Assembly: GCF_008693385.1 (NCBI RefSeq)
Contig: NZ_CP044065.1
Span: 620,001 to 684,000, forward strand
DNA: 64,000 nucleotides
From: Cupriavidus pauculus
GTDB lineage: Bacteria; Pseudomonadota; Gammaproteobacteria; Burkholderiales; Burkholderiaceae
Reading direction: 5' to 3'
The notes below the pieces were generated by a model, which had not been told where the DNA came from, made no database searches, and saw only the letters and a list, made by a program, of their open reading frames with translations. The position numbers and the translations under genes are program-made. This document shows, in pieces, positions 1 to 64,000 of the stretch. The stretch's first letter is position 1. Each line of letters starts with the position of its first letter.

Positions 1-37
1 CGACGGTGCAGAAGATGTCCCAGGAGCGGATAGTCAT
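1..37 (-). CDS. earP: EarP, EF-P arginine rhamnosyltransferase (N-terminal 12 codons only)
   Basis: An ATG at 35-37 on the minus strand opens a frame reading [12 protein letters not shown] before the window ends. WDIFC followed by V is the characteristic beginning of EarP, which transfers rhamnose from dTDP-rhamnose to a conserved arginine of elongation factor P and helps relieve ribosome stalling at polyproline. It is divergent from uvrC with an 86-base gap. Only the first twelve codons are visible, so the call rests on a short but distinctive start. Confidence 0.55.
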
Positions 38-123
38 GCGGGAGGCCGGCAAAGGAATGCTCTAAACTTGCGATTCTAGAACGTCCCCAGCCTTATCCCC
101 AGCCTTACCTCCATTCGAATCCG

Positions 124-2190
124 ATGCCCGAGCAGGATCCCGCCACGCCCGCAGAACCCAAGATTGCCGATGCGCTGACCGACGCGGACGCCGCCGAGCA
201 GGCCGATCCGGCCGAGCCGGTAGAGCCGGTCGGGGAGGCCGTGTTCGACGCGCGGCCGATCATCGCGCGCCTGCCCGGCCTGCCCGGTGTCTACCGCTAT
301 TTCGACGCGGCCGGCAACGTGCTGTACGTGGGCAAGGCGCGCGACCTGAAGAAGCGCGTCTCCAGCTATTTCAACAAGACGCAGCTGTCGCCGCGCATCG
401 CGCTGATGGTGAGCAAGATCGCCCGCATCGAGACCACGGTGGTGCGCACCGAGGCCGAGGCGCTGCTGCTCGAGAACAACCTGATCAAGGCGCTCGCGCC
501 GCGGTACAACATCCTGTTCCGCGACGACAAGTCCTATCCGCTGCTCAAGCTGACCTCGCACAAGTTTCCGCGCATGGCGTACTACCGCGGCGCGACGGAC
601 CGCAAGCACCAGTACTTCGGGCCGTTCCCGAGCGCGTATGCGGTGCGCGAGAGCATGCAGATCCTGCAGAAGGTGTTCCAGCTGCGCACGTGCGAGGACA
701 CCGTCTTCAACAACCGCACGCGTCCCTGCCTGCTGCATCAGATCCATCGCTGCACGGCGCCGTGCGTGAACGCGATTACCGAAGAGGACTACGCGCGCGA
801 CGTCGGCAATGCCGCGCGTTTTCTCCAGGGCCACGAGAACGAGGTGCTGGCCGCGCTGCAGGCCAAGATGGAATCGCATGCGATGCAGCTGGAGTTCGAA
901 CAGGCCGCGGCCGTGCGCGACCAGATCGGCGCGCTGTCGACGGTGCTCAAGCGGCAGGCCGTGGAGGAAGTGGGGCAGGCGCGCGATATCGATATCCTCG
1001 CGGTGGCCGTCGAGGGGGGGCGCGCGTGCGTCAACCTCGCGATGGTGCGCGGCGGGCGGCATTTAGGCGACAAGGCCTATTTCCCGGCGCATGCCGACGA
1101 GGCGGCGGTCATCGTCGAGGACGGCGAGGAAGCGGAGGCCGTGGAGGTCGTGGAGGCCGGGGCGGACTTATCGGTGGATCGCGCAGTGGATCGGGTCGCC
1201 GCGCGCGTGCTGTCGGCGTTCATGATCCAGCATTACCTCGACCAGGGCGCGCCGCCGATCATCGTGGTCAGCCATATGCCCGCCGATGGCGCGGTGGTGG
1301 AGGCGCTCTCGATGCAGGCGGGCCGCAAGGTCGCGCTCGTGCGCCAGCCGCAGGGCCAGCGGCGCGTGTGGCTCGAGATGGCGCAGCAGGGCGCCGCGCT
1401 TGCCCTGTCGCGGCGGCTGGCGGAGCAGGGCAGCCAGCAGGCGCGCACGCGCGCGCTGGCCGAGACCATCGCCCTCGATCTGGAGGACCTTGCCACCCTG
1501 CGCATCGAGTGCTTCGACATCAGCCATACCGCGGGCGAGGCCACGCAGGCGTCGTGCGTCGTGTTCCATCACCACGCGATGCAGAACGGCGAGTACCGGC
1601 GCTACAACATCAACGACATCACGCCCGGCGACGATTACGCGGCGATGCGGCAGGTGCTGACGCGACGCTACCAGAAGCTCGTCGAGCAGATGCAGGAAGA
1701 CGCCGGCGCGGAGCCTGGCACGGCCGTGGCGGAAGAGCGCTCGAAGATGCCGCGCATCGTGCTGATCGATGGCGGCAAGGGGCAGGTGGAGGTCGCGCGG
1801 CAGGTGTTCGAGGAACTCGGGCTCGATATCGGCCTGCTCGTGGGCGTGGCCAAGGGCGAAGGCCGCAAGGTCGGGCTCGAGACGCTGATCTTCGCGGACG
1901 GCAGGCCCTCGCTCGAACTCGGGCAGGGCAGCGCGGCGCTGATGCTCGTGGCGCAGATCCGCGACGAGGCGCACCGCTTCGCGATCACGGGCATGCGCGC
2001 CAAGCGCGCGAAGGCGCGCACCACGTCGCGGCTGGAGGAGATCGAAGGCATCGGTGCGCGCCGGCGTCAAAAACTGCTGACGCGATTCGGCGGCCTGCGC
2101 GGCGTCATGGCGGCGAGCATCGACGAACTCGCGAGCGTCGAGGGTATCTCGCGCGCGCTGGCCGAGGAGATCTATCGCCAGCTGCATTGA
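124..2190 (+). CDS. uvrC: UvrABC excinuclease subunit C
   Basis: UvrC makes both incisions flanking a bulky DNA lesion after UvrA/UvrB recognition. The GIY-YIG nuclease lies near residues 50-90 (LPGVYRYF, then [14 protein letters not shown]), the UvrB-binding UVR helix pair near 245-272, the RNase-H-like endonuclease core in the C-terminal half, and helix-hairpin-helix motifs ([25 protein letters not shown]) in the last 50 residues. At 688 residues it exceeds the usual ~610: there is an acidic 40-residue N-terminal lead and an acidic insert near residues 328-360. No good ribosome-binding site precedes this ATG, and a GTG at 241 would remove the lead. pgsA follows on the same strand, a widely conserved pair. 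Confidence 0.97.
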
Positions 2191-2289
2191 GGGACCGGAA
2201 GTCACGAATTGGCATGCGGTGGCGGAAATCGGCGACAATCGCGGCATTCCATTGATCGACCCGGCCCAGCCTCCGTCGCCCTCCGCTCC

Positions 2290-2889
2290 ATGCCACTGAA
2301 CATTCCCATTCTGCTGACCTGGCTTCGCGTGGCCATGATTCCCCTCGTGGTGGGCGTCTATTACCTGCCCGAGGCATGGATGCCGATGCCGATGAAGAAC
2401 GTCACCGCAGCCACGTTCTTTATCGTCGCCGCCGTGACGGACTGGCTCGATGGGTTCCTGGCCCGGCGCTGGAACCAGACGTCGGCCTTCGGCGCGTTTC
2501 TCGACCCCGTGGCGGACAAGCTCATGGTCACCGCAGCGCTGCTGTCGCTGCTGGCACTGGGCCGCGTGGCCGACCTGATCGCGCTGGTCATCATCGGCCG
2601 CGAGATCACGATTTCCGCGCTGCGCGAGTGGATGGCGCAGATTGGCGCCTCGCGCAGCGTGGCCGTGAATTTCCTGGGCAAGCTCAAGACCATGGTGCAG
2701 ATGATCGCGATTCCGCTGCTGCTGTTCCATGACTCGCTGTTCGGCTTCGATGCGTCGGTGCTCGGCGGCTGGATGATCTACGTGGCGGCGGTGCTGACGC
2801 TGTGGTCCATGTTCTACTACATGAAGCTCGCATGGCCGCAGATTCGCGAGCGCGCCAGTGTCGTGAGTGGCGCACGCACGCAAAAGTAA
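2290..2889 (+). CDS. pgsA: CDP-diacylglycerol--glycerol-3-phosphate 3-phosphatidyltransferase
   Basis: PgsA makes phosphatidylglycerophosphate, the committed step to phosphatidylglycerol and cardiolipin, in the inner membrane. The CDP-alcohol phosphotransferase signature D-x2-DG-x2-AR-x8-G-x3-D-x3-D is intact (DWLDG, then ARRW, then GAFLDPVADK) and several hydrophobic helices are present. The start at MPLNIPILLTWLR matches the family; the open frame extends upstream to 2209, but those 27 residues look non-coding. Length is 199 residues against about 182 in E. coli. It lies 99 bases after uvrC and just ahead of the tRNA block. Confidence 0.96.
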   Translation: MPLNIPILLTWLRVAMIPLVVGVYYLPEAWMPMPMKNVTAATFFIVAAVTDWLDGFLARRWNQTSAFGAFLDPVADKLMVTAALLSLLALGRVADLIALVIIGREITISALREWMAQIGASRSVAVNFLGKLKTMVQMIAIPLLLFHDSLFGFDASVLGGWMIYVAAVLTLWSMFYYMKLAWPQIRERASVVSGARTQK

Positions 2890-2907
2890 ATCGGATTAAA
2901 AAAGTTG

Positions 2908-2937
2908 TTGACGGGGCCGTTCGGTCTTTGCAATAAT
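2908..2937 (+). promoter_or_regulatory. Probable sigma-70 promoter of the tRNA cluster
   Basis: TTGACG at 2908-2913 is followed after 17-18 bases by an AATAAT-like -10 at 2931-2937, between the pgsA stop and the tRNAs. It matches the -35 consensus at five of six positions. The first tRNA begins about 130 bases downstream, so a leader would be processed away. A weaker GATAAT at 3008-3013 could be a second -10. Confidence 0.5.
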
Positions 2938-3068
2938 CTCGTTCTCGCTGCTGCTGACGCAAACGAATCGAGCAAGATTAAACGGTTTTGGCGTCGGAAC
3001 GAAGCACGATAATGCGTAGTTAAAAGATGTTGCGCGATTGTCTGCTTTTCAGTAGTATGCAGGACCCT

Positions 3069-3144
3069 GCGGGAGTAGCTCAGTTGGTAGAGCGCAACCT
3101 TGCCAAGGTTGAGGTCGCGAGTTCGAGACTCGTCTCCCGCTCCA
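3069..3144 (+). tRNA. tRNA-Gly (GCC), copy 1
   Basis: A 76-base cloverleaf with an encoded CCA end. The acceptor stem starts GCGGGAG and closes CTCCCGC; the anticodon loop reads CTTGCCAAG with anticodon GCC; the T-arm contains GTTCGAGAC. It is base-for-base identical to the copy at 3203-3278. Confidence 0.97.
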
Positions 3145-3202
3145 GGTTAAGTTGTTCGACGGTTTGCATACGCCGGCGAGCATGTTGTAAAGCAAGTCGT
3201 AT

Positions 3203-3278
3203 GCGGGAGTAGCTCAGTTGGTAGAGCGCAACCTTGCCAAGGTTGAGGTCGCGAGTTCGAGACTCGTCTCCCGCTCCA
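3203..3278 (+). tRNA. tRNA-Gly (GCC), copy 2
   Basis: A second 76-base tRNA-Gly identical to the one 58 bases upstream, with encoded CCA. It was probably made by tandem duplication and is co-transcribed with copy 1 and tRNA-Cys. Confidence 0.97.
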
Positions 3279-3287
3279 GTTCCCTAA

Positions 3288-3361
3288 GGCGGGGTGGCAG
3301 AGTGGTTATGCAGCGGCCTGCAAAGCCGTGTACGCCGGTTCGATTCCGACCTCCGCCTCCA
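3288..3361 (+). tRNA. tRNA-Cys (GCA)
   Basis: A 74-base cloverleaf starting GGCGGGG and ending CCTCCGCCTCCA. The anticodon loop CCTGCAAAG gives anticodon GCA. It follows the second tRNA-Gly by 9 bases. The Gly-Cys order after uvrC-pgsA matches glyW-cysT in E. coli. Confidence 0.97.
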
Positions 3362-3378
3362 AGTGTTCTGTTTTGCCG

Positions 3379-3406
3379 AACGGCGTCGTGAAAACGACGC
3401 CGTTTT
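3379..3406 (+). terminator. Terminator after the tRNA cluster
   Basis: Perfect 11-bp stem AACGGCGTCGT / ACGACGCCGTT with a GAAA tetraloop and a short T run. It lies 17 bases after tRNA-Cys and 25 bases beyond the end of the convergent LysR gene, so it may serve both. Confidence 0.8.
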
Positions 3407-3430
3407 GCTTTGGTCCGTTTTGCTTTGGCA

Positions 3431-4348
3431 TTACGCACTGATTCCCGGCGCCGCCGCGCGCAGGTACTCGCTGAACGCGAGCAACCCCTGCGTCGGATAC
3501 TTGTCCTGATGCACCACGAGCTGCAGCGGCCGGATGATGGGCGGCAATCCTTCCCGTAGCGGCAGCAGCAGCCCGCGCGCGATCTCGTCGCGTACCACGT
3601 GCAACGACAGGCAGCTCACGCCGAAACCGCTCATCACCGCGCGCTTGATCGCTTCCGCATTGCCCAGTTCCAGCGCATAGCGCAGCGTGCCTAGCGCGGG
3701 CACGAGCCGCGACTCGATGATCTCGCGCGTGCCCGAGCCCGGTTCCCGCACGATCCAGTCGGCTTCCCGCAGCATGTCGTGCAGCGTCTCCGGCCGCTGC
3801 GACGCCAGCGCCAGCGGATGCGAAGGCCCCACCACGACCACCATTTCGTCGTCGCACCAGTGCACGCTGCGCAGTTCGCGCTCGTGGCTCGTGCCTTCGA
3901 TCAGCCCGATATCGACCTCGAACTGCAGCAGCGACTGCAGGACGTCTTGCGTATTGCCGATGCGCAGGTCGAGTGAGCAGGGGCCCGGCTGCGCGTTGCG
4001 GAAGCCCGCGAGCAGAGGCGGGAGGATATAGCTGCCGATGGTATTGCTGGCGGCGATGCGCAGTGCGACGCCGCTTTGCGCGGAGAAGCGCTCGAGCTCG
4101 TGTGCCTGGTCGAGCAGCGATAGCGCGCGCGGAAAGAACTGGCGCCCCGATTCGTTGATGCTGAGCCGCCGCGCCACCCGGTCGAACAGCGGGCCGTCGA
4201 GCGCGCGTTCCAGTTCCGCGAGCGAGGCGCTGACCGCGGACTGCGACATCGCCAGCGCCTCGGCGGCCGCGATGGTGCTGCCGTGCTGGGCGACGGCCAC
4301 GAACACGGAAAGCTGGCGCAGGGTGAGACGAAGCGGGCGGTATTCCAT
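3431..4348 (-). CDS. LysR-family transcriptional regulator (YeiE-like)
   Basis: A 305-residue LysR protein. The N-terminal winged helix-turn-helix is near residues 5-62 (LRQLSVFVAVAQHGS, then MSQSAVSASLAELE), followed by a periplasmic-binding-like effector domain. The start at MEYRPLRLTLRQL is the canonical LysR beginning; the open frame continues upstream to 5458 only as a shadow of the divergent gene. It is divergent from the YeiH-type exporter with a 105-base shared promoter region, the same arrangement as yeiE-yeiH in E. coli. It probably activates that gene; the effector cannot be read from sequence. Confidence 0.9.
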   Translation of the reverse strand: MEYRPLRLTLRQLSVFVAVAQHGSTIAAAEALAMSQSAVSASLAELERALDGPLFDRVARRLSINESGRQFFPRALSLLDQAHELERFSAQSGVALRIAASNTIGSYILPPLLAGFRNAQPGPCSLDLRIGNTQDVLQSLLQFEVDIGLIEGTSHERELRSVHWCDDEMVVVVGPSHPLALASQRPETLHDMLREADWIVREPGSGTREIIESRLVPALGTLRYALELGNAEAIKRAVMSGFGVSCLSLHVVRDEIARGLLLPLREGLPPIIRPLQLVVHQDKYPTQGLLAFSEYLRAAAPGISA

Positions 4349-4453
4349 TGTTCTATCGATAAAACAGTTAAGGCATAACGATATTACCCGTTTTACTGAT
4401 TGAGCGGCGATCACTACGCTTAGGGACATCGACGCAGACCTCCCCCCACTGCC

Positions 4454-5569
4454 ATGTCCTCGAACCCCATTTCCGCGCCCGCCGCTGCTTCCACGCCGTC
4501 CACGCCTTCCGCTCCGGCCGTCGCCTCGTGGCCGACGCGTCTGATCGCGCTGGTTCCGCTGGGCGGCATCGCGTGGCTGATGATGACGCTGGCCGATCAT
4601 CCGGCGGTGTCGCGGTATGGCCTGAGCGCGCTGACGCTGGCGATGTGCGCGGGGATGGTCGCGGCCAACACGATGCCGCGGCACTGGCTCGCGCCGCTCG
4701 GCCCGGGCATGCAGCTCGCGCGGCATCATCTGCTGCGTCTGGGTGTGGCGCTCTACGGCCTGCGCCTGACGTTCGGCGCCATCGCCGCGCTGGGCGCGGC
4801 GGGCGTCGTGGTGCCGCTGACGATGCTGGTGGCGACGCTGCTGCTCGGCACGTGGGTGGGCTCGACGTTCTTCGGTCTGTCGCGGCGCGAGGCGATTCTC
4901 GTCAGCGCGGGGAGCGCGGTGTGCGGCGCGGCGGCGGCGATTGCCGTGTCCTCCGTGGTGCGTACCGACGATCGGCAGACGGCGGTCGCGGTCGCGACCG
5001 TGGTGCTGTTCGGCACGGTCGGCATGTTGCTCTATCCGTGGCTCTACGAACTGGCCACGCAGCACTGGCATCTGGCGATCACCGAGCGTGCGTTCGGCAT
5101 CTTCACGGGGGCAACGCTGCACGAGGTGGCGCAGGTGATTGCCTCGGGCAAGATGGTCAGCGACGCGACCGCCGATGCGGCCGTGGTGGCCAAGATGGTG
5201 CGCGTGCTTGCGCTCGGTCCGCTGCTGCTGATCATGGCGCTGTGGCCGCAGGGCAAGGCTGCCGAGGGCGATGGCGAGGCTCGGGCCAAGGCGCGCGACT
5301 GGCGCGCGCTGCTGCGCGCGGTGCCCTGGTTTGCGCTGGGGTTCGTCGCGGTGATGGCGCTCAACTCGGCATCGCTGGTGCCGCAGGACTGGAAGACGCC
5401 GCTGATCGCGCTCGACAACTGGATGCTGGCCTGCGCGATGCTCGCGATCGGTCTGCACACACGCATCGGCGATCTGCTACGCGCGGGGCGCAAGCCGCTC
5501 GGCCTGGCGGCGGTGCTGTTCGTGTTCCTGATGGTGGGTGGCGCGCTGCTCTGCTACGCGGTGATCTGA
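4454..5569 (+). CDS. YeiH-family putative sulfate exporter
   Basis: A 371-residue inner-membrane protein with about ten hydrophobic helices, of the YeiH/UPF0324 family annotated as putative sulfate exporters. Family landmarks include NTMPRHWLAPLGPGMQLARH, a CGAAAAIAVSS loop, a FTGATLHEVAQVIASG helix and a Gly-rich C-terminal helix. The N-terminus has a Ser/Ala/Pro-rich lead of about 25 residues before the first helix. Transcription is divergent from the LysR regulator. Transport of sulfate by this family is weakly supported experimentally, so the substrate is uncertain. Confidence 0.88.
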   Translation: MSSNPISAPAAASTPSTPSAPAVASWPTRLIALVPLGGIAWLMMTLADHPAVSRYGLSALTLAMCAGMVAANTMPRHWLAPLGPGMQLARHHLLRLGVALYGLRLTFGAIAALGAAGVVVPLTMLVATLLLGTWVGSTFFGLSRREAILVSAGSAVCGAAAAIAVSSVVRTDDRQTAVAVATVVLFGTVGMLLYPWLYELATQHWHLAITERAFGIFTGATLHEVAQVIASGKMVSDATADAAVVAKMVRVLALGPLLLIMALWPQGKAAEGDGEARAKARDWRALLRAVPWFALGFVAVMALNSASLVPQDWKTPLIALDNWMLACAMLAIGLHTRIGDLLRAGRKPLGLAAVLFVFLMVGGALLCYAVI

Positions 5570-5651
5570 GGCGATCCGAGGCGATCCGAGGCGGACCCGA
5601 GGCCGAGGGTGGGGCGATGGCGGGGCGGTGGTGGGGCGATGGTGGGTGCTC

Positions 5652-5738
5652 TGGTGCGGCCGACGGGACTCGAACCCGTAAGCCTGGAAAGGCGGCAGAT
5701 TTTAAGTCTGCTGAGTCTACCAATTTCTCCACGGCCGC
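5652..5738 (-). tRNA. tRNA-Leu (TAA)
   Basis: An 87-base class II tRNA with a long variable arm. On the minus strand it starts GCGGCCGTGGAGAAATTGGT, has anticodon loop ACTTAAAAT (anticodon TAA) and ends GTCGGCCGCACCA with encoded CCA. In E. coli the equivalent leuZ follows cysT directly; here it is 2.3 kb away on the opposite strand. Between it and the YeiH stop are short direct repeats (GCGATCCGAG units near 5571-5595). Confidence 0.96.
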
Positions 5739-5913
5739 ATGGCAAGCCCGATATTGTGGTGGCTTAGGCGCGACTCCGCAAGCACGACGCATCGCCGGCA
5801 TCATGTGATCTGGCTGTTACCGGCGGTAACAATGTAGCGCGTGCGGTTTCACCTGAATTTTTGCCGAGCGCTAGAATACGCCTCATCAAAGCTCACTTTA
5901 CGAGGCAACGATC

Positions 5914-6252
5914 ATGAAACGCTGGTTCCTTGCAGCATTTGGTGTGGCCGCCGCGCTGGCGTCTGGCGCTGCAATGGCCCGTGTGAACGTGGACATCGGC
6001 ATTGGCGTCCCTGGCGTCGTCGTCGGCGGTCCCGCGTACTACCCGCCTGCGCCCGCCTACTACTCGCCGCCGCCGCCCGTCGTGGTGGCCCCGGCCCCGG
6101 TCTACTATGGCCCGCCGCCGGTGGTGGTACGTCCGGCCCCGGTCTACTACGGTCCTGGCTACTATGCTGGCCCGCGCTACTACTACGGCCCCGGCTATCG
6201 CGGCTACGGCCACTATCACGGCGGTTACCACGGCGGTCACGGCCACCGTTGA
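5914..6252 (+). CDS. Small secreted Pro/Tyr/Gly-rich protein
   Basis: A 112-residue protein with a clear Sec signal peptide (KRW, hydrophobic core, cleavage after AMA near residue 22). The mature part is built of PPPVVV, PAPVYYGP and YYGPGY elements and ends in a His/Gly tail (HYHGGYHGGHGHR). Such short proteins are common in Burkholderiaceae envelopes and have no assigned role; the His-rich end could bind metal. The ribosome-binding site is GAGGCAACG upstream of the ATG. A strong terminator follows, so it is monocistronic. Its composition resembles the protein at 58014-58568. Confidence 0.8.
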   Translation: MKRWFLAAFGVAAALASGAAMARVNVDIGIGVPGVVVGGPAYYPPAPAYYSPPPPVVVAPAPVYYGPPPVVVRPAPVYYGPGYYAGPRYYYGPGYRGYGHYHGGYHGGHGHR

Positions 6253-6271
6253 TTCGAAATACATGCCTGCG

Positions 6272-6296
6272 AAAAAGCCCCTTCGGGGGCTTTTTT
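6272..6296 (+). terminator. Rho-independent terminator
   Basis: AAAAAGCCCC-TTCG-GGGGCTTTTTT: a stem with a UUCG-type loop flanked by A and T runs, 20 bases after the secreted-protein gene. It is symmetric enough to work in both directions. Confidence 0.9.
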
Positions 6297-6536
6297 GTTG
6301 GATGCACACGGTTCTTTGGTAGAGGGGCGTCAGCATTTTCCGACATTCGATGAATGGAAATTGCGCGTGTCGGTTCCAACTAAAATTCGACGCTCAATTT
6401 ATTTGACCAGACCGATCAATCACATTGGCCGAGTGGCTCAGGGTTACCACCTACACTGCTTTCGTGACATCGCTGCTGCACTGCAACGATGCCGTGTCAC
6501 CAACGAACAGCGTCCACGAACGCAGAGGATTCCCAA

Positions 6537-6806
6537 ATGTCCATCCAACGCATTGCTACCGCAGTCGCTTCTGTCGCGCTTCTTGCACTCGGTGCCGCCT
6601 CGGCATCGGCCATCGCCGCGCCGATGAACGCCGACAACGCATACTCCACCACGAACCGCGTGGCCGCCCCCGATCCGTACACCGATGGCGCGCGCATCAG
6701 CAATCGGGATGGCTACGTGCCCGACGGCGCGCATGGCCGGGCCGATCCGTTCACCGACGGCGCGCGCGTGACCGATCGCCGCGATGCGTTCACGGACGGC
6801 GCCTGA
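6537..6806 (+). CDS. Small secreted protein with DGAR repeats
   Basis: An 89-residue protein with a Sec signal (MSIQRIATAVASVALLALG..., cleavage near AIAA). The mature ~60 residues consist of degenerate repeats DPYTDGARISNR, DPFTDGARVTDR and DAFTDGA. No known domain is recognised. The start was chosen for the signal peptide; the open frame begins further upstream at 6489. A terminator follows 30 bases after the stop. The role is unknown. Confidence 0.72.
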   Translation: MSIQRIATAVASVALLALGAASASAIAAPMNADNAYSTTNRVAAPDPYTDGARISNRDGYVPDGAHGRADPFTDGARVTDRRDAFTDGA

Positions 6807-6837
6807 TCGTCCGCCGGCGATTTCCCCTCGCTGAAGA

Positions 6838-6863
6838 AGCCCGCCGCCAGGCGGGCTTTTTTT
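6838..6863 (+). terminator. Rho-independent terminator
   Basis: Perfect 8-bp stem AGCCCGCC / GGCGGGCT with a GCCA loop and a run of seven T, 31 bases past the DGAR-repeat gene. Confidence 0.9.
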
Positions 6864-6973
6864 GTGCGATGTTCGCGAGCGGCGGCGCGATGGGACGCGC
6901 TTTGTCGGCGGGCGCGCGCACGTCGCACGATATACTGCGGCCTCGACCTTGATGACACACCTTAGGAGAGGGT

Positions 6974-7381
6974 ATGCAGCAAAAGACCGTACTGACGGCT
7001 GACGACGTGAAGAAGCTGGTTGCGGCCGCCGAAGCGGAAGCCAAGCTTCATAACTGGGCTGTCACGATCGCCGTGGTGGACGATGGCGGCCATCCGCTCG
7101 CCCTGCAGCGACTCGACGGCGTGGCACCGATCTCGGCCTATATCGCCACCGAGAAAGCGCGCACGGCCGCAATGGGCCGCCGCGAGTCCAAGATCTACGA
7201 GGACATGATCAACAATGGCCGCTACTCGTTCCTGACGGCGCCGAACCTGCAGGGCATGCTCGAGGGCGGCGTGCCCATCGTCGTGAACGGCCAGTACGTG
7301 GGTGCCGTCGGCGTGTCGGGCGTGAAGTCCACCGAAGACGCGCAGATCGCGCGCGCCGGCATTGCCGCGCTGGGCATCTGA
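6974..7381 (+). CDS. GlcG/HbpS-family heme-binding-like protein
   Basis: A 135-residue protein of the GlcG/HbpS (DUF336) family. Landmarks are the N-terminal LTADDVKKLVAAAEAEA helix, VVDDGGHPLALQRLDG, a central IATEKARTAA helix and the C-terminal GAVGVSGVKSTEDAQIARAG. Family members bind heme or act as chaperones of corrinoid/diol enzymes; many are annotated heme-binding protein. GGAGAGGGT precedes the ATG. No signal peptide is present, so a cytosolic location is expected. It sits next to hemP and the TonB system, which fits a role in heme or iron handling, but no Fur box was seen upstream. Confidence 0.85.
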   Translation: MQQKTVLTADDVKKLVAAAEAEAKLHNWAVTIAVVDDGGHPLALQRLDGVAPISAYIATEKARTAAMGRRESKIYEDMINNGRYSFLTAPNLQGMLEGGVPIVVNGQYVGAVGVSGVKSTEDAQIARAGIAALGI

Positions 7382-7405
7382 GCCATTCAGCGCCCGTAGC
7401 ACAAT

Positions 7406-7436
7406 GAAAAACCCCGCGGGCGCAATGTCCGCGGGG
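7406..7436 (-). terminator. Terminator of hemP
   Basis: On the minus strand CCCCGCGG pairs with CCGCGGGG across a short loop and is followed by TTTTTCATTG. It lies 40 bases past the hemP stop. Confidence 0.75.
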
Positions 7437-7476
7437 CGATGTTTCGGCAGGTCGGCAGGTCTTCTATCCGGCGAAC

Positions 7477-7803
7477 CTACTTCGTCAGGATCAGCTTCCC
7501 ATAGCGCGTGATGCGCAGCGTATAGACGTCGCCGTTATGCAGGATCGGCAGCGTCGTCGCGCCTTGCATCAGCGATTCCAGCGGCACGGCGGGCGCAGTC
7601 GTCTGCGCGGCCGGCGCAATGGTTTCCACGCGCATCAGCGCTTCCAGGCGGGCGGGCAGGGCGGCGACCGCCGAGCGGACCGACGCCATGGCCGAAGAGG
7701 CTTCGCGGCGGGGCTGCTGCGGGGCAACCTCCACACGACGAAGCGACAGACGGCGACGCGAGACTTCTCGCGGTTGCTGCATTGGCAGGCTGAGAGTGCT
7801 CAT
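7477..7803 (-). CDS. hemP: Hemin uptake protein HemP
   Basis: A 108-residue protein whose last 30 residues are the HemP domain (LPILHNGDVYTLRITRYGKL, then ILTK). The first ~75 residues form a basic, Ala/Pro-rich extension that is longer than in classical ~60-residue HemP. In related beta-proteobacteria HemP (HmuP) binds the promoter of the heme receptor gene and is needed for its expression. A Fur box lies 48 bases upstream of the start, so the gene should be iron-repressed. No heme receptor gene lies alongside, so its target must be elsewhere in the genome. Confidence 0.88.
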   Translation of the reverse strand: MSTLSLPMQQPREVSRRRLSLRRVEVAPQQPRREASSAMASVRSAVAALPARLEALMRVETIAPAAQTTAPAVPLESLMQGATTLPILHNGDVYTLRITRYGKLILTK

Positions 7804-7850
7804 GTTCTTCTCCAGACGCGATCCATTGATCGATTGATGGAGTGATCATA

Positions 7851-7869
7851 AATGAGAACCGTTATCATT
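7851..7869 (-). promoter_or_regulatory. Fur box upstream of hemP
   Basis: AATGATAACGGTTCTCATT on the minus strand matches the Fur palindrome GATAATGATAATCATTATC at most key positions. It is placed where the hemP promoter must lie and supports iron-dependent repression. Confidence 0.8.
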
Positions 7870-7932
7870 ACAAGCGTGTTCACATCCATTTACACGGTTG
7901 TTCGATCGGCGCGTCGGTGGCGTGCGGCGAAT

Positions 7933-7965
7933 AAAAAAGGGCATCCACGCGGATGCCCTTTTTTT
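7933..7965 (-). terminator. Terminator of the tonB-exbB-exbD operon
   Basis: AAAAAAGGGCATCC-ACGC-GGATGCCCTTTTTT: an 8-bp GC stem flanked by A and T runs, 17 bases beyond exbD. It can act in both directions and insulates exbD from hemP. Confidence 0.9.
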
Positions 7966-7981
7966 GCCGAAACCCCCGCGC

Positions 7982-8395
<414 letters not shown>

Positions 8396-8415
8396 GATGG
8401 ATTCCTCTTTGCAGC

Positions 8416-9147
8416 TTAGTTCTTGACGGCCAGGCGCACCGAAGCGTCATCGGAGGCGGCGCCACGGGCGGTCGGGCGCAGGCGCGCGCCGGTGATGAAG
8501 TAGGCGTGCAGGTCGTGCGCGAAACGGTTGAGCTTCGAGATCACGCCCTTGTTGCCGCGCGACAGCGCGTTGTAACCGAGCACGGCCGGGATGGCCACGG
8601 CCAGGCCGAAGGCGGTCATGATCAGCGCTTCACCGACGGGGCCGGCCACCTTGTCGATGGTCGGGACGCCCGAGGCGCCAATGCCGATCAGGGCATGATA
8701 GATGCCCCACACCGTGCCGAACAGGCCGACGAACGGCGCGGTGGAGCCCACCGATGCCAGCACGGCGAGGCCCGACTGCATGCGCGACACGGCTTCGTCG
8801 ATCGAGCTCTTGAGCGAGCGCGTCAGCCAGTCCGAGATATCCATCGCGTCATGCAGCTGCGGCTGGCTTGCGCGGTGATGCTGCGCGGCTTCCTTGCCGG
8901 TCAGCGCCAGCATGCGGAACGGGTTGCTGTCGTTCGAGCCCAGCGTTTCCAGCGCGTGGTCGAATTCGTCCGAGTGCCAGAAGCGCTTTTCCGCGCCATG
9001 CGCCATCTTTTTGAGACGGACCAGATCCCACGCCTTCGTGAGAATCACGATCCAGGACAGAAGGGACATGATGAGCAGAATGATCGCGGTCGCGCGCATG
9101 ACGAAATCGCCTTGCGTCCAGAGGTGGGAGAGTCCGAGGTCCTGCAT
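8416..9147 (-). CDS. exbB: Biopolymer transport protein ExbB (MotA/TolQ family)
   Basis: A 243-residue MotA/TolQ/ExbB channel protein. It has three transmembrane helices (near residues 17-40, 138-160 and 178-200), a cytoplasmic loop with FRMLALTGKEAA, and the family motif TAPFVGLFGTVWGIYHAL. It forms the pentameric stator around ExbD. It lies 66 bases downstream of tonB, with a good ribosome-binding site (AGGAACAACC). Confidence 0.95.
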   Translation of the reverse strand: MQDLGLSHLWTQGDFVMRATAIILLIMSLLSWIVILTKAWDLVRLKKMAHGAEKRFWHSDEFDHALETLGSNDSNPFRMLALTGKEAAQHHRASQPQLHDAMDISDWLTRSLKSSIDEAVSRMQSGLAVLASVGSTAPFVGLFGTVWGIYHALIGIGASGVPTIDKVAGPVGEALIMTAFGLAVAIPAVLGYNALSRGNKGVISKLNRFAHDLHAYFITGARLRPTARGAASDDASVRLAVKN

Positions 9148-9213
9148 GGTTGTTCCTGATGAGTCTGTTGTTTGGAGATCCGGGCGAACCGGGCACTTAC
9201 GTTGATGGGATGG

Positions 9214-9867
9214 CTACTTCAATTCGAAATTGATCGGCTGCACCGCGGTGACCGAGATCGGCCGGCCGTTGTCCATATAGGGCTGGCAGCGCATGCGGCG
9301 AACGGCGTCGAGCGCGGCCTCGTCGAGTCGCGACGAACCGCTCGATTGCGTGATGCTCGATTTGGAGATACGGCCACCTTCGTCGATCGTCAGGCGAATC
9401 ATTGTCGTGCCGGTCTCGTTGAGGCGGATGGACTGGCGCGGATAGGTCGGGGCCGGCTGCGAGCACTGTACCTCGCCGATGCCGATGGCGCGCGGCGCGG
9501 CGCTGACCGGGGGCGGCGCGGGGGCGGGCTCGGGCGCGGGCGGCGCAGGCGGCGCGGGCGGTGCCTCGATCGCGGTGGGCGACGGCGGCAGCGACGGCGC
9601 CGGCTCGATCGCGGGCTTCGGCGGCTGCGGCGTCGGGCGCGGCGTGACCACCTTCACCTGCTTGGGCGGCGTCTCGGGCTTGGCCTTGGGAGGCTCCGGC
9701 GCGGGCGGCGCCTTGGGCGGCTCCATCGGAATGATATGGGCGATGATTTCCGGCGCGATGATCGCCTCGGTCATCTTGCGGCCGAGACCGCTCTGGATCA
9801 GGTACAGCAGCCCCGCGTGAAACAGCAGAACAGCAACGGTGATCTTGAGAAAACGTTGATCGAACAT
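9214..9867 (-). CDS. tonB: Energy transducer TonB
   Basis: A 217-residue TonB. The N-terminal anchor helix (ITVAVLLFHAGLLYLIQSGL) is followed by a long Pro-Lys/Pro-Glu spacer (PPKAPPAPEPPKAKPETPPK) that spans the periplasm, and a C-terminal TonB domain (YPRQSIRLNETGTTMIRLTI, ending RPISVTAVQPINFELK). It transmits proton-motive force from ExbBD to outer-membrane siderophore and heme receptors. It is preceded by a tiny ORF and a Fur box, indicating iron regulation of tonB-exbB-exbD. Confidence 0.94.
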   Translation of the reverse strand: MFDQRFLKITVAVLLFHAGLLYLIQSGLGRKMTEAIIAPEIIAHIIPMEPPKAPPAPEPPKAKPETPPKQVKVVTPRPTPQPPKPAIEPAPSLPPSPTAIEAPPAPPAPPAPEPAPAPPPVSAAPRAIGIGEVQCSQPAPTYPRQSIRLNETGTTMIRLTIDEGGRISKSSITQSSGSSRLDEAALDAVRRMRCQPYMDNGRPISVTAVQPINFELK

Positions 9868-9894
9868 GTGAAGGGCAACTAGAACTACCGCGCG

Positions 9895-9960
9895 TTACTT
9901 GCGATAGAACAGGATCAGCGAGATGCCACAACCAACCAGCAGGCTAAGCAGCAGTTCCAT
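9895..9960 (-). CDS. Possible 21-residue single-helix membrane peptide ahead of tonB
   Basis: An ATG with a GGAG ribosome-binding site about 9 bases upstream opens a 21-codon frame starting MELLLSLLVGCGISLILF and ending in Tyr-Arg-Lys. Eighteen of the residues form one hydrophobic helix with a positively charged C-terminus, typical of a small membrane protein. It lies between a Fur box and tonB, 27 bases before the tonB start, which itself has only a weak ribosome-binding site. It may be a real small protein or a translational-coupling leader for tonB. No family is recognised. Confidence 0.5.
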   Translation of the reverse strand: MELLLSLLVGCGISLILFYRK

Positions 9961-10049
9961 GATAAACGCTCCGAAAGGCACTTCGAAATACACGAATCCG
10001 AAGGGGAAGCGCCACTCTGGGGCAGCGTTATCAGCGCAGCAGTATAAAC

Positions 10050-10068
10050 GATAATGATTCTTATTTGT
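10050..10068 (-). promoter_or_regulatory. Fur box of tonB-exbB-exbD
   Basis: GATAATGATTCTTATTTGT on the plus strand retains the GATAATGAT half-site followed by a TTAT partner. It lies 90 bases upstream of the 21-codon ORF and 183 bases upstream of tonB, and the -10/-35 of the iron-regulated promoter should overlap it. Confidence 0.72.
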
Positions 10069-10304
10069 TGCGCATTGTGCAATGCACGCAGCGGATCGTT
10101 GTGGCCGAAGGTTCCATTCCGCAATGTGGCCGCCCGCTCCAAACGTCCGTGCGACGCGCCCTGCGCGGGTTCTCGCGGATGTCACGCAAATCCTAAAGCG
10201 CGCTACGATTAACAGACTGCGAGAGAACACCGCGAACGTAACCGGGTAGGCAGGCGCGACGCGACAAGGGTCCGCCGGCTACATCCCGTGCGAAGGGAAC
10301 AGGC

Positions 10305-12605
10305 ATGGACTTCACACGCTTCGCCGAAGACGATCGCTCCACGCTGCTACGTCCGACGACTGGGGCGGCGTCGAGTTCCGCGCTCGACTGGATGTGCGCG
10401 CAGTTTGCGCTGCGCGTGGTCTGCACGCTGGGCCCGCGCTTCAACCTGCGCAGCAATATCAACGACGTGCTGACCGTGAGCGCGCAGGAAATGGTGTGGC
10501 CATACGGCGTGGTGCTGCGCGTGCAGCGGTTCCTCGCCGCGCGCTGCGCCGACATGCCCGCGTGGAAGGGCGCCTCGCGCCTGACGCCCGAGGAATTTCT
10601 CGACCGGCATGGCCAGTGGAACAGCGCCTTCGACGAAAGCGCGCTGTTCTATTACCTCGACGAGTACGTGAAGCACCATGCGAAGGACATGTTCGCGGTG
10701 TTCGACGCGTCGGCCTCCGCGATCGCGGGGCGCCTGCAGGGCGAGCGCGTGCTGCTCGTGCGCAATATCGACATGCTGAGTCACGTGCTCAACCTGCCCG
10801 ACCATGAACGCAAGCTGCTGCTCTATGCGGCGCTGGCCAAGTACAAGCGCGACCTGCGCGCGGTGATGGTCGATTGCAAGGTCGCGCACAGCCAGGAGGC
10901 GTTCCAGATTCTCGCGGGACTGACCGGTGCGAGCGCGGGGGAGGTGGCCATGTCGCTGCGGCCCGGCTCGCGGCTGGAGACGCTGAACCTGATCGAGCAG
11001 CCGCTGCCCGAGAACAGCGTGACCGATCTGGGCGACCTGATGCGCCTGTCCGACCGGCTGCTGCATGTGCTGCTCGGCAACTATGCGACCGAGGCCGAGA
11101 TGATGGCCGTCTTCACGCGGCCCGCCGCGGCGCCGACACTCGGCACGGGCGACTATCCGCATGTGGAAACCGATGCGCGGTACCTGTCCGCGCTGCTCGG
11201 CAACGCCACGCGCCAGAGCGCGGCCGGCGTGAACGTGCTGATCTACGGGCCGCCCGGTACCGGCAAGACGGAGTTCGCGCGGCTGATCGCGCGCGAGGCG
11301 GGGTGCGAACTGTACGAGGTCGATTGCCTCGATCGCGACGGCAACAGCCTGTCCGGGCGCGACCGCTATCGATCGCTGCAGGTATCGCAGGCCTTTCTGC
11401 GCGGGCGGCCGCGCACGGCATTGCTGTTCGACGAGGTGGAGGACGTGTTTCCGGGCAGCGCGCGCGAGCTGATGAGCCTGTTCGGGCAGGAGGATACGCG
11501 CGCGTCCGTGAACGGCAAGGCGTGGGTCAACCAGACGCTCGAGCAGAATCCGGTGCCCGTGATCTGGATCTCGAATTCGATCCGCCAGATCGATCCCGCG
11601 TATCTGCGTCGCTTTCAGTTCCACCTGGAACTCAAGATTCCGCCGCCGCTCGTGCGCGAGAACATCATCCGCAAGCATCTGGGCGCGCTCGACGTGAGCG
11701 ATGCGTTCATTGCCACGCTGGCCGCGCGCAAGACGCTGACGCCGGCGCAGGTGCAATCGGCGGCGCGGTTCGTCGAGCTCGCGCGGCCGAGCGTGGAGGA
11801 GCCGACCGAGGCGCTGATCCTGCGGCAACTGGAGCATGCCGACCGCGCGATGGGCATGCGGCCCGAGGCCGAGGCGCGCGCGGTGGTCACGCACTATCGG
11901 CTCGACAACCTGCACCTCGAGACGCGTTTTGCCGTGGACAAGATCATTACCGCGCTCGGGGCGCGGCAGCGCGGCACGCTGTGTTTCTACGGGCCGCCGG
12001 GGACCGGCAAGACCGCGCTGGCCGAACATATCGCGAGCGCGCTCGACCTGCCGCTGATGATCCGCCGCGCATCGGACCTGATGAGCAAGTACGTGGGCGA
12101 GACCGAGCAGCAGATCGCCGCGATGTTCGCGCGCGCGGAAGAGGATGGCGCGGTGCTGCTGCTCGACGAGGCCGACAGCTTCATGCAGAGCCGGCAGCGC
12201 GCGGTGCGCAACTACGAGGTGTCCGAGGTCAACGAGATGCTGCAGGGCATGGAGCGTTTCAACGGCATCTTCATCTGCACGACCAACCTGTTCGATCGTA
12301 TCGACGAAGCGGCGCTGCGGCGCTTCTCGTTCAAGATCCGTTTTCAGGCACTGCAGCCCGCGCAGCGGGTACGGATGTTCGTCGAGGAAGCGCTGGCAGG
12401 CGACGAGGCGGCCCTGACCGATGCGATTCGCGCCGAGCTGCTGGCGATGGACTGCCTGACGCCCGGCGACTTCGCGACGGTCAAGCGGCAGGGCGTGGTG
12501 CTGGGGGAAGCGCTGACGGCCGACGAGTTTCTGGCGCAGCTGCGGCAGGAGCATGCGGTGAAGCCCGAGGTGCGGCAGCATCGGCCGCTCGGCTTTACGC
12601 AGTGA
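10305..12605 (+). CDS. Tandem AAA+ ATPase of unknown role
   Basis: A 766-residue cytosolic protein with two AAA+ modules. The first has Walker A GPPGTGKT near residue 315 and Walker B ALLFDEVEDVF near 370; the second has Walker A near 563 and Walker B VLLLDEADSFM near 613. The first ~290 residues form an unrecognised N-domain. The layout recalls Cdc48/ClpA-type double-ring unfoldases (COG0464 type), but there is no ClpA/B signature and no recognised peptidase-docking motif. GAAGGGAA precedes the ATG. It stands alone, converging with murI by 11 overlapping bases. The substrate is unknown. Confidence 0.85.
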   Translation: MDFTRFAEDDRSTLLRPTTGAASSSALDWMCAQFALRVVCTLGPRFNLRSNINDVLTVSAQEMVWPYGVVLRVQRFLAARCADMPAWKGASRLTPEEFLDRHGQWNSAFDESALFYYLDEYVKHHAKDMFAVFDASASAIAGRLQGERVLLVRNIDMLSHVLNLPDHERKLLLYAALAKYKRDLRAVMVDCKVAHSQEAFQILAGLTGASAGEVAMSLRPGSRLETLNLIEQPLPENSVTDLGDLMRLSDRLLHVLLGNYATEAEMMAVFTRPAAAPTLGTGDYPHVETDARYLSALLGNATRQSAAGVNVLIYGPPGTGKTEFARLIAREAGCELYEVDCLDRDGNSLSGRDRYRSLQVSQAFLRGRPRTALLFDEVEDVFPGSARELMSLFGQEDTRASVNGKAWVNQTLEQNPVPVIWISNSIRQIDPAYLRRFQFHLELKIPPPLVRENIIRKHLGALDVSDAFIATLAARKTLTPAQVQSAARFVELARPSVEEPTEALILRQLEHADRAMGMRPEAEARAVVTHYRLDNLHLETRFAVDKIITALGARQRGTLCFYGPPGTGKTALAEHIASALDLPLMIRRASDLMSKYVGETEQQIAAMFARAEEDGAVLLLDEADSFMQSRQRAVRNYEVSEVNEMLQGMERFNGIFICTTNLFDRIDEAALRRFSFKIRFQALQPAQRVRMFVEEALAGDEAALTDAIRAELLAMDCLTPGDFATVKRQGVVLGEALTADEFLAQLRQEHAVKPEVRQHRPLGFTQ

Positions 12606-13407
12606 GGTCGGTACCGATCGTCACAGTTTCGGCGGCCGCATCGACGCCGAGCAGTGCTGCCGCCATGGCCCGCAGATGCGCGGCGTCGCGCGTGGAGACA
12701 TAGCGGTCTCGCGGTGCGGCGTCGGACGGGGCGGCAAGATCGAACTCGGCGAGCTTGCGCGCAAGCTGGCGCGCGATGGCCACGCCGGTATCGACGATGG
12801 TCAGGCGGTCACCGACCATCTCGCGGATGGTTTGCGTCAGAAACGGATAGTGGGTGCAGCCGAGCACCAGCGTATCGGCGCCCGCGTCCAGCATCGGCGC
12901 GAGCAGCGACTGCAGGCGCGCGCGCATCGCGGCGCTGTCGATATCTCCCTGCTCGATCATCGGCACGAGGCCGAGTCCCGCTTCGCAGACGAAGCGGCTG
13001 GCGTGCTGCAGCGTGCCCAGCAACCGGTTGAACTTGTCGCTCTTGAGCGTGTTGGCGGTGGCCAGCACGCCGACCACCTTGCTGCGGCTGGCCGCGGCCG
13101 CGGGTTTGAGGCCCGGCTCGACGCCGATGACGGGCAGCGTGGTGAAGCGCGCGCGCACGGCCTGCACCGCGTGCATCGTCGCGGTATTGCAGGCGATGAC
13201 GAGGGCCTTGCAGCCTTGCGCGACCAGCCATTCGCAGACGTCCAGCGTGCGGGATTCGACGAACGATTCGGGTTTTTCGCCGTAGGGTGCGTGGCGCGAG
13301 TCGGCGACGTACAGCAGCGATTCGTGCGGCAGCAGCGCGCGGATCTCCCGCAGCACGGAGAGGCCGCCGAGGCCGGAATCGAAGACGCCGATCGGGGAGG
13401 GGTTCAA
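12595..13407 (-). CDS. murI: Glutamate racemase
   Basis: A 270-residue enzyme that makes D-glutamate for peptidoglycan. It shows the N-terminal FDSGLGGLSVL, catalytic Cys73 in ACNTAT and catalytic Cys184 in GCTHYP, all correctly placed for MurI. The 3' end overlaps the convergent AAA ATPase by 11 bases. It is separated from fumarase upstream by 54 bases carrying a CCCCTCTCCC palindrome. Confidence 0.96.
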   Translation of the reverse strand: MNPSPIGVFDSGLGGLSVLREIRALLPHESLLYVADSRHAPYGEKPESFVESRTLDVCEWLVAQGCKALVIACNTATMHAVQAVRARFTTLPVIGVEPGLKPAAAASRSKVVGVLATANTLKSDKFNRLLGTLQHASRFVCEAGLGLVPMIEQGDIDSAAMRARLQSLLAPMLDAGADTLVLGCTHYPFLTQTIREMVGDRLTIVDTGVAIARQLARKLAEFDLAAPSDAAPRDRYVSTRDAAHLRAMAAALLGVDAAAETVTIGTDLTA

Positions 13408-13423
13408 CGCAGAGGGGAAGTGG

Positions 13424-13445
13424 CCCCTCTCCCGGGGGAGAGGGG
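13424..13445. repeat. CCCCTCTCCC palindrome (intergenic)
   Basis: CCCCTCTCCC at 13424-13433 pairs with GGGAGAGGGG at 13436-13445. It sits between fumarase and murI and could end fumarase transcription. Similar arms recur at 19041-19073 and 41166-41188. Confidence 0.6.
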
Positions 13446-13461
13446 GGACATCGGGGATGTA

Positions 13462-14985
13462 TTACGCGGTGGCGACGGGGATCTTGCCGATCTTGGCCTG
13501 CCATTCCGCGGGGCCGGTCTTGTGGACCGAGGTGCCCGAGCTGTCCACGGCGACGGTCACGGGCATGTCCTTGACGTCGAACTCGTAGATGGCTTCCATG
13601 CCGAGGTCTTCGAAGGCCAGGACCTTCGCGCCGCGGATGGCCTTGGACACCAGGTAGGCGGCGCCGCCGACGGCCATCAGATATGCCGACTTGTGCTTCT
13701 TGATGGCCTCGATGGCGACGGGGCCGCGTTCGGCCTTGCCGATCATCGAGATCAGGCCCGTCTCCGAGAGCATGGTCTCGGTGAACTTGTCCATACGGGT
13801 AGCGGTGGTGGGACCTGCCGGGCCAACCACTTCGTCACGGACCGGATCCACGGGGCCGACGTAGTAGATCACGCGGTTCGTGAAGTCGATGGGCAGCTTC
13901 TCGCCCTTGGCCAGCATGTCGGCGATGCGCTTGTGCGCGGCATCGCGGCCGGTCAGCATCTTGCCGTTCAGCAGCAGCGTCTGGCCCGGCTTCCACGAGG
14001 CGACTTCCTCGGGGGTGAGCGTGTTCAGATCGACGCGCTTCGACGTTTCGGTGTCCGGTGCCCATTCCACCTTCGGCCAGGCCGACAGGTCCGGCGCTTC
14101 CAGCTGGGCCGGGCCGCTGCCGTCCAGCGTGAAGTGCACGTGGCGGGTGGCCGCGCAGTTCGGGATCATCGCCACGGGCTTCGAGGCCGCGTGGGTCGGG
14201 TAGCCCATGATCTTGACGTCGAGCACGGTGGCCAGGCCGCCCAGGCCCTGCGCGCCGATGCCGAGCGCGTTGACCTTCTCGTACAGCTCGACGCGCATTT
14301 CCTCGATCCAGTCCTTCGGGCCGCGGGCGATCACCTCGTGGATGTCGATCGACTCCATGAGCGATTCCTTGGCCATGACCATGGCCTTCTCGGCGGTGCC
14401 GCCGATGCCGATGCCCAGCATGCCGGGCGGGCACCAGCCGGCGCCCATCGTCGGCACGGTCTTGAGGACCCAGTCAACGATCGAATCCGACGGATTCAGC
14501 ATCACGAACTTGGACTTGTTCTCCGAGCCGCCGCCCTTGGCCGCGACCTGGATATCCACGGTGTTGCCGGGGACCACTTCATAGTGGATCACGGCCGGGG
14601 TGTTGTCCCTGGTGTTCTTGCGGCCGCCTTCGGGCGGGTTCACGATCGACGCGCGCAGCACGTTGTCGGGGTGCGTATAACCGCGGCGCACGCCTTCGTT
14701 GATCATGTCCGTCAGGCCCATGGTGGCGCCATCCCAGCGCACGTCCATCCCCACCTTGACGAAGATCGTGACGATGCCGGTGTCCTGGCACAGCGGACGC
14801 TTGCCTTCGGCGCACATGCGGCTGTTGGTCAGGATCTGCGCGATCGCATCCTTCGCGGCCGGACTCTGCTCCAGCTCGTAGGCGCGGCCCAGGCTGGTGA
14901 TGTAGTCCATCGGATGGTAATAGCTGATGTACTGCAGGGAATCGGCGACGCTCTGGATGAGGTCTTCTTGCTTGATGACTGTCAT
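13462..14985 (-). CDS. fumA: Fumarate hydratase, class I (Fe-S dependent)
   Basis: A 507-residue class I fumarase interconverting fumarate and malate in the TCA cycle, with an oxygen-sensitive [4Fe-4S] cluster. Candidate cluster cysteines lie in PLCQDTG, GAGWCPPG and PNCAATRH. The N-terminal alpha domain and C-terminal beta domain (MTVAVDSSGTSVHKTGPAEW) are fused as in E. coli FumA/FumB. The ATG has modest upstream Shine-Dalgarno potential (CCCCCACAAA). It may be co-transcribed with murI. Confidence 0.95.
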   Translation of the reverse strand: MTVIKQEDLIQSVADSLQYISYYHPMDYITSLGRAYELEQSPAAKDAIAQILTNSRMCAEGKRPLCQDTGIVTIFVKVGMDVRWDGATMGLTDMINEGVRRGYTHPDNVLRASIVNPPEGGRKNTRDNTPAVIHYEVVPGNTVDIQVAAKGGGSENKSKFVMLNPSDSIVDWVLKTVPTMGAGWCPPGMLGIGIGGTAEKAMVMAKESLMESIDIHEVIARGPKDWIEEMRVELYEKVNALGIGAQGLGGLATVLDVKIMGYPTHAASKPVAMIPNCAATRHVHFTLDGSGPAQLEAPDLSAWPKVEWAPDTETSKRVDLNTLTPEEVASWKPGQTLLLNGKMLTGRDAAHKRIADMLAKGEKLPIDFTNRVIYYVGPVDPVRDEVVGPAGPTTATRMDKFTETMLSETGLISMIGKAERGPVAIEAIKKHKSAYLMAVGGAAYLVSKAIRGAKVLAFEDLGMEAIYEFDVKDMPVTVAVDSSGTSVHKTGPAEWQAKIGKIPVATA

Positions 14986-15085
14986 TTTGTGGGGGTGGGG
15001 CTGCGGTGAAACACAGCCCCGGATGATACACCGTGCGCGGCGCGGCTGCCCGGTTGCATACAGGCGTCGACAGCCATTTTCGTGT

Positions 15086-15118
15086 CCGAGAGGCGCCCGA
15101 GAGGTGCCCGAGAGGTGC
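15086..15118. repeat. Three 11-bp tandem repeats
   Basis: CCGAGAGGCGC, CCGAGAGGTGC, CCGAGAGGTGC head to tail in the 196-base gap between fumarase and the UPF0114 gene. No gene is seen in this gap. The repeat has no obvious function. Confidence 0.6.
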
Positions 15119-15181
15119 CCGGATGTGGGGCCGGGGCGACATCGGGCGGCCGGACGATCGCCCTGGGCCGTCCGACGGGTG

Positions 15182-15769
15182 TCAGTGATCGGCCGTGGCG
15201 GGAGCGCCCGCCGTGCCGGCGGGGTCGTGGGCCGGCGCGGGATGCGACGTCATGCGGTCCACCCATGCCATGGCGACCGCCGACAGCAGGAAGGCCAGAT
15301 GGATGATGACCTGCCACATGATCGTGTGTTCCGACCGCTGTTCGGCGTCGATGAAGGTCTTGAGCAGGTGGATCGACGAGATGCCGATCAGCGCCATCGA
15401 CAGCTTGACCTTGAGCACGCCGGCGTTGACGTGGTCGAGCCATTCCGGTTCGTCGGGGTGGTTGTCGATGCCGAGGCGGGAGACGAAGGTCTCGTAACCG
15501 CCCACGATCACCATGATCAGCAGGTTCGAGATCATCACGACGTCGATCAGGCCGAGCACCACGAGCATGATCTTGGCTTCGTCGAACGTGGCCGCATGCG
15601 AGACCAGATGCCAGACCTCGATCAGGAAGTGATAGACGTAGACACCCTGCGCGACGATCAGGCCGAGGTAGAGCGGCAGTTGCAGCCAGCGCGAGGCGAA
15701 GATGATGCTGGGGATGGGACGCAGGGGAGTGTGGGCCATGGAGGATGCGGACGGTTGGATGGCGGACAT
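15182..15769 (-). CDS. UPF0114 / TIGR00645 family membrane protein
   Basis: A 195-residue inner-membrane protein with four hydrophobic segments. Family landmarks are [40 protein letters not shown] and [20 protein letters not shown]. These match the YqhA/UPF0114 family (TIGR00645), whose function is unknown. An alternative start ten codons in (MAHTPLRP) is closer to the usual beginning. The C-terminus ends in a Pro/Ala tail. It stands alone between fumarase and the DMT exporter. Confidence 0.88.
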
Positions 15770-15822
15770 TCGTTGCAGACATTCAAAGCGGCGTCGATTG
15801 TACCGTCTGCCTGCCGTTTACC

Positions 15823-16785
15823 CTACCTTTTCGGCCCCGCTGATTCGCTACCGATTGTTTCAGCGCGGGGGGCGGCCATCGCGCGCCGCGCGATCGGCCC
15901 GGGCCAGCTGGCGATGGCGATGCCCGCCAGCACGCAGGCCAGCGCGACGCCATGCGCCCAGCCTGGCCGCTCGCCCAGAAACACGATGCCGTAGACCGCC
16001 GCCGCGATCGGCAGCACCGAGGTGAACACGCCGGCCAGCTGCGCGGGCACATGGCGGATGCCCTTCATCCAGAGCCAGAACGAGAAGATGCTTGCCGACA
16101 GCGCGTACCAGACGATCTGCGCCCAGACATGCGGAGAGACGGCAGCCGCATCGAACGACAGCAGCGGCACGATGCCGAGCGGCAGCATCAGCAGACCGCC
16201 GATCAGGTGCGTGTACGCGCAGATCTCGATCGCGGCGAGCGACTGGGACAGCCGCCGCGACAGGATGACGTAGATCGATTCGCAGACCACGGCGCCGAGG
16301 ATCATCAGGTTGCCGAGCAGTGCATGCGTGCCGCCATCGGCGGCGTGGCCCGCACCATGGCCATCGCCACCGCGCGCGATATTGAGCACCGCGATGCCGA
16401 CGACCGCCAGCAGTACCGAGGCGACGGTCCGGCGCGACAGCGCCTCGCGCAGCAGCAGCCATGACAGCAGGGCCACGGTCGCTGGGATCGTGCTCGTGAT
16501 CACGCCCGCGGCCATCGCGCTGGTCAGCCGCACGCCGCCGAGCATCAGCAGCGTGAAGCCGAACGTGCCGAAGAACGCCATCAGGAAGAGGTTGCGCCAT
16601 TCCGCGCGCGAGACCGCGCGCATGCGGGCGGGGCGATACCACGGCACGAGGCAGACGATGGCGATGACGAACCGCAGCAGCGCGAACAGCAGGACGGGGA
16701 CCTCGGCGATGATGGACTTGCCGAGGCCGACGTTGCTGCCGACGAGGGCCATCGCGGCGATCAATAACAGGGCGTGGAAGGACAC
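15823..16785 (-). CDS. DMT-superfamily (EamA) transporter
   Basis: About 320 residues with two EamA repeats of five helices each (first near MALVGSNVGLGKSIIAEVPV, second from ALLGNLMILGAVVCESIYVI), ending in FLGERPGWAHGVALACVLAG. EamA proteins are metabolite and drug exporters; the substrate cannot be told. The start is uncertain: no ATG precedes the first helix, so the GTG at 16785 (VSFHALLLIAAM) was chosen; a TTG lies 13 codons further upstream and the open frame runs to 16998. A His/Gly-rich loop (GGDGHGAGHAADGGTHALL) separates the halves. Confidence 0.85.
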   Translation of the reverse strand: MSFHALLLIAAMALVGSNVGLGKSIIAEVPVLLFALLRFVIAIVCLVPWYRPARMRAVSRAEWRNLFLMAFFGTFGFTLLMLGGVRLTSAMAAGVITSTIPATVALLSWLLLREALSRRTVASVLLAVVGIAVLNIARGGDGHGAGHAADGGTHALLGNLMILGAVVCESIYVILSRRLSQSLAAIEICAYTHLIGGLLMLPLGIVPLLSFDAAAVSPHVWAQIVWYALSASIFSFWLWMKGIRHVPAQLAGVFTSVLPIAAAVYGIVFLGERPGWAHGVALACVLAGIAIASWPGPIARRAMAAPRAETIGSESAGPKR

Positions 16786-17018
16786 GTTGGCGAAGCAGGG
16801 AGGCGTGCGTTGGCGCAATACGGTCTGCGCGATTGCGGGTGGCTCGCGGCATTGTAGCTGTGCTAGCCTAATGGAGCCGACTGCACATGCGCGCCCGGCT
16901 TGCTGCTGCGTCGCAGCATGCCGCCGAGCGAGACCGTTCCTTCGACCGTCAGGTTTGAGTAAGGCGCCGGGCGTACCTTGCAGCCAAAAGCATTCCATCC
17001 AGATCAGGAGACAACCTC

Positions 17019-19001
<1,983 letters not shown>

Positions 19002-19040
19002 GTTCTGTCCGCCGAGGCTGGGCCGAGTGCCTGACGCCAT

Positions 19041-19077
19041 GCGCCCCTCTGCCGCCTAGCGGGAGAGGGGCGCTTTT
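19041..19077 (+). terminator. Terminator after acs
   Basis: GCGCCCCTCT pairs perfectly with AGAGGGGCGC around a 13-base loop, followed by TTTT. It lies 40 bases past acs and 57 bases before the symporter, so the two genes are at least partly separate transcripts. Confidence 0.8.
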
Positions 19078-19133
19078 CTGTCCGCGCTTGTCTGGCATTT
19101 TGCCGAGCGCGTTCTTCATCGGTCGCCACCTTC

Positions 19134-21185
19134 ATGTCTGACGCGCAGTCGAAATTCCGCCGCCGGTTGATGCTCTACTACAGCCTCTTCACGCTGGGGC
19201 TGCTGGGCTTCGTCGCGATGATGGGGTTGCTCGAGCATTCCAATGCCGATGCGCTGTGGCTTGGGTATGTGTTCCTCTTCGTCACGATCGCGATCTATGC
19301 GTGCATCGGGCTGATCTGCCGAACTTCGGACCTCAACGAGTATTACGTCGCGGGGCGGCGCGTGCCGGCGATGTTCAACGGCATGGCGATTGCCGCGGAC
19401 TGGATGAGCGCGGCATCGTTCATCGGGCTCGCGGGCATTCTGTTTGCCTCGGGGTATGAGGGGCTGGCCTACGTGATGGGCTGGACCGGCGGCTATTGCC
19501 TCGTGGCGTTTCTGCTTGCGCCGTATCTGCGCAAGTATGGCGGCTACACGATTCCCGATTTCCTGGCGGCGCGGTATGGCAATGGCAAGCCGGGCGGCAA
19601 TCTGCCCGTGCGCGCGATCGCGGTGCTGGCGGCGTCGCTGTGTTCGTTCGTCTATCTGGTTGCGCAGATCCAGGGCGTGGGGCTCATCGTGACGCGCTTT
19701 ATCGGCGTGGAGTTCGCGGTCGGGGTGTTCTTCGGGCTGGCGGGCATTCTGGTGTGTTCGTTTCTCGGCGGCATGCGGGCGGTGACGTGGACGCAGGTGG
19801 CGCAGTACATCATGCTGATCGTCGCGTTTCTGCTGACCGTGTCGCTGATTGCCTGGAAGCATCATGGCGAGATCCTGCCGCAGGTCAGCTATGGGTCGCT
19901 GCTCAGTCAGCTGGACAGGCAGGAGCAGGCGCTCGAACAGTCGCCGGCCGAGATCCAGGTCCGCGAGATCTTTCGCCGGCAGGCGGGGGCACTCGACGAG
20001 CGGATCGCGCGTCTGCCGCAGTCGTTCGACGAAGAGCGCGCCGCGCTCGATGCGCGGCTGCTGGAGTTGCGGGTGCGGAATGCGCCGTTGCGCGAGATCA
20101 AGACCGTCGAGCGGGAGCGGGCGACGTTTCCGGTGGACGCGGCCGATGCGCTTCAGCAATGGACGCTGATGCGCGACGAGGCGCTGGCACGGAGCCAGCC
20201 CTCGACGCCGTCGACGGAGCCTTATCCGGCGGCGACCGAGGAGGAGCGCGCGACCAAGCGGCTGAACTTCGTGCTGCTGGTGTTCTGCCTGATGCTTGGG
20301 ACCGCGAGCCTGCCGCATATCCTGACGCGGCTCTATACGACGCCGTCGGTGCGCGAGAGCCGCAATTCGGTGGCGTGGGCGGTGTTCTGCATCGCGCTGC
20401 TATACGTCTCCGCGCCGACGCTGGCGGCGCTGGTCAAGTACGAGTTCTTTCACCATCTGGTGGGCACGTCGTATGGCGATCTGCCGCAGTGGGTCGTGCA
20501 GTGGCGCAAGGTGGATCCGCCCGTGTTCGGCATTCGGGATATGAACGGCGATGGCATCGTGCAGTGGGCCGAGGTGCTGATCCAGCCGGACATGATCGTG
20601 CTGGCGGCGCCGGAGATTGCCGGGTTGCCTTACGTGATTTCGGGTTTGATCGCGGCGGGCGCGCTGGCGGCGGCGCTGTCCACGGCCGACGGGCTGCTGC
20701 TGACGATCGCCAATGCGTTGTCGCACGACGTGTACTACCACATGGTCGATCGGCAGGCGAGTCATCAGCGGCGGGTGACGACGGCGAAGATCGTGCTGCT
20801 GGGGGTGGCGCTGTTTGCGTCGTACGTGACGTCGCTACGGCCGGGGAACATCCTGTTCCTGGTCGGCGCGGCGTTCTCGCTGGCGGCGTCGAGCTTCTTT
20901 CCGGTGCTGGTGCTGGCCATCTTCTGGCGGCGGACGACAGCGGCCGGGGCGGTGGCGGGGATGGCCACGGGACTGGCGGTCGCGGTCTATTACATTTTCG
21001 TCAACTATCCGTTCTTCACGCGCATCACGGGGATCTTCGGCAACCGCTGGTTCGGCGTGGACCCCATCGCGTCCGGGGCATTCGGCGTGCCGGCAGGCTT
21101 TGCCGCGGCCATCATCGTGAGCCTGATTACGCCAAGGAATGCACCGGTGATCGACCGGCTGGTGAGTTATCTTCGGCGCGGGTAG
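19134..21185 (+). CDS. Sodium:solute symporter, acetate permease-like (VC_2705 type)
   Basis: A 683-residue inner-membrane SSS transporter with about 13 helices. Signatures include DLNEYYVAGRRVPAMFNGMA, AADWMSAASFIGLAGILFA, the LSTADGLLLTIANALSHDVY helix and PGNILFLVGAAFSLAASSFF. A hydrophilic, charged insert of about 100 residues near 250-370 is typical of the VC_2705 subgroup and absent from E. coli ActP (549 residues). Position right after acs suggests acetate or another short-chain carboxylate as substrate. Confidence 0.9.
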   Translation: MSDAQSKFRRRLMLYYSLFTLGLLGFVAMMGLLEHSNADALWLGYVFLFVTIAIYACIGLICRTSDLNEYYVAGRRVPAMFNGMAIAADWMSAASFIGLAGILFASGYEGLAYVMGWTGGYCLVAFLLAPYLRKYGGYTIPDFLAARYGNGKPGGNLPVRAIAVLAASLCSFVYLVAQIQGVGLIVTRFIGVEFAVGVFFGLAGILVCSFLGGMRAVTWTQVAQYIMLIVAFLLTVSLIAWKHHGEILPQVSYGSLLSQLDRQEQALEQSPAEIQVREIFRRQAGALDERIARLPQSFDEERAALDARLLELRVRNAPLREIKTVERERATFPVDAADALQQWTLMRDEALARSQPSTPSTEPYPAATEEERATKRLNFVLLVFCLMLGTASLPHILTRLYTTPSVRESRNSVAWAVFCIALLYVSAPTLAALVKYEFFHHLVGTSYGDLPQWVVQWRKVDPPVFGIRDMNGDGIVQWAEVLIQPDMIVLAAPEIAGLPYVISGLIAAGALAAALSTADGLLLTIANALSHDVYYHMVDRQASHQRRVTTAKIVLLGVALFASYVTSLRPGNILFLVGAAFSLAASSFFPVLVLAIFWRRTTAAGAVAGMATGLAVAVYYIFVNYPFFTRITGIFGNRWFGVDPIASGAFGVPAGFAAAIIVSLITPRNAPVIDRLVSYLRRG

Positions 21186-21193
21186 GGCGCCTC

Positions 21194-21221
21194 TGGACAG
21201 CGCGAGTGGCTCTGCTATAAT
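21194..21221 (+). promoter_or_regulatory. Promoter of tRNA-Ser
   Basis: TGGACA at 21194-21199, a 16-base spacer and a perfect TATAAT at 21216-21221, ending 12 bases before the tRNA. Confidence 0.7.
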
Positions 21222-21233
21222 CGCGGACTTCCC

Positions 21234-21324
21234 GGAGAGATGGATGAGTGGTTTAAGTCGCACGCCTGGAAAGCGTGTATAGGTTAATAGCCTATCGGGG
21301 GTTCGAATCCCCCTCTCTCCGCCA
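21234..21324 (+). tRNA. tRNA-Ser (GGA)
   Basis: A 91-base class II tRNA starting GGAGAGATGGATGAGTGGTT, anticodon loop CTGGAAA (anticodon GGA), long variable arm, ending CTCTCTCCGCCA with encoded CCA. tRNA-Ser genes are frequent integration sites; the next 3.2 kb is a run of orphan genes. No second copy of its 3' end was found within the window. Confidence 0.97.
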
Positions 21325-21521
21325 GATACCCTTCCTAGCAAGTCCTTCACTGTCCCGCAAAATCCCCGTCAATCCCGCCAAATATGGGATTTGTGGGGTA
21401 ACGCTTGTCTCGGGACGTTCTTCGCCGGCTTACATAACTTCGGCGTGCGCGCACGCATCGCAGGGCGCCTAAGGCGATTAGACTTCGCGAGTCTTTTGGC
21501 GTGCAGTGGCAAGAGGTATTG
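21325..21521. other. Intergenic gap after tRNA-Ser
   Basis: 197 bases with lower GC than the core genome, including an inverted pair ATCCC...GGGAT and several stop codons in all frames. No integrase remnant is recognisable. Confidence 0.5.
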
Positions 21522-22187
21522 CTAGCGCAGCGATCGCATATACTCGTCCAGGCGCCTGCGGTATTCATGCTGCGATATCGCCGGCCCGACAGCTATTGCG
21601 TCACCGTCGGCGCGGAATCTCGTCTCCACAAAGCCGAATAGGCTGCTCGATTCGACGTGCCCATATTGGCTGACAATCGTGAACTTATCGGCCAGCGGGC
21701 TGATCGTCGGCGCCCAACAGGCCCGCGTCAGCTTGCGACCTTGGAACAGTTCGGCGGCCTGCATATTCGGTGCGGCGGCGATGGGCAGACTGCAGGGAAC
21801 GTGAGAGTAGAGTACATAGATCATGTCGTCCCGCCTAATAACGTCGCCCGGCGATACATTGCCCCCACCGCGACTGAATACGTATCCCGTGATCTCGGTT
21901 GATTTAGCCGGAGCTGCGACGCCGGCGTGGCAACGCTGCCACACGCGCTGATAGCCGTAATCACTTTCCTTTCCATAACACCATCCCGCCTTTTTAAGGC
22001 GGGTGATAACGGCGTCTCGTTGATCGCACGCACGCATCGTGGCAGGGTCGTCTCCAGATCCTCCGCGGCATCGGTCGTTCAATCGCTCCGCCTGTTCGAA
22101 TAGCTGTGCTTCCGGATACTCGCTCCGGCCGTGGGCCGAGGGTGCGGCAAGCACGATCACGGCAAACAACGCAGCAAGGGTTCTCAT
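21522..22187 (-). CDS. Secreted protein of unknown function (LprI-like N-terminus)
   Basis: A 221-residue protein with a Sec signal peptide (MRTLAALFAVIVLAAPSAHG). The start was chosen for that signal; the frame is open to 22262. Residues ~30-75 carry cysteines in the arrangement seen in LprI-like/DUF1311 segments (LNDRCRGGSGDD, ACDQRDAVITRLKKAGWCYG). The remaining 140 residues match nothing recognised. It is probably periplasmic and disulfide-bonded. First gene of the putative island behind tRNA-Ser; no partner genes are evident. Confidence 0.65.
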   Translation of the reverse strand: MRTLAALFAVIVLAAPSAHGRSEYPEAQLFEQAERLNDRCRGGSGDDPATMRACDQRDAVITRLKKAGWCYGKESDYGYQRVWQRCHAGVAAPAKSTEITGYVFSRGGGNVSPGDVIRRDDMIYVLYSHVPCSLPIAAAPNMQAAELFQGRKLTRACWAPTISPLADKFTIVSQYGHVESSSLFGFVETRFRADGDAIAVGPAISQHEYRRRLDEYMRSLR

Positions 22188-22346
22188 AGTGAGTGGGGGG
22201 AGCGTATAGATGATGCCGAAACAGGACTTCGAGTGGCGAGCCGGGATGTCCGAGATGGACATCGGATCGGACAGGTGAACGCGGTTTCAGCCTCTCCGGA
22301 ACGATCGAAATTCGATTCTGCTGACGCAGAATTCTGCGCGACGGGT

Positions 22347-22631
22347 TCAGTCCTGCTCGTCGGCCGGTGCCTCGACGGACAAGTCGATAGCCGCACCAAT
22401 CTCCCGCATACGCGCTAGCACGCGTTCTAACTCTTCATCGGACAGCGCCAGCCGCGCCGCGCCAAAGAACAGCATCTGTGGCGCCATCTCGCGCGGCTGA
22501 GCGCCGCCGGTGTACTTGCGCCATTGCTGGCCGCCGGCCACGCCGAATAGGTCGGCCATTTCTTCGCCGGTGCGTCCGAGGTCGTTCTTCAGGCGTTGGA
22601 AGTCTGCTGCTTTGGGAGGGGAATAGCGCAT
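22347..22631 (-). CDS. Small XRE-like helix-turn-helix protein
   Basis: A 94-residue protein resembling a Cro/XRE-type DNA-binding fold: FQRLKNDLGRTGEEMADLFG followed by QQWRKYTGGAQPREMAPQML, then a helical C-terminus. Proteins of this size and pattern are common in prophages and islands of Burkholderiaceae. A hairpin lies directly upstream of its ATG, with AAAGG, a possible Shine-Dalgarno, in or beside the loop. No neighbouring target gene is evident. Confidence 0.6.
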   Translation of the reverse strand: MRYSPPKAADFQRLKNDLGRTGEEMADLFGVAGGQQWRKYTGGAQPREMAPQMLFFGAARLALSDEELERVLARMREIGAAIDLSVEAPADEQD

Positions 22632-22633
22632 AG

Positions 22634-22655
22634 GAAAAAGCCGCCTTTCGGCGGG
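22634..22655 (-). terminator. Hairpin with T run abutting the HTH gene start
   Basis: On the minus strand CCGCC-GAAA-GGCGG is followed by CTTTTTCC and then, within three bases, the ATG of the HTH gene at 22631. It has terminator form but sits on the ribosome-binding site, so it may end transcription from upstream or limit translation. Confidence 0.5.
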
Positions 22656-22889
22656 TCCGGGACTCTCAATGGAGAAAGATTTTTGCTACCCTGATGCCCG
22701 CCGCCAGTAGGCCGGTGGCGTACACAACTGGCATCCAGGGCGTTCTCGGTGCATCTTGGCTGCCTCAGCGTTTTAAACCGCTCGGGCCTTTTGCTTCGCC
22801 AAGCTATCTACGTTCTCAAGTCACCGCGTACAGCATCCTGTGGGAGTTGACCCGTCGCGAGTCACCCCGTTTGCCATTAGCTGTCTCTG

Positions 22890-23252
22890 TCAATTGCATC
22901 CGTAGGGGCCGCACTGCCGGCTGAAGCTGCGGCCATGCGAATCGGTTCCGTAGGTGCTGGTGTAGCCGTTCCCATAGTTCTGCGTCGTGCTGTTCCAGCT
23001 ATTACCATTGGATGCCGTCCCCGTGGTATGGGTGCTGTTGCCGTAATGCTGCGAAGACTGATTCCATGACGAACCGGTTTGCGCGTTGTAGCCGTTCATC
23101 GTGGTCACGTTGCCCATGCGATTGACCTGATACGAATTTCCCGAGCTATCGTTGCAGGTGTACATGTTCTGAGAGCCGAAGCAGGCTGCCCATGTGGGCG
23201 TGGCAACGAGGAATGCCATCACGGCCGCCGCCGTGCTTCTCATGAGGTTCAT
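22890..23252 (-). CDS. Small secreted Asn/Ser/Thr/Gly-rich protein
   Basis: A 120-residue protein with a signal peptide (MNLMRSTAAAVMAFLVATPT, cleavage near TWA). The mature part begins CFGSQNMYTCND and continues with repeats such as SSWNQSSQHYGNSTHTTGT and GNSWNSTTQNYGNGYTS, ending CGPYGCN. Two cysteine pairs flank the repeats. The composition (Asn, Ser, Thr, Tyr, Gly) contrasts with the Ala/Arg-rich neighbours and suggests transfer. Function is unknown. The start was chosen for the signal; the frame is open to 23369. Confidence 0.6.
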   Translation of the reverse strand: MNLMRSTAAAVMAFLVATPTWAACFGSQNMYTCNDSSGNSYQVNRMGNVTTMNGYNAQTGSSWNQSSQHYGNSTHTTGTASNGNSWNSTTQNYGNGYTSTYGTDSHGRSFSRQCGPYGCN

Positions 23253-23516
23253 CTTTATACCCGTCCAAATCGTTACCGCGACTGCGACCTGTAAACCTAT
23301 CTTGGTTCGTGCAAGTACTGTCGTTTCTCCGCGGCAAGGCGGCAATCCCTCTTTGGAGGTAGCGGCCATGCTCGCCGGCCCATATTGATGTCGTGGCGAA
23401 CGTCGTCTAGCATGGGGTTAGCGCATCGCATCGGTGCGACTTCGCGTTGCCTCTTCCACAGCCCGCCATGAGCGGGCTTTCGCACATTCGGCTTATGAAA
23501 CGTGGAAGGATGACGA

Positions 23517-23741
23517 ATGGAAAAGGGAAGAGCGTATCGGCGGGCGCAGATTGCGCGGTTGAAGGCGAAGCGGCGGGGCTATCACGGCGGTGCGCGAGAT
23601 GCGCGCGAGTTGGGGCGATGGGTGGGGGCGGCGGCCGTCTGTAGTTGCTGGATGTGTGGCAATCCGCGGCGGCATTTTGGTGAGCGGACGATTCAGGAGC
23701 GGCGATTCGAGCAGCGGATGGGCCTGGGGTTTGGGTCGTAG
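23517..23741 (+). CDS. Small conserved protein with CSCWMCGNPR motif
   Basis: A 74-residue very basic protein: an N-terminal KGRAYRRAQIARLKAKRRGY stretch, then CSCWMCGNPRRHFGERTIQE. I recognise this as a small widespread bacterial family without known function, often found singly near mobile regions. The C-x-C-x2-C cluster could bind zinc and the basic head could bind nucleic acid; this is inference. The gene is flanked by two hairpins (23464-23482 and 23786-23810). Confidence 0.7.
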   Translation: MEKGRAYRRAQIARLKAKRRGYHGGARDARELGRWVGAAAVCSCWMCGNPRRHFGERTIQERRFEQRMGLGFGS

Positions 23742-23785
23742 CGGTAGTATTTCGTATCTCGCCGCGACGGGCGGCTGCGTGTCCA

Positions 23786-23810
23786 AATGCCCGCGCAAGC
23801 GGGCATTGTC
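23786..23810 (+). terminator. Terminator after the CSCWMCGNPR gene
   Basis: Perfect 9-bp stem AATGCCCGC / GCGGGCATT with a GCAA tetraloop, followed by GTCGTTT. It lies 44 bases beyond the stop. Confidence 0.65.
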
Positions 23811-23834
23811 GTTTCTGGATGCGCGGCGCCGTCC

Positions 23835-24476
23835 TTATGCCGGAGGGTCCTGCTTCGTCTTGGATGTCGATCTTGGTTTTCTGGACCTGTTCGTTGCGGC
23901 GAACGTGTCGACTTCGTCGGCGTTGATCTGGAGCCAGACGTTTCTGTCGCGGATGAGGTTGAAGCTTGTGTAGCCGCCCCTGCGCAATGGCGCGAGTGCG
24001 GCGGCGAGGCTTTTGCGGACCTTGGGGCAGCGCCACATGGCCAGCGTGCGGGGGTCTACCCCTTCGAAGGGTTTGTCGATGGCGCGATTTGCGAGCCGTC
24101 GTCTGGCGGCGGCGACCTCGTTGGGAGGCAGGCCGCGCAGATGTCGCAGGAACCAGATCAGTCCGCACATCGGCGCGGCGAGCAGAAGCAGGACGCTGAC
24201 GGTTGCTACTTCGCTGCTCGCGCGCGTGCCAAACGAGGTCTTCCGCGTTTCGTCTTCCACTTGCAGAAACCTGACGCCGAAGTATCCCGGCTTTACGCCC
24301 CTGTGGACCTCCACGCGTAACCGCTTCGTATTGCCGTGGACCGCTGACATCACGGCCGTGAACAAGTCGGTGACGGCCACCAGGGCCGGCACGAGAACGA
24401 TGGTATTGGCGTGGCGGCGTGCGGGCACGGGGCCGTCGTAGAAGACCTGAAAGACTTCGATTTCTCGCGTGGCCAT
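23835..24476 (-). CDS. Hypothetical protein with one transmembrane segment
   Basis: A 213-residue protein. Residues 1-85 contain IEVFQVFYDGPVPARRHANT and a basic stretch; one hydrophobic segment (EVATVSVLLLLAAPMCGLIW) lies near residues 88-110; the C-terminal half is basic (FNLIRDRNVWLQINADEVDT) and ends SRKPRSTSKTKQDPPA. No family is recognised. It is the last gene of the orphan patch behind tRNA-Ser and ends 112 bases from the stop of poxB's neighbour strand region. It could belong to a decayed phage or island. Confidence 0.55.
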   Translation of the reverse strand: MATREIEVFQVFYDGPVPARRHANTIVLVPALVAVTDLFTAVMSAVHGNTKRLRVEVHRGVKPGYFGVRFLQVEDETRKTSFGTRASSEVATVSVLLLLAAPMCGLIWFLRHLRGLPPNEVAAARRRLANRAIDKPFEGVDPRTLAMWRCPKVRKSLAAALAPLRRGGYTSFNLIRDRNVWLQINADEVDTFAATNRSRKPRSTSKTKQDPPA

Positions 24477-24588
24477 CGGTGGGCGCCTTTGGAATGTCGG
24501 AAGCCCGATGATGATCGTGGCCGCACTATGCGGCTATCGGAATGCGGCCATTTTTCGCGCGAGTCTTCCGACAAGGGCCCGGCAGGCA

Positions 24589-26319
24589 CTACCGCAGCAG
24601 ATTCGTTTTCGCCAACTCCACCAGTTCGTCCGCGCGGCCGTTCATGACGGCCTTCAGGGCCCACAGGCTGAAGCCCTTGACCTGTTCGGCCTTCAGTGCG
24701 GGCGGCATCGCCAGTTCCTGCGTGTTCGTGACCACGTCGAGCAGGGCGGGGCCGTCGTGTTGCAGCATCGCGTCGATGGCGGCCGGGAGGTCGCGCGGGT
24801 CTTCCACGCGCTGGCCCCAGATGCCGATGGCGCGGGCCATGGCACCGAAGTCTGGATTGTCGAGGGCGGTGCCGGTCTCCAGCAGGCCCGCGGCTTTCAT
24901 TTCCAATGCGACGAAGCCCAGCACGCTGTTGTTGAAGATCACGACCTTCACGGGCAGCTTCTGCTGAGTGAGCGTGAGGAAGTCGCCCATCATCATCGCA
25001 AAGCCGCCGTCGCCGGACATGCTGATGATCTGGCGGCCGGGATAGGCCGATTGCGCGCCGATGGCCTGCGGCAGGGCGTTGGCCATCGAGCCGTGCGCGA
25101 GCGAGCCGATCAGCCGGCGCTTGCCGTTCATGCGCAGATAGCGGGCCGCCCAGATCGTCGGGGTGCCGACGTCGAACGTGAAGACGGCATCTTCCGACGC
25201 CTTCTCGCTCAGTAGCCGCGCGACATGCTGCGGGTGGATCGGCTTGCGGCCGCTGTCGCCGCTGGCCAGGTCGTCGAGCTCCTTGCGCGCGCTGCGATAG
25301 TGGCGCACGCACGCATCGAGGTATGTGGTGTCGGTCTTCGCGGTCAGCAACGGTTGCAGCGCATCGAGCGTGGCGCCGACATCGCCGACGAGGCCGAGAT
25401 CGAGTCGCGTGCGCCGGCCCAGATTCTCCGCGCGGACATCGATCTGGATGACCCTCGCATGCGACGGATAGAACTGCCGATACGGGAAATCGGTCCCGAG
25501 CATCAGCAGCGTGTCGCAGTTCTCCATCGCGTGATAGCCCGAGCTGAAGCCGATCAGCCCGGTCATGCCGACATCGTACGGATTGTCGTACTCGATGTAT
25601 TCCTTGCCGCCCAGCGCATGCACGATGGGCGCCTTCAGCGTTTCGGCAAGACGCACGACCTGATCGTGGCTGCCCGCGCAGCCTCGCCCGCACAGCATCG
25701 TGACCTTGCCGCTGTCCGCGAGCATCTGCGCCAGCGTGGTCAGCGACGCCTGGTCGGGTACGACCACCGGCTCTTTCGGGATCAGTGCGGCCGGCGCGGA
25801 CATGCCTGCGGACACCTGCCGCAGCGCCACGTCGCCGGGAATCACGACGACCGCGACGCCGCGCTTGCCGACGGCCGTGCGGATGGCCGTCTCCAGCACA
25901 CCGGGCAACTGATCGACGCTCGTGACGAGCTCGCAGTAGTGACTGCATTCGCGGAACAGGTTCTCCGGATGCGTCTCCTGAAAATAGTTGCGGCCGATCT
26001 CGGCACTCGGAATATGCGCGGCGATCGCCAGCACCGGCACCCGCGATCGATGGCAATCGAACAGGCCGTTGATCAGATGCAGGTTGCCCGGCCCGCAACT
26101 GCCCGCGCACACGGCGAGGTCGCCGGTCAGATGCGCCTCGGCGCCCGCGGCAAATGCGGCCGCTTCTTCATGGCGCGTGTGGATCCAGTCGATGTCCTCG
26201 CGTTTGCGCAACGATTCCGTAATGCCGTTGAGGCTGTCGCCGACGACGCCATAGATGCGCTGTACACCGGCATTGGCGAGGACGGCGGTGATGAGATCGG
26301 CTGCGAGGGTGGCGGGCAT
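24589..26319 (-). CDS. poxB: Ubiquinone-dependent pyruvate dehydrogenase (pyruvate oxidase)
   Basis: A 576-residue thiamine-diphosphate enzyme that oxidatively decarboxylates pyruvate to acetate and CO2, passing electrons to ubiquinone. It has the N-terminal TPP half ([38 protein letters not shown]), a central FAD-type domain and the C-terminal TPP motif [12 protein letters not shown] with NN about 30 residues on. Length matches E. coli PoxB (572). The start at 26319 has an AAGGAG ribosome-binding site; the frame is open to 26424. The acetate produced could feed acs, which lies 5.6 kb away. Confidence 0.92.
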
Positions 26320-26501
26320 GCTGGCTCCTTGATGACTGGCAATCGACGGTGTGCGGCAAAGGTGGTCTGGAAGTGTCGACGCGCGGGGGCGCGCCGGAGT
26401 TCCGTACCGGCGTCCCGCCCGCACGATGTTTCACTGTAGTGCCTGCCGAGGCGGTTCGTTGTCGCGTGTGGGACGCATTGGCCGTAAAGCGTGCCGGACA
26501 T

Positions 26502-26535
26502 AAAAAAAGCGGGCTTTTCGCGAAGCCCGCTTTTT
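26502..26535. terminator. Bidirectional terminator between the OxlT-like gene and poxB
   Basis: AAAAAAAGCGGGCTT-TTCGC-GAAGCCCGCTTTTT. The 10-bp stem is flanked by A and T runs. It lies just beyond the OxlT-like stop and 180 bases before poxB, so the two are separate transcripts. Confidence 0.9.
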
Positions 26536-26557
26536 GTCTGGATTGCCGCCTGCAGTA

Positions 26558-27880
26558 TCAGGCGCCCACGCGTGCCCCCGCCGATGTGGTGGCCGCCTCC
26601 GAGGCGAACAGCCGTTTCGACGATGCCACGTGGCTGGCCAGCACCGGTCTCAGTACCGTGAAGGCGAGGAAGGCCGCGGTCAGGTCCATCGCGGCGACGG
26701 TGTAGAGCACCGTCGACCACGTGCCCGTGGCTTCCATCATCAGGTTGCCGATCGGCACGAACAGTGCGCCAATGCCCTTCGCCGTGTAGAGCACGCCGTA
26801 GATCTTGCCGATGTGCTTGGTGCCGAATGCATCGCCGGCCAGCGCGGAGAACAGCGAGTACACCTCGCCCCACGCCAGGAACACGACGCCGGACAGGATC
26901 AGGAACGCGTACGGATTGCTGCCCCAGTAGCCAAGCGCGATGATGCCGAAGCCTTCGAGCGTGAACGCGATGACCATCGTTTTCTCTCGGCCGATGTTGT
27001 CCGAGATCCAGCCGAACAGCGGGCGCGAGATACCGTTCATGATGCGGTCCAGCATCAGCGCGAGGGGCAGCGCGGCCATCACGAAGAAGTGCAGGTCGAC
27101 CTGGAACTCCTTGACGCCGAGGTCCTTCGCGATGACGCCGAGCTGCGCCACGGCCATCATGCCGCCCGTGACCACGAGCACGAACATGACGAGCATCAGC
27201 CAGAACAGCTTGGTGCTCATGGCCTCCTTGAGCGTGTAGTCGCGCGTGGCCTGTGCCAGCTTGCTCGATGCGCGGACCTCGGTAGCCTTCGGTGCACGCA
27301 GGAACCAGGCCGCGACGAACGCGATGGAGCCCTGCAGCAGCCCGAAGAACAGGAAGGTTTCCTGGTAGCCGGCCGATTCGATCATCGACGCGATGGGCAG
27401 GATCGTCGCCGCGGAGCCGGCGCCGTAGCCGCCCGCCGTGAGGCCGACCGCGAGACCGCGCCGGTCCGGGAACCATTTGAGCGCGTTGTTGATACAGGTG
27501 GCGTAGATCGAGCCCACGCCGATACCGCCGACGGCCGCGCCGATATAGAAGCCCATGAGCGTGGTGGCCTGCGCGTTGATGACCCATGCCGTGCCGATCA
27601 TGATGGCGCCGAACGCGACCATCAGCCGTGGCCCGAACTTGTCGATAAAGTAGCCCTCGATCGGTGCCAGCCACGTCTGCACGAGTACGAACAGCGTGAA
27701 GGCGACCTGGATCTGTGCGCGGGGCCAGCCGTAGGTTTCCTCGATTTCCGGGACGAACAGCGTCCAGGCGTACTGGATGTTGGCCGTGGCCACCATGCAG
27801 ACCACGCCCGCGATCAGCTGGAGCCACCGCTTGTTGTCCGTTGGCTGGTTGGGGGAGAGCGTTGCCGATGCGTTATTCAT
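26558..27880 (-). CDS. MFS transporter, oxalate/formate antiporter family (OxlT-like)
   Basis: A 440-residue major-facilitator protein with twelve helices. It matches the OFA (oxalate:formate antiporter) subfamily: NIQYAWTLFVPEIEETYGWP at the first helix, IDKFGPRLMVAFGAIMIG as the loop 2-3 motif, and LYTAKGIGALFVPIGN in helix 11, where OxlT has its substrate-binding lysine. It probably exchanges a small carboxylate; with no formyl-CoA transferase or oxalyl-CoA decarboxylase gene nearby, oxalate is not certain. AGGAG lies about 10 bases before the ATG. The upstream region is unusual. Confidence 0.85.
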   Translation of the reverse strand: MNNASATLSPNQPTDNKRWLQLIAGVVCMVATANIQYAWTLFVPEIEETYGWPRAQIQVAFTLFVLVQTWLAPIEGYFIDKFGPRLMVAFGAIMIGTAWVINAQATTLMGFYIGAAVGGIGVGSIYATCINNALKWFPDRRGLAVGLTAGGYGAGSAATILPIASMIESAGYQETFLFFGLLQGSIAFVAAWFLRAPKATEVRASSKLAQATRDYTLKEAMSTKLFWLMLVMFVLVVTGGMMAVAQLGVIAKDLGVKEFQVDLHFFVMAALPLALMLDRIMNGISRPLFGWISDNIGREKTMVIAFTLEGFGIIALGYWGSNPYAFLILSGVVFLAWGEVYSLFSALAGDAFGTKHIGKIYGVLYTAKGIGALFVPIGNLMMEATGTWSTVLYTVAAMDLTAAFLAFTVLRPVLASHVASSKRLFASEAATTSAGARVGA

Positions 27881-28253
27881 GTCTCGATGTCTCCTATATT
27901 GATGGCGATAACCGTTGATTAATCGGCATCAATCGGAAGACGATCGAAAACCAATCGAAATCAATCGGGAATTCGCACGCGAAGTAAATCGCGGCAAACG
28001 CCTTTTATGTGGGTGCATAGGAATTGCCGATCCCTCTCGCATTGCAGGCAAAACGGTGTCCTGGCCACTCCATTGGGTGGCTGTTGCCTTCTCGCGGGTG
28101 CAGCATTAACAAAATGCGTGGGGAACGGCTACACAGTATGTGATATACCAGCGAAGAGCAAGATAAAGCCGTGGCAGGGTTTTCACCAAATGAGGGGATT
28201 ATTCCGCGATTAAATGGATATTATCCGTTCACGCCGTTACGGAATAAATTGGC

Positions 28254-28284
28254 AAAAAAAATGCCCGCGGGCCGGCCTGCGGGC
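28254..28284 (-). terminator. Rho-independent terminator in the oxlT-like leader
   Basis: On the minus strand GCCCGC (28279-28284) pairs with GCGGGC (28263-28268), with inner GGCC pairing possible, followed by AT and eight consecutive T-forming bases. It lies 374 bases upstream of the OxlT-like start and could be an attenuator or the end of a small RNA. Confidence 0.65.
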
Positions 28285-28539
28285 TGAGTCGTGCGATGTG
28301 ACACCAGTCCACGGCACGTTTCTCCTTTATAAATGAAACGCGTACGCCTGCGGGAGGTTTTTTCATTACATTTTGGCAATGTAGCGAAGGGTATTAACAT
28401 TACAGCTTTGTCATAATCGAACATTACAAAACTGTCAGAAATGGATCGGGTAATGGCGGGCGGTGCGGACAAGAACTCGTGCGCCTCCAGACAAGTCTCC
28501 TGGCGACGGGTTTTTTAGACTCCGGAAAGCGGTAGCCGG

Positions 28540-28559
28540 GGCGGACAACGGTGTTCGCC
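28540..28559 (+). promoter_or_regulatory. 8-bp hairpin with ACGG tetraloop beside the ABC transporter RBS
   Basis: GGCGGACA pairs with TGTTCGCC (one G-U) around the loop ACGG. The Shine-Dalgarno AAGGGAG follows 13 bases later, and GACTCC (28519-28524) can pair with GGAGTC (28574-28579), which would include the Shine-Dalgarno. The form recalls one hairpin of a guanidine-II riboswitch, but the required second ACGR hairpin was not found. Confidence 0.35.
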
Positions 28560-28586
28560 GGGGCCGCAACAAGGGAGTCCTGAGCC

Positions 28587-29537
28587 ATGAAGAGCCTGTT
28601 CGCCGCCTTCCGTTGCGGCATCCACCGCGGCATCCGTCGCACCCTCATGCTTGCGTGCGCGATCGGTACCGGCGGCATGCTGACCCTGTCCAGCGCGCCG
28701 GTCCATGCCGAGGTATTCACGCCGCCCGCGGCCGAATGCGCGGCGCTGCAGGCCAGGTACCCGCAGTTCAAGGGCAAGACGCTGGTCAACGCCATCAATC
28801 CGCATACGCCCGGCTACGAAACGATCGATCCGAAAGACCCGAGCCGCTATATCGGCTTCGATATCGACCTCGGCGAAACGCTCGGCGCCTGCCTCGGCTT
28901 CAAGGTCACGTACAAGCCGGTGACGTTCGCGGCGCTGCTGACCACGCTGCAGGCGGGCCAGGCGGACTTCGTCATCTCCGATATCTACGCGACCGAAGAG
29001 CGCGCGAAGGCCGCGGACTTCATCACGTACTCGAAGGTGTTCGACGGCGTGCTCGTGGCCAAGGGCAATCCGAAGAAGATCACGGGTATCAACGCATCGT
29101 TGTGCGGCACGGTGGCGGCCGAGAACACCGGTTACGTCGAGGTGCCGCTGATCCAGGCGCTGGCCGCGCAATGCAAGGCGCAGGGCAAGCCCGAGCCGCA
29201 GGTGCAGCTGTACGACAACAACCAGAGCTGCATCCAGGCGATTCTCGCAGGCCGTGCGGACACGTATATCAACGACGTGAACACGGTGGATGGCGCGGTC
29301 AAGGCGTATCCGGACAAGCTCGAGAAGGCGATCGCCGTGACGATTCCGTACTCGGTGGGCATCGCCGTGCCGAAGAACAAGACCGATTTCCGCGAGGCGA
29401 TGATGGCCGCGCTGGTGGTGCTGCAGAAATCCGGCGTGCAGACCGCGATGCTCAAGAAGAACAACCTGCCCGAGGAGAATCTCGAGGCGCCGCGCCTCGT
29501 GCTCGCGAACAGCGCAGCCAACAGCGCGGCCAAGTAA
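28587..29537 (+). CDS. Amino-acid-type ABC transporter substrate-binding protein (family 3)
   Basis: A 316-residue periplasmic protein with a long signal peptide (cleavage near VHA, residue ~41). The mature family-3 solute-binding fold shows YIGFDIDLGETLGACLGFKV, VTFAALLTTLQAGQADFVIS and YATEERAKAADFITYSKVFD. Ligands of this family are polar amino acids, opines or related amides. A strong AAGGGAG ribosome-binding site precedes the start. The permease-ATPase gene follows after 13 bases, and an acetamidase/formamidase after that, suggesting uptake and hydrolysis of an amide or amino-acid amide. Confidence 0.9.
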   Translation: MKSLFAAFRCGIHRGIRRTLMLACAIGTGGMLTLSSAPVHAEVFTPPAAECAALQARYPQFKGKTLVNAINPHTPGYETIDPKDPSRYIGFDIDLGETLGACLGFKVTYKPVTFAALLTTLQAGQADFVISDIYATEERAKAADFITYSKVFDGVLVAKGNPKKITGINASLCGTVAAENTGYVEVPLIQALAAQCKAQGKPEPQVQLYDNNQSCIQAILAGRADTYINDVNTVDGAVKAYPDKLEKAIAVTIPYSVGIAVPKNKTDFREAMMAALVVLQKSGVQTAMLKKNNLPEENLEAPRLVLANSAANSAAK

Positions 29538-29550
29538 CGGCGCGCCGGCG

Positions 29551-31146
<1,596 letters not shown>

Positions 31147-31177
31147 ATCTTTCCAGCCATATCATTCAAATCGAACC

Positions 31178-32428
31178 ATGAAGCAGCATACTCTTCGCGT
31201 GTCGCCGCAGACCGTGCACTGGGGCTATTTCAGCAAGGCCGTCGCCCCGTCGCTGACGGTGCGATCGGGCGATCGCGTCACGATCGAAACGCTCACGCAC
31301 CATGCCAACGACGACTATGAACGCATGATCGCGGGCGACCCCGGCGCGGAGTCGGTGTTCGCCTGGACGCGCGAGCACAAGGCGATATCGCGCCGGGGCG
31401 CGGGGCCCACCACGGGCACGTTCCAGTACGGCGAAGGCGAGGGCGTCGGCGTGCATCTGCTGACGGGACCCGTGGCGATCGAGGGCGCGGAGCCCGGCGA
31501 CGTGCTCGAGGTGCGCATCCTCGACGTGCGGCCGCGGCCCAGCTGCAGCGCCTGCTTTGCCGGGCGATGCTTCGGATCGAACGCGGCCGCGTCGTGGGGC
31601 TTCCATTACCGCGATCTGATCGAGGAGCCCAAGCCCCGCGAGGTCATCACGATCTTCGAACTCGATACGTCGGGCGAGCCCTATGCGCGCGCGGTCTACA
31701 ACTACATCTGGACGCCGCAGACCGATCCCGATGGCGTGGTGCATCCCACGATCGACTATCCGGGCGTGCGCGTCGACCATAGCCTGGTGCGCAAGCGCGA
31801 GAACATCCTGCGCGATGTGAAGGTGCCCGCGCGGCTGCATTTCGGCACGATGGGCCTCGCGCCCTCGGAGTCCGATTTCGTGAGCTCGATTCCGCCGAGC
31901 TATACCGGCGGCAATATCGATGACTGGCGCGTCGGCAAGGGCGCGCGCATGTACTATCCGGTGGCCGTGGCCGGCGCGTTCTTCTCGGTGGGCGATCCGC
32001 ATGCGGCGCAGGGCGACAGCGAGCTCGGCGGCACCGCGATCGAAACGTCGCTGACCGGCGATTTCGAGTTCGTGCTGCACAAGAAGAACCAGCTGGAGGG
32101 CACGATCCTCGAGGGGCTCGATCATCCGATGCTCGAGACCGACGAGCAGTGGTCGGTGTACGGCTTCACGTTCCCGAACTATCTGGCGGCGCTGGGCCCC
32201 GATGCGCAGACCGCCGTGGCGCAGCACTCGTCGCTGGACCAGGCCATGCGCGATGCGTTCCGCAAGCTGCGGCGCTTTCTGATGCAGGTGCATAGGCTCA
32301 GCGAGGACGAGGCCATTGCGCTGCTATCGGTGGCGGCCGATTTCGGGGTGACGCAGGTGGTGGATGCGAACTGGGGCGTGCATGGCTCGATCCGCAAGGA
32401 GGTGTTTGGGCGGCAGTTCGGCCGATAG
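31178..32428 (+). CDS. Acetamidase/formamidase family protein
   Basis: A 416-residue FmdA_AmdA-family hydrolase, which releases ammonia from short amides such as formamide or acetamide. Landmarks are VHWGYFSKAVAPSLTVRSGD, TREHKAISRRGAGPT, the cysteine cluster CSACFAGRCFGSNAA, FVSSIPPSYTGGNID and VGDPHAAQGDSELGGTAIE. There is no signal peptide. It is the last gene of the ABC-transporter operon, so the imported solute is probably an amide it cleaves. Its sequence is closely paralogous over full length to the C-terminal half of the convergent AraC fusion, whose stop lies only 5 bases away. Confidence 0.9.
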   Translation: MKQHTLRVSPQTVHWGYFSKAVAPSLTVRSGDRVTIETLTHHANDDYERMIAGDPGAESVFAWTREHKAISRRGAGPTTGTFQYGEGEGVGVHLLTGPVAIEGAEPGDVLEVRILDVRPRPSCSACFAGRCFGSNAAASWGFHYRDLIEEPKPREVITIFELDTSGEPYARAVYNYIWTPQTDPDGVVHPTIDYPGVRVDHSLVRKRENILRDVKVPARLHFGTMGLAPSESDFVSSIPPSYTGGNIDDWRVGKGARMYYPVAVAGAFFSVGDPHAAQGDSELGGTAIETSLTGDFEFVLHKKNQLEGTILEGLDHPMLETDEQWSVYGFTFPNYLAALGPDAQTAVAQHSSLDQAMRDAFRKLRRFLMQVHRLSEDEAIALLSVAADFGVTQVVDANWGVHGSIRKEVFGRQFGR

Positions 32429-32433
32429 CCCGG

Positions 32434-34848
32434 TCATGCGGACGGCTGCCTGTCCCGCAGCCGTTGCCGGAACATCGCCTTGCGCACCACCGCATGCACG
32501 CCCCAGTTGCCGTCGACGACCTGCGTCACGCCGAAGTCGACGGCCACGGACATCAGCGAGATCGCTTCGTCCTCGGTCAGGCCCATTGCGGTCATCAGGA
32601 AGCGGCGCGTCTTGCGGAACGCATCGCGCATGGCGGGATCCAGCGACGAGTTCTCGTAGACGAGGCTGCGTGCCTGATCGCCGAGATCCTTGAGATAGTT
32701 GGCGTGCGAGAAGCCGTGCAGCACCCACTCGTCGGCGGTTTCCACGAGCGGGTAGTCGATATCGGCGAACGGCTCGGTGGTCAGGTCCCGCGCCTTGTGC
32801 AGGACGATCTGGAACACGCCCGTGAGCGAGCATTCGATCGCGGTGCCGCACAGTTCGCTGTCGCCTTGCGAGGCATGCGGGTCGCCGACGGATAGCAGGC
32901 CGCCATCGACGCCCACGCGCAGATAGACGGTGGCGCCCTTGGCGATGCGCCAGTTGTCGAGATTGCCGCCGAAGTAGGACGGCGGAATTGAATCCACCAC
33001 GCCCGTTTCCGCGGGCGCGAGCGCAATCACGCCGAAGTGCGGCCGCACGGGAATCTCGATGCCGGCGAGCACGCCGTGGTTCTCGACGATCGACGCGCGG
33101 TCGATCGGCACGCCGGGATAGTCGATGGTCGGATGCAGCGTGCCGCTGGGATCGCGCTGCGGCGTCCAGCGGAAGTTGTAGACCGCGTGCGCGCACGTGC
33201 GGCCGGGCTCGCAGTTGACCTCGTAGATGGTGATGACCTCGCGCGGCCTCGGCGCTTCGATGAGGTCGTCGTAATGAAAACCCCACCAGGTGGCCGCGTT
33301 GCTGCCGAAGGCGCGCTGCGCATAGCGCGCGTTGGCCGTAAGCCGCGGCGCGAGGTCGAGAATGCGCACCTCGAGCACGTCGCCGGGCTCGGCGTCCTTC
33401 ACATAGATCGGTCCCGTGCAGATATGCACGCCGAAGCCTTCGCCGCTGCCGCGCCCGTAGATGGACGCATCGGTGGGTCCCGCGCCGCGGCGGTCGATGG
33501 CCTTGTGTTCGCGCGTCCACTGAAACACGCGCTCGGCCCCGGAGTCCCCCTTGATCATGCGGTCGTAATCGTCGTACGCATGCTGTGTGAGCGTTTCGAT
33601 GGTGACGATGTCGCCCGAGTCGATCGTGAGCACCGGCGGGATGGTCTGGCTGAAGTAGCCCCAGTGGATGGTCTCGGGCGTGGCGGGCAGGTGATGATGG
33701 CGGCCGGCTGGCGATTCGGCGATGGCGGCGGAAGCGTCCCTTTGCGGCGATGTCGCCGTGGCGACGCGCGCATCGGCCGGCGCTTCCAGTGGCACATCGG
33801 GCTGTGTCTCGAAGTATCCCGAGGGCCAGCCGCGCCGGATGCGCTTGCGCAGCGTCTGCTGGCTGGCCTCGTTGGCCTGCTGCCGGTACTGCCGTGGCGA
33901 CATCTTGTACCGGTCGCGGAACGCATGGCTGAAGTGCGCCGCATCGTTGAAGCCCCACCGAAAGCAGATATCGGAGATGGACAGGTGCCCGTACTGGCGG
34001 CTGCCGAGATCGGCGCGGCATTGTTCGAGGCGGCGCTGCCGCACGTAGCCGGTGAACGTCTGTCCCGTGCCTTCGAATAGCTTCTGCACGAGCCGCTCGG
34101 AGATGTTCTCGTGCGCGGCGACAAGGGCGAGCGAGAGGGCGGGATCGCTGAGCGCGCTTTCGATGAACTGGCAGACGCGGCGATAGGTGGCGGCCTGCGT
34201 GCTGCCGATGGCGGCGGTGGCATTGTCGTGCCGGTCGGCGAGACTCGTGGCCACGTAGTCGAGCAGCGACGATTCGACGGTGGAGACTTCGTCGTCGCTG
34301 AGCGTGTCGAACGCGTCGGCCAGCGCGCCGAGTGTGCCAGCCAGCAGGCGTCCCATGCCCGCCTGGCCCGACAGATGGCCGGTCAGCAGCGCCTGCGCGT
34401 CGGGCAGGCGCGATTTCAGGGCCGCCGCGGGCACGGAGACGAGGAACTGGCGAAAGTCGGAATCGAAGACGAGGCGCGCGGCCGTATGCGTGGGCCCGTA
34501 GACGATGTCGCCCGGCGACAGCGCGACGGCCTGGTCCCCATCGTGGAGCGCGGCGCGCCCGGTTTGGTGCAGGGCGAGCCAGATCGCGTCGCCGCCACGG
34601 TCGGCCCGATCGAGGTCCGCGGCGCCACCCGCGTGCGCGAGCGTCTGCGCACACGAGGCAATGCGCACGAGTCCCACGCCCCGGCCCGTGCGCGCCGCCG
34701 TAAGCTGACCGAAGATCTGTGGCGCCAGCAACGGCGAGGCTTCCGAGGCGATGGCGGACTGCAGCTGGTGCGGACGCAACGCTTCCCGCCAGACCTGCGC
34801 GCGCTGATGGATCGGATAGGACTCGGTGGTGAACTGTTCGATGCGCAC
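32434..34848 (-). CDS. AraC-family regulator fused to a complete acetamidase/formamidase
   Basis: One uninterrupted frame encodes two proteins that are normally separate. Residues ~40-190 are an AraC-binding-like sensory domain (FGQLTAARTGRGVGLVRIAS, LSPGDIVYGPTHTAARLVFD). Residues ~230-325 are the double helix-turn-helix (VAAHENISERLVQKLFEGTG, ISDICFRWGFNDAAHFSHAF). A ~60-residue Ala/Pro-rich linker follows. Residues ~386-804 are a full FmdA domain (RRGAGPT, DSIPPSYFGGNLD, VGDPHASQGDSELCGTAIE) that keeps most motifs of the neighbour at 31178 but has TANARYAQR where that enzyme has CSACFAGRC. The start is uncertain: the GTG at 34848 (VRIEQFTTESY) fits family beginnings; the frame is open to 35073. 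It probably senses an amide and controls the adjacent transporter-amidase operon. Confidence 0.88.
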   Translation of the reverse strand: MRIEQFTTESYPIHQRAQVWREALRPHQLQSAIASEASPLLAPQIFGQLTAARTGRGVGLVRIASCAQTLAHAGGAADLDRADRGGDAIWLALHQTGRAALHDGDQAVALSPGDIVYGPTHTAARLVFDSDFRQFLVSVPAAALKSRLPDAQALLTGHLSGQAGMGRLLAGTLGALADAFDTLSDDEVSTVESSLLDYVATSLADRHDNATAAIGSTQAATYRRVCQFIESALSDPALSLALVAAHENISERLVQKLFEGTGQTFTGYVRQRRLEQCRADLGSRQYGHLSISDICFRWGFNDAAHFSHAFRDRYKMSPRQYRQQANEASQQTLRKRIRRGWPSGYFETQPDVPLEAPADARVATATSPQRDASAAIAESPAGRHHHLPATPETIHWGYFSQTIPPVLTIDSGDIVTIETLTQHAYDDYDRMIKGDSGAERVFQWTREHKAIDRRGAGPTDASIYGRGSGEGFGVHICTGPIYVKDAEPGDVLEVRILDLAPRLTANARYAQRAFGSNAATWWGFHYDDLIEAPRPREVITIYEVNCEPGRTCAHAVYNFRWTPQRDPSGTLHPTIDYPGVPIDRASIVENHGVLAGIEIPVRPHFGVIALAPAETGVVDSIPPSYFGGNLDNWRIAKGATVYLRVGVDGGLLSVGDPHASQGDSELCGTAIECSLTGVFQIVLHKARDLTTEPFADIDYPLVETADEWVLHGFSHANYLKDLGDQARSLVYENSSLDPAMRDAFRKTRRFLMTAMGLTEDEAISLMSVAVDFGVTQVVDGNWGVHAVVRKAMFRQRLRDRQPSA

Positions 34849-35253
34849 TGCCGGCTCGCTGGGAAGGTCCGTCGCGAGACAGCAAGTCTTATGCCATTGC
34901 CGCGGTGCCTGCGGTTCGCCCGCACCCGGCACGCCATGCGCGCCCGATCCCTCGACGCGTCCCCACCCGGGCCGCACTTCACTGCGCATTACGCACCCCC
35001 GTGCCGCCCCGATGTTCGCTATCGAAAGGGCTTTCCCACGCAAGTGTAGACGTGTGCACCCCGGCGATTGCATGCGCGAATGTCTGCTGCGTTTACACCA
35101 CGAAAGCGCGACGGAAACGCGTCGAAACGCAACGAGAACGCCAGATTGAAGTGGGCCTCGAATGTGGGGGCATCGAACGCGCGAGGCTGCGTGCTACCCT
35201 TCAGCTTTTGCCAAGAATGCCGTAATTGGACTATCTGGCTTTGGAGAAACGTA

Positions 35254-35625
35254 GTGAGCCTCCTGTCCAACTTTCCTGCCTCTCTCGCGATGGATCATAT
35301 CGGTGAACGTTTTGCTGAGGCAGATCTCATCACAATCCGTGAAGAGCGCTGGGCCGCACAGGCGGTCATCGCGCTCGATACCGGCGATCTTCATCTCGTG
35401 GGTCTGGTCCTGTTCAAGGCCATCCAGGAATACGGTCTCTATCAGTTCGCGGAACTGGTCGGCGAGGCGCCGATTCGTTTGCAGCGTCTGTGGATGCCCG
35501 GCGTCCTGACGACCCTGGAACGCGCGCTGGAGCTCTTTACGGCGCTTGGCGTACGCCTGCCGATCGAGCCCTATCACGCGACGCTCCTCGCGAATTTCTC
35601 CGCGACGGGCGCCTCGATTCACTGA
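35254..35625 (+). CDS. Small hypothetical protein
   Basis: A 123-residue protein. The GTG at 35254 has GGAG eight bases upstream and was preferred over the longer open frame from 35068, whose extra 62 residues look non-coding. The sequence (MDHIGERFAEADLITIREER, LDTGDLHLVGLVLFKAIQEY, LPIEPYHATLLANF) is mainly helical, without signal or membrane segment. No family is recognised. It is divergent from the AraC fusion and converges on the FUSC gene 38 bases away. Confidence 0.6.
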   Translation: MSLLSNFPASLAMDHIGERFAEADLITIREERWAAQAVIALDTGDLHLVGLVLFKAIQEYGLYQFAELVGEAPIRLQRLWMPGVLTTLERALELFTALGVRLPIEPYHATLLANFSATGASIH

Positions 35626-35663
35626 GCTTCCACCGCGACCTGGTGGCTGGCTCGGTGGCCTGC

Positions 35664-36764
35664 TCAGTTGCTCGCATAAGGGAACTCGTACTTCGTACTC
35701 ATCTGCGCGAGCACGTTGCGCGTGCGCGAGAGTTCCGCCTGCAGACGCCGTGACAGGAAAGCGAACGAGCCCGTGGTCGTCGCCGGTAACCCTTCATTGC
35801 CGTTCGTCGCGGGCAATCCGGCCGCCGCCGGCGCCATGTCGATATCGTCCGGCGCATTCCCGCTTTCCAGCGAATCCGCCAGCGCGAGCATCGCGCTGCG
35901 AATGCCGCGATCGTCCTCACGCGGGTGATCGGCGTTCGGTTCGATCGCCGCCATCAATTCCAATGCACTGATGCACACGCGCGCCGCGTGCTGGATTTCC
36001 TCGAGCTGGGCCGCGGGAACGTCGGTCTCCTTGGCCACCGACGGAATCAGGCTGCGCAGCTGCACGAGCTGCATGCCCAGCTGCATCATCTCCTTCTGCA
36101 GCGTGGCCGAATCGATGTCCCCGCGCTGCACGCGCGCATGCACCGCGGCGCTCGCGCGCAATAGCGCGGCCAGCTTGACGCGCCACGAGTACGACGCGTA
36201 GGCAGGCAGCGCGAACGAGAATACGAGCGCAACGGCGGTGCCGATCAGCACATCGACGGTCCGCCACAGCGCGTCGAACACGTCCTGGTCGCCATGGCCC
36301 GCGGTAATGACGACCGTGATGGCGGTGAGCAGCGCGATATAGCCCCCCTTGCCGATCGCGTGATACGCGCAGTAGCCGCAGACCAGCGCCATCAGTACAT
36401 AAGTGACCAGTGGCGAATGGAGCAGCCAGGACTGCTGCGCGATCAGCGCGAGGCCGATCACCGCGCCCAGCAGCGTGCCGACGCCGCGCTCGGCCGCGCG
36501 CCGGCGGATATTGCCGTGGTGCTGCAGGCCGCCGATGACGACGAGCACGGTGATCGACGCCCATTCGCCGTGCGGAATGCGGATGCCCGTGGTGAGCGCG
36601 ATCGAGACGAGCAGGGCGAGGGCCACGCGCATCGCGTGGAACAGGCGCGCCTGGCTATATCGCCGGTTCGGATCGAGCAGCACGTTGGAGGTTTTGCGGA
36701 AGGCGTCTCGCATGGCGGGCGACAGGGACGAATAGAACGACGAAGCGGAAGAGAATGACAGCAC
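35664..36764 (-). CDS. FUSC-family inner-membrane protein (aromatic acid exporter type)
   Basis: A 366-residue protein with six to seven hydrophobic segments in the first 220 residues and a soluble helical C-terminal domain. Family landmarks are RLFHAMRVALALLVSIALTT, IPHGEWASITVLVVIGGLQH, RRAAERGVGTLLGAVIGLAL and WRTVDVLIGTAVALVFSFAL. These match the FUSC/YccS-AaeB group, thought to export aromatic acids or influence the envelope. It has one membrane half where AaeB has two. It is divergent from the panE-like gene, with 192 bases between. Confidence 0.85.
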   Translation of the reverse strand: MLSFSSASSFYSSLSPAMRDAFRKTSNVLLDPNRRYSQARLFHAMRVALALLVSIALTTGIRIPHGEWASITVLVVIGGLQHHGNIRRRAAERGVGTLLGAVIGLALIAQQSWLLHSPLVTYVLMALVCGYCAYHAIGKGGYIALLTAITVVITAGHGDQDVFDALWRTVDVLIGTAVALVFSFALPAYASYSWRVKLAALLRASAAVHARVQRGDIDSATLQKEMMQLGMQLVQLRSLIPSVAKETDVPAAQLEEIQHAARVCISALELMAAIEPNADHPREDDRGIRSAMLALADSLESGNAPDDIDMAPAAAGLPATNGNEGLPATTTGSFAFLSRRLQAELSRTRNVLAQMSTKYEFPYASN

Positions 36765-36956
36765 GGCAGTAACCGGAAATCACAGTGTAGAGCATGCTTC
36801 GTGCCAGCGGCGGTTTGAATAATTGCGGAAGGCTTTGGCGGAAGGCACGGTCGCGGGCGCCAAGGTGGGGCAACATGGCTTGTCCGTGTGCGCGCGTGCC
36901 ACCAGAATGGCCGCTTGTTTCTCGCGCAGCGGGGCGCTCGCCCCGGAACGACATCG

Positions 36957-37997
36957 ATGCACGCAGACCCGTCCACCGCGCTCATCGCGCCCACCGCACT
37001 CACCGCGCCCACCACATCCCATGCCTCCACCCGTCAGCGCGTCGCCGTGATCGGCGCCGGCGGCGTGGGGCTGTCCGTGGCCGCATGCCTTGCCGTGGGC
37101 GCGCGGCATGACGTGATGCTGTGCGCGCGCGCGCCGATCGCCGAGATCGGACTCGAGGCCGCGGAGGGCGCCCGGCGCGTGCCCGTGCCCACGCTCACGG
37201 ACCCCGCCGCGGCGACGCCCGTCGATTGGATCCTGCTGTGCACGAAGGCGCAGGACACCGCGTCCGCGGCGCCTTGGCTCGCGCGCTTGTGCGCGCCCGG
37301 AACGCGCGTGGCGGTTCTGCAGAACGGCATCGGCCACGTCGCGCGCGTGGCGCCGTGGCTGCCGCTCCCGCGCGATGCGGCAGAGGCGGCGGTGGTGCCC
37401 GCCGTCGTCTATTTCAACGCGGAACGGCTCGCACGCGATCGCGTGCGGTTCGGCGAAGCGGGCGACCGGCATCTGTCGGTGCCGGACGACGAAGGCGGCC
37501 GCGCGTTGTCGCGGCTGTTCGAGGGCTCGCGCATGCATGCGCATCCGAACGCGGATTTCGTCACGCTGCAATGGCGCAAGCTGCTGCTCAATGCGGTGGC
37601 CAACCCGATGACCGCGCTGACGCGCCAGCGCATGGCCGTGCTCCATCATGCCGACGTGCGCGCGCTATGCATGGACGTGCTCAATGAGGCGGTAGCCGTG
37701 GGGCGCGCGAGCGGGGCGCACTTTCCCGACGGCGAAGCGAGCGCCATGCTTGCCACGGTGCTTGCGCTGTCGCCCACGTTCGGCACCTCGATGTATGCGG
37801 ACTGCCTCGGTGGCCGGCCGCTCGAGGTCGACGCGCTGACCGGCGCGATCGTCGCGGCGGGCGAGGCCCTTGGGGTGCCGACGCCCGTCAACCGCACGAT
37901 GCTCGCGCTGCTGCGGGCGATCAGCGATGCCAATGCGGCAGCGGGAGTCGATGCGGCTGCGGGAGCCGAGGCCGCGGTAACGGTCAGTCGCCGCTGA
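36957..37997 (+). CDS. Ketopantoate reductase family protein (ApbA/PanE-like)
   Basis: A 346-residue NADPH-dependent oxidoreductase. The dinucleotide-binding motif VAVIGAGGVGLSVAACLAVG follows a Ser/Thr/Ala-rich lead of ~27 residues. VAVLQNGIGHV, the catalytic-lysine helix LQWRKLLLNAVANPMTALTR and GRPLEVDALTGAIVAAGEAL match 2-dehydropantoate 2-reductase. It may act in pantothenate synthesis, but paralogues reduce other 2-oxo acids. The ATG at 36957 was preferred over 36888. Its 3' end overlaps the convergent siaD by 14 bases. Confidence 0.85.
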   Translation: MHADPSTALIAPTALTAPTTSHASTRQRVAVIGAGGVGLSVAACLAVGARHDVMLCARAPIAEIGLEAAEGARRVPVPTLTDPAAATPVDWILLCTKAQDTASAAPWLARLCAPGTRVAVLQNGIGHVARVAPWLPLPRDAAEAAVVPAVVYFNAERLARDRVRFGEAGDRHLSVPDDEGGRALSRLFEGSRMHAHPNADFVTLQWRKLLLNAVANPMTALTRQRMAVLHHADVRALCMDVLNEAVAVGRASGAHFPDGEASAMLATVLALSPTFGTSMYADCLGGRPLEVDALTGAIVAAGEALGVPTPVNRTMLALLRAISDANAAAGVDAAAGAEAAVTVSRR

Positions 37998-38712
37998 CGA
38001 GGCCGTCCGCGCATACCACGCGGTTGCGCCCGGCGCGCTTGGCGTCGTAGAGCGCCTCGTCCGCGCGCGCATAGGCACTGACGAAGCTCGTGCCGCGCGC
38101 ATTGCAGCTGATGCCGAAGCTCGCGGTCACCGGGCCGGTGAGCGGCGCCGGGAACCGATGCCCGGCAATGCGGCCGCGCATGCGTTCGGCCAGTGCGATC
38201 GCGTCGTCGCAGCCGGTGTCCGGCAGCAGGGCGGCGAATTCCTCGCCGCCCACGCGGCCCAGCAGGCCGCCCGCGGGCATCTCGTCGTGCAGGCAGGCCG
38301 TGACCTCGCAGATCACGATATCGCCCACGGGATGCCCGAACGTGTCGTTGAGCCGCTTGAAGTGGTCGATATCGAGCACGATCAGCGCGAGCGGGCCGCG
38401 ATCCAGCGCCGCGGCCGCGCGTTCGATCACGGCGCCGCGGTTCAGCACGCCGGTCAGCTGGTCGTGCGTGGCGCGGTGTTCGAGTTCCTGCGCGAGCTCC
38501 TGCAGCCGCGTGTTGAGCCGGTTCATTTCCAGCTCCTCGCGGTCGCTGCGCCGGATCAGGCGGCGCGTCTCGCGCATCAGGCGTTCGTAATGGACGATCA
38601 GCTCGCCGAGCGTCGCGCGATACGTGGCCGTGCTCGCGCCGGCATCGAGGTAGATGCCGCGCGCGTGCGCCAGGGCGCTGTTCTCCGTATCGAACAGATC
38701 GGGTTCGGCCAT
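37984..38712 (-). CDS. siaD: Diguanylate cyclase, SiaD-like
   Basis: A 242-residue soluble c-di-GMP synthase. Residues 1-85 form a helical stalk (YRATLGELIVHYERLMRETR, LIRRSDREELEMNRLNTRLQ) typical of SiaD; residues ~88-235 are a GGDEF domain with active-site GGEEF and the substrate motif ALIVLDIDHFKRLNDTFGHP. The position of the inhibitory RxxD site is occupied by PAGG, so product inhibition is probably absent. It is the last gene of siaABCD, 20 bases after siaC. In Pseudomonas aeruginosa SiaC binding switches SiaD on. Confidence 0.9.
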   Translation of the reverse strand: MAEPDLFDTENSALAHARGIYLDAGASTATYRATLGELIVHYERLMRETRRLIRRSDREELEMNRLNTRLQELAQELEHRATHDQLTGVLNRGAVIERAAAALDRGPLALIVLDIDHFKRLNDTFGHPVGDIVICEVTACLHDEMPAGGLLGRVGGEEFAALLPDTGCDDAIALAERMRGRIAGHRFPAPLTGPVTASFGISCNARGTSFVSAYARADEALYDAKRAGRNRVVCADGLVSGD

Positions 38713-38732
38713 GGAGGCGTGTGAAAGCGCGT

Positions 38733-39122
38733 TCAACCGTTCGTCGTGATGTGGTCGGTGAAATCGATGGCCGGAAAGTCCGCGTGCAACTCCTGGCCGA
38801 ACTCGAGGATCGTGTCGTCGTCCTCGTCGTGATACCAGTTGACGGCCACGTGGTTGCCGCGCTGGGACGCTTCGTCGAGCGCGTCGAAGATGCTGAACAG
38901 GATCTTCGTGCTCGAACTGTTGAAATAGGTGAGCGCGACGTTGACCGTGATGTCGGTGTCCTCGCACAGGCTCAGGTACTTGCGCAGGCGCGTCAGCGCC
39001 TCGCCGTAGAACACCGCGGCGTTCTCGGGGTAAGACTCGCCCTTGAGCGACAGCGTGTGCTTCTGGAAGTCGAAGTTGACTTCCGGCGAGGCTTGCGTGG
39101 CGGCAATGAACAGATTTTCCAT
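38733..39122 (-). CDS. siaC: SiaC-like regulatory phosphoprotein (DUF1987)
   Basis: A 129-residue protein of the SiaC/DUF1987 family. Landmarks are ATQASPEVNFDFQKHTLSLK, GESYPENAAVFYGEALTRLR and LTYFNSSSTKILFSIFDALD; the phosphosite should lie within residues 69-72 (SSST). In P. aeruginosa the unphosphorylated form binds and activates the diguanylate cyclase SiaD, and phosphorylation by SiaB blocks this. Lies between siaB and siaD with 20-base gaps, so co-translation at fixed ratios is likely. Confidence 0.92.
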   Translation of the reverse strand: MENLFIAATQASPEVNFDFQKHTLSLKGESYPENAAVFYGEALTRLRKYLSLCEDTDITVNVALTYFNSSSTKILFSIFDALDEASQRGNHVAVNWYHDEDDDTILEFGQELHADFPAIDFTDHITTNG

Positions 39123-39143
39123 GGCTGATGCTTCCCGATGGCG

Positions 39144-39722
39144 TCAGATCGTGGCGACGAGCTGGAACATCGTCGAGACCGGGTCCGCGTCGATCGGCTG
39201 AAAGTTGTATTCGAGCGGGGCGCTGGCGTCGCGGGCCATCGTCAGGAGTCCGAGACCCGCGCCCTTGCTGCCCTCTGGCGCTTCCGCGCGCAGTGTCTCG
39301 CGATAGGCGGCCTTGATCTCGTCGAGCGTCATCGTGCGCAGGGGCTCGAGTGTCGCACGCAATTGCTCCACCCGCGCGGTAGCGACGGGATTCGAGCAGA
39401 TGAGCCGGTAGCGGTCGTCCACGCGGCTGATGCAGACCGAACCGTGGCGGAGCTGGCCGTCGTCCTGCGTGGACGGCGTGAGCGCATCGGAAGAATAATG
39501 CACGATGTTCTGCGCCATCTCGACGAACGACGAAAACAGCTTGCGGCGCGTGCCGCCATCGACCCCGCTCACCGCGAGCTGCAGGCGCACCGCGTCCGAC
39601 ATGGCGGCGATGATGTTCTGCGAGAAATATCCGACGTAGTAGAAGATCACGTTGCGTTCCCGGGCCACGGCGAAGAATGCCCCATATTCGTTGTCTATCG
39701 AGGAGGGTGTGGTGGCGGACAT
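39144..39722 (-). CDS. siaB: SiaB-family protein kinase
   Basis: A 192-residue kinase with a GHKL-type ATP fold: the N-box-like FVEMAQNIVHYSSDAL near residues 67-83 and a glycine-rich KGAGLGLLTMARDA near 157-170. SiaB phosphorylates SiaC on Ser/Thr. It starts 27 bases after siaA ends and lies 21 bases before siaC. Length matches P. aeruginosa SiaB closely. Confidence 0.9.
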   Translation of the reverse strand: MSATTPSSIDNEYGAFFAVARERNVIFYYVGYFSQNIIAAMSDAVRLQLAVSGVDGGTRRKLFSSFVEMAQNIVHYSSDALTPSTQDDGQLRHGSVCISRVDDRYRLICSNPVATARVEQLRATLEPLRTMTLDEIKAAYRETLRAEAPEGSKGAGLGLLTMARDASAPLEYNFQPIDADPVSTMFQLVATI

Positions 39723-39749
39723 GGATGATTGTTCTGGCGGGCGTCCCGA

Positions 39750-40988
39750 TTAGCGGACGCGAAAGCAGAAATAGGTGAGGTCGTCGCGGCGGCGGTTATG
39801 GCCCTGCCACGCGAGGTGCGCGTCGAGCACGGCCTGGCTCAGTGCCGCGGTGGGCAGCTCGCGGCTCGCGCGCAGCGCCTCGCGCACGCGCCGCTTGCCG
39901 AATGCGATTTCCTTCGGCCCGCCGATCTGGTCGATCAGGCCGTCGGTCGTGACGAAGACCACGGTGCCGGCCCGCGTGTCGACATGGCGGTTGGGCCAGG
40001 CGAAATCCATGGCGGTGTCGATATAGCCGACGCCCTTGCGCTCGCCGTCGATTACGTGGTCGTCGGCTTCGCCGGGATGCAGCACGAACAGCGCGCAGCG
40101 CGCGCCCGCGAAGGTCAGCCGGCGCGTGGCGTTGTCGAACCAGAAGAACGCGGCGTCCATGCCGTCGTTGGACTCGGCCGTCATGGCGTCGCTGCCGTCG
40201 CTCTGGCCGAGCATCTGCTTGATGCCGCGGTTGACGGCCGCGAGCAGCGCGCCGGGGTCGCGCGGGCCTTGCTGCTCGATGGCCTGCGTGAGCAGCGACG
40301 AGGCGATGAGCGTCATGAACGCGCCCGGCACGCCGTGGCCCGTGCAGTCGGCCAGCGCGGCGAACCAGCCGTCCTCGAAAGCGACAAAGTGATAGAAGTC
40401 GCCGCCGACGACATCGCGCGGTTCCCAGACCAGCGACGCATCGGGCAGCGTGTGGGCGAGTGCGTCACGCGAGGCACGCAGCATCGCGCGCTGGATGATG
40501 CTCGCATAGTCGATGCTGTGCATGATCTGGCGGTTGCGCTCGGCCTGGATGTCGGCGACCACGCGCATCAGTTGCAGTCCGTGGCCCACGCCGAGGAAGC
40601 GGCCTTCGCTCGCGATGATAAAGCCGTCGGTCAGCGCTTTCTCGCCGTATTCGACGGTGCGGAACGTCAGCGCCTCGATGCTCATGGCGGCGTCCACGAC
40701 CAGCGGCTCCTTGTCCATGAACGCGATGCAGCTCTTGCGGTTGTAGAGCTCGCGGTGGTACGGCTTGCTCATCTGCGAGAGGAAGATCGAGCGATTGATC
40801 AGACCGATCGGGCGATCGTTTTCCGTCACCGGCAGCGTGGCGAGTTCGCGATGCTCGGTGAAGACCTCGAGCACATCCTGGTTGGTGTGATCGGTGGTGA
40901 CGGAAGGGGTGGCCACGCAGAGATCCTCCGCGCAGGGCTGCCGGAACCGTGGACGGGCGGCGGAGGAAGCGGGCGAGACGCTGGACAT
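39750..40988 (-). CDS. siaA: SiaA-like PP2C (SpoIIE) phosphatase with CBS-type input domain
   Basis: A 412-residue phosphatase. The PP2C/SpoIIE domain occupies residues ~165-412 with metal-binding motifs DVVGGDFYHF, ADCTGHGVPGAFMT, VTTDGLIDQIGG and RDDLTYFCFR. It should dephosphorylate SiaC and so allow SiaD activation. The N-terminal ~150 residues resemble a CBS pair (ELATLPVTENDRPIGLINRS; GEKALTDGFIIASEGRFLGV) and contain no transmembrane helix, unlike P. aeruginosa SiaA, which has a periplasmic sensor and HAMP domain. First gene of siaABCD. It lies 239 bases downstream of bcsC, beyond two strong inverted repeats. Confidence 0.87.
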   Translation of the reverse strand: MSSVSPASSAARPRFRQPCAEDLCVATPSVTTDHTNQDVLEVFTEHRELATLPVTENDRPIGLINRSIFLSQMSKPYHRELYNRKSCIAFMDKEPLVVDAAMSIEALTFRTVEYGEKALTDGFIIASEGRFLGVGHGLQLMRVVADIQAERNRQIMHSIDYASIIQRAMLRASRDALAHTLPDASLVWEPRDVVGGDFYHFVAFEDGWFAALADCTGHGVPGAFMTLIASSLLTQAIEQQGPRDPGALLAAVNRGIKQMLGQSDGSDAMTAESNDGMDAAFFWFDNATRRLTFAGARCALFVLHPGEADDHVIDGERKGVGYIDTAMDFAWPNRHVDTRAGTVVFVTTDGLIDQIGGPKEIAFGKRRVREALRASRELPTAALSQAVLDAHLAWQGHNRRRDDLTYFCFRVR

Positions 40989-41100
40989 GCCGAGCCAATG
41001 GAGCCATGGGAACGGCGGCCATTCTAGGCCTTCACGATGTCGGATCCATGACGTGATCGGCGGAAGATCGGCGAGTTACGCCCTACCGTAGGGGGATTGC

Positions 41101-41136
41101 GGGCGGAGGGTGGGGGTGTCCCCCCACCCTCCGCCC
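41101..41136. terminator. Perfect 16-bp inverted repeat after bcsC
   Basis: GGGCGGAGGGTGGGGG (41101-41116) pairs without mismatch with 41121-41136 across TGTC. No T run follows on the minus strand, so it is either a factor-dependent terminator, an RNA-stabilising end for the bcs transcript, or a mobile palindrome. Confidence 0.65.
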
Positions 41137-41165
41137 TTGGGCGACAGGGTTGCCCTCTCCCCCGG

Positions 41166-41188
41166 CCCCTCTCCCCGGGGGAGAGGGG
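41166..41188. repeat. CCCCTCTCCCC palindrome between bcsC and siaA
   Basis: CCCCTCTCCCC (41166-41176) pairs with GGGGAGAGGGG (41178-41188). It is 30 bases from the 16-bp inverted repeat and matches the arms at 13424-13445. Confidence 0.6.
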
Positions 41189-41227
41189 GGCACACCATCG
41201 CCGGGTTTTGGCTCGGGGGGGGAGCAG

Positions 41228-44200
41228 TCAGAACGGCAATGCCGCCACCGCCGACTGCGGCGGCACGGGCGGGAACGCAATCGCCCCGTTCTGTTTCTGG
41301 AGCGCGTACCGCACGTAGACGCCGGCATACCACTGCCGGTAGTCGCGCGCGTTGTCGATGCCCAGCGTGCCGCCGACGAACAGCTGCTGCGCGGCCTGGT
41401 ATTCGACCGAGCCGACGAGGTTGTACGCGAGCCCCGTCTTGGACTGCCCCGGATACACGGCCGACGTCTGGCTCGTCAGGTTCTGCTGGTTGGCCACGGC
41501 CACCGCCGCGTTTGCCGCGGTCTGCTGGCCCGGGTTGGTCGGGAAGTAGTCGGCATCGTCCTCGCGGAACGCCTGGACGCCGAGCGCGCCGCGCACGTGG
41601 TATGCCACGCGGCCCGAGCGGCCCGACAGCGCGAGCGGCACGGTGACCGCGAAGTAGGTCTGCGGGCTGAAGTAACCGCCGTGGCCCAGTGTGAAGTAGC
41701 GCAGGTTCTCGCTATAGCCCATCGACGTGAAGTTGATGCCTGACGTGAGCCGCTGCACTTCGTCGTCGATCAGCCGCATGTAGAACCCGCCGCCGCCTTC
41801 CCACTTGTTGTTGCGCTCGACGTCGTGGCCCGCGAGCACGCTGTAGCCGCCGTACCCGTAGATGCCGAAGAAGCCGTCGTCCCAGCCGAGGTCGGCGCGG
41901 CCGCCGCTCTGCATGACGCCGCCCCATGTGGCGCCGGTGCGCTCGTCGCGCGCGCCCGCGTACGACAGCAGGCTGTCCGTGACCGGACGGCGCGAGCCCG
42001 AGAGGGCCAGCGTGCTGCGCTGCGTGAGCGGGAAGTTCACGCGGCCGCCCGCGGTGACGTCGGTGTAGCGGAAGCCGAGCGGCGTCGATCCCACGTCGAG
42101 GCTGAAGCGATCGCTTTCGTACGCGATGCCGAGGGCCACGCCGAATGCGCTTTGCGATCCTGCCGAAGTGGAGGGCAGGGTCTGGTTGAACAGGTTCCTG
42201 CCTGTGGAGGGCAGCGTGTAGGCGAGCGGGCCGCCGCCGAAGCGGCTGGCGGTGTTGTAGTCGCCGCCGAGGTTGCCGGCATCGAGCGCGACCGGCGTGA
42301 CGCGGCCGATCAGCTTGCCGTCGCCCACGGCCTTCTTGCCTTCGGCGACGACCTGGAGCTCGGTCAGCTGGCTCATGCCCGAGTCGCCATTGCGGCCGCG
42401 GAGCATGGGGCCGCCGGCGAGGGTGGTCGTGCGCTGCTGCTCGATCTCGCGCAGCTCGTCGAGTGCGGTCTTGGGGCCGGTGCGCTGCGGCTGGCTGTCG
42501 TCGGCGTCGGCGAGCCATGGGAGGCGGGACTGCGCGCCGTAGGGTTGCGGGGCGCTTTGTGCCACGGGCTGCGCGGGTTGCTGGGCCGCGTAGGCCTGCG
42601 GCGAACCATAGCCGGGCTGCTGGGCGGGCGCGTTCTGCGCGTACGCCTGCGGTGGCGCATACCCTTGCGCGGCGGGCTGTGCATAGCCAGGCGGCGTTTG
42701 GCCCTGCTGTGGATAGCCGGCTTGCGGGTACGCGGACTGCGCATAGGCTTGCTGCGGGTACGGCTGCACCGTGGCTGGCGTCTTGCCGCGCGCCGAGGTG
42801 GCACCCGCGCGTGATGTCGTCCGCGCGGTGTTCGTGCCGGGCGGCAGCGCCGCACGCGCGCCGGCGGGATAGTAGGCCGACGGGGCCTGCATGCCGGCTT
42901 GCATGCCAGCCTGCATCTGCCCGCCGGTCTGGCCGGCCGAGACGGGCATCGGGATATACGGCTGGCCTGGCATCGCCGCCGCGACGGGCATCATGCCCTG
43001 CGGCTGCGCCGCGCTCGGCACCGCCGCGTAAGTGGCGCCCTGCGGCAGCGCGCCGGGACCGCCGGCATAACCGCCGCCGCCTTGCAACGCGGAAGCGGGC
43101 ACGCCCGCGTAACCCAAGCCCTGCGGCGCGGCCGTCTGGGGCACGGCGGCGTACGGCGCCGCCGAACCCGGGGGTGGGAGCTGCGACGCGCGCCGCTGGC
43201 CGGGCATGCCGACGAAGGGGTTCGCGGGAACGCGGTCGAAGCCCGCGCCCGGGGGCCGCGTGCCGTCGGCGAGCGCGTTGCCCGTGGCCGCCTCCGCGGC
43301 GACAGCCTGCCGGAAGTACTGCTCGGCCTTCGCATTGCGGCCCTGCGCGCGGTAGAGGCGACCTGCCGCCGTGAGCACGGCGGCCGAGTTCGGCGACTGT
43401 TGCAGCGCGGGCTGCAGGGCCTGCTCGGCCCAGCGATACTCCTTCGCGGCCGTCGCGGTGCCGATCGCGGCGAGCCGCAGATCGAGGTTGTTCGGCTCGC
43501 GCGAAAGCACGCTCTGGTAGATATCGAGCGCCTGCTTGTTCTCGCCCGCCTGCGCATACATCCGCGCGAGGCTCGCGCGCACGGCGCTGCTGCCGCCGCG
43601 CTCTGACAGCGCGGGCGCCAGCATGTCGTAGGCCGCCACGAGGTCGCCCGCTTCGGTCAGCGCGTCGGCCTGCCGCACGATATACGCGACGCGCAGATCG
43701 TCGTAGTCGCGCCGCTGCCGCGTGGTCATCTGCGCGCCGGCGAGTTGCCGCAGCAGCCCCGCCAGTTCCATGTCCTGCCGCGTCTTGAGCAGGATGGCCG
43801 CATATTGCAGCTGCGTGCCCACGTCGGGCAGCACGGAACGGCTCATCGCGCCGCGCATCAGCGAAAGCGCGCGCTGGTCGTCGCCTGCATCGGCATAGCC
43901 CTGCGCCAGCGCGCCGATCAGCTCGGGATCTCCCTGCGCAAAGCGTTCTGCCTGTTGCAATACGCCGAGCGCGGCCGGCTGCTGGCCGGCACTGGCGAGA
44001 CCGCTCGCGCGTTCCGCTTCGGCGTGCACCCACAGCCGGCGCTGCAGCGTGCCCATCTCGGCCGTGCGCTGCGCGGCGGGAATCTGCTCGAGCAGATCGA
44101 GACCGCGCTGCCACGCATTGGTCTCGGCCGCGAGCAGGGCGCTCGCGAAGAGCGCCTCCACGTTGTTCGGCGCGGAGGCGAGCAGATTGTCCATCACGTT

Positions 44201-45781
44201 CCGCGCCTGCTCGGGCATGCCCATCGCCACGTAGTTGCGCGCCACGTCGAGCCGCACCCATGGATTCATCGGGTCTGCGGCCATCGCGTCCTCGAGCAGG
44301 CGCCGCGCGCCGGCCGCATCGCCGGCCTGCAGTGCCTGACGCGCTTCGGCACGTGCCTGATCGGCGCGCAGGCGGCCCACGGAGCCCACCTTGTCGCGCT
44401 GCGCGGGCGTCATGCGATCGACGAGCGCGAGCGCCTCGGTGCTCTTGTTCTGCGCCGACAGCACGCTGACGAGGCCGCGCTGCGCATCGGGATTGTCGGG
44501 CTGGCGCTGCAGCACGCGGCGGTAGGCGGCCTCCGCCTGCGCGTACTGGCGGTCCTCGGCCAGCAGATCGGCGAGCGCGACCTGCGCGCTTACCTCATTG
44601 GCGTCGAGCCGCACCGCGCGCTCGAGCAGCTGGCGTGCCTGGGCACGGTTGCCGGATTCGCGCGCGGCCGTGGCCTGCTGCACGAGCAGCCAGTACTGCG
44701 CGCTGTTCTGCGCCTGCCGATAGCGCGTGCCCGCGCCATTGCGCGCCGCGCGTTCGAGCAGGTCGCTGGCCTCGGCGAACTTCTCCTGCTTCAGGCGCAG
44801 CACGCCCATGCCCGCGAGCGCATCGGGATCGTTGGGCCGCTGCGCGAGCACGCTCTGGAAGCGTTCCGCGGCACGCACCTGGTCACCCGCATTGAGCGCG
44901 GCAAAGCCCTGCTGCGCCACCGCGCGCAACGGATCCGCGGCGGGCGTGGATGCGCGCTCGGTCTCGCTCTGGCGCGTGATCGCGTCGAGCTTCGCGCGAA
45001 TGGTGGCATCGTCGGCATGCGTGGCGAGCCATGCCTGATAGAACGGTGCGTCGGCGGGGCGGCCGCCGAGCCAGTTCAGCGCGCGGCGCCATGCCTCGGC
45101 CGCCTGCGCGCCGACGTCGGGACGCGCGGCCAGCGTCTCGAGCTGGCGAATGCCGTCGCGCCGCGTGGCATCGCGATAGGTCAGGTGTTGCGCGAGCGCG
45201 AGCTGCGCGCGCGCATCGGACGGGTTGTTGCGCGCGATCTGCTCGAGCCCACGTCGCGCCTGATCCCAGCCCTGCGCGGTGCCGCCGAGCGTCTGGTAAT
45301 ACTCGAGCGCGAGGTCGCCCTGCGGCACGGCGCCGCCGGCGGCCTGCTCGTATCGCTTGACCGCTTCCTCGGCCTGGCCGCTGCGCGCGAGCTCGCGCGC
45401 CTGTTCCACCTGCTGGCGCGTGCCTGCCGAGCCACGCTGGATGGATTGCGCGAGCTGCCGAGAGAGCGCGGAATTGGGCTGCACGCGGTTGAGGCGGTCG
45501 AGGTAGCTGCGCGCGCTGTCCGCGCGGCCCGCCTCGAGTTCCGAGACGCCCATGCCATAGAGCGCCTCCGGCTGGTTCGGATCGAGCCGCAGGATCTTCT
45601 GCCACGACTCGGCCGCGCGATCGGCGCGGCCGCGCGCCTGCCAGTACTTGCCCTGATCGACGAGCACCTTGACGGGGTCTTCCTGCGCGCCGGCCGTCGA
45701 GGCCAGCGTGGCCAGCAGACCGAACATCAGTGAACGTGCGGGGGCCATCCTTCGTCTTTTCAGGCTGTCTTGCCGCGACAT
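41228..45781 (-). CDS. bcsC: Cellulose synthase outer-membrane export protein BcsC
   Basis: A 1517-residue protein that guides cellulose through the periplasm and outer membrane. After a signal peptide, residues ~30-860 are about twenty TPR repeats (ALYGMGVSELEAGRADSARS, NDPDALAGMGVLRLKQEKFA). Residues ~1100-1517 are the beta-barrel (GLAYNLVGSVEYQAAQQLFV, then GGTLGIDNARDYRQWYAGVY). Between them lies a ~210-residue Pro/Gln/Ala/Tyr/Gly-rich linker (QPYPQQAYAQSAYPQAGYPQ), which makes it about 360 residues longer than E. coli BcsC. GGGAGG precedes the ATG at 45781, which overlaps bcsZ by 22 bases. Last gene of the bcs operon. Confidence 0.93.
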   Translation of the reverse strand: MSRQDSLKRRRMAPARSLMFGLLATLASTAGAQEDPVKVLVDQGKYWQARGRADRAAESWQKILRLDPNQPEALYGMGVSELEAGRADSARSYLDRLNRVQPNSALSRQLAQSIQRGSAGTRQQVEQARELARSGQAEEAVKRYEQAAGGAVPQGDLALEYYQTLGGTAQGWDQARRGLEQIARNNPSDARAQLALAQHLTYRDATRRDGIRQLETLAARPDVGAQAAEAWRRALNWLGGRPADAPFYQAWLATHADDATIRAKLDAITRQSETERASTPAADPLRAVAQQGFAALNAGDQVRAAERFQSVLAQRPNDPDALAGMGVLRLKQEKFAEASDLLERAARNGAGTRYRQAQNSAQYWLLVQQATAARESGNRAQARQLLERAVRLDANEVSAQVALADLLAEDRQYAQAEAAYRRVLQRQPDNPDAQRGLVSVLSAQNKSTEALALVDRMTPAQRDKVGSVGRLRADQARAEARQALQAGDAAGARRLLEDAMAADPMNPWVRLDVARNYVAMGMPEQARNVMDNLLASAPNNVEALFASALLAAETNAWQRGLDLLEQIPAAQRTAEMGTLQRRLWVHAEAERASGLASAGQQPAALGVLQQAERFAQGDPELIGALAQGYADAGDDQRALSLMRGAMSRSVLPDVGTQLQYAAILLKTRQDMELAGLLRQLAGAQMTTRQRRDYDDLRVAYIVRQADALTEAGDLVAAYDMLAPALSERGGSSAVRASLARMYAQAGENKQALDIYQSVLSREPNNLDLRLAAIGTATAAKEYRWAEQALQPALQQSPNSAAVLTAAGRLYRAQGRNAKAEQYFRQAVAAEAATGNALADGTRPPGAGFDRVPANPFVGMPGQRRASQLPPPGSAAPYAAVPQTAAPQGLGYAGVPASALQGGGGYAGGPGALPQGATYAAVPSAAQPQGMMPVAAAMPGQPYIPMPVSAGQTGGQMQAGMQAGMQAPSAYYPAGARAALPPGTNTARTTSRAGATSARGKTPATVQPYPQQAYAQSAYPQAGYPQQGQTPPGYAQPAAQGYAPPQAYAQNAPAQQPGYGSPQAYAAQQPAQPVAQSAPQPYGAQSRLPWLADADDSQPQRTGPKTALDELREIEQQRTTTLAGGPMLRGRNGDSGMSQLTELQVVAEGKKAVGDGKLIGRVTPVALDAGNLGGDYNTASRFGGGPLAYTLPSTGRNLFNQTLPSTSAGSQSAFGVALGIAYESDRFSLDVGSTPLGFRYTDVTAGGRVNFPLTQRSTLALSGSRRPVTDSLLSYAGARDERTGATWGGVMQSGGRADLGWDDGFFGIYGYGGYSVLAGHDVERNNKWEGGGGFYMRLIDDEVQRLTSGINFTSMGYSENLRYFTLGHGGYFSPQTYFAVTVPLALSGRSGRVAYHVRGALGVQAFREDDADYFPTNPGQQTAANAAVAVANQQNLTSQTSAVYPGQSKTGLAYNLVGSVEYQAAQQLFVGGTLGIDNARDYRQWYAGVYVRYALQKQNGAIAFPPVPPQSAVAALPF

Positions 45782-47019
45782 GGGCCCTCCCGTTTTTCCG
45801 ATGGCTCCCACTCCATCTCCAGTTGCCCAGACGGGCCGAATCGATAGCGGCCTTCGATATGACCGAGGCCGAACAGTCCCAATACCGTGTCGTAGTACGC
45901 GGGTGCGGCAGGTCCCGCTGGCGCACCGACCATCGCCTCCGCGCGCGCGCGCTGCGTGGCGAGGGCGGGCGAGTCCGCCAGCTTGAGGAACGGCAGCAGC
46001 GCGGCCGAGAATCCCGGCGGGCCATTGCCTTCGAGCGCGCCCGTGTCCGCATGCATCTTCTCGGGCGGCGCCGCGCGGCCATCCATGCGCTGTGCGTTGG
46101 GCAGCAGCGCGCGCATCAGCGTGCGGCTCGCGCCATCGGCCGCGGGCGTCATGCCGGCCCACAGATAGACGCGGATGGCGTCGTAGCTGCTCAGGTCGCC
46201 CGTGGCCGGATCGGTGATGAAGCCCGACGCATCGCCACCCGTACCCCGCGCACCCCCTGCACGATAGGCGGACCAGTCCGGCACGATGCCCTGCCTGGCC
46301 ACGGCCTCGATAAATTTCGGCGTCTGCGTCGCGAGCGCGCTCCATGGGCCGTTGCGATCGAACGCGGCAAGGCGGCGGAGCACGGGTACCGGCAGATAGC
46401 TGGCGTTGAGGCGCCATGTCCGTTGACCATCGGGCTTGCCCTCGACGAACCCCTGCGGGCCGGGCAGCAGCATCGTGCCGAAATCGGGCAGCGTCACCAC
46501 TTCCTGCTTCGCGACGAGGGTCAGCAGCGCGCGCGCGGCATCGCCATAGGCCGGTGCTTTCCAGACACGCGCGGCCTCCGCCAGCGCGAACGCGAACCAG
46601 AGGTCGGCATCCGATGCCGGATTGGCATCGATCACGCCCCACGAATTGTCATTGCGGCGGCCCCATTGCCAGGCGGGCAGCTTGTCGGCGAGATTGCCGG
46701 CGCCGAGATTGGCCACGCTCCATTGCCACAGCCGGTCGAACGTGGCGCGGTCGTTGGCGATCAGCGCGAACACCATGCCGTACGACTGGCCTTCCGACGT
46801 GCTGTGCTGCGCGGGCGTGGAGGGATCCACCACGCGGCCGTCGGCCTGCACGAAGCGCGACAGGAACTGCTGATAGAACGGCCAGGGGCAGGGCGCCGCG
46901 GCCCGTGCCTTGCCCGCGGGTGCCGCGCAGGCGGCCAGCGGTGCCGCAAGCAGTGCGGCGCCCGCCGCGCCGAGGCGGGCGAGCTGGACGAGGTGGCGCC
47001 GTCGCGCGCGATTCGCCAT
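45760..47019 (-). CDS. bcsZ: Periplasmic endo-1,4-beta-glucanase BcsZ (GH8)
   Basis: A 419-residue glycoside hydrolase family 8 cellulase that trims nascent cellulose. The catalytic acid lies in STSEGQSYGMVFALIANDRA; further motifs are WQWGRRNDNSWGVIDANPAS and DLSSYDAIRVYLWAGM. The N-terminus (RARRRHLVQLARLG, then LAAPLAAC) combines a twin-arginine-like motif with a lipobox-like LAAC, so Tat export and lipid anchoring are both possible. The ATG shares a base with the bcsB stop (TGATG), and the end overlaps bcsC by 22 bases. Confidence 0.92.
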   Translation of the reverse strand: MANRARRRHLVQLARLGAAGAALLAAPLAACAAPAGKARAAAPCPWPFYQQFLSRFVQADGRVVDPSTPAQHSTSEGQSYGMVFALIANDRATFDRLWQWSVANLGAGNLADKLPAWQWGRRNDNSWGVIDANPASDADLWFAFALAEAARVWKAPAYGDAARALLTLVAKQEVVTLPDFGTMLLPGPQGFVEGKPDGQRTWRLNASYLPVPVLRRLAAFDRNGPWSALATQTPKFIEAVARQGIVPDWSAYRAGGARGTGGDASGFITDPATGDLSSYDAIRVYLWAGMTPAADGASRTLMRALLPNAQRMDGRAAPPEKMHADTGALEGNGPPGFSAALLPFLKLADSPALATQRARAEAMVGAPAGPAAPAYYDTVLGLFGLGHIEGRYRFGPSGQLEMEWEPSEKREGPCRGKTA

Positions 47020-49442
47020 CACGCCTGACCCGCCTTGCGCCGGCGCGCGAGACTGCGCAGCGACAGGAACAGCAGCGCCGCGAGCAGCAGCGTGGCGCCG
47101 CCGGCCATCAGCACGAGCGCGAGCGGGCGTTGCGAGAGCCACCATTGCAGCCATGTCCACGGCGACAGGCGTCCCACTTCATAGGTCTGCTGGGCGGCCA
47201 GGCTGTCCACTTCCTTGCCGCGCACGAGCACGAGGCTGCCTTGCACTTCCTTCAGGCGATCGGGGTCGAGCAGCGCGTCGGTAACGTTATGGAGACCGTT
47301 GGTCGCGTTGCTGGTGACCACGACGACGCTGCGGCCCGATTGCAGCGGCGACTCGAAGCCCGCGAGCGCGGCATCGGTACCCGCGCTGCTGATGGAGAGC
47401 TGCGTCTCGGCGCGCGCGTTGCGCGTGCCGTCGGCACCGTTCCACCAGCCGAGGATCGACGAATACACGTCCGTCAGCGTAAAGCGCTTGGCATTGCCCG
47501 TGAGCGAGACGGGCATGCGGTCCGCCCATTGCGTGAGCAGCGGCTGCCCCTGCGTGGTGCCGATGACGAGCAGATCCTTCGCCGCGACCTTGGCCACATC
47601 GTCGGGGCCGACGACGGATACGCCGGTGGCGGGGTAACCCGTGGACTCGCCCATGCGGCCGAGCAACGTGAGGTACGTCGAGTAATCGTCGGCGGAAGGT
47701 TGCGACGGCAGTACGACGGCGCTGTCGGACAGATCCGCCATGCGCGTGAACGGAAAGCCGCTGTTGCCGAACACCGCGAGGTCCGGCAGCGAGATGAAGT
47801 GCGGCAGGCCGGAGACGTCGATGGTGGAATCGGGATCGATCGCGCCCTTGACGTTGTCCAGCAGCACGTCCTTGCACGCGCCCTGCTTGAGGTAGTCGTA
47901 GTAGAAGTGGAACTGCAGCTGCGTCTGCGCGGGCAGCATGAACAGCGGCAGGTCGAGGCGATGCTGCGCGGGCGCGGAACCGTCGGGCAGCACGCTTTCC
48001 AGCAGGCGCGTCGCGCGGCCCTGTTCGTCCTTGAGCGCGCGCAGCGGGTAGGCACGCAGGAACTGCCGGTTCACGTTGATGTTCAGCGTCGATTTGTCGA
48101 CGGTCGGGCGCGGCGTGTAGCGATACTTCAGATCGACCGGAATGCCCTTGCTGCGCCAGCCGAACAGATCGGGCGGCAGGCGGAAGCCCACGCGCACGAG
48201 GTCGGGGTTGTAGCCCGACACGTTGAGGTCCGCCACCGGCGTGAGCTCGCCGAAGCGGACGGGGCGGTCGCTGCGCAGCCAGTTCGGCGCGTCGTACGGC
48301 TCGCGCGGCTTGACGTCGTCGAGCTTGGTGATGGTCGCGCGCGGACCGGACAGCGCGCGCGCACCGAGCGTCAGCGCGCGCGCGGCCACCTTGAGGTCCG
48401 CGCTGTTGGCGCCCATCACGAGCAGCAGCTTGGCCGACGGATCGGACGGATTCGGCACGATCGCGAGCGACGGGCCGTCGATGGCCGGGAGCTCGACGCC
48501 AGCCGGGCGTTCCTGGCTCGTGGCGAACACCACCGCGTTGCCGGACGACGGCACCTGGTTGAGCGCGGCGGGGAACGTCGCGCCGCGATAACCGGCCAGG
48601 CCGCCGAACCACGACGATACGGCCCCCGCGGCCTCGAGCGTGGCCGGCGAGGGCGCACCCGCGAACACGAATGGCAGGTTCAGCTGGCGCACGTCGCGGC
48701 GGTCGAAGAACGGCAGCGGCAGCAGCGACAGTTCGTTGGCGAGCGCGACCGGCGTGACGGTCAGCTCGAGCACGCTTGCATTGCTGACCGTCGCCCAGAG
48801 ACTCGAATGGAACGGGTCCTCGCACTCGGTCGTGTAGTGGCCGATCAGCTGCAGGTTCAGGCGGTTGAACTCGCTGATCAGACGCGGCTCGAGCGTGACC
48901 TCGCGGTCGAGGCTCGTGCCCGCCGTTTCCTTGGGCACCGGCACCGTGGCCGCGACTTCGCCATTGATGATCACGTTGATATGCGACAGCGCGGGAATCA
49001 GCGCCGGCGAATAGTTGTAGCGCAGCTTGAGCTTCGCGCCCGTCACCACTTCGTCGGCGCGCACCGAGAACGGCACGCCGTTGATGCCATCGACGCCGCG
49101 CAGCTGGAACGGGCCGTCGGCGCCGAGCTGCTTGAGCGTGACCGCGAGCGTGCGGGACGCGCCGCGCGCGGGTGGCGCGGCGGGAACCGGGGCGTTCGAG
49201 AGCGGGGCCATGACCGCGGCCGTCCCCGTGGAGCGCGGCGACGGATCGGGTTGCGGCTGGGATTGCGCGAGCAGCGTCTGCGCATGCGCGGGCATCGTCG
49301 CGGGCAGCAGCGTCAGGCAGACGAGGGCGGCGGCCAGTCTCGAAGGCTTGGCGGACTTGGCGGAGGAATCGGTCGTGCTAGACGTATCGGGCGTCATCGA
49401 TCGGATGAAATCGGGTTTCCGGTTCCGGCGGTCACGGGACAT
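47019..49442 (-). CDS. bcsB: Cellulose synthase regulatory subunit BcsB
   Basis: An 807-residue periplasmic protein anchored by one C-terminal helix (PLALVLMAGGATLLLAALLF). It has a signal peptide (LAAALVCLTLLPATMPAHAQ, after a ~32-residue charged lead) and alternating carbohydrate-binding and ferredoxin-like domains (TLAVTLKQLGADGPFQLRGV, LQLIGHYTTECEDPFHSSLW, FHFYYDYLKQGACKDVLLDN). BcsB forms the core complex with BcsA and receives the emerging glucan. It starts 45 bases after bcsA and its stop overlaps the bcsZ start. An alternative start is MTPDTSSTTDSS 15 codons in. Confidence 0.94.
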   Translation of the reverse strand: MSRDRRNRKPDFIRSMTPDTSSTTDSSAKSAKPSRLAAALVCLTLLPATMPAHAQTLLAQSQPQPDPSPRSTGTAAVMAPLSNAPVPAAPPARGASRTLAVTLKQLGADGPFQLRGVDGINGVPFSVRADEVVTGAKLKLRYNYSPALIPALSHINVIINGEVAATVPVPKETAGTSLDREVTLEPRLISEFNRLNLQLIGHYTTECEDPFHSSLWATVSNASVLELTVTPVALANELSLLPLPFFDRRDVRQLNLPFVFAGAPSPATLEAAGAVSSWFGGLAGYRGATFPAALNQVPSSGNAVVFATSQERPAGVELPAIDGPSLAIVPNPSDPSAKLLLVMGANSADLKVAARALTLGARALSGPRATITKLDDVKPREPYDAPNWLRSDRPVRFGELTPVADLNVSGYNPDLVRVGFRLPPDLFGWRSKGIPVDLKYRYTPRPTVDKSTLNINVNRQFLRAYPLRALKDEQGRATRLLESVLPDGSAPAQHRLDLPLFMLPAQTQLQFHFYYDYLKQGACKDVLLDNVKGAIDPDSTIDVSGLPHFISLPDLAVFGNSGFPFTRMADLSDSAVVLPSQPSADDYSTYLTLLGRMGESTGYPATGVSVVGPDDVAKVAAKDLLVIGTTQGQPLLTQWADRMPVSLTGNAKRFTLTDVYSSILGWWNGADGTRNARAETQLSISSAGTDAALAGFESPLQSGRSVVVVTSNATNGLHNVTDALLDPDRLKEVQGSLVLVRGKEVDSLAAQQTYEVGRLSPWTWLQWWLSQRPLALVLMAGGATLLLAALLFLSLRSLARRRKAGQA

Positions 49443-49487
49443 GTGCGGCCGGTCATGCGTGCTGAATGCGAGCGTAACGGGTGTGGG

Positions 49488-51767
49488 TCAGCGTCCCGCC
49501 TGCCCGCCGGACGCGGCGGGCGTGGCGGACTTGCGGCGGAACAGATGCCGCATCTCCCGGCTCAGGTGGAACATCACGTTCTGGAAGCCCATGAGGCCGA
49601 TGCGGAAGATCTGGCTCGCGGCCATGCGCGGCGCGTCGCGGCGCTTGTTCCCCCACGAGTCGATCCACGCATCGGCGCGCGAGAACGTGCACTGCACGAA
49701 GGCCATCTCTTCGCGCGGCGACATTTTCGCGAGCTCGAGCCCCGTGTGCCGCGCGCCATGGAAGACCACGCGCGCGGGGAACGTATGCTCGGCGTTCTGC
49801 AGGTAGAGCGAGATCTGTACCGAATCGCCGACGCTGGCCGGCACGCCCTGCGGCAGGCGGATACCGAGGCCGCCTTCGGCGAAGTCCACGGTCTCGCAGA
49901 CGACCGCGCGGCCATCGGCGAAGCGCAGCGTGGCGGGGAGCTTCATCGCCACGCGATGGGCCACGCGGATCTGGCGCGATTCGCTGGCCACCGCGATGGA
50001 TGCGCCGAGGATGATCAGGTTGTAGACGGTCCAGATCAGGTTCAGCACGACCGTGGTCGCCTCGTGCGTGTTCCATACCGTCAGCCGCCCGATGCCGATG
50101 CCCACGCCGATGAGGTTGGCGAGCAGCAGGATCAGGTAGGGCCGCGAAATGATCCAGTCGAAGTACGCTTCCTCGATCACGCCGCCCTTCGGCGTCACGT
50201 TGAACTTGCCCGCCGCGGGGTTGAAGAATGCGACCATCGTCGGCCGCATGATGTACCACGCGAGCACCGACTCGTAGACCTCGTTCCAGAACGAATGGCG
50301 GAACTTGCCCTGCACGCGCGAGTTCGTCATGTTCGCGTGCAGCAGGTGCGGCAGCGCGAAGATCGCGATCGTCAGCGCCGGGGCCTGGATCACGTGCGCG
50401 CCAAACAGCAGGTAGGCCAGTGGCGCGGTCAGGAACACGAGCCGCGGCAACCCATAGAAGAAGTGCAGCATCGCGTTGAGGTAGCACAGCCGCTGCGGCA
50501 GCTTCAGGCCGGGGCCCAGCAGCGGATTGTCGAGCCGGCAGATCTGCGCCATCCCGCGTGCCCAGCGAATACGCTGGCCCACGTGGCCCGACAGGCTTTC
50601 CGTGGCGAGGCCGGCCGCCTGCGGAATGGCGAGGTAGGCGGTGCCGTAGCCCTTGCGGTGCAGCTTGAGCGCGGTGTGCGCGTCCTCGGTCACGGTCTCG
50701 ATGGCAATGCCGCCCACTTCCAGCAGCGGCGCGCGGCGGATGACCGCGCACGAGCCGCAGAAGAACGTGCCGTTCCAGAGGTCGTTGCCGTCCTGCACGA
50801 GGCCGTAGAACAACTCGCCTTCGTTCGGCACGTCCTGGAACGTATTGAGGTTCTTCTCGAACGGGTCGGGCGAGAAGAAGTAGTGGGGCGTCTGCAGCAT
50901 CGCGAGCTTGTGGTCCTTGATGAACCAGCCCATGCAGACCTGCAGGAACGAGCGCGTGGGAATGTGGTCGCAGTCGAAAATCGCCACGTACTCGCCGTTG
51001 GTGCTCTTGAGCGCTTCGTTGATATTGCCGGCCTTGGCGTGGCGATTGTGATTGCGGATGACGTGCGTGACACCCACTTCCTCGCAGAACGCGCGGAACT
51101 CCTCGCGGCGGCCGTCATCGAGCACGTAGACGTTGATCTTCTCGCGCGGCCAGTCGAGCGACATCGCCGCGAACACGGTCGGCTTCACCACCGACAGCGG
51201 TTCGTTATAGGTCGGAATGAAGATATCGACCGTCGGCCACGTCGAGACGTCCCTGGGCATGGCCGCGGGCTTCCTGTTGAGCGGCCATGCGGTCTGGAAG
51301 TAGCCGAGCAGCAGCACGAGGAACGCGTAGATTTCCGCGAGCACGAGGCCGAAGCCGAACGCCGCGTCGATCCAGCTCTCGAAACCGACGGTCTCCGTCA
51401 GCCGCCAGTACATATAGCGGCTGGACGCGGCGATCGACAGCAGCACGAGCATCAGCGTGGCAAGGTGGCCGCGCACGCGGTTCAGGTAGATCGCGAGTGC
51501 GAAGCTGACCGCGGCGAACGCGATCTGCTGGTAGAAGTCCAGCGGCACGCTGATCACGAGCGCGAACATGAACAGCCCGAGCAGCAGCGCGATCGTGCGG
51601 ACGATCGCGTTGTCCCAGAGGGGGAGCGCGATAAAGCGGTCGATCAGGCGATGGACCACGCCGCTGCCCGAACGCGCGCGGCGCCGGGCCGACGGTTTCG
51701 CGCCCGCCTTCGCTTTGCCCGTGTTGGCCTTGCCCGCGTTCGCCTTGTCTTTCGCCGTCGCGCTCAC
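49488..51767 (-). CDS. bcsA: Cellulose synthase catalytic subunit BcsA (UDP-forming, PilZ domain)
   Basis: A 759-residue inner-membrane GT2 synthase polymerising glucose from UDP-glucose. Catalytic motifs are VYVLDDGRREEF, IFDCDHIPTR, ETVTEDAHT and QRIRWARGMAQICRLDN. About eight helices flank the GT domain. The C-terminal PilZ domain (RQIRVAHRVAMKLPA, then VDFAEGGLGIRLP) binds c-di-GMP, which opens the active site. The first 35 residues are Lys/Ala/Arg-rich. The GTG start overlaps the bcsQ stop by four bases (GTGA) and has GGGAGAG upstream; the much longer open frame to 52040 is a shadow of bcsQ. Confidence 0.96.
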   Translation of the reverse strand: MSATAKDKANAGKANTGKAKAGAKPSARRRARSGSGVVHRLIDRFIALPLWDNAIVRTIALLLGLFMFALVISVPLDFYQQIAFAAVSFALAIYLNRVRGHLATLMLVLLSIAASSRYMYWRLTETVGFESWIDAAFGFGLVLAEIYAFLVLLLGYFQTAWPLNRKPAAMPRDVSTWPTVDIFIPTYNEPLSVVKPTVFAAMSLDWPREKINVYVLDDGRREEFRAFCEEVGVTHVIRNHNRHAKAGNINEALKSTNGEYVAIFDCDHIPTRSFLQVCMGWFIKDHKLAMLQTPHYFFSPDPFEKNLNTFQDVPNEGELFYGLVQDGNDLWNGTFFCGSCAVIRRAPLLEVGGIAIETVTEDAHTALKLHRKGYGTAYLAIPQAAGLATESLSGHVGQRIRWARGMAQICRLDNPLLGPGLKLPQRLCYLNAMLHFFYGLPRLVFLTAPLAYLLFGAHVIQAPALTIAIFALPHLLHANMTNSRVQGKFRHSFWNEVYESVLAWYIMRPTMVAFFNPAAGKFNVTPKGGVIEEAYFDWIISRPYLILLLANLIGVGIGIGRLTVWNTHEATTVVLNLIWTVYNLIILGASIAVASESRQIRVAHRVAMKLPATLRFADGRAVVCETVDFAEGGLGIRLPQGVPASVGDSVQISLYLQNAEHTFPARVVFHGARHTGLELAKMSPREEMAFVQCTFSRADAWIDSWGNKRRDAPRMAASQIFRIGLMGFQNVMFHLSREMRHLFRRKSATPAASGGQAGR

Positions 51768-52540
51768 GCGGTCTCTCCCTGGACGGTGCTCAGTCGTTGC
51801 CGCAGCCACGCGGCGCATCGCTGGATATCGTTGCCCGCCTGGCTGTGCGGGCTGTACTCGAGCACGCTGCGGTCGTAGGCCAGCGCCTCGGGCACGGCCT
51901 GGTCCTGATGCACGACGCCGAGCACGCGGCTGCCGAGCTGGTCGCGCAGCACCTGCACGACGTCCTTGCCGAGCTGGCGGCTGACGTCGACCTGATTGAT
52001 CACGTGCACCTGGCCGAGGAAGTCGGGGCGGCTCGCGCAATAGGTGTGGATGAGGTCTTCCATCAGCGGCAGCGTGGCGTACGACGCGGCATCGGCCAGC
52101 GTCACGGCCACGCAGAGGTGCGCGTTCGTCAGCGCCTGGCGCATATAGGGCGAGGGGCCCGGCGGCGTGTCGATGACGACCACGTCATTGCGGCCCAGGC
52201 CCAGTGCGTCCAGCTGGCTGCGCAGCCAGTTCGGATGCGTGGCCAGATGCTGTTCGAAGTTCGCGCGATCGATTTCGGTCAGGCTGCCGAACGGCAGCAC
52301 GAGCACGCGCGAGCGGCCCTGATAGATACTCTCGACCCACCGCTCGCCGGCGAGCGTCGCGCGCGCATGGCCGGCCACGTCCTGCGGCGGCATGCCGAAG
52401 TGCAGGCGCAGCGCGTTCTGCGGGTCGAGGTCGACCGCGAGCACGCGTTCGCCGGCCTGGGCGAGCGACTCCGCGAGATTGGCGGACAGCGTGGTCTTGC
52501 CCACGCCGCCCTTGGCGGAAACAACGGCGATGATCTTCAC
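51764..52540 (-). CDS. bcsQ: Cellulose biosynthesis protein BcsQ (ParA/MinD-type ATPase)
   Basis: A 258-residue P-loop ATPase of the ParA/MinD class. It has the deviant Walker A SAKGGVGKTTLSANLAESLA near residue 9, VDLDPQNALRLHFGM, and VVVIDTPPGPSPYMRQAL. BcsQ is required for cellulose production and localises with the synthase at the pole in E. coli. The GTG start overlaps the stop of the preceding gene by four bases, as its own stop does with bcsA, so the three are translationally coupled. Confidence 0.93.
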   Translation of the reverse strand: MKIIAVVSAKGGVGKTTLSANLAESLAQAGERVLAVDLDPQNALRLHFGMPPQDVAGHARATLAGERWVESIYQGRSRVLVLPFGSLTEIDRANFEQHLATHPNWLRSQLDALGLGRNDVVVIDTPPGPSPYMRQALTNAHLCVAVTLADAASYATLPLMEDLIHTYCASRPDFLGQVHVINQVDVSRQLGKDVVQVLRDQLGSRVLGVVHQDQAVPEALAYDRSVLEYSPHSQAGNDIQRCAAWLRQRLSTVQGETA

Positions 52541-53109
52541 GAGCGATTCAGTCGGTCGAGGAAAGAACGGCGAACGGGGGCGCGCTCGGCCGTGGCCGGC
52601 GCCTCGGTACGGCCCTCGAGCCGTGCGAAAACGTTCTGCAGGGTGCCCGGCGCCGGGCTTGCCGCGCGCGGTGCGTGTGCGTGTGGGTGTGCGTGTGCGG
52701 GGGGCTCGAGCGGCGGCAGGGCGGGCGCGGCGACTGGCGATGCGGGTTGCCACAGCGGCTGCGCGGGGGATGCTGGGGCCACCGCCTGCGGCGCTGCAGC
52801 GACCGGAGCGGCCGGAGCGACCGGAGCGACCGGTGCGACCGGAGCGGTAACGGCGTCGGGCGCCGAAGCCGCGAAGCGCGCACCGATCCCGCTATCGGCC
52901 TGGGCGGCGGACACGGGCTGGATGCCCGATGTCAGCGACGCTGCCTGCACCGGCGGCGTCGGCATCGACTGGTCCGCGCGCATCGCGGCAAGCAGCGGCC
53001 AGCGCTCGCGTGCCTCCTTGGCGGCGTCCTCGCGCACGATCTCGCGGTAGGTATCTTGGCGGCCGCCGAAGCGGTCGAACAGCTTGGTGAGATCGTCTGA
53101 CTGGCTCAT
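52537..53109 (-). CDS. bcsP: Cellulose biosynthesis protein BcsP (BcsR/BcsO-like, Pro-rich)
   Basis: A 190-residue protein. The N-terminal 45 residues (DDLTKLFDRFGGRQDTYREI, ARERWPLLAAM) share the RWPLL motif with E. coli BcsR. A Pro/Ala/Val-rich middle (APVAPVAPVAPAAPVAAAPQ, plus a His-Ala run) is followed by short C-terminal motifs QNVFARLEG and RSFLDRLNRS. This layout fits BcsP of beta-proteobacterial operons; BcsO is the nearest alternative name. It probably regulates or scaffolds BcsQ/BcsA. Its 3' end overlaps bcsQ by four bases. The middle is encoded by 9-bp tandem repeats. Confidence 0.72.
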   Translation of the reverse strand: MSQSDDLTKLFDRFGGRQDTYREIVREDAAKEARERWPLLAAMRADQSMPTPPVQAASLTSGIQPVSAAQADSGIGARFAASAPDAVTAPVAPVAPVAPAAPVAAAPQAVAPASPAQPLWQPASPVAAPALPPLEPPAHAHPHAHAPRAASPAPGTLQNVFARLEGRTEAPATAERAPVRRSFLDRLNRS

Positions 53110-53168
53110 GGCAATTTACTTTCCTGGCGGCTGCCGCCGGATACGCTCCGGCTTGCGGGGCGCGCCAG

Positions 53169-53660
53169 TCATCGTCCGAAGCGAAACTCCACACTCCCTG
53201 TCGCATCCACGGCAGATTGCTGGGAAACCTGAAGCGTTTCCGAAGAGCCGAGCATGCGGAACCAGTGCTGATAGGCGCCTTGCAGAAACGCGCTGCTCCA
53301 CGCGTCGGATGACTCGCCGAATGCCGTGCGCAGCGGCGCGCAATGGTGGCGGATGACGAGCGCGTCGCCGTTGTCCTCGATGCCGGTCCATCCCCAATCG
53401 ACGTCGAGCCAGACCTGCGCGATCGCCCGCTCGAGTTCGGCGAGCGTGCCGCACGGGCCGAGGTCGAAGCGCTGGGCGAAACGTGCACCAATACGCGCCA
53501 TGAATTCACGGGCGCCGTCGGGGCTCATCTGCGCGACGAGTTCTTCGCCGAGCGCACCCAGGAAGTCGCGCCACTGCGTGGCGCAGTGACGCTCGGTCAG
53601 GTATTGAAGAGCCGCTTCGTTCACTTGTGAGTTCCCATCTTTAGCCGATCGTTTCGCCAC
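53169..53660 (-). CDS. bcsD: Cellulose synthase subunit BcsD
   Basis: A 163-residue protein matching BcsD (AcsD/CesD), a periplasmic octamer that helps align glucan chains in crystalline-cellulose producers. Landmarks are ERHCATQWRDFLGALGEELV, GTLAELERAIAQVWLDVDWG and AFLQGAYQHWFRMLGSSETL. There is no signal peptide. The frame begins with a GTG without a clear ribosome-binding site; a GTG at 53624 (VNEAALQYLTERHC) with GGGAA upstream is a good alternative and gives 151 residues. First gene of the operon bcsD-P-Q-A-B-Z-C. Confidence 0.88.
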   Translation of the reverse strand: MAKRSAKDGNSQVNEAALQYLTERHCATQWRDFLGALGEELVAQMSPDGAREFMARIGARFAQRFDLGPCGTLAELERAIAQVWLDVDWGWTGIEDNGDALVIRHHCAPLRTAFGESSDAWSSAFLQGAYQHWFRMLGSSETLQVSQQSAVDATGSVEFRFGR

Positions 53661-53984
53661 AGACGGGCGTTTTGATGTTGTCCGAATTCATTGCACGAAG
53701 CAAAGGAATTGAAATTAATACATAGGGCGTGCACTGAGCTCTGTTTCACGGAAGCAACACTCTCATCGATCATAGGCGGCGGTATCGCCACCCCGCCGTC
53801 TGAAACGCTCGTTCGAGCAGGAAACATGCCGTCTACAGACCGGTCGCGGCGCACGGTTTCAGTGCATTTGCGAAGATTGCGGTCGCGCGAAAAAGGCATG
53901 CCGTTTTTGCATGGAGGCGCCCCGCGCGGTGTGGAAGAATCGTGGCATTCCTCCTCCTCGCCTTTACGCGACATCGCCTCAGCC
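53661..53984. other. Divergent promoter region of bcs and the D-amino-acid aminotransferase
   Basis: 324 bases, with an AT-rich core at 53675-53740 that must hold the bcs promoter. No match to a known operator and no clear hairpin were found. Short open frames are not convincing. Confidence 0.45.
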
Positions 53985-54854
53985 ATGACCGAACCCGTCG
54001 TCTATCTCAATGGGGAAATGCTCCCCCTGTCCGAAGCGCGCATCCCCGTCCTCGACCGCGGCTTTATCTTCGGCGACGGCATCTACGAAGTGATTCCGCT
54101 GTACGACGCCAAGCCGTTCCGCGCGCAGCAGCATCTGGCGCGCCTGCAGCGCAGCCTGGCGTCGATCGGCATTCCCGATCCGTTCTCGACCGCCGAATGG
54201 CTGGCACTGATCACGCGCGTAGTGACTGCTAACGCACTGGGCGATCAGATGGTTTACATCCAGGTCACGCGCGGCGTGGCCAAGCGTGCACATGCGTTCC
54301 CGAAGGATGTGACGCCGACCGTACTCGTCATGACCAATCCGCTCGTGCTGCCCTCGGCGGAACTGCGCGAGAAGGGCGTGGCGTGCGTGACGATGGAAGA
54401 CCGCCGCTGGCTCAACTGCCAGATCAAGTCGACGTCGCTGCTGGGGAATGTGCTGGCGGCGCAGAATGCGGCGAAGCACGGCGTGACCGAAACGATCCAG
54501 TTCCGCGACGGCTTTCTGACCGAGGCATCGTCGTCGAACGTCTGGGTGGTGAAGGGCGGCCGTGTCGCGGCACCGCCGAAGGACAACCTGATTCTGGAAG
54601 GGATCCGTTACGGCCTGATGGAAGAGCTGTGCGCGGCGATGGATATTTCGCTGGAGGCACGCCGCATCACCCGCGACGAAGTTTTCGCCGCGGATGAAAT
54701 CATCATCTCGTCGGCCACGAAGGAGATCCTTCCGGTGGTCACGCTCGACGGCAGCACGATCGGCAGCGGCAAGCCGGGCCCCGTGTTCGCGAAGCTGTAT
54801 GCGGGTTATCAGGCCGCCAAGCTGGCATCGAGCGACGAGCTGACCGCGTCCTGA
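53985..54854 (+). CDS. D-amino-acid aminotransferase (class IV)
   Basis: A 289-residue PLP enzyme of fold-type IV. Landmarks are VLDRGFIFGDGIYEVIPLYD at the N-terminus, MEDRRWLNCQIKSTSLLGNV with the Schiff-base lysine Lys148, the phosphate-binding TEASSSNVWVVKGG and DEIIISSATKEILPV. The pattern fits D-alanine aminotransferase more than BCAT or ADC lyase. The ATG at 53985 matches family starts; the frame is open to 53691. It would supply D-glutamate or D-alanine for peptidoglycan and overlaps in role with murI. Confidence 0.88.
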   Translation: MTEPVVYLNGEMLPLSEARIPVLDRGFIFGDGIYEVIPLYDAKPFRAQQHLARLQRSLASIGIPDPFSTAEWLALITRVVTANALGDQMVYIQVTRGVAKRAHAFPKDVTPTVLVMTNPLVLPSAELREKGVACVTMEDRRWLNCQIKSTSLLGNVLAAQNAAKHGVTETIQFRDGFLTEASSSNVWVVKGGRVAAPPKDNLILEGIRYGLMEELCAAMDISLEARRITRDEVFAADEIIISSATKEILPVVTLDGSTIGSGKPGPVFAKLYAGYQAAKLASSDELTAS

Positions 54855-54912
54855 CCGATCGCGGCATGCGTGCTACGATGCCCGCGGACGAACCACCGAT
54901 TGGAGGCCAGTC

Positions 54913-55185
54913 ATGGCCAAGCGCGGACGTAGCTGCCGTGTCCTGAAGGAAGAAGTCAGCCGGCGCGTGCACCAGATCGACGAGATTGCGGACGACGGCG
55001 CGCATATCCGCGTGCCCGATCCCGTCCCCCATGCACGCGATGCGCGCGGCCGAAACTGGGACATGGCGCGCTTTGGCAATGCGCGCGGCTACGAAGCCAG
55101 CATCCGCGCCGTGGTGGATGACGTGCGCGACGAGTTCGACCTCGTGGACGAACCCGAGTCGCGCGTGCCGAATCCTTTCGAATAA
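54913..55185 (+). CDS. Small hypothetical charged protein
   Basis: A 90-residue protein with GGAGG six bases before the ATG. It is hydrophilic (MAKRGRSCRVLKEEVSRRVH, NWDMARFGNARGYEASIRAV, ending ESRVPNPFE), without signal or membrane segment. No family is recognised. It is transcribed with or just after the aminotransferase (58-base gap) and converges on yfiB. Confidence 0.6.
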   Translation: MAKRGRSCRVLKEEVSRRVHQIDEIADDGAHIRVPDPVPHARDARGRNWDMARFGNARGYEASIRAVVDDVRDEFDLVDEPESRVPNPFE

Positions 55186-55209
55186 GCGCGTTCGAATGAT
55201 CGAACGCGT

Positions 55210-55734
55210 TCAGTCCACCGTCACGATGATCGCCACGCGCCGGTTCTCGGCGCGTCCCGCGGCGGTCTTGTTATCGGCCACCGGCCGCGACTTGCCGAGT
55301 CCGCGCACCTCGATGTGATCGCGCGCGAAACCCGCCTCCACCAGCAGCCTGACCACCGCCAGCGCGCGGCGTAACGACAGTATCCGGTTGTACTCGTCGG
55401 TACCGACGTCGTCGGTGTGCCCGTCGACGCGCACATGCTCGATGCCGGCCCGCGACAGCGCACGCCCGACGTCGAGCACCGAATACCGGCGGGGGCCGCT
55501 GATGGTGTGCTCGTCGAAACCGAACAGCACCTTGTGCGGCATGCCCAGTTCCCAGCCCTGATCCGTCAGCGCGAACCCTTTCTCCTTGAGCACCGTGACC
55601 TGTGTGGGGCTCAGTTTCGGCGGTGGCGGTTCGGGCGGCGGCGCGGGCGGCACGGTCTGGCAGCCCGCGATCGCGACTGTGCAGACGAGCAGGGTCACGG
55701 CGAGCCGGGCGAGGCGCGCGAGCGGGAGCGGCAT
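55210..55734 (-). CDS. yfiB: OmpA-family lipoprotein, YfiB-like
   Basis: A 174-residue outer-membrane lipoprotein: signal with lipobox AIAGC near residue 24, a Pro-rich linker (PPAPPPEPPPPKLSP) and an OmpA peptidoglycan-binding domain (VRVDGHTDDVGTDEYNRILS, RGLGKSRPVADNKTAAGRAE). In Pseudomonas YfiB sequesters the repressor YfiR at the outer membrane and so releases YfiN. It follows yfiN by 13 bases. The start is set by the signal peptide; the frame is open to 55866. Confidence 0.87.
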   Translation of the reverse strand: MPLPLARLARLAVTLLVCTVAIAGCQTVPPAPPPEPPPPKLSPTQVTVLKEKGFALTDQGWELGMPHKVLFGFDEHTISGPRRYSVLDVGRALSRAGIEHVRVDGHTDDVGTDEYNRILSLRRALAVVRLLVEAGFARDHIEVRGLGKSRPVADNKTAAGRAENRRVAIIVTVD

Positions 55735-55747
55735 CGGCGAAGACTCC

Positions 55748-57079
55748 TCAGACCAGCGTGTCGGGCGGCGTCGGCTCGGCGCTGCGCCACGTGGCGCCCG
55801 AGTGCCGCTTGGCCCCGTACATCGCGACATCGGCCGCATGCAGCAGGCCCTTGGCGCTGCGCGCATGCACCGGGTAGATCGCCAGGCCGATGCTCATCGG
55901 CGCGACGATCGTGCCGCCGCTGGGGAGCAGCAGCGGCGATTGCATGGCCTCCAGGATATGTTCGGCGATCTGCGCGGCATCCTCGGGCTGACGCAGCCCC
56001 GTTGCAAGCACCGCGAATTCGTCGCCGCCGAGACGCGCCACGAGGTCGGTCTCGCGCATGCAGCCTCGGATGCGCTGCGCGATGCCGATCAGCACGGCAT
56101 CGCCGGCCGCGTGGCCGTGGCGGTCGTTGATGTTCTTGAAGTCGTCACTGTCTAGATAGAGCACGGCGGTATGCTGGTTACGCGCGGCGGCACTGCGAAC
56201 CGCGAGTTCCAGTGCCTCTTCGAATGCCGCGCGGTTGAGCAATCCTGTCAGACCGTCGTGCGTCGCACGGTGCGCGAGCGAACGGTTCTCGTGCTGCATC
56301 TGGCTCTGCCATGCCTCGAGCTCGTCGAGCAGGCCGTTGAAGTCCTCGCCCAGCGCGTTGAGTTCCGCGATGCGCGCGGGCGGCATGCGCTGATCGAACG
56401 CGCGTTGGGAACGCACGGCATGGGCCACGCGCATCAGGTTACGCACGGGGTCGATGATATGGACGAGCATGCGGCTGGACATGTAGTGCGCGCCGATGGC
56501 CGTGAGCAGCAGGCAGGCGAGCAGCCCCAGCGTGCCCTGCACGAGGAAGTGCAGCAGCGCGACGGGATCGCCCGCCACCTGCACGCTGCCGACCTGCTGC
56601 GACTCGTGATAGATCGGCTGCTCTACGGGGCCCGACGTCAGCAGGTCCGTGGCCAGCCGCTGCAGCGCCGGAAAGCGGTGCGAGTCGGCGCGCTGCCAGG
56701 CCGCGAGCGGCTGATGGTCGCGATCGAAGATCTTCGCCATCGCCACGTCCTCGGTGGCCGCGATGAGCGAGAGCGTCTCGGTGGCGGCCGCGGTGTCGCG
56801 GAACACGACGGGCGCCTCCACCGTATAGGCGATGGATCGCGCGACCAGCCGCAGGTTGTGATCGGCATAGGCACGCAGCGCGGTGAGCCCGAGCGCGGTG
56901 AGCGAGATGCCGGCCGTGCAGACGGCGATCAGCGCCACGCTCAGGTGAATGCGTCGCAGCGTGCCATACAGGGTCGGCCGCGCATGCGTCTTTCGGGCGG
57001 GGCGCGCCTTGGGCGTCGTCACCGGAGACGACTGTGACGAAGACGGCTGTGACGAAGACGGGTTGCGCGGCGCGTTCAT
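55748..57079 (-). CDS. yfiN: Membrane diguanylate cyclase YfiN/TpbB-like
   Basis: A 443-residue inner-membrane c-di-GMP synthase. A Ser/Pro-rich cytoplasmic lead is followed by TM1 (near LSVALIAVCTAGISLTALGL), a ~110-residue periplasmic CHASE8-like domain, TM2 (QGTLGLLACLLLTAIGAHYM), a HAMP segment (IIDPVRNLMRVAHAVRSQRA) and GGDEF with active GGDEF and an intact inhibitory RxxD (RETDLVARLGGDEF). The periplasmic part is where YfiR would bind. The ATG overlaps the yfiR stop (ATGA). The long open frame upstream to 57841 is a shadow of yfiR. Confidence 0.9.
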   Translation of the reverse strand: MNAPRNPSSSQPSSSQSSPVTTPKARPARKTHARPTLYGTLRRIHLSVALIAVCTAGISLTALGLTALRAYADHNLRLVARSIAYTVEAPVVFRDTAAATETLSLIAATEDVAMAKIFDRDHQPLAAWQRADSHRFPALQRLATDLLTSGPVEQPIYHESQQVGSVQVAGDPVALLHFLVQGTLGLLACLLLTAIGAHYMSSRMLVHIIDPVRNLMRVAHAVRSQRAFDQRMPPARIAELNALGEDFNGLLDELEAWQSQMQHENRSLAHRATHDGLTGLLNRAAFEEALELAVRSAAARNQHTAVLYLDSDDFKNINDRHGHAAGDAVLIGIAQRIRGCMRETDLVARLGGDEFAVLATGLRQPEDAAQIAEHILEAMQSPLLLPSGGTIVAPMSIGLAIYPVHARSAKGLLHAADVAMYGAKRHSGATWRSAEPTPPDTLV

Positions 57080-57687
57080 GATGCGGGCGCCTTGCGCCGG
57101 CCGAGCTGCAGCACGCCGGGATGGACATGGATGCCGCTGCGCGCGATCGAGTCCAGATTCACGCGGAACGACACCTGGTTGTCGCGGATATTGAGGCAGA
57201 ACATGCTGCCCGCCTCGCACTCGAAATCTTCCTCCGCGATCACGAGCACCGGCTTGCCCGCCAGTTCGTCCGCGAGGCGCTTGCGGCGGGCGTCGGAGAC
57301 CGTGCCGACGTACAGCGCGTCGCACGCGGGCGCGATGGCTTCGGTCATCAGGTCGATCCGGCGCGACTCGACGAAACGGCCCGTCGTCAGCGCGCCGCCT
57401 TCCATGAGCTTGCCCGCGTAGCGCGTGCCGGTGTCGACGCACAGCCGCACGGTATCGCGCTCGGTGGGCCAGCGCGCGTAGCTGAGCAGGCTCAGGACCA
57501 CGCGCGCCACCGCGTCCTGCCGGGAGCCGGGCGCCGAGGGAGACGCAGAGGGGGACACGGAGGGCGGCGCCGGCGGCAGTCCGGTGACGGCGGAGCCCTG
57601 CGCGAACGCGATCGGCGACGGCATTGCCGCCTGGGCGGTCACGAGTGCCAGCGCCAGCCCGGCGCGGCAGAAGAAGTGGGCGGCCAT
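57076..57687 (-). CDS. yfiR: Periplasmic repressor YfiR-like (DUF4154)
   Basis: A 203-residue periplasmic protein with a signal peptide (FFCRAGLALALVTAQAAMPS...) followed by a Pro/Ser-rich stretch. The DUF4154 core shows VVLSLLSYARWPTERDTVRL, CVDTGTRYAGKLMEGG and a C-terminal FECEAGSMFCLNIRDNQVSF, with the cysteines expected for the redox-sensitive disulfides of YfiR. It should bind YfiN in the periplasm and keep it off. First gene of yfiR-yfiN-yfiB. The start at 57687 was chosen for the signal; the frame is open to 57765. Confidence 0.87.
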   Translation of the reverse strand: MAAHFFCRAGLALALVTAQAAMPSPIAFAQGSAVTGLPPAPPSVSPSASPSAPGSRQDAVARVVLSLLSYARWPTERDTVRLCVDTGTRYAGKLMEGGALTTGRFVESRRIDLMTEAIAPACDALYVGTVSDARRKRLADELAGKPVLVIAEEDFECEAGSMFCLNIRDNQVSFRVNLDSIARSGIHVHPGVLQLGRRKAPAS

Positions 57688-58013
57688 GTCGAAGTGAGGG
57701 CGCGCGGCGCCGGGGCGAGAAAAGGCGATAGCAGTCAACGAATGATCGACATCGATGATCGACACTAAACGGCACGGCGTGATGGATACGGTAGTCCGCT
57801 CTCATGGCGGCGTCGGTGGTCCAGGGCACGCAGGGCCTCACTACTTTTCGGCGCGACTCGCGGGAACTGTAGACCTAAATGTCTGCGCCCGGCATCGGTC
57901 AAACGCCTGCGGCTTCGTAATTTCCCGATACCCTTTCTTACATAGAAGCGGCGAAAGGGTGGCTAGACTGCGATCAAATGCTTCCCGCACAAGACAACAA
58001 CATGAGGGTTTAT
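57688..58013. other. Divergent intergenic region
   Basis: 326 bases between yfiR and the YXWQ protein gene. It must contain two outward promoters. No recognised operator, hairpin or gene was found. Confidence 0.4.
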
Positions 58014-58568
58014 ATGCTTTGTCGCCGTTTCAATCGCCGCATCCTCGCGCTGGCGGGTCCCGTAGTGGCCGCCGCCGCGGCCCTGCTGGCCATCGCGTAC
58101 GTGCCGTCGGCGCAGGCGCAGGTCAACGTCGCCATCGGCATCAACACGCCGCCGCCGGCGCCGATCTACGAGGTGGTGCCCGGCCCGCGTCCCGGTTACG
58201 TCTGGCAGCCCGGTTACTGGGGGTGGGACGACCACCATCACCGCCACCACTGGCGCAAGGGCCGCTGGGCCCATGCGCGGCCCGGGTATGTCTACCAGTC
58301 GCCGCACTGGGTGCATGGCGGCAATGGCTGGGTCATGCGGGGCGGCGGCTGGGACCGCGGGCATGGCGGCTACTACGGCGGTCCGCGGCATGGCTACGGG
58401 CCGGGATACGGCCATCCGCCGCGCCATCATCCGGGCCATGGCTTCCACGGCGGCCCCGGGCGGGGGCATGGAGGCGGTCATGGGGGCGGCCACGGCCACG
58501 GCGGGGGACACCGCGGCGGCGGGCATGGCGGCCATGGTGGGCACGGCGGCGGTCACGGCCATCGCTGA
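58014..58568 (+). CDS. Secreted YXWQ / WxxGxW repeat protein, His/Gly-rich
   Basis: A 184-residue protein. GAGGG six bases before the ATG at 58014 decided the start (the frame is open from 57978). A signal peptide (hydrophobic AGPVVAAAAALLAIAYV, cleavage near AQA) is followed by the YXWQ module (GYVWQPGYWGWDDHHHRHHW, then RKGRWAHARPGYVYQSPHW). The last 90 residues are Gly/His/Pro repeats (HGGGHGGGHGHGGGHRGG) that could bind metal. YXWQ proteins are abundant in Burkholderiaceae envelopes, function unknown. Confidence 0.82.
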   Translation: MLCRRFNRRILALAGPVVAAAAALLAIAYVPSAQAQVNVAIGINTPPPAPIYEVVPGPRPGYVWQPGYWGWDDHHHRHHWRKGRWAHARPGYVYQSPHWVHGGNGWVMRGGGWDRGHGGYYGGPRHGYGPGYGHPPRHHPGHGFHGGPGRGHGGGHGGGHGHGGGHRGGGHGGHGGHGGGHGHR

Positions 58569-58624
58569 CCGCGCCATGGCGCCATGCTAGGATGCCCGCA
58601 GCGGTCCGAACATGGAGGCATGAC

Positions 58625-58849
58625 ATGGCGAAGCAGGTCTTCTCGCGCGCGCAGTACCTCGATATTCTCAACGACAGCCTGCGCAAGCATCCGGGCTGGC
58701 AGCCCGGCATGGCGTTCGTATTCCTGCCCCCGGGCGCGGATGCGAGCCAGGCTTCAGGCGTCGGCTGCACGGGCCCGCTCGAGGCCATGCCCGTCTATTG
58801 CGAGATCGAGCGCGTGGCGTCGGGACTCATCGAGGTCCGCGCCGGGTAG
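58625..58849 (+). CDS. Small hypothetical protein
   Basis: A 74-residue soluble protein (MAKQVFSRAQYLDILNDSLR, HPGWQPGMAFVFLPPGADAS, ending SGLIEVRAG) with a strong GGAGG before its ATG. No family is recognised. It is separated by 39 bases from the next small gene on the same strand and may be co-transcribed with it. Confidence 0.65.
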   Translation: MAKQVFSRAQYLDILNDSLRKHPGWQPGMAFVFLPPGADASQASGVGCTGPLEAMPVYCEIERVASGLIEVRAG

Positions 58850-58888
58850 AATGGCGCCCTTTATTGGCTCTGCTGGGAATATACGGTC

Positions 58889-59158
58889 GTGAAAAAGACG
58901 GATCTCGAAAAGAACAAGGGTCTCAAGATCAACAACGACATGAAGCACGCGGCGGCCGTGCGCGGTGGCGCCGGTGGGCAGGGCGAGAAGATCGACCGCC
59001 GCGAACAGCGCCGGCTCGACCAGGCCGCCGGCCTCGTGCCCTTCGCCTGCAAGCTGGACGGCAAGCTCGTCGCCCGGCTGCAGGAACTGGCCAAGGATCA
59101 CCCGGGCGGGATCAATGGCCTGATGGGCGAAGTGGTAACAAAAGGTCTCGGAGACTGA
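58889..59158 (+). CDS. Small basic hypothetical protein
   Basis: An 89-residue protein, basic and helical (MKKTDLEKNKGLKINNDMKH, KIDRREQRRLDQAAGLVPFA, then CKLDGKLVARLQELAKDH). There is no signal or membrane segment. Its stop is immediately followed by the stop of the convergent gene at 59159, with no spacer. Function is unknown. Confidence 0.62.
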   Translation: MKKTDLEKNKGLKINNDMKHAAAVRGGAGGQGEKIDRREQRRLDQAAGLVPFACKLDGKLVARLQELAKDHPGGINGLMGEVVTKGLGD

Positions 59159-59548
59159 TCAGTCTTCCTCTTCCTCGTCGAGGAATTCGCGGCGCAGCAT
59201 CCAGTTGGCGATGGCTTCGTCGCAGACCTTCTTGAGCTTGTTCTTCTCCGGCAGCTTGTCGAACAGCTGGAAGTTCACGAGTGCCATGCCGGCATCGGTG
59301 ATGTAGAACAGGCGGTCGGGCTCGTCGTAGTGCACCACGCGTCCGTCGATGCCGCTTTCGTCGCTGTCGGCGGGCATGTCCTCGAGTTCGACCACGCGGC
59401 ACGTGAAGCGCGGGCTGCGCGTGTGCGTGAGGTACTCGAATTCGTCGTGCGTGATGTCGCCGCCCTTGTCGGTGGCGATGGCGAAGCCCCAGATAAAGCG
59501 GGGCATCGGCAGATCGGACAGATCGTCAATCTCGTCCATCTCGTCCAT
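59159..59548 (-). CDS. Acidic hypothetical protein
   Basis: A 129-residue acidic protein beginning MDEMDEIDDLSDLPMPRFIW and ending in an acidic EEEED tail, with a central segment VVHYDEPDRLFYITDAGMAL. It is soluble. No family is recognised. It lies alone between a basic protein gene with which it converges and the lysozyme-inhibitor-like gene 39 bases upstream on the same strand. Confidence 0.65.
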   Translation of the reverse strand: MDEMDEIDDLSDLPMPRFIWGFAIATDKGGDITHDEFEYLTHTRSPRFTCRVVELEDMPADSDESGIDGRVVHYDEPDRLFYITDAGMALVNFQLFDKLPEKNKLKKVCDEAIANWMLRREFLDEEEED

Positions 59549-59587
59549 GGTGTTCTCCGTGATGCGATAGCCCGCATTATCGCCGAG

Positions 59588-59971
59588 TTATCTCGCCGCG
59601 TGGCAGTTCGCGAACACGGGCGGCGCGTCCTGCGCGGCCATCAGGTCGCGCAGGTTGCCTTCCTCGCCCTTGGTCCACCATTCGTAGCGGCCCGCCGCGT
59701 AGCGCGCGCCCGATCCGCTCATCACGTTCACGAACAGCATCGGCTTGTCCTCGATGCGCATCAGCGCCAGCCTGTTGTCGGCGCTGTTGAGATACCGCAC
59801 GGCCAGGCGCCGGCCGCCGTCGCACTGGTAGGACACGGCCCGGTTGTCCTGGAACCGCAGATTGTCGAGCCGCGGCTGGGCGGCCGCGGGGGCGATTCCC
59901 GCGATGGCCAGTGCCGCCAGCATGGCCGGCATGACCGGTTTGAGCGTCGCAAAGCATGGGCGTGCGTGCAT
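59588..59971 (-). CDS. MliC-family lysozyme inhibitor-like protein
   Basis: A 127-residue secreted protein. After a signal peptide (MPAMLAALAIAGIAPAAAQ), the mature domain matches MliC: VSYQCDGGRRLAVRYLNSAD and SGARYAAGRYEWWTKGEEGN, ending FANCHAAR with the paired cysteine. Classical MliC is a lipoprotein; this one has no lipobox cysteine, so it should be free in the periplasm. It would protect peptidoglycan from C-type lysozyme. It follows glpD by 21 bases on the same strand. Confidence 0.82.
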   Translation of the reverse strand: MHARPCFATLKPVMPAMLAALAIAGIAPAAAQPRLDNLRFQDNRAVSYQCDGGRRLAVRYLNSADNRLALMRIEDKPMLFVNVMSGSGARYAAGRYEWWTKGEEGNLRDLMAAQDAPPVFANCHAAR

Positions 59972-59992
59972 GGTATCCCCCCCCTTCTTTCG

Positions 59993-61612
59993 TTACGACT
60001 CGAGCATGTACCCCTTGGCCAGCGCCCCGAACGAGGCCACTTCGGTTTCCTGCCATGCGGCATCGTGGCCCAGCTCCTCCGCGAGGATTTCCGCGACGCG
60101 CGGCGCGCCGGCCACGGCCGCGCGGGCATCGAGGAACAGCGCGCGGTTGCGGCGGGCGAGCACATCCTCCACGCGGCGCGCGAGTTCATGGCGCGCGGCA
60201 AAGCGCACGTGCGCGGCCGTCAGCCCCGCCGCGGGCACGATGATGTCGTCGTTGCCCGGCAGCGCGCGCAACAGCGGCAGATCGGAACCATAGTAGCGGT
60301 CCGGGGAGCCGGAGTTGGCCGCGGGCAGGTCGGCCGGCAGGTCGGTCGCGCCATGCAGCGGCAGCTCGGCCGTCACGCCCGGCGCCGCCTTGAGCAGCTG
60401 GCGCTGGATCGCGGTGCCGATCACGTCTTCGGCCATCTTGCGATAGGTCGTCCACTTGCCGCCCGTCACCGTGATCAGGCCGGCCTTCGACACGAGGATC
60501 GTATGTTCGCGCGACAGCGAGGCCGTCGACGATTCGCCCGTGGCCTTGACGAGCGGACGCAGGCCCGCCCACACGCTGGTCACGTCCGCGCGCGTGGGGT
60601 CGCGCGAGAGATAGCGCGAGGCCGTCTCGAGAATAAAGTCCACGTCGTCGCCGGTCGCGCGCGGTTCCAGCGGCAGGTCCTGTCGCGGAGAATCGGTCGT
60701 GCCGACGATCGTGTGGCCGTTCCAGGGCACGATGAACAGCACGCGGCCGTCGTCGGTCTTCGGCACGAGGATCGCGCGATCGCCGGGCAGGAAGCTGCGC
60801 GGCAGCGTCAGGTGCACACCCTGGCTCGGCGCGACCATCGTGCGCGCCTGGCCGTCTTCCATCTGGCGGATGGCATCGACCCACACGCCCGTGGCGTTGA
60901 TCACGCAATCCGCGCGGAGTTCGAACGTGCGGGTTTCGTCGATGGGGCCGATGACATCCTGCGCGGTCACGCCCGTGATCACGCCGTTCTTCTGCTGCAG
61001 GCCCGTCACACGCATGTAGTTGAGCGCCACGCCGCCGACATCGAACAGCGTGCGCATCAGCGCCGTGGCCAGCCGGGAGTCGTCGAACTGCCCGTCGAAA
61101 TAGAGATTGCCGCCACGCAGCGGCCGGCCGCCGACATGTTCGGCCAGCGTCGGTGCCGCAGCGAGCGCCTCGCGATGGCTGAGCCAGCGGCTGCCCGAGA
61201 GGTTGAGCCCGCCCGCGAGCATGTCGTAGACCTTGAGGCCGATGCCGTAGAACGGCTGGTCGAACATCTGGTAGGCCGGCACCACGAACCCGAGCGGCCA
61301 GACGAGGTGCGGGGCGTTGCGCGCGAGCAGGCCGCGCTCGTGCAGCGCCTCGCGGACCAGGCTGATATTGCCCTGTGCGAGGTAGCGGACGCCGCCGTGT
61401 ACGAGCTTGGTGGCCTTGCTCGAGGTGCCCTTGGCGAAGTCGGCCGCTTCGAGCAGCAGCGTGCGATAGCCACGGGATGCGGCATCGACCGCGGTGCCGA
61501 GGCCGGTGGCGCCGCCGCCAATGACGATGACGTCCCAGCGCGGTTCGCGCTCGAGCGTGGCGAGCAGCTCGGCGCGCGAAGGTGGCTGGACGGAAGGTAC
61601 GGGTTTCTGCAT
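59993..61612 (-). CDS. glpD: Aerobic glycerol-3-phosphate dehydrogenase
   Basis: A 539-residue FAD enzyme of the inner membrane oxidising glycerol-3-phosphate to dihydroxyacetone phosphate with electrons to ubiquinone. It has the FAD-binding VIVIGGGATGLGTAVDAASR, the family signature GTSSKATKLVHGGVRYL, and VTGGKWTTYRKMAEDVI. Length is near E. coli GlpD (501) with an N-terminal extension. The ATG at 61612 was preferred over a TTG at 61627. It follows glpK by 21 bases, forming a glycerol-use operon. Confidence 0.95.
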   Translation of the reverse strand: MQKPVPSVQPPSRAELLATLEREPRWDVIVIGGGATGLGTAVDAASRGYRTLLLEAADFAKGTSSKATKLVHGGVRYLAQGNISLVREALHERGLLARNAPHLVWPLGFVVPAYQMFDQPFYGIGLKVYDMLAGGLNLSGSRWLSHREALAAAPTLAEHVGGRPLRGGNLYFDGQFDDSRLATALMRTLFDVGGVALNYMRVTGLQQKNGVITGVTAQDVIGPIDETRTFELRADCVINATGVWVDAIRQMEDGQARTMVAPSQGVHLTLPRSFLPGDRAILVPKTDDGRVLFIVPWNGHTIVGTTDSPRQDLPLEPRATGDDVDFILETASRYLSRDPTRADVTSVWAGLRPLVKATGESSTASLSREHTILVSKAGLITVTGGKWTTYRKMAEDVIGTAIQRQLLKAAPGVTAELPLHGATDLPADLPAANSGSPDRYYGSDLPLLRALPGNDDIIVPAAGLTAAHVRFAARHELARRVEDVLARRNRALFLDARAAVAGAPRVAEILAEELGHDAAWQETEVASFGALAKGYMLES

Positions 61613-61633
61613 GACAGTAGGGATCAACGGTAT

Positions 61634-63193
61634 TCAGGAGGGCCGGGCGGCAGGGCGGCTGTCGCCGCTGTCGTGCTCGTCATCGTCGCGGGCCCAGTCG
61701 CGTGCGCGCGCCACCGCGCGATGCCAGCGGCGCAGGCGCTGCGCGCGCTCGTCGGCGGAGAGCCGCGGCTCGAAGCGCTGCTCCACCTGCCATTGCTGGC
61801 GAATCTCTTCGGTATCGCTCCAGTAGCCGGTGGCGAGGCCGGCCAGGTAGGCGGCGCCGAGGGCCGTGGTTTCGGTCACGCGCGGGCGTACCACGGGGGT
61901 GCCGAGCAGGTCGGCCTGCATCTGCATGAGCAGGTCGCTGCGCGACGCGCCACCATCCACGCGGAGCTCGGCCAGCGGCAGGCCCGCGTCTTTCTCCATG
62001 GCCTGCAGCACGTCCACGCTCTGGAACGCGATGGACTCGAGCGCCGCGCGCGCGATATGCGGACGGCCCGTGCCGCGCGTGATGCCGACCATCGTGCCGC
62101 GCGCGAACGCATCCCAGTGCGGCGCGCCGAGGCCAGCGAAGGCGGGCACCAGCACCACGCCCCCGGTGTCGTCGCACTGGCGCGCGAGCGCTTCCGCCTC
62201 GGGCGCGCTCTCGATGATCTTCAGGCCGTCGCGCAGCCACTGGATCGTCGCGCCGCCCATGAACACGCCGCCTTCGAGGCAATACTGGGTATCGCTCCCG
62301 ATCTGCCAGCCGATGGTCGTGAGCAGACGGTTCTGCGATGCCACGGGTTTGTCGCCCGCGTTCATCAGGATGAAGCAGCCCGTGCCGTAGGTGTTCTTGG
62401 CCATGCCCGGCGACAGGCAGACCTGCCCGAACGTCGCCGCCTGCTGGTCGCCCGCGATGCCCGCGATCGGAATCTCGGTGCCGAACAGCCGCGCCGAGGT
62501 CCGCGCGACTTCGCCGCTCGACGGCGCCACGTCCGGCAGCAGGCTCTTTGGAATATCGAGCACGGCCAGCAGGTCGTCGTCCCAGCGGAAATCGTTGATA
62601 TTGAACATCAGCGTGCGCGCCGCGTTGGACACGTCGGTCACGTGGCGGCGGCCCTCGGTCAGCTGCCAGATCAGCCAGCTATCGACGGTGCCGAACGCGA
62701 GCTCGCCACGCTCGGCGCGCGCGCGGGCGCCTTCGTAGTTGTCGAGCATCCAGCGCAGCTTGGTGCCCGAGAAATAGGCATCGATGATCAGGCCAGTCTT
62801 CTGCTGGAACAGCGGGCCATGGCCGTCGTTCTGCAACTGCTCGCACAGCGGGGCGGTGCGGCGGTCCTGCCAGACCAGCGCGCGGCCGACCGGTTCGCCG
62901 GTCTTGCGGTCCCATAGCACCGTGGTCTCGCGCTGGTTCGTGATGCCGATGGCGCGCACCTGCGTGCCGCTGACGTTGGCCGCGGTCAGCACCTCGTGCG
63001 CGACGGCGAGCTGCGACTGCCAGATCTCGTACGGATCGTGCTCGACGTGGCCGGGATGCGGATAATATTGCCGGAATTCGCGCTGGGCGATGCGCACCAC
63101 GTTGCCCGCGTGATCGAACAGGATGGCGCGCGAGCTGCTCGTGCCCTGATCGAGCGCCAGGATGAAAGTTGGCTGTGAAGACGTGGTGCTCAT
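61634..63193 (-). CDS. glpK: Glycerol kinase
   Basis: A 519-residue FGGY kinase phosphorylating glycerol to glycerol-3-phosphate. Landmarks are [57 protein letters not shown] and the adenine-pocket region [16 protein letters not shown]. It heads the glpK-glpD operon. No glycerol facilitator or GlpR gene is in the window. It is divergent from the NUDIX gene with only 27 bases between starts, so the promoters must overlap. Confidence 0.96.
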
Positions 63194-63220
63194 GCGTGCC
63201 CCGTCGAAATCGAATCGAAC

Positions 63221-64000
63221 ATGTCAGAAATGAATGAAGTCGCCGCGCGAGCGGCACGCGCCGGTCTGGTGGAACGTACGGCGGCCGGCGTGGCCGCGCG
63301 CAGTCCATTCGATGCCGATTCGCATCTGCGGCTGATTGTCGAAGGCTGCCACGTCGGCTGGCTGCCGCGCGCGCACGCCATCGTGCTGCGGTCGATGCAG
63401 GCCGAGGCGGCCGCCGAGGGCACCGGGGCCATCGAATGGGTGGGGGCGGAAGCCCATGGCACCATCGCGCTGCTGCCCGGCCGCCACGACTTTGCGAGCC
63501 GCAGCGCCGCGCTGGCCCGGCTCGCGAAGCGGCTCGCGGACGCGGGCCACGTGCGCGGCTGGCGCAACGAGCTCTTCGCGGTGACGCCCGCGCTCGACGC
63601 GCCCGCGTTCGCGACCATCGAGCGCGCCGCGGCCCGGTACCTGGGCCTGCTGACGTTCGCCTCCCATATGAACGGGATCATCGACACGCCGCCCGGGCAG
63701 CCGCCCGCGCTGTGGGTGTCGCGGCGCAGCCCGTCCAAGTCGGTGGACCCCGGCATGTGGGACAACCTCGTCGCGGGCGGCATGCCGCATGGCAGCGCGC
63801 CGCTGGAAACGCTCGTGCGCGAATGCGACGAGGAATCGGGCATTCCGCAGGCACTGGCCGCGCGGGCCGAGGCCCACGGCATGATCGAGGTCCTGCGCGA
63901 GATCCCCGAAGGCGTGCAGTGGGAACAGGTCTTCGTGTACGACCTCGTGCTGCCCGCGGACTTCGTGCCCGTGAACCGCGATGGCGAGGTGGCCGAGCAT
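63221..64000 (+). CDS. NUDIX hydrolase with DUF4743 N-domain (cut by window end)
   Basis: At least 260 residues, starting [20 protein letters not shown] and running off the window without a stop. The N-terminal ~120 residues match the DUF4743 domain found before NUDIX in TNR3-like proteins ([20 protein letters not shown]). The NUDIX box (near residues 186-208) has [20 protein letters not shown] followed by SGI, with the REC-DEE glutamates that bind metal. Relatives remove phosphates from damaged thiamine diphosphates; the substrate here is inferred only. Confidence 0.85.

Follow-up and report, generated by a model that had tools for sequence, protein, structure and literature searches.

Several proteins are known in which a catalytic fold and a DNA-binding part share one chain, among them the trigger enzymes and enzyme-derived regulators PutA, GabR/MocR, and Ada. 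In a trigger enzyme of the PutA kind, the enzyme is active and its ligand state controls DNA binding within the same chain. The GATase1-AraC proteins join an AraC DNA-binding part to an enzyme fold that possibly senses; their enzyme-like domain is N-terminal and replaces the cupin. The AraC-FmdA fusion described here differs from PutA, GabR/MocR, and Ada in fold and chemistry, and in that the adjacent gene codes for another enzyme of the FmdA family. In contrast to the GATase1-AraC proteins, it keeps its cupin-like domain and carries the enzyme, whose core residues are preserved, as a C-terminal addition.

Each half of the fusion also has described relatives of its own. The regulator half resembles the FeaR/AraC/XylS proteins: residues 43-325 match the FeaR model (NCBIfam NF007243) with 128.4 bits, and the operator predicted here is a direct repeat overlapping the -35 region. 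The score is nevertheless below the equivalog cut-off of 199, and none of the listed AraC models finds its best-scoring stretch in the FmdA tail. For the enzyme half, the solved protein 3b9t, a "predicted" acetamidase/formamidase of Methylobacillus flagellatus named as a Tat signal protein, is 60% identical over the whole fold and likewise has no Cys cluster; unlike the fusion, it has no DNA-binding part, is exported by its name, and carries a His at the position equivalent to residue 422. At the level of the locus, the fmdCABDEF genes of Methylophilus methylotrophus encode a formamidase, a putative positive regulator, and a binding-protein-dependent uptake system for short-chain amides, and are induced by formamide (PMC10781810). 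All three components have counterparts at the present locus, but the passage on these genes describes no AraC-FmdA fusion, and the paper does not contain the word AraC. More widely, no description of such a fusion was found in full-text searches of the open-licence literature, nor in passages of PMC8567248, PMC10781810, PMC13209695, and PMC10945327. The sequences themselves are already known. Within that open-licence scope, no printed account was found of the protein as a regulator, of its operator, or of the fused domains as a single clade.

Domain architecture of the fusion protein

In the window, by which we mean the whole 64,000-nucleotide stretch of Cupriavidus pauculus DNA that was analyzed and to which all coordinates refer, the fusion gene (32434..34848, minus strand) runs from 34848 down to 32434 as one stop-free frame of 804 codons plus a stop. 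Its translation, Pfam, phmmer, and the joined frame of relatives agree on an AraC regulator followed by an FmdA amidase, as an earlier note on this DNA had proposed in claiming a single uninterrupted frame with a complete FmdA domain. The GTG start at 34848 is backed by NTG codons at the equivalent position in aligned relatives, which makes a longer ATG open reading frame from 35073 superfluous as the start of the fusion.

The chain begins with AraC_binding_2, the cupin-like effector and dimerization domain (residues 76-193; 34270..34623, minus strand; PF14525, 40.1 bits), continues with the DNA-binding domain HTH_18 (residues 244-324; 33877..34119, minus strand; PF12833, 70.3 bits, and visible in the column conservation), and passes through a low-confidence, variable linker (residues 332-378; 33715..33855, minus strand) into a complete FmdA domain (residues 381-795; 32464..33708, minus strand). 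AraC_binding_2, HTH_18, and FmdA_AmdA each exceed the Pfam gathering score. As is characteristic of the AraC/XylS family, a double helix-turn-helix of about 100 residues is present at the C-terminal side of the regulator, with HTH_18 at 70.3 bits and HTH_AraC at 33.0 bits, both above their cut-offs. We note that this double helix-turn-helix does not end the protein; FmdA comes after it.

The FmdA half belongs to FmdA_AmdA (PF03069) by score and by fold. Its best Pfam stretch, residues 620-779, scores 92 bits against a gathering score of 27, and it contains the GGNxD and GDxHxxxGDxE core of the family. The phmmer alignment of residues 381-795 to 3b9t gives 601 bits and thus indicates that the half is complete; Foldseek aligns the predicted model to 3b9t_B at 60% identity with a TM-score of 0.90 by target length. 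The NCBIfam FmdA equivalog model (NF045496, cut-off 500) gives 54.2 bits for the fusion and 66.7 bits for its stand-alone neighbor. RRGAGPT and GDPHASQGDSE are both found in the FmdA half, and TANARYAQR occupies the place of the CSACFAGRC of the paralogue, so the letters reported in the earlier note are confirmed. AlphaFold2, run on 36 fused sequences, returned a mean pLDDT of 77.4 and a pTM of 0.54. The pLDDT falls below 50 in the linker, residues 332-378; it does so too in shorter stretches of FmdA at residues 455-472, 521-526, 626-629, and 659-666, core loops among them, which we count against the reading of this half as a sensor.

An inner start from which the FmdA half would be translated by itself may exist in some fusions but was rejected as a conserved feature, as the signals are too patchy among the 78 fused frames: between the helix-turn-helix and W396, an in-frame ATG is present in 19 and a GTG in 67, and in 11 either codon is accompanied by a Shine-Dalgarno-like stretch.

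Gene neighborhood and types of stand-alone FmdA

The adjoining operon lies on the plus strand and comprises a family 3 solute-binding protein as its first gene (28587..29537; PF00497), a polar-amino-acid-type ABC permease fused to its ATPase (29551..31146; PF00528 and PF00005), and, as its last gene, a stand-alone FmdA identified by Pfam, of the S type with a Cys cluster (31178..32428). This enzyme is 59% identical to the fused FmdA domain. Its gene and the fusion gene converge with their ends 5 bases apart, in agreement with the note's description of an adjoining, convergent FmdA at the end of an ABC-transporter operon. Upstream of the operon, the next gene encodes an oxalate/formate antiporter on the opposite strand.

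Another FmdA is encoded in 73 of the 77 external fused loci, within 500 bp in 56. These partners fall into two distant sub-types, S and T; thus, the class of partner is kept while its sub-type changes. Other neighbors vary. Nitrile hydratase subunits and a CobW protein adjoin the fusion in Caballeronia, where they would yield amides from nitriles; the neighbors in Parvibaculum are Rieske, LigB, and TauD; and a linked RidA gene is present in at least 23 of 88 loci. Because the neighboring genes differ in this way, we name no single substrate. Judging from the gene context, the substrate class of the fusion and of the operon is probably amides.

The earlier note had laid weight on the replacement of the Cys cluster in the fused domain, and here the wider comparison does not bear it out. 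Of the 49 stand-alone S-type enzymes, 36 have at least two Cys residues in the cluster stretch, and every one of these belongs to a single clade of 40 rows; the cluster is missing from the nine S-type enzymes outside that clade and from the solved 3b9t. Its replacement as a loss of the active site is ruled out by these many stand-alone relatives, 3b9t included, that have no cluster. The fused FmdA domain is on the side without the Cys cluster. An S-type neighbor is present in 47 external fused loci. Of these, 39 have an ABC importer (35 with the Cys cluster and four without), and the remaining eight have neither an importer nor the cluster. A twin-arginine motif is present in five of these importer-less loci (L060, L062, L064, L066, and L067) and was not found in the other three (L057, L058, and L061) or in any other S or T frame. 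From the distributions of importer, Cys cluster, and twin-arginine motif, it appears that a cytoplasmic S clade pairs with the importer and that exported enzymes do without it; three loci have neither.

Occurrence and phylogeny

A genome scan with the fusion protein as query, which favors full-length matches, gave 78 distinct loci from the best 80 of 128 relatives. Both halves lie in one open frame in 77 of the 78, a count among those best 80 of 128 relatives that speaks against a chance frame but is no measure of frequency. The exception is Thalassolituus (L076), where AraC is a separate gene and there is no fusion. At L070 the frame is interrupted late in FmdA, and at L014 and L075 it runs into contig ends; the junction is crossed in all three. 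The note had named, as a finding that would speak against its claim, a break in the frame by frameshift or stop between residues 325 and 386. None of the 77 external fused loci has one, though their selection was by similarity to the fusion itself.

The fused loci span beta-, alpha-, and gammaproteobacteria (again among the best 80 of 128 relatives), and the record titles name Burkholderiales, Parvibaculum and other Alphaproteobacteria, and Gammaproteobacteria such as Aliiglaciecola, Paraglaciecola, and Pseudomonas. Orthologues are also present in Paraburkholderia xenovorans LB400 (L040) and Variovorax paradoxus (L004). A regulator that carries the pathway enzyme had been called rare, which the comparison does not support. 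Within the genus of the window, a full-length match at 53-55% identity is present in 15 of 59 other genomes; three of these matches contain a stop, in each case outside the part that aligns to the fusion protein. In 14 plasmid records, there is a place matching 80% or more of the fusion protein. The fusion becomes uncommon in wider samples. The 149 other genomes of the order gave one clear case (G192), and a second genome (G156) has an FmdA match within an 809-aa open frame; the 397 other genomes of the phylum gave seven cases. The distribution is thus patchy rather than singular.

In a tree of 153 FmdA domains, which omits five stand-alone FmdA pieces below 280 aa, all 78 fused domains, with that of the window among them, group as a single clade (quick method, SH-aLRT 97). 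A second, 64-row tree, with 27 of the 78 fused domains, seven new fused ones, and added stand-alone proteins, places its 34 fused rows in one clade again (95/90; 97% of 200 bootstrap trees). The lineages adjoining the fused clade are stand-alone FmdA proteins. Among the 11 added stand-alone long-type proteins outside the Cys-cluster clade, ten have a twin-arginine motif ahead of the domain, like 3b9t, by its name a Tat signal protein. The window copy is 72-75% identical over the best segment to copies from Pseudacidovorax, Variovorax, Ramlibacter, and one Paraburkholderia (L063), and it stands beside them in the 153-domain tree (support 82). This identity and tree position with copies from other genera suggest horizontal transfer.

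Conservation of the FmdA half

Conservation was computed as mean pairwise identity over 36 of the 78 fused proteins. The FmdA part is the most conserved, at 73% identity with 153 of 415 columns invariant. The helix-turn-helix part (residues 216-326) follows at 58% with 22 of 111 columns invariant, the AraC N-domain at 36% with 3 of 215, and the linker (residues 340-380) at 20% with 2 of 41. The core residues N629, D631, D656, H658, D663, and E665 are unchanged in at least 76 of the 77 fused sequences that have a letter at the position. Compared with the stand-alone FmdA of the same locus, the fused domain is conserved at 76% versus 79% in the 48 loci with an S-type partner, and again at 76% versus 79% in the 25 loci with a T-type partner. 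These figures point to strong selection on the FmdA half, far above that on the AraC N-domain; they do not by themselves decide the question of turnover.

The sole near-specific mark of the fusions appears to be residue 422. The position is His in 49 of 49 S-type and 25 of 26 T-type stand-alone enzymes and Gln in 71 of 78 fused domains; His is retained in the other seven (L024, L046, L052, L053, L054, L055, and L075). In the distant solved members 2f4l and 3tkk, the stretch around this position is not His-His. D619 and the S-GR loop were rejected as fusion-specific marks, as the same letters occur in stand-alone proteins (L108, L109, L116, L117, and L123).

Predicted operator and promoter

Alignment of the window with 14 close relatives revealed the block ACAAGnAnTCrTGCG-N7-ACAAGT upstream of the operon, and an equivalent block in the same register precedes S-type ABC operons in 13 further loci and T-type FmdA genes in ten. 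We therefore predict, from these alignments and from pattern scans, an operator of the fusion protein at 28469..28496 (plus strand), a CAAG direct repeat in a 22-bp register with TCGTGCG between the copies. The scans used CAAG-N3-TYRTRCG-N8-CAAG, which has 15 fixed positions and the CAAG copies 22 bp apart, and allowed at most one mismatch; at up to two mismatches the locus set gives noise (nine sites in one 607 kb simulation). This yielded 64 sites in 59 of 87 loci, compared with none in one Markov-1 simulation of the same loci, although most of the 59 loci belonged to the alignments that had yielded the motif. Nine sites lie ahead of other genes by our own gene calls and were dropped (the second sites of L019, L021, and L034 and those of L039, L053, L057, L058, L068, and L075); in six of the 59 loci the pattern occurs solely ahead of other genes. 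There remain 55 sites in 53 loci, of which 52 are distinct.

A site is also present in loci outside the derivation of the motif, namely L014, L023, L035, L060, L062, L064, L066, and L067. Further loci outside the derivation include five of five from one family, four of them from one genus, with a site ahead of the solute-binding protein at one mismatch each (L130-L133 and L135), and one with a site ahead of a Tat-type FmdA (L134). In the window the match at 28469-28496 is exact, with 0.01 expected at up to three mismatches, and it is the sole match at up to two mismatches in the 7.06-Mb genome, where the reversed-pattern control gives none on the forward and one on the reverse strand. At one mismatch or fewer, 28 of the 87 loci have no site, some of them accounted for by contig ends. 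L026 and L030 have the operon of solute-binding protein, ABC transporter, and FmdA, yet no site at up to two mismatches. No site was found at one mismatch in L090-L092, L095, and L096, or in any of ten T-type loci of the same genus.

Of the 52 distinct sites, 34 have a TANN[CA]T element whose start lies exactly 20 bp past the second CAAG, and in the window a -10 hexamer, TAGACT, is predicted by pattern scan at this conserved offset (28516..28521, plus strand). The second CAAG would thus overlap the -35 region; AraC activators of class II have their tandem site in this position. Ahead of the fusion gene itself, the alignment of relatives points to a possible half-site, TGGCATAAGACTTGC (34882..34896, minus strand), mostly conserved in 18 aligned relatives. 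We treat it as a lead, since 0.95 such matches are expected per window by chance and it is no rarer than that in the window by itself.

Proposed role and alternatives

Our favored reading, with moderate confidence, is that the fusion is a dedicated AraC-type activator of the adjoining operon for amide uptake and hydrolysis, with the FmdA half as its signal-input module. It draws on comparisons of sequence, namely the joined frame, the conservation, the single clade of fused domains, the linkage to FmdA, and the predicted operator with its promoter geometry. An amide would be imported through the ABC importer and hydrolyzed by the stand-alone FmdA; the same amide, or its acid, would bind in the FmdA pocket of the fusion protein, and the ligand would alter the seating of the AraC half on the CAAG direct repeat at 28469-28496, such that RNA polymerase would be recruited to the promoter of the solute-binding-protein gene. 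We infer that the fusion binds the operator and activates, and that its FmdA pocket senses a ligand, which would be an amide. FmdA is taken as the input because it is the most conserved part of the fusion (73%, against 36% for the AraC N-domain). On the other side, an active enzyme would likewise keep its core, and conservation of fused and stand-alone FmdA is close, 76% versus 79%; moreover, the ordinary AraC effector domain remains and could itself sense. Of the two possibilities raised earlier, an enzyme that reports substrate availability to a promoter or an enzyme fold turned into a ligand sensor, the tie to a promoter gains support from the predicted operator ahead of FmdA operons, and the choice between the two is left undecided.

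The FmdA half might instead be a working amidase in a bifunctional protein, with the AraC N-terminal domain as the sensor and the fusion merely tying the dose of enzyme to the regulator. The core residues, unaltered in 76 or more of 77 sequences, the similar conservation of fused and stand-alone FmdA, and the position in the tree beside lineages of stand-alone FmdA (a twin-arginine motif is found in ten of the 11 that were added) are all consistent with this. We nonetheless think it unlikely, since with other FmdA in 73 of 77 loci an extra enzyme borne by the regulator would add little, the N-domain that would have to sense is poorly conserved (36%, 3 of 215 columns invariant), and H422Q is near-specific to the fusions. 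That near-specific change has a place in a further proposal, which we rate as rather improbable, of a self-timing activator: amide binding by the FmdA half would switch AraC on and its slow hydrolysis would switch it off, so that flux would be measured and not concentration, and the change from His to Gln at 422 would be the tuning of a fast enzyme to a slow timer.

A purely structural part for FmdA, setting the oligomeric state of the regulator or docking onto the stand-alone FmdA with no ligand bound, would suit the common presence of a stand-alone FmdA as partner (73 of 77), but 153 invariant columns of 415 and a nearly invariant family core seem beyond what an adaptor needs, and we regard it as quite improbable. 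It is very unlikely that the AraC half controls other genes and that another factor binds the conserved repeat. The 28 of 87 loci with no site at up to one mismatch, the ten of ten same-genus loci without one, and the arrangement of fusion gene and operon as separate, converging units in the window would accord with such a factor; however, S-type ABC operons and FmdA genes of both the T type and the Tat type have this same operator ahead of them, and the regulator beside all three is the fusion. As for a neutral or artefactual fusion with no joint function, Thalassolituus does have AraC and FmdA as separate genes, but the halves are joined in 77 of 78 loci, the fused domains form one clade, and the variable linker contains no stops, so that the comparative data bring this explanation close to refuted.

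What sets the favored activator apart is that an AraC protein complete in all else ends in an amidase that has hardly changed, with another enzyme of that family next to it and a recognizable predicted operator. As one protein holds the amidase tail and the AraC part and has such an operator, sensing, catalysis, and promoter control should be separable with simple mutants.

Annotation in public records

Enzyme-derived regulators are already known, and annotation files the AraC-FmdA regulator mostly as an enzyme. Public records already hold AraC-FmdA sequences, mostly under the name of the enzyme and one as an AraC regulator: among the 16 best plasmid records, six of the seven named features are called "acetamidase/formamidase family protein" and one "AraC family transcriptional regulator".

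Gene neighborhoods of the fusion and its relatives

The nearest gene upstream of the ABC transporter/FmdA operon in the window lies in divergent orientation (26558-27880, minus strand) and encodes an oxalate/formate MFS antiporter (TIGR04259, 575 bits against a cut-off of 335). We infer that formate derived from formamide could be exported by the antiporter. A clustered relative is also found close to the fusion gene of locus L063. A further gene on the same strand (24589-26424) encodes PoxB, a ubiquinone-dependent pyruvate dehydrogenase (NF006591, 1010 bits against a cut-off of 792).

In Caballeronia (L089, 1278-6187; also L049 and L050), the fusion gene is transcribed divergently from the genes for the solute-binding protein (SBP), ABC components, and FmdA, downstream of which lie one for a GTP-binding protein of the CobW type and others for nitrile hydratase. 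The same predicted operator, with one mismatch, precedes this cluster, which possibly constitutes a nitrile-to-amide-to-acid pathway behind that site. At L018 and L070 the predicted operator occurs twice per locus, once ahead of a stand-alone FmdA of the T-type and once, on the opposite strand, ahead of an SBP gene; these paired predicted sites would make up a small regulon. Within Cupriavidus itself (L136-L145), the fusion and a T-type FmdA are separated by ∼600 bp, and a search of these loci for the operator found no recognizable copy.

A T-type FmdA also accompanies the fusion in Alphaproteobacteria (L033, L039, L041, L045, L047, L053, L068, and L095), together with genes for a Rieske oxygenase, LigB, and TauD in varying combination, neighbors that perhaps indicate an aromatic amide. 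In Rhizobium johnstonii TP60 (L091, 8409-10818), the fusion is annotated as two genes, an N-terminal part of the AraC regulator and the remainder; the break falls within the regulator rather than at the AraC-FmdA junction.
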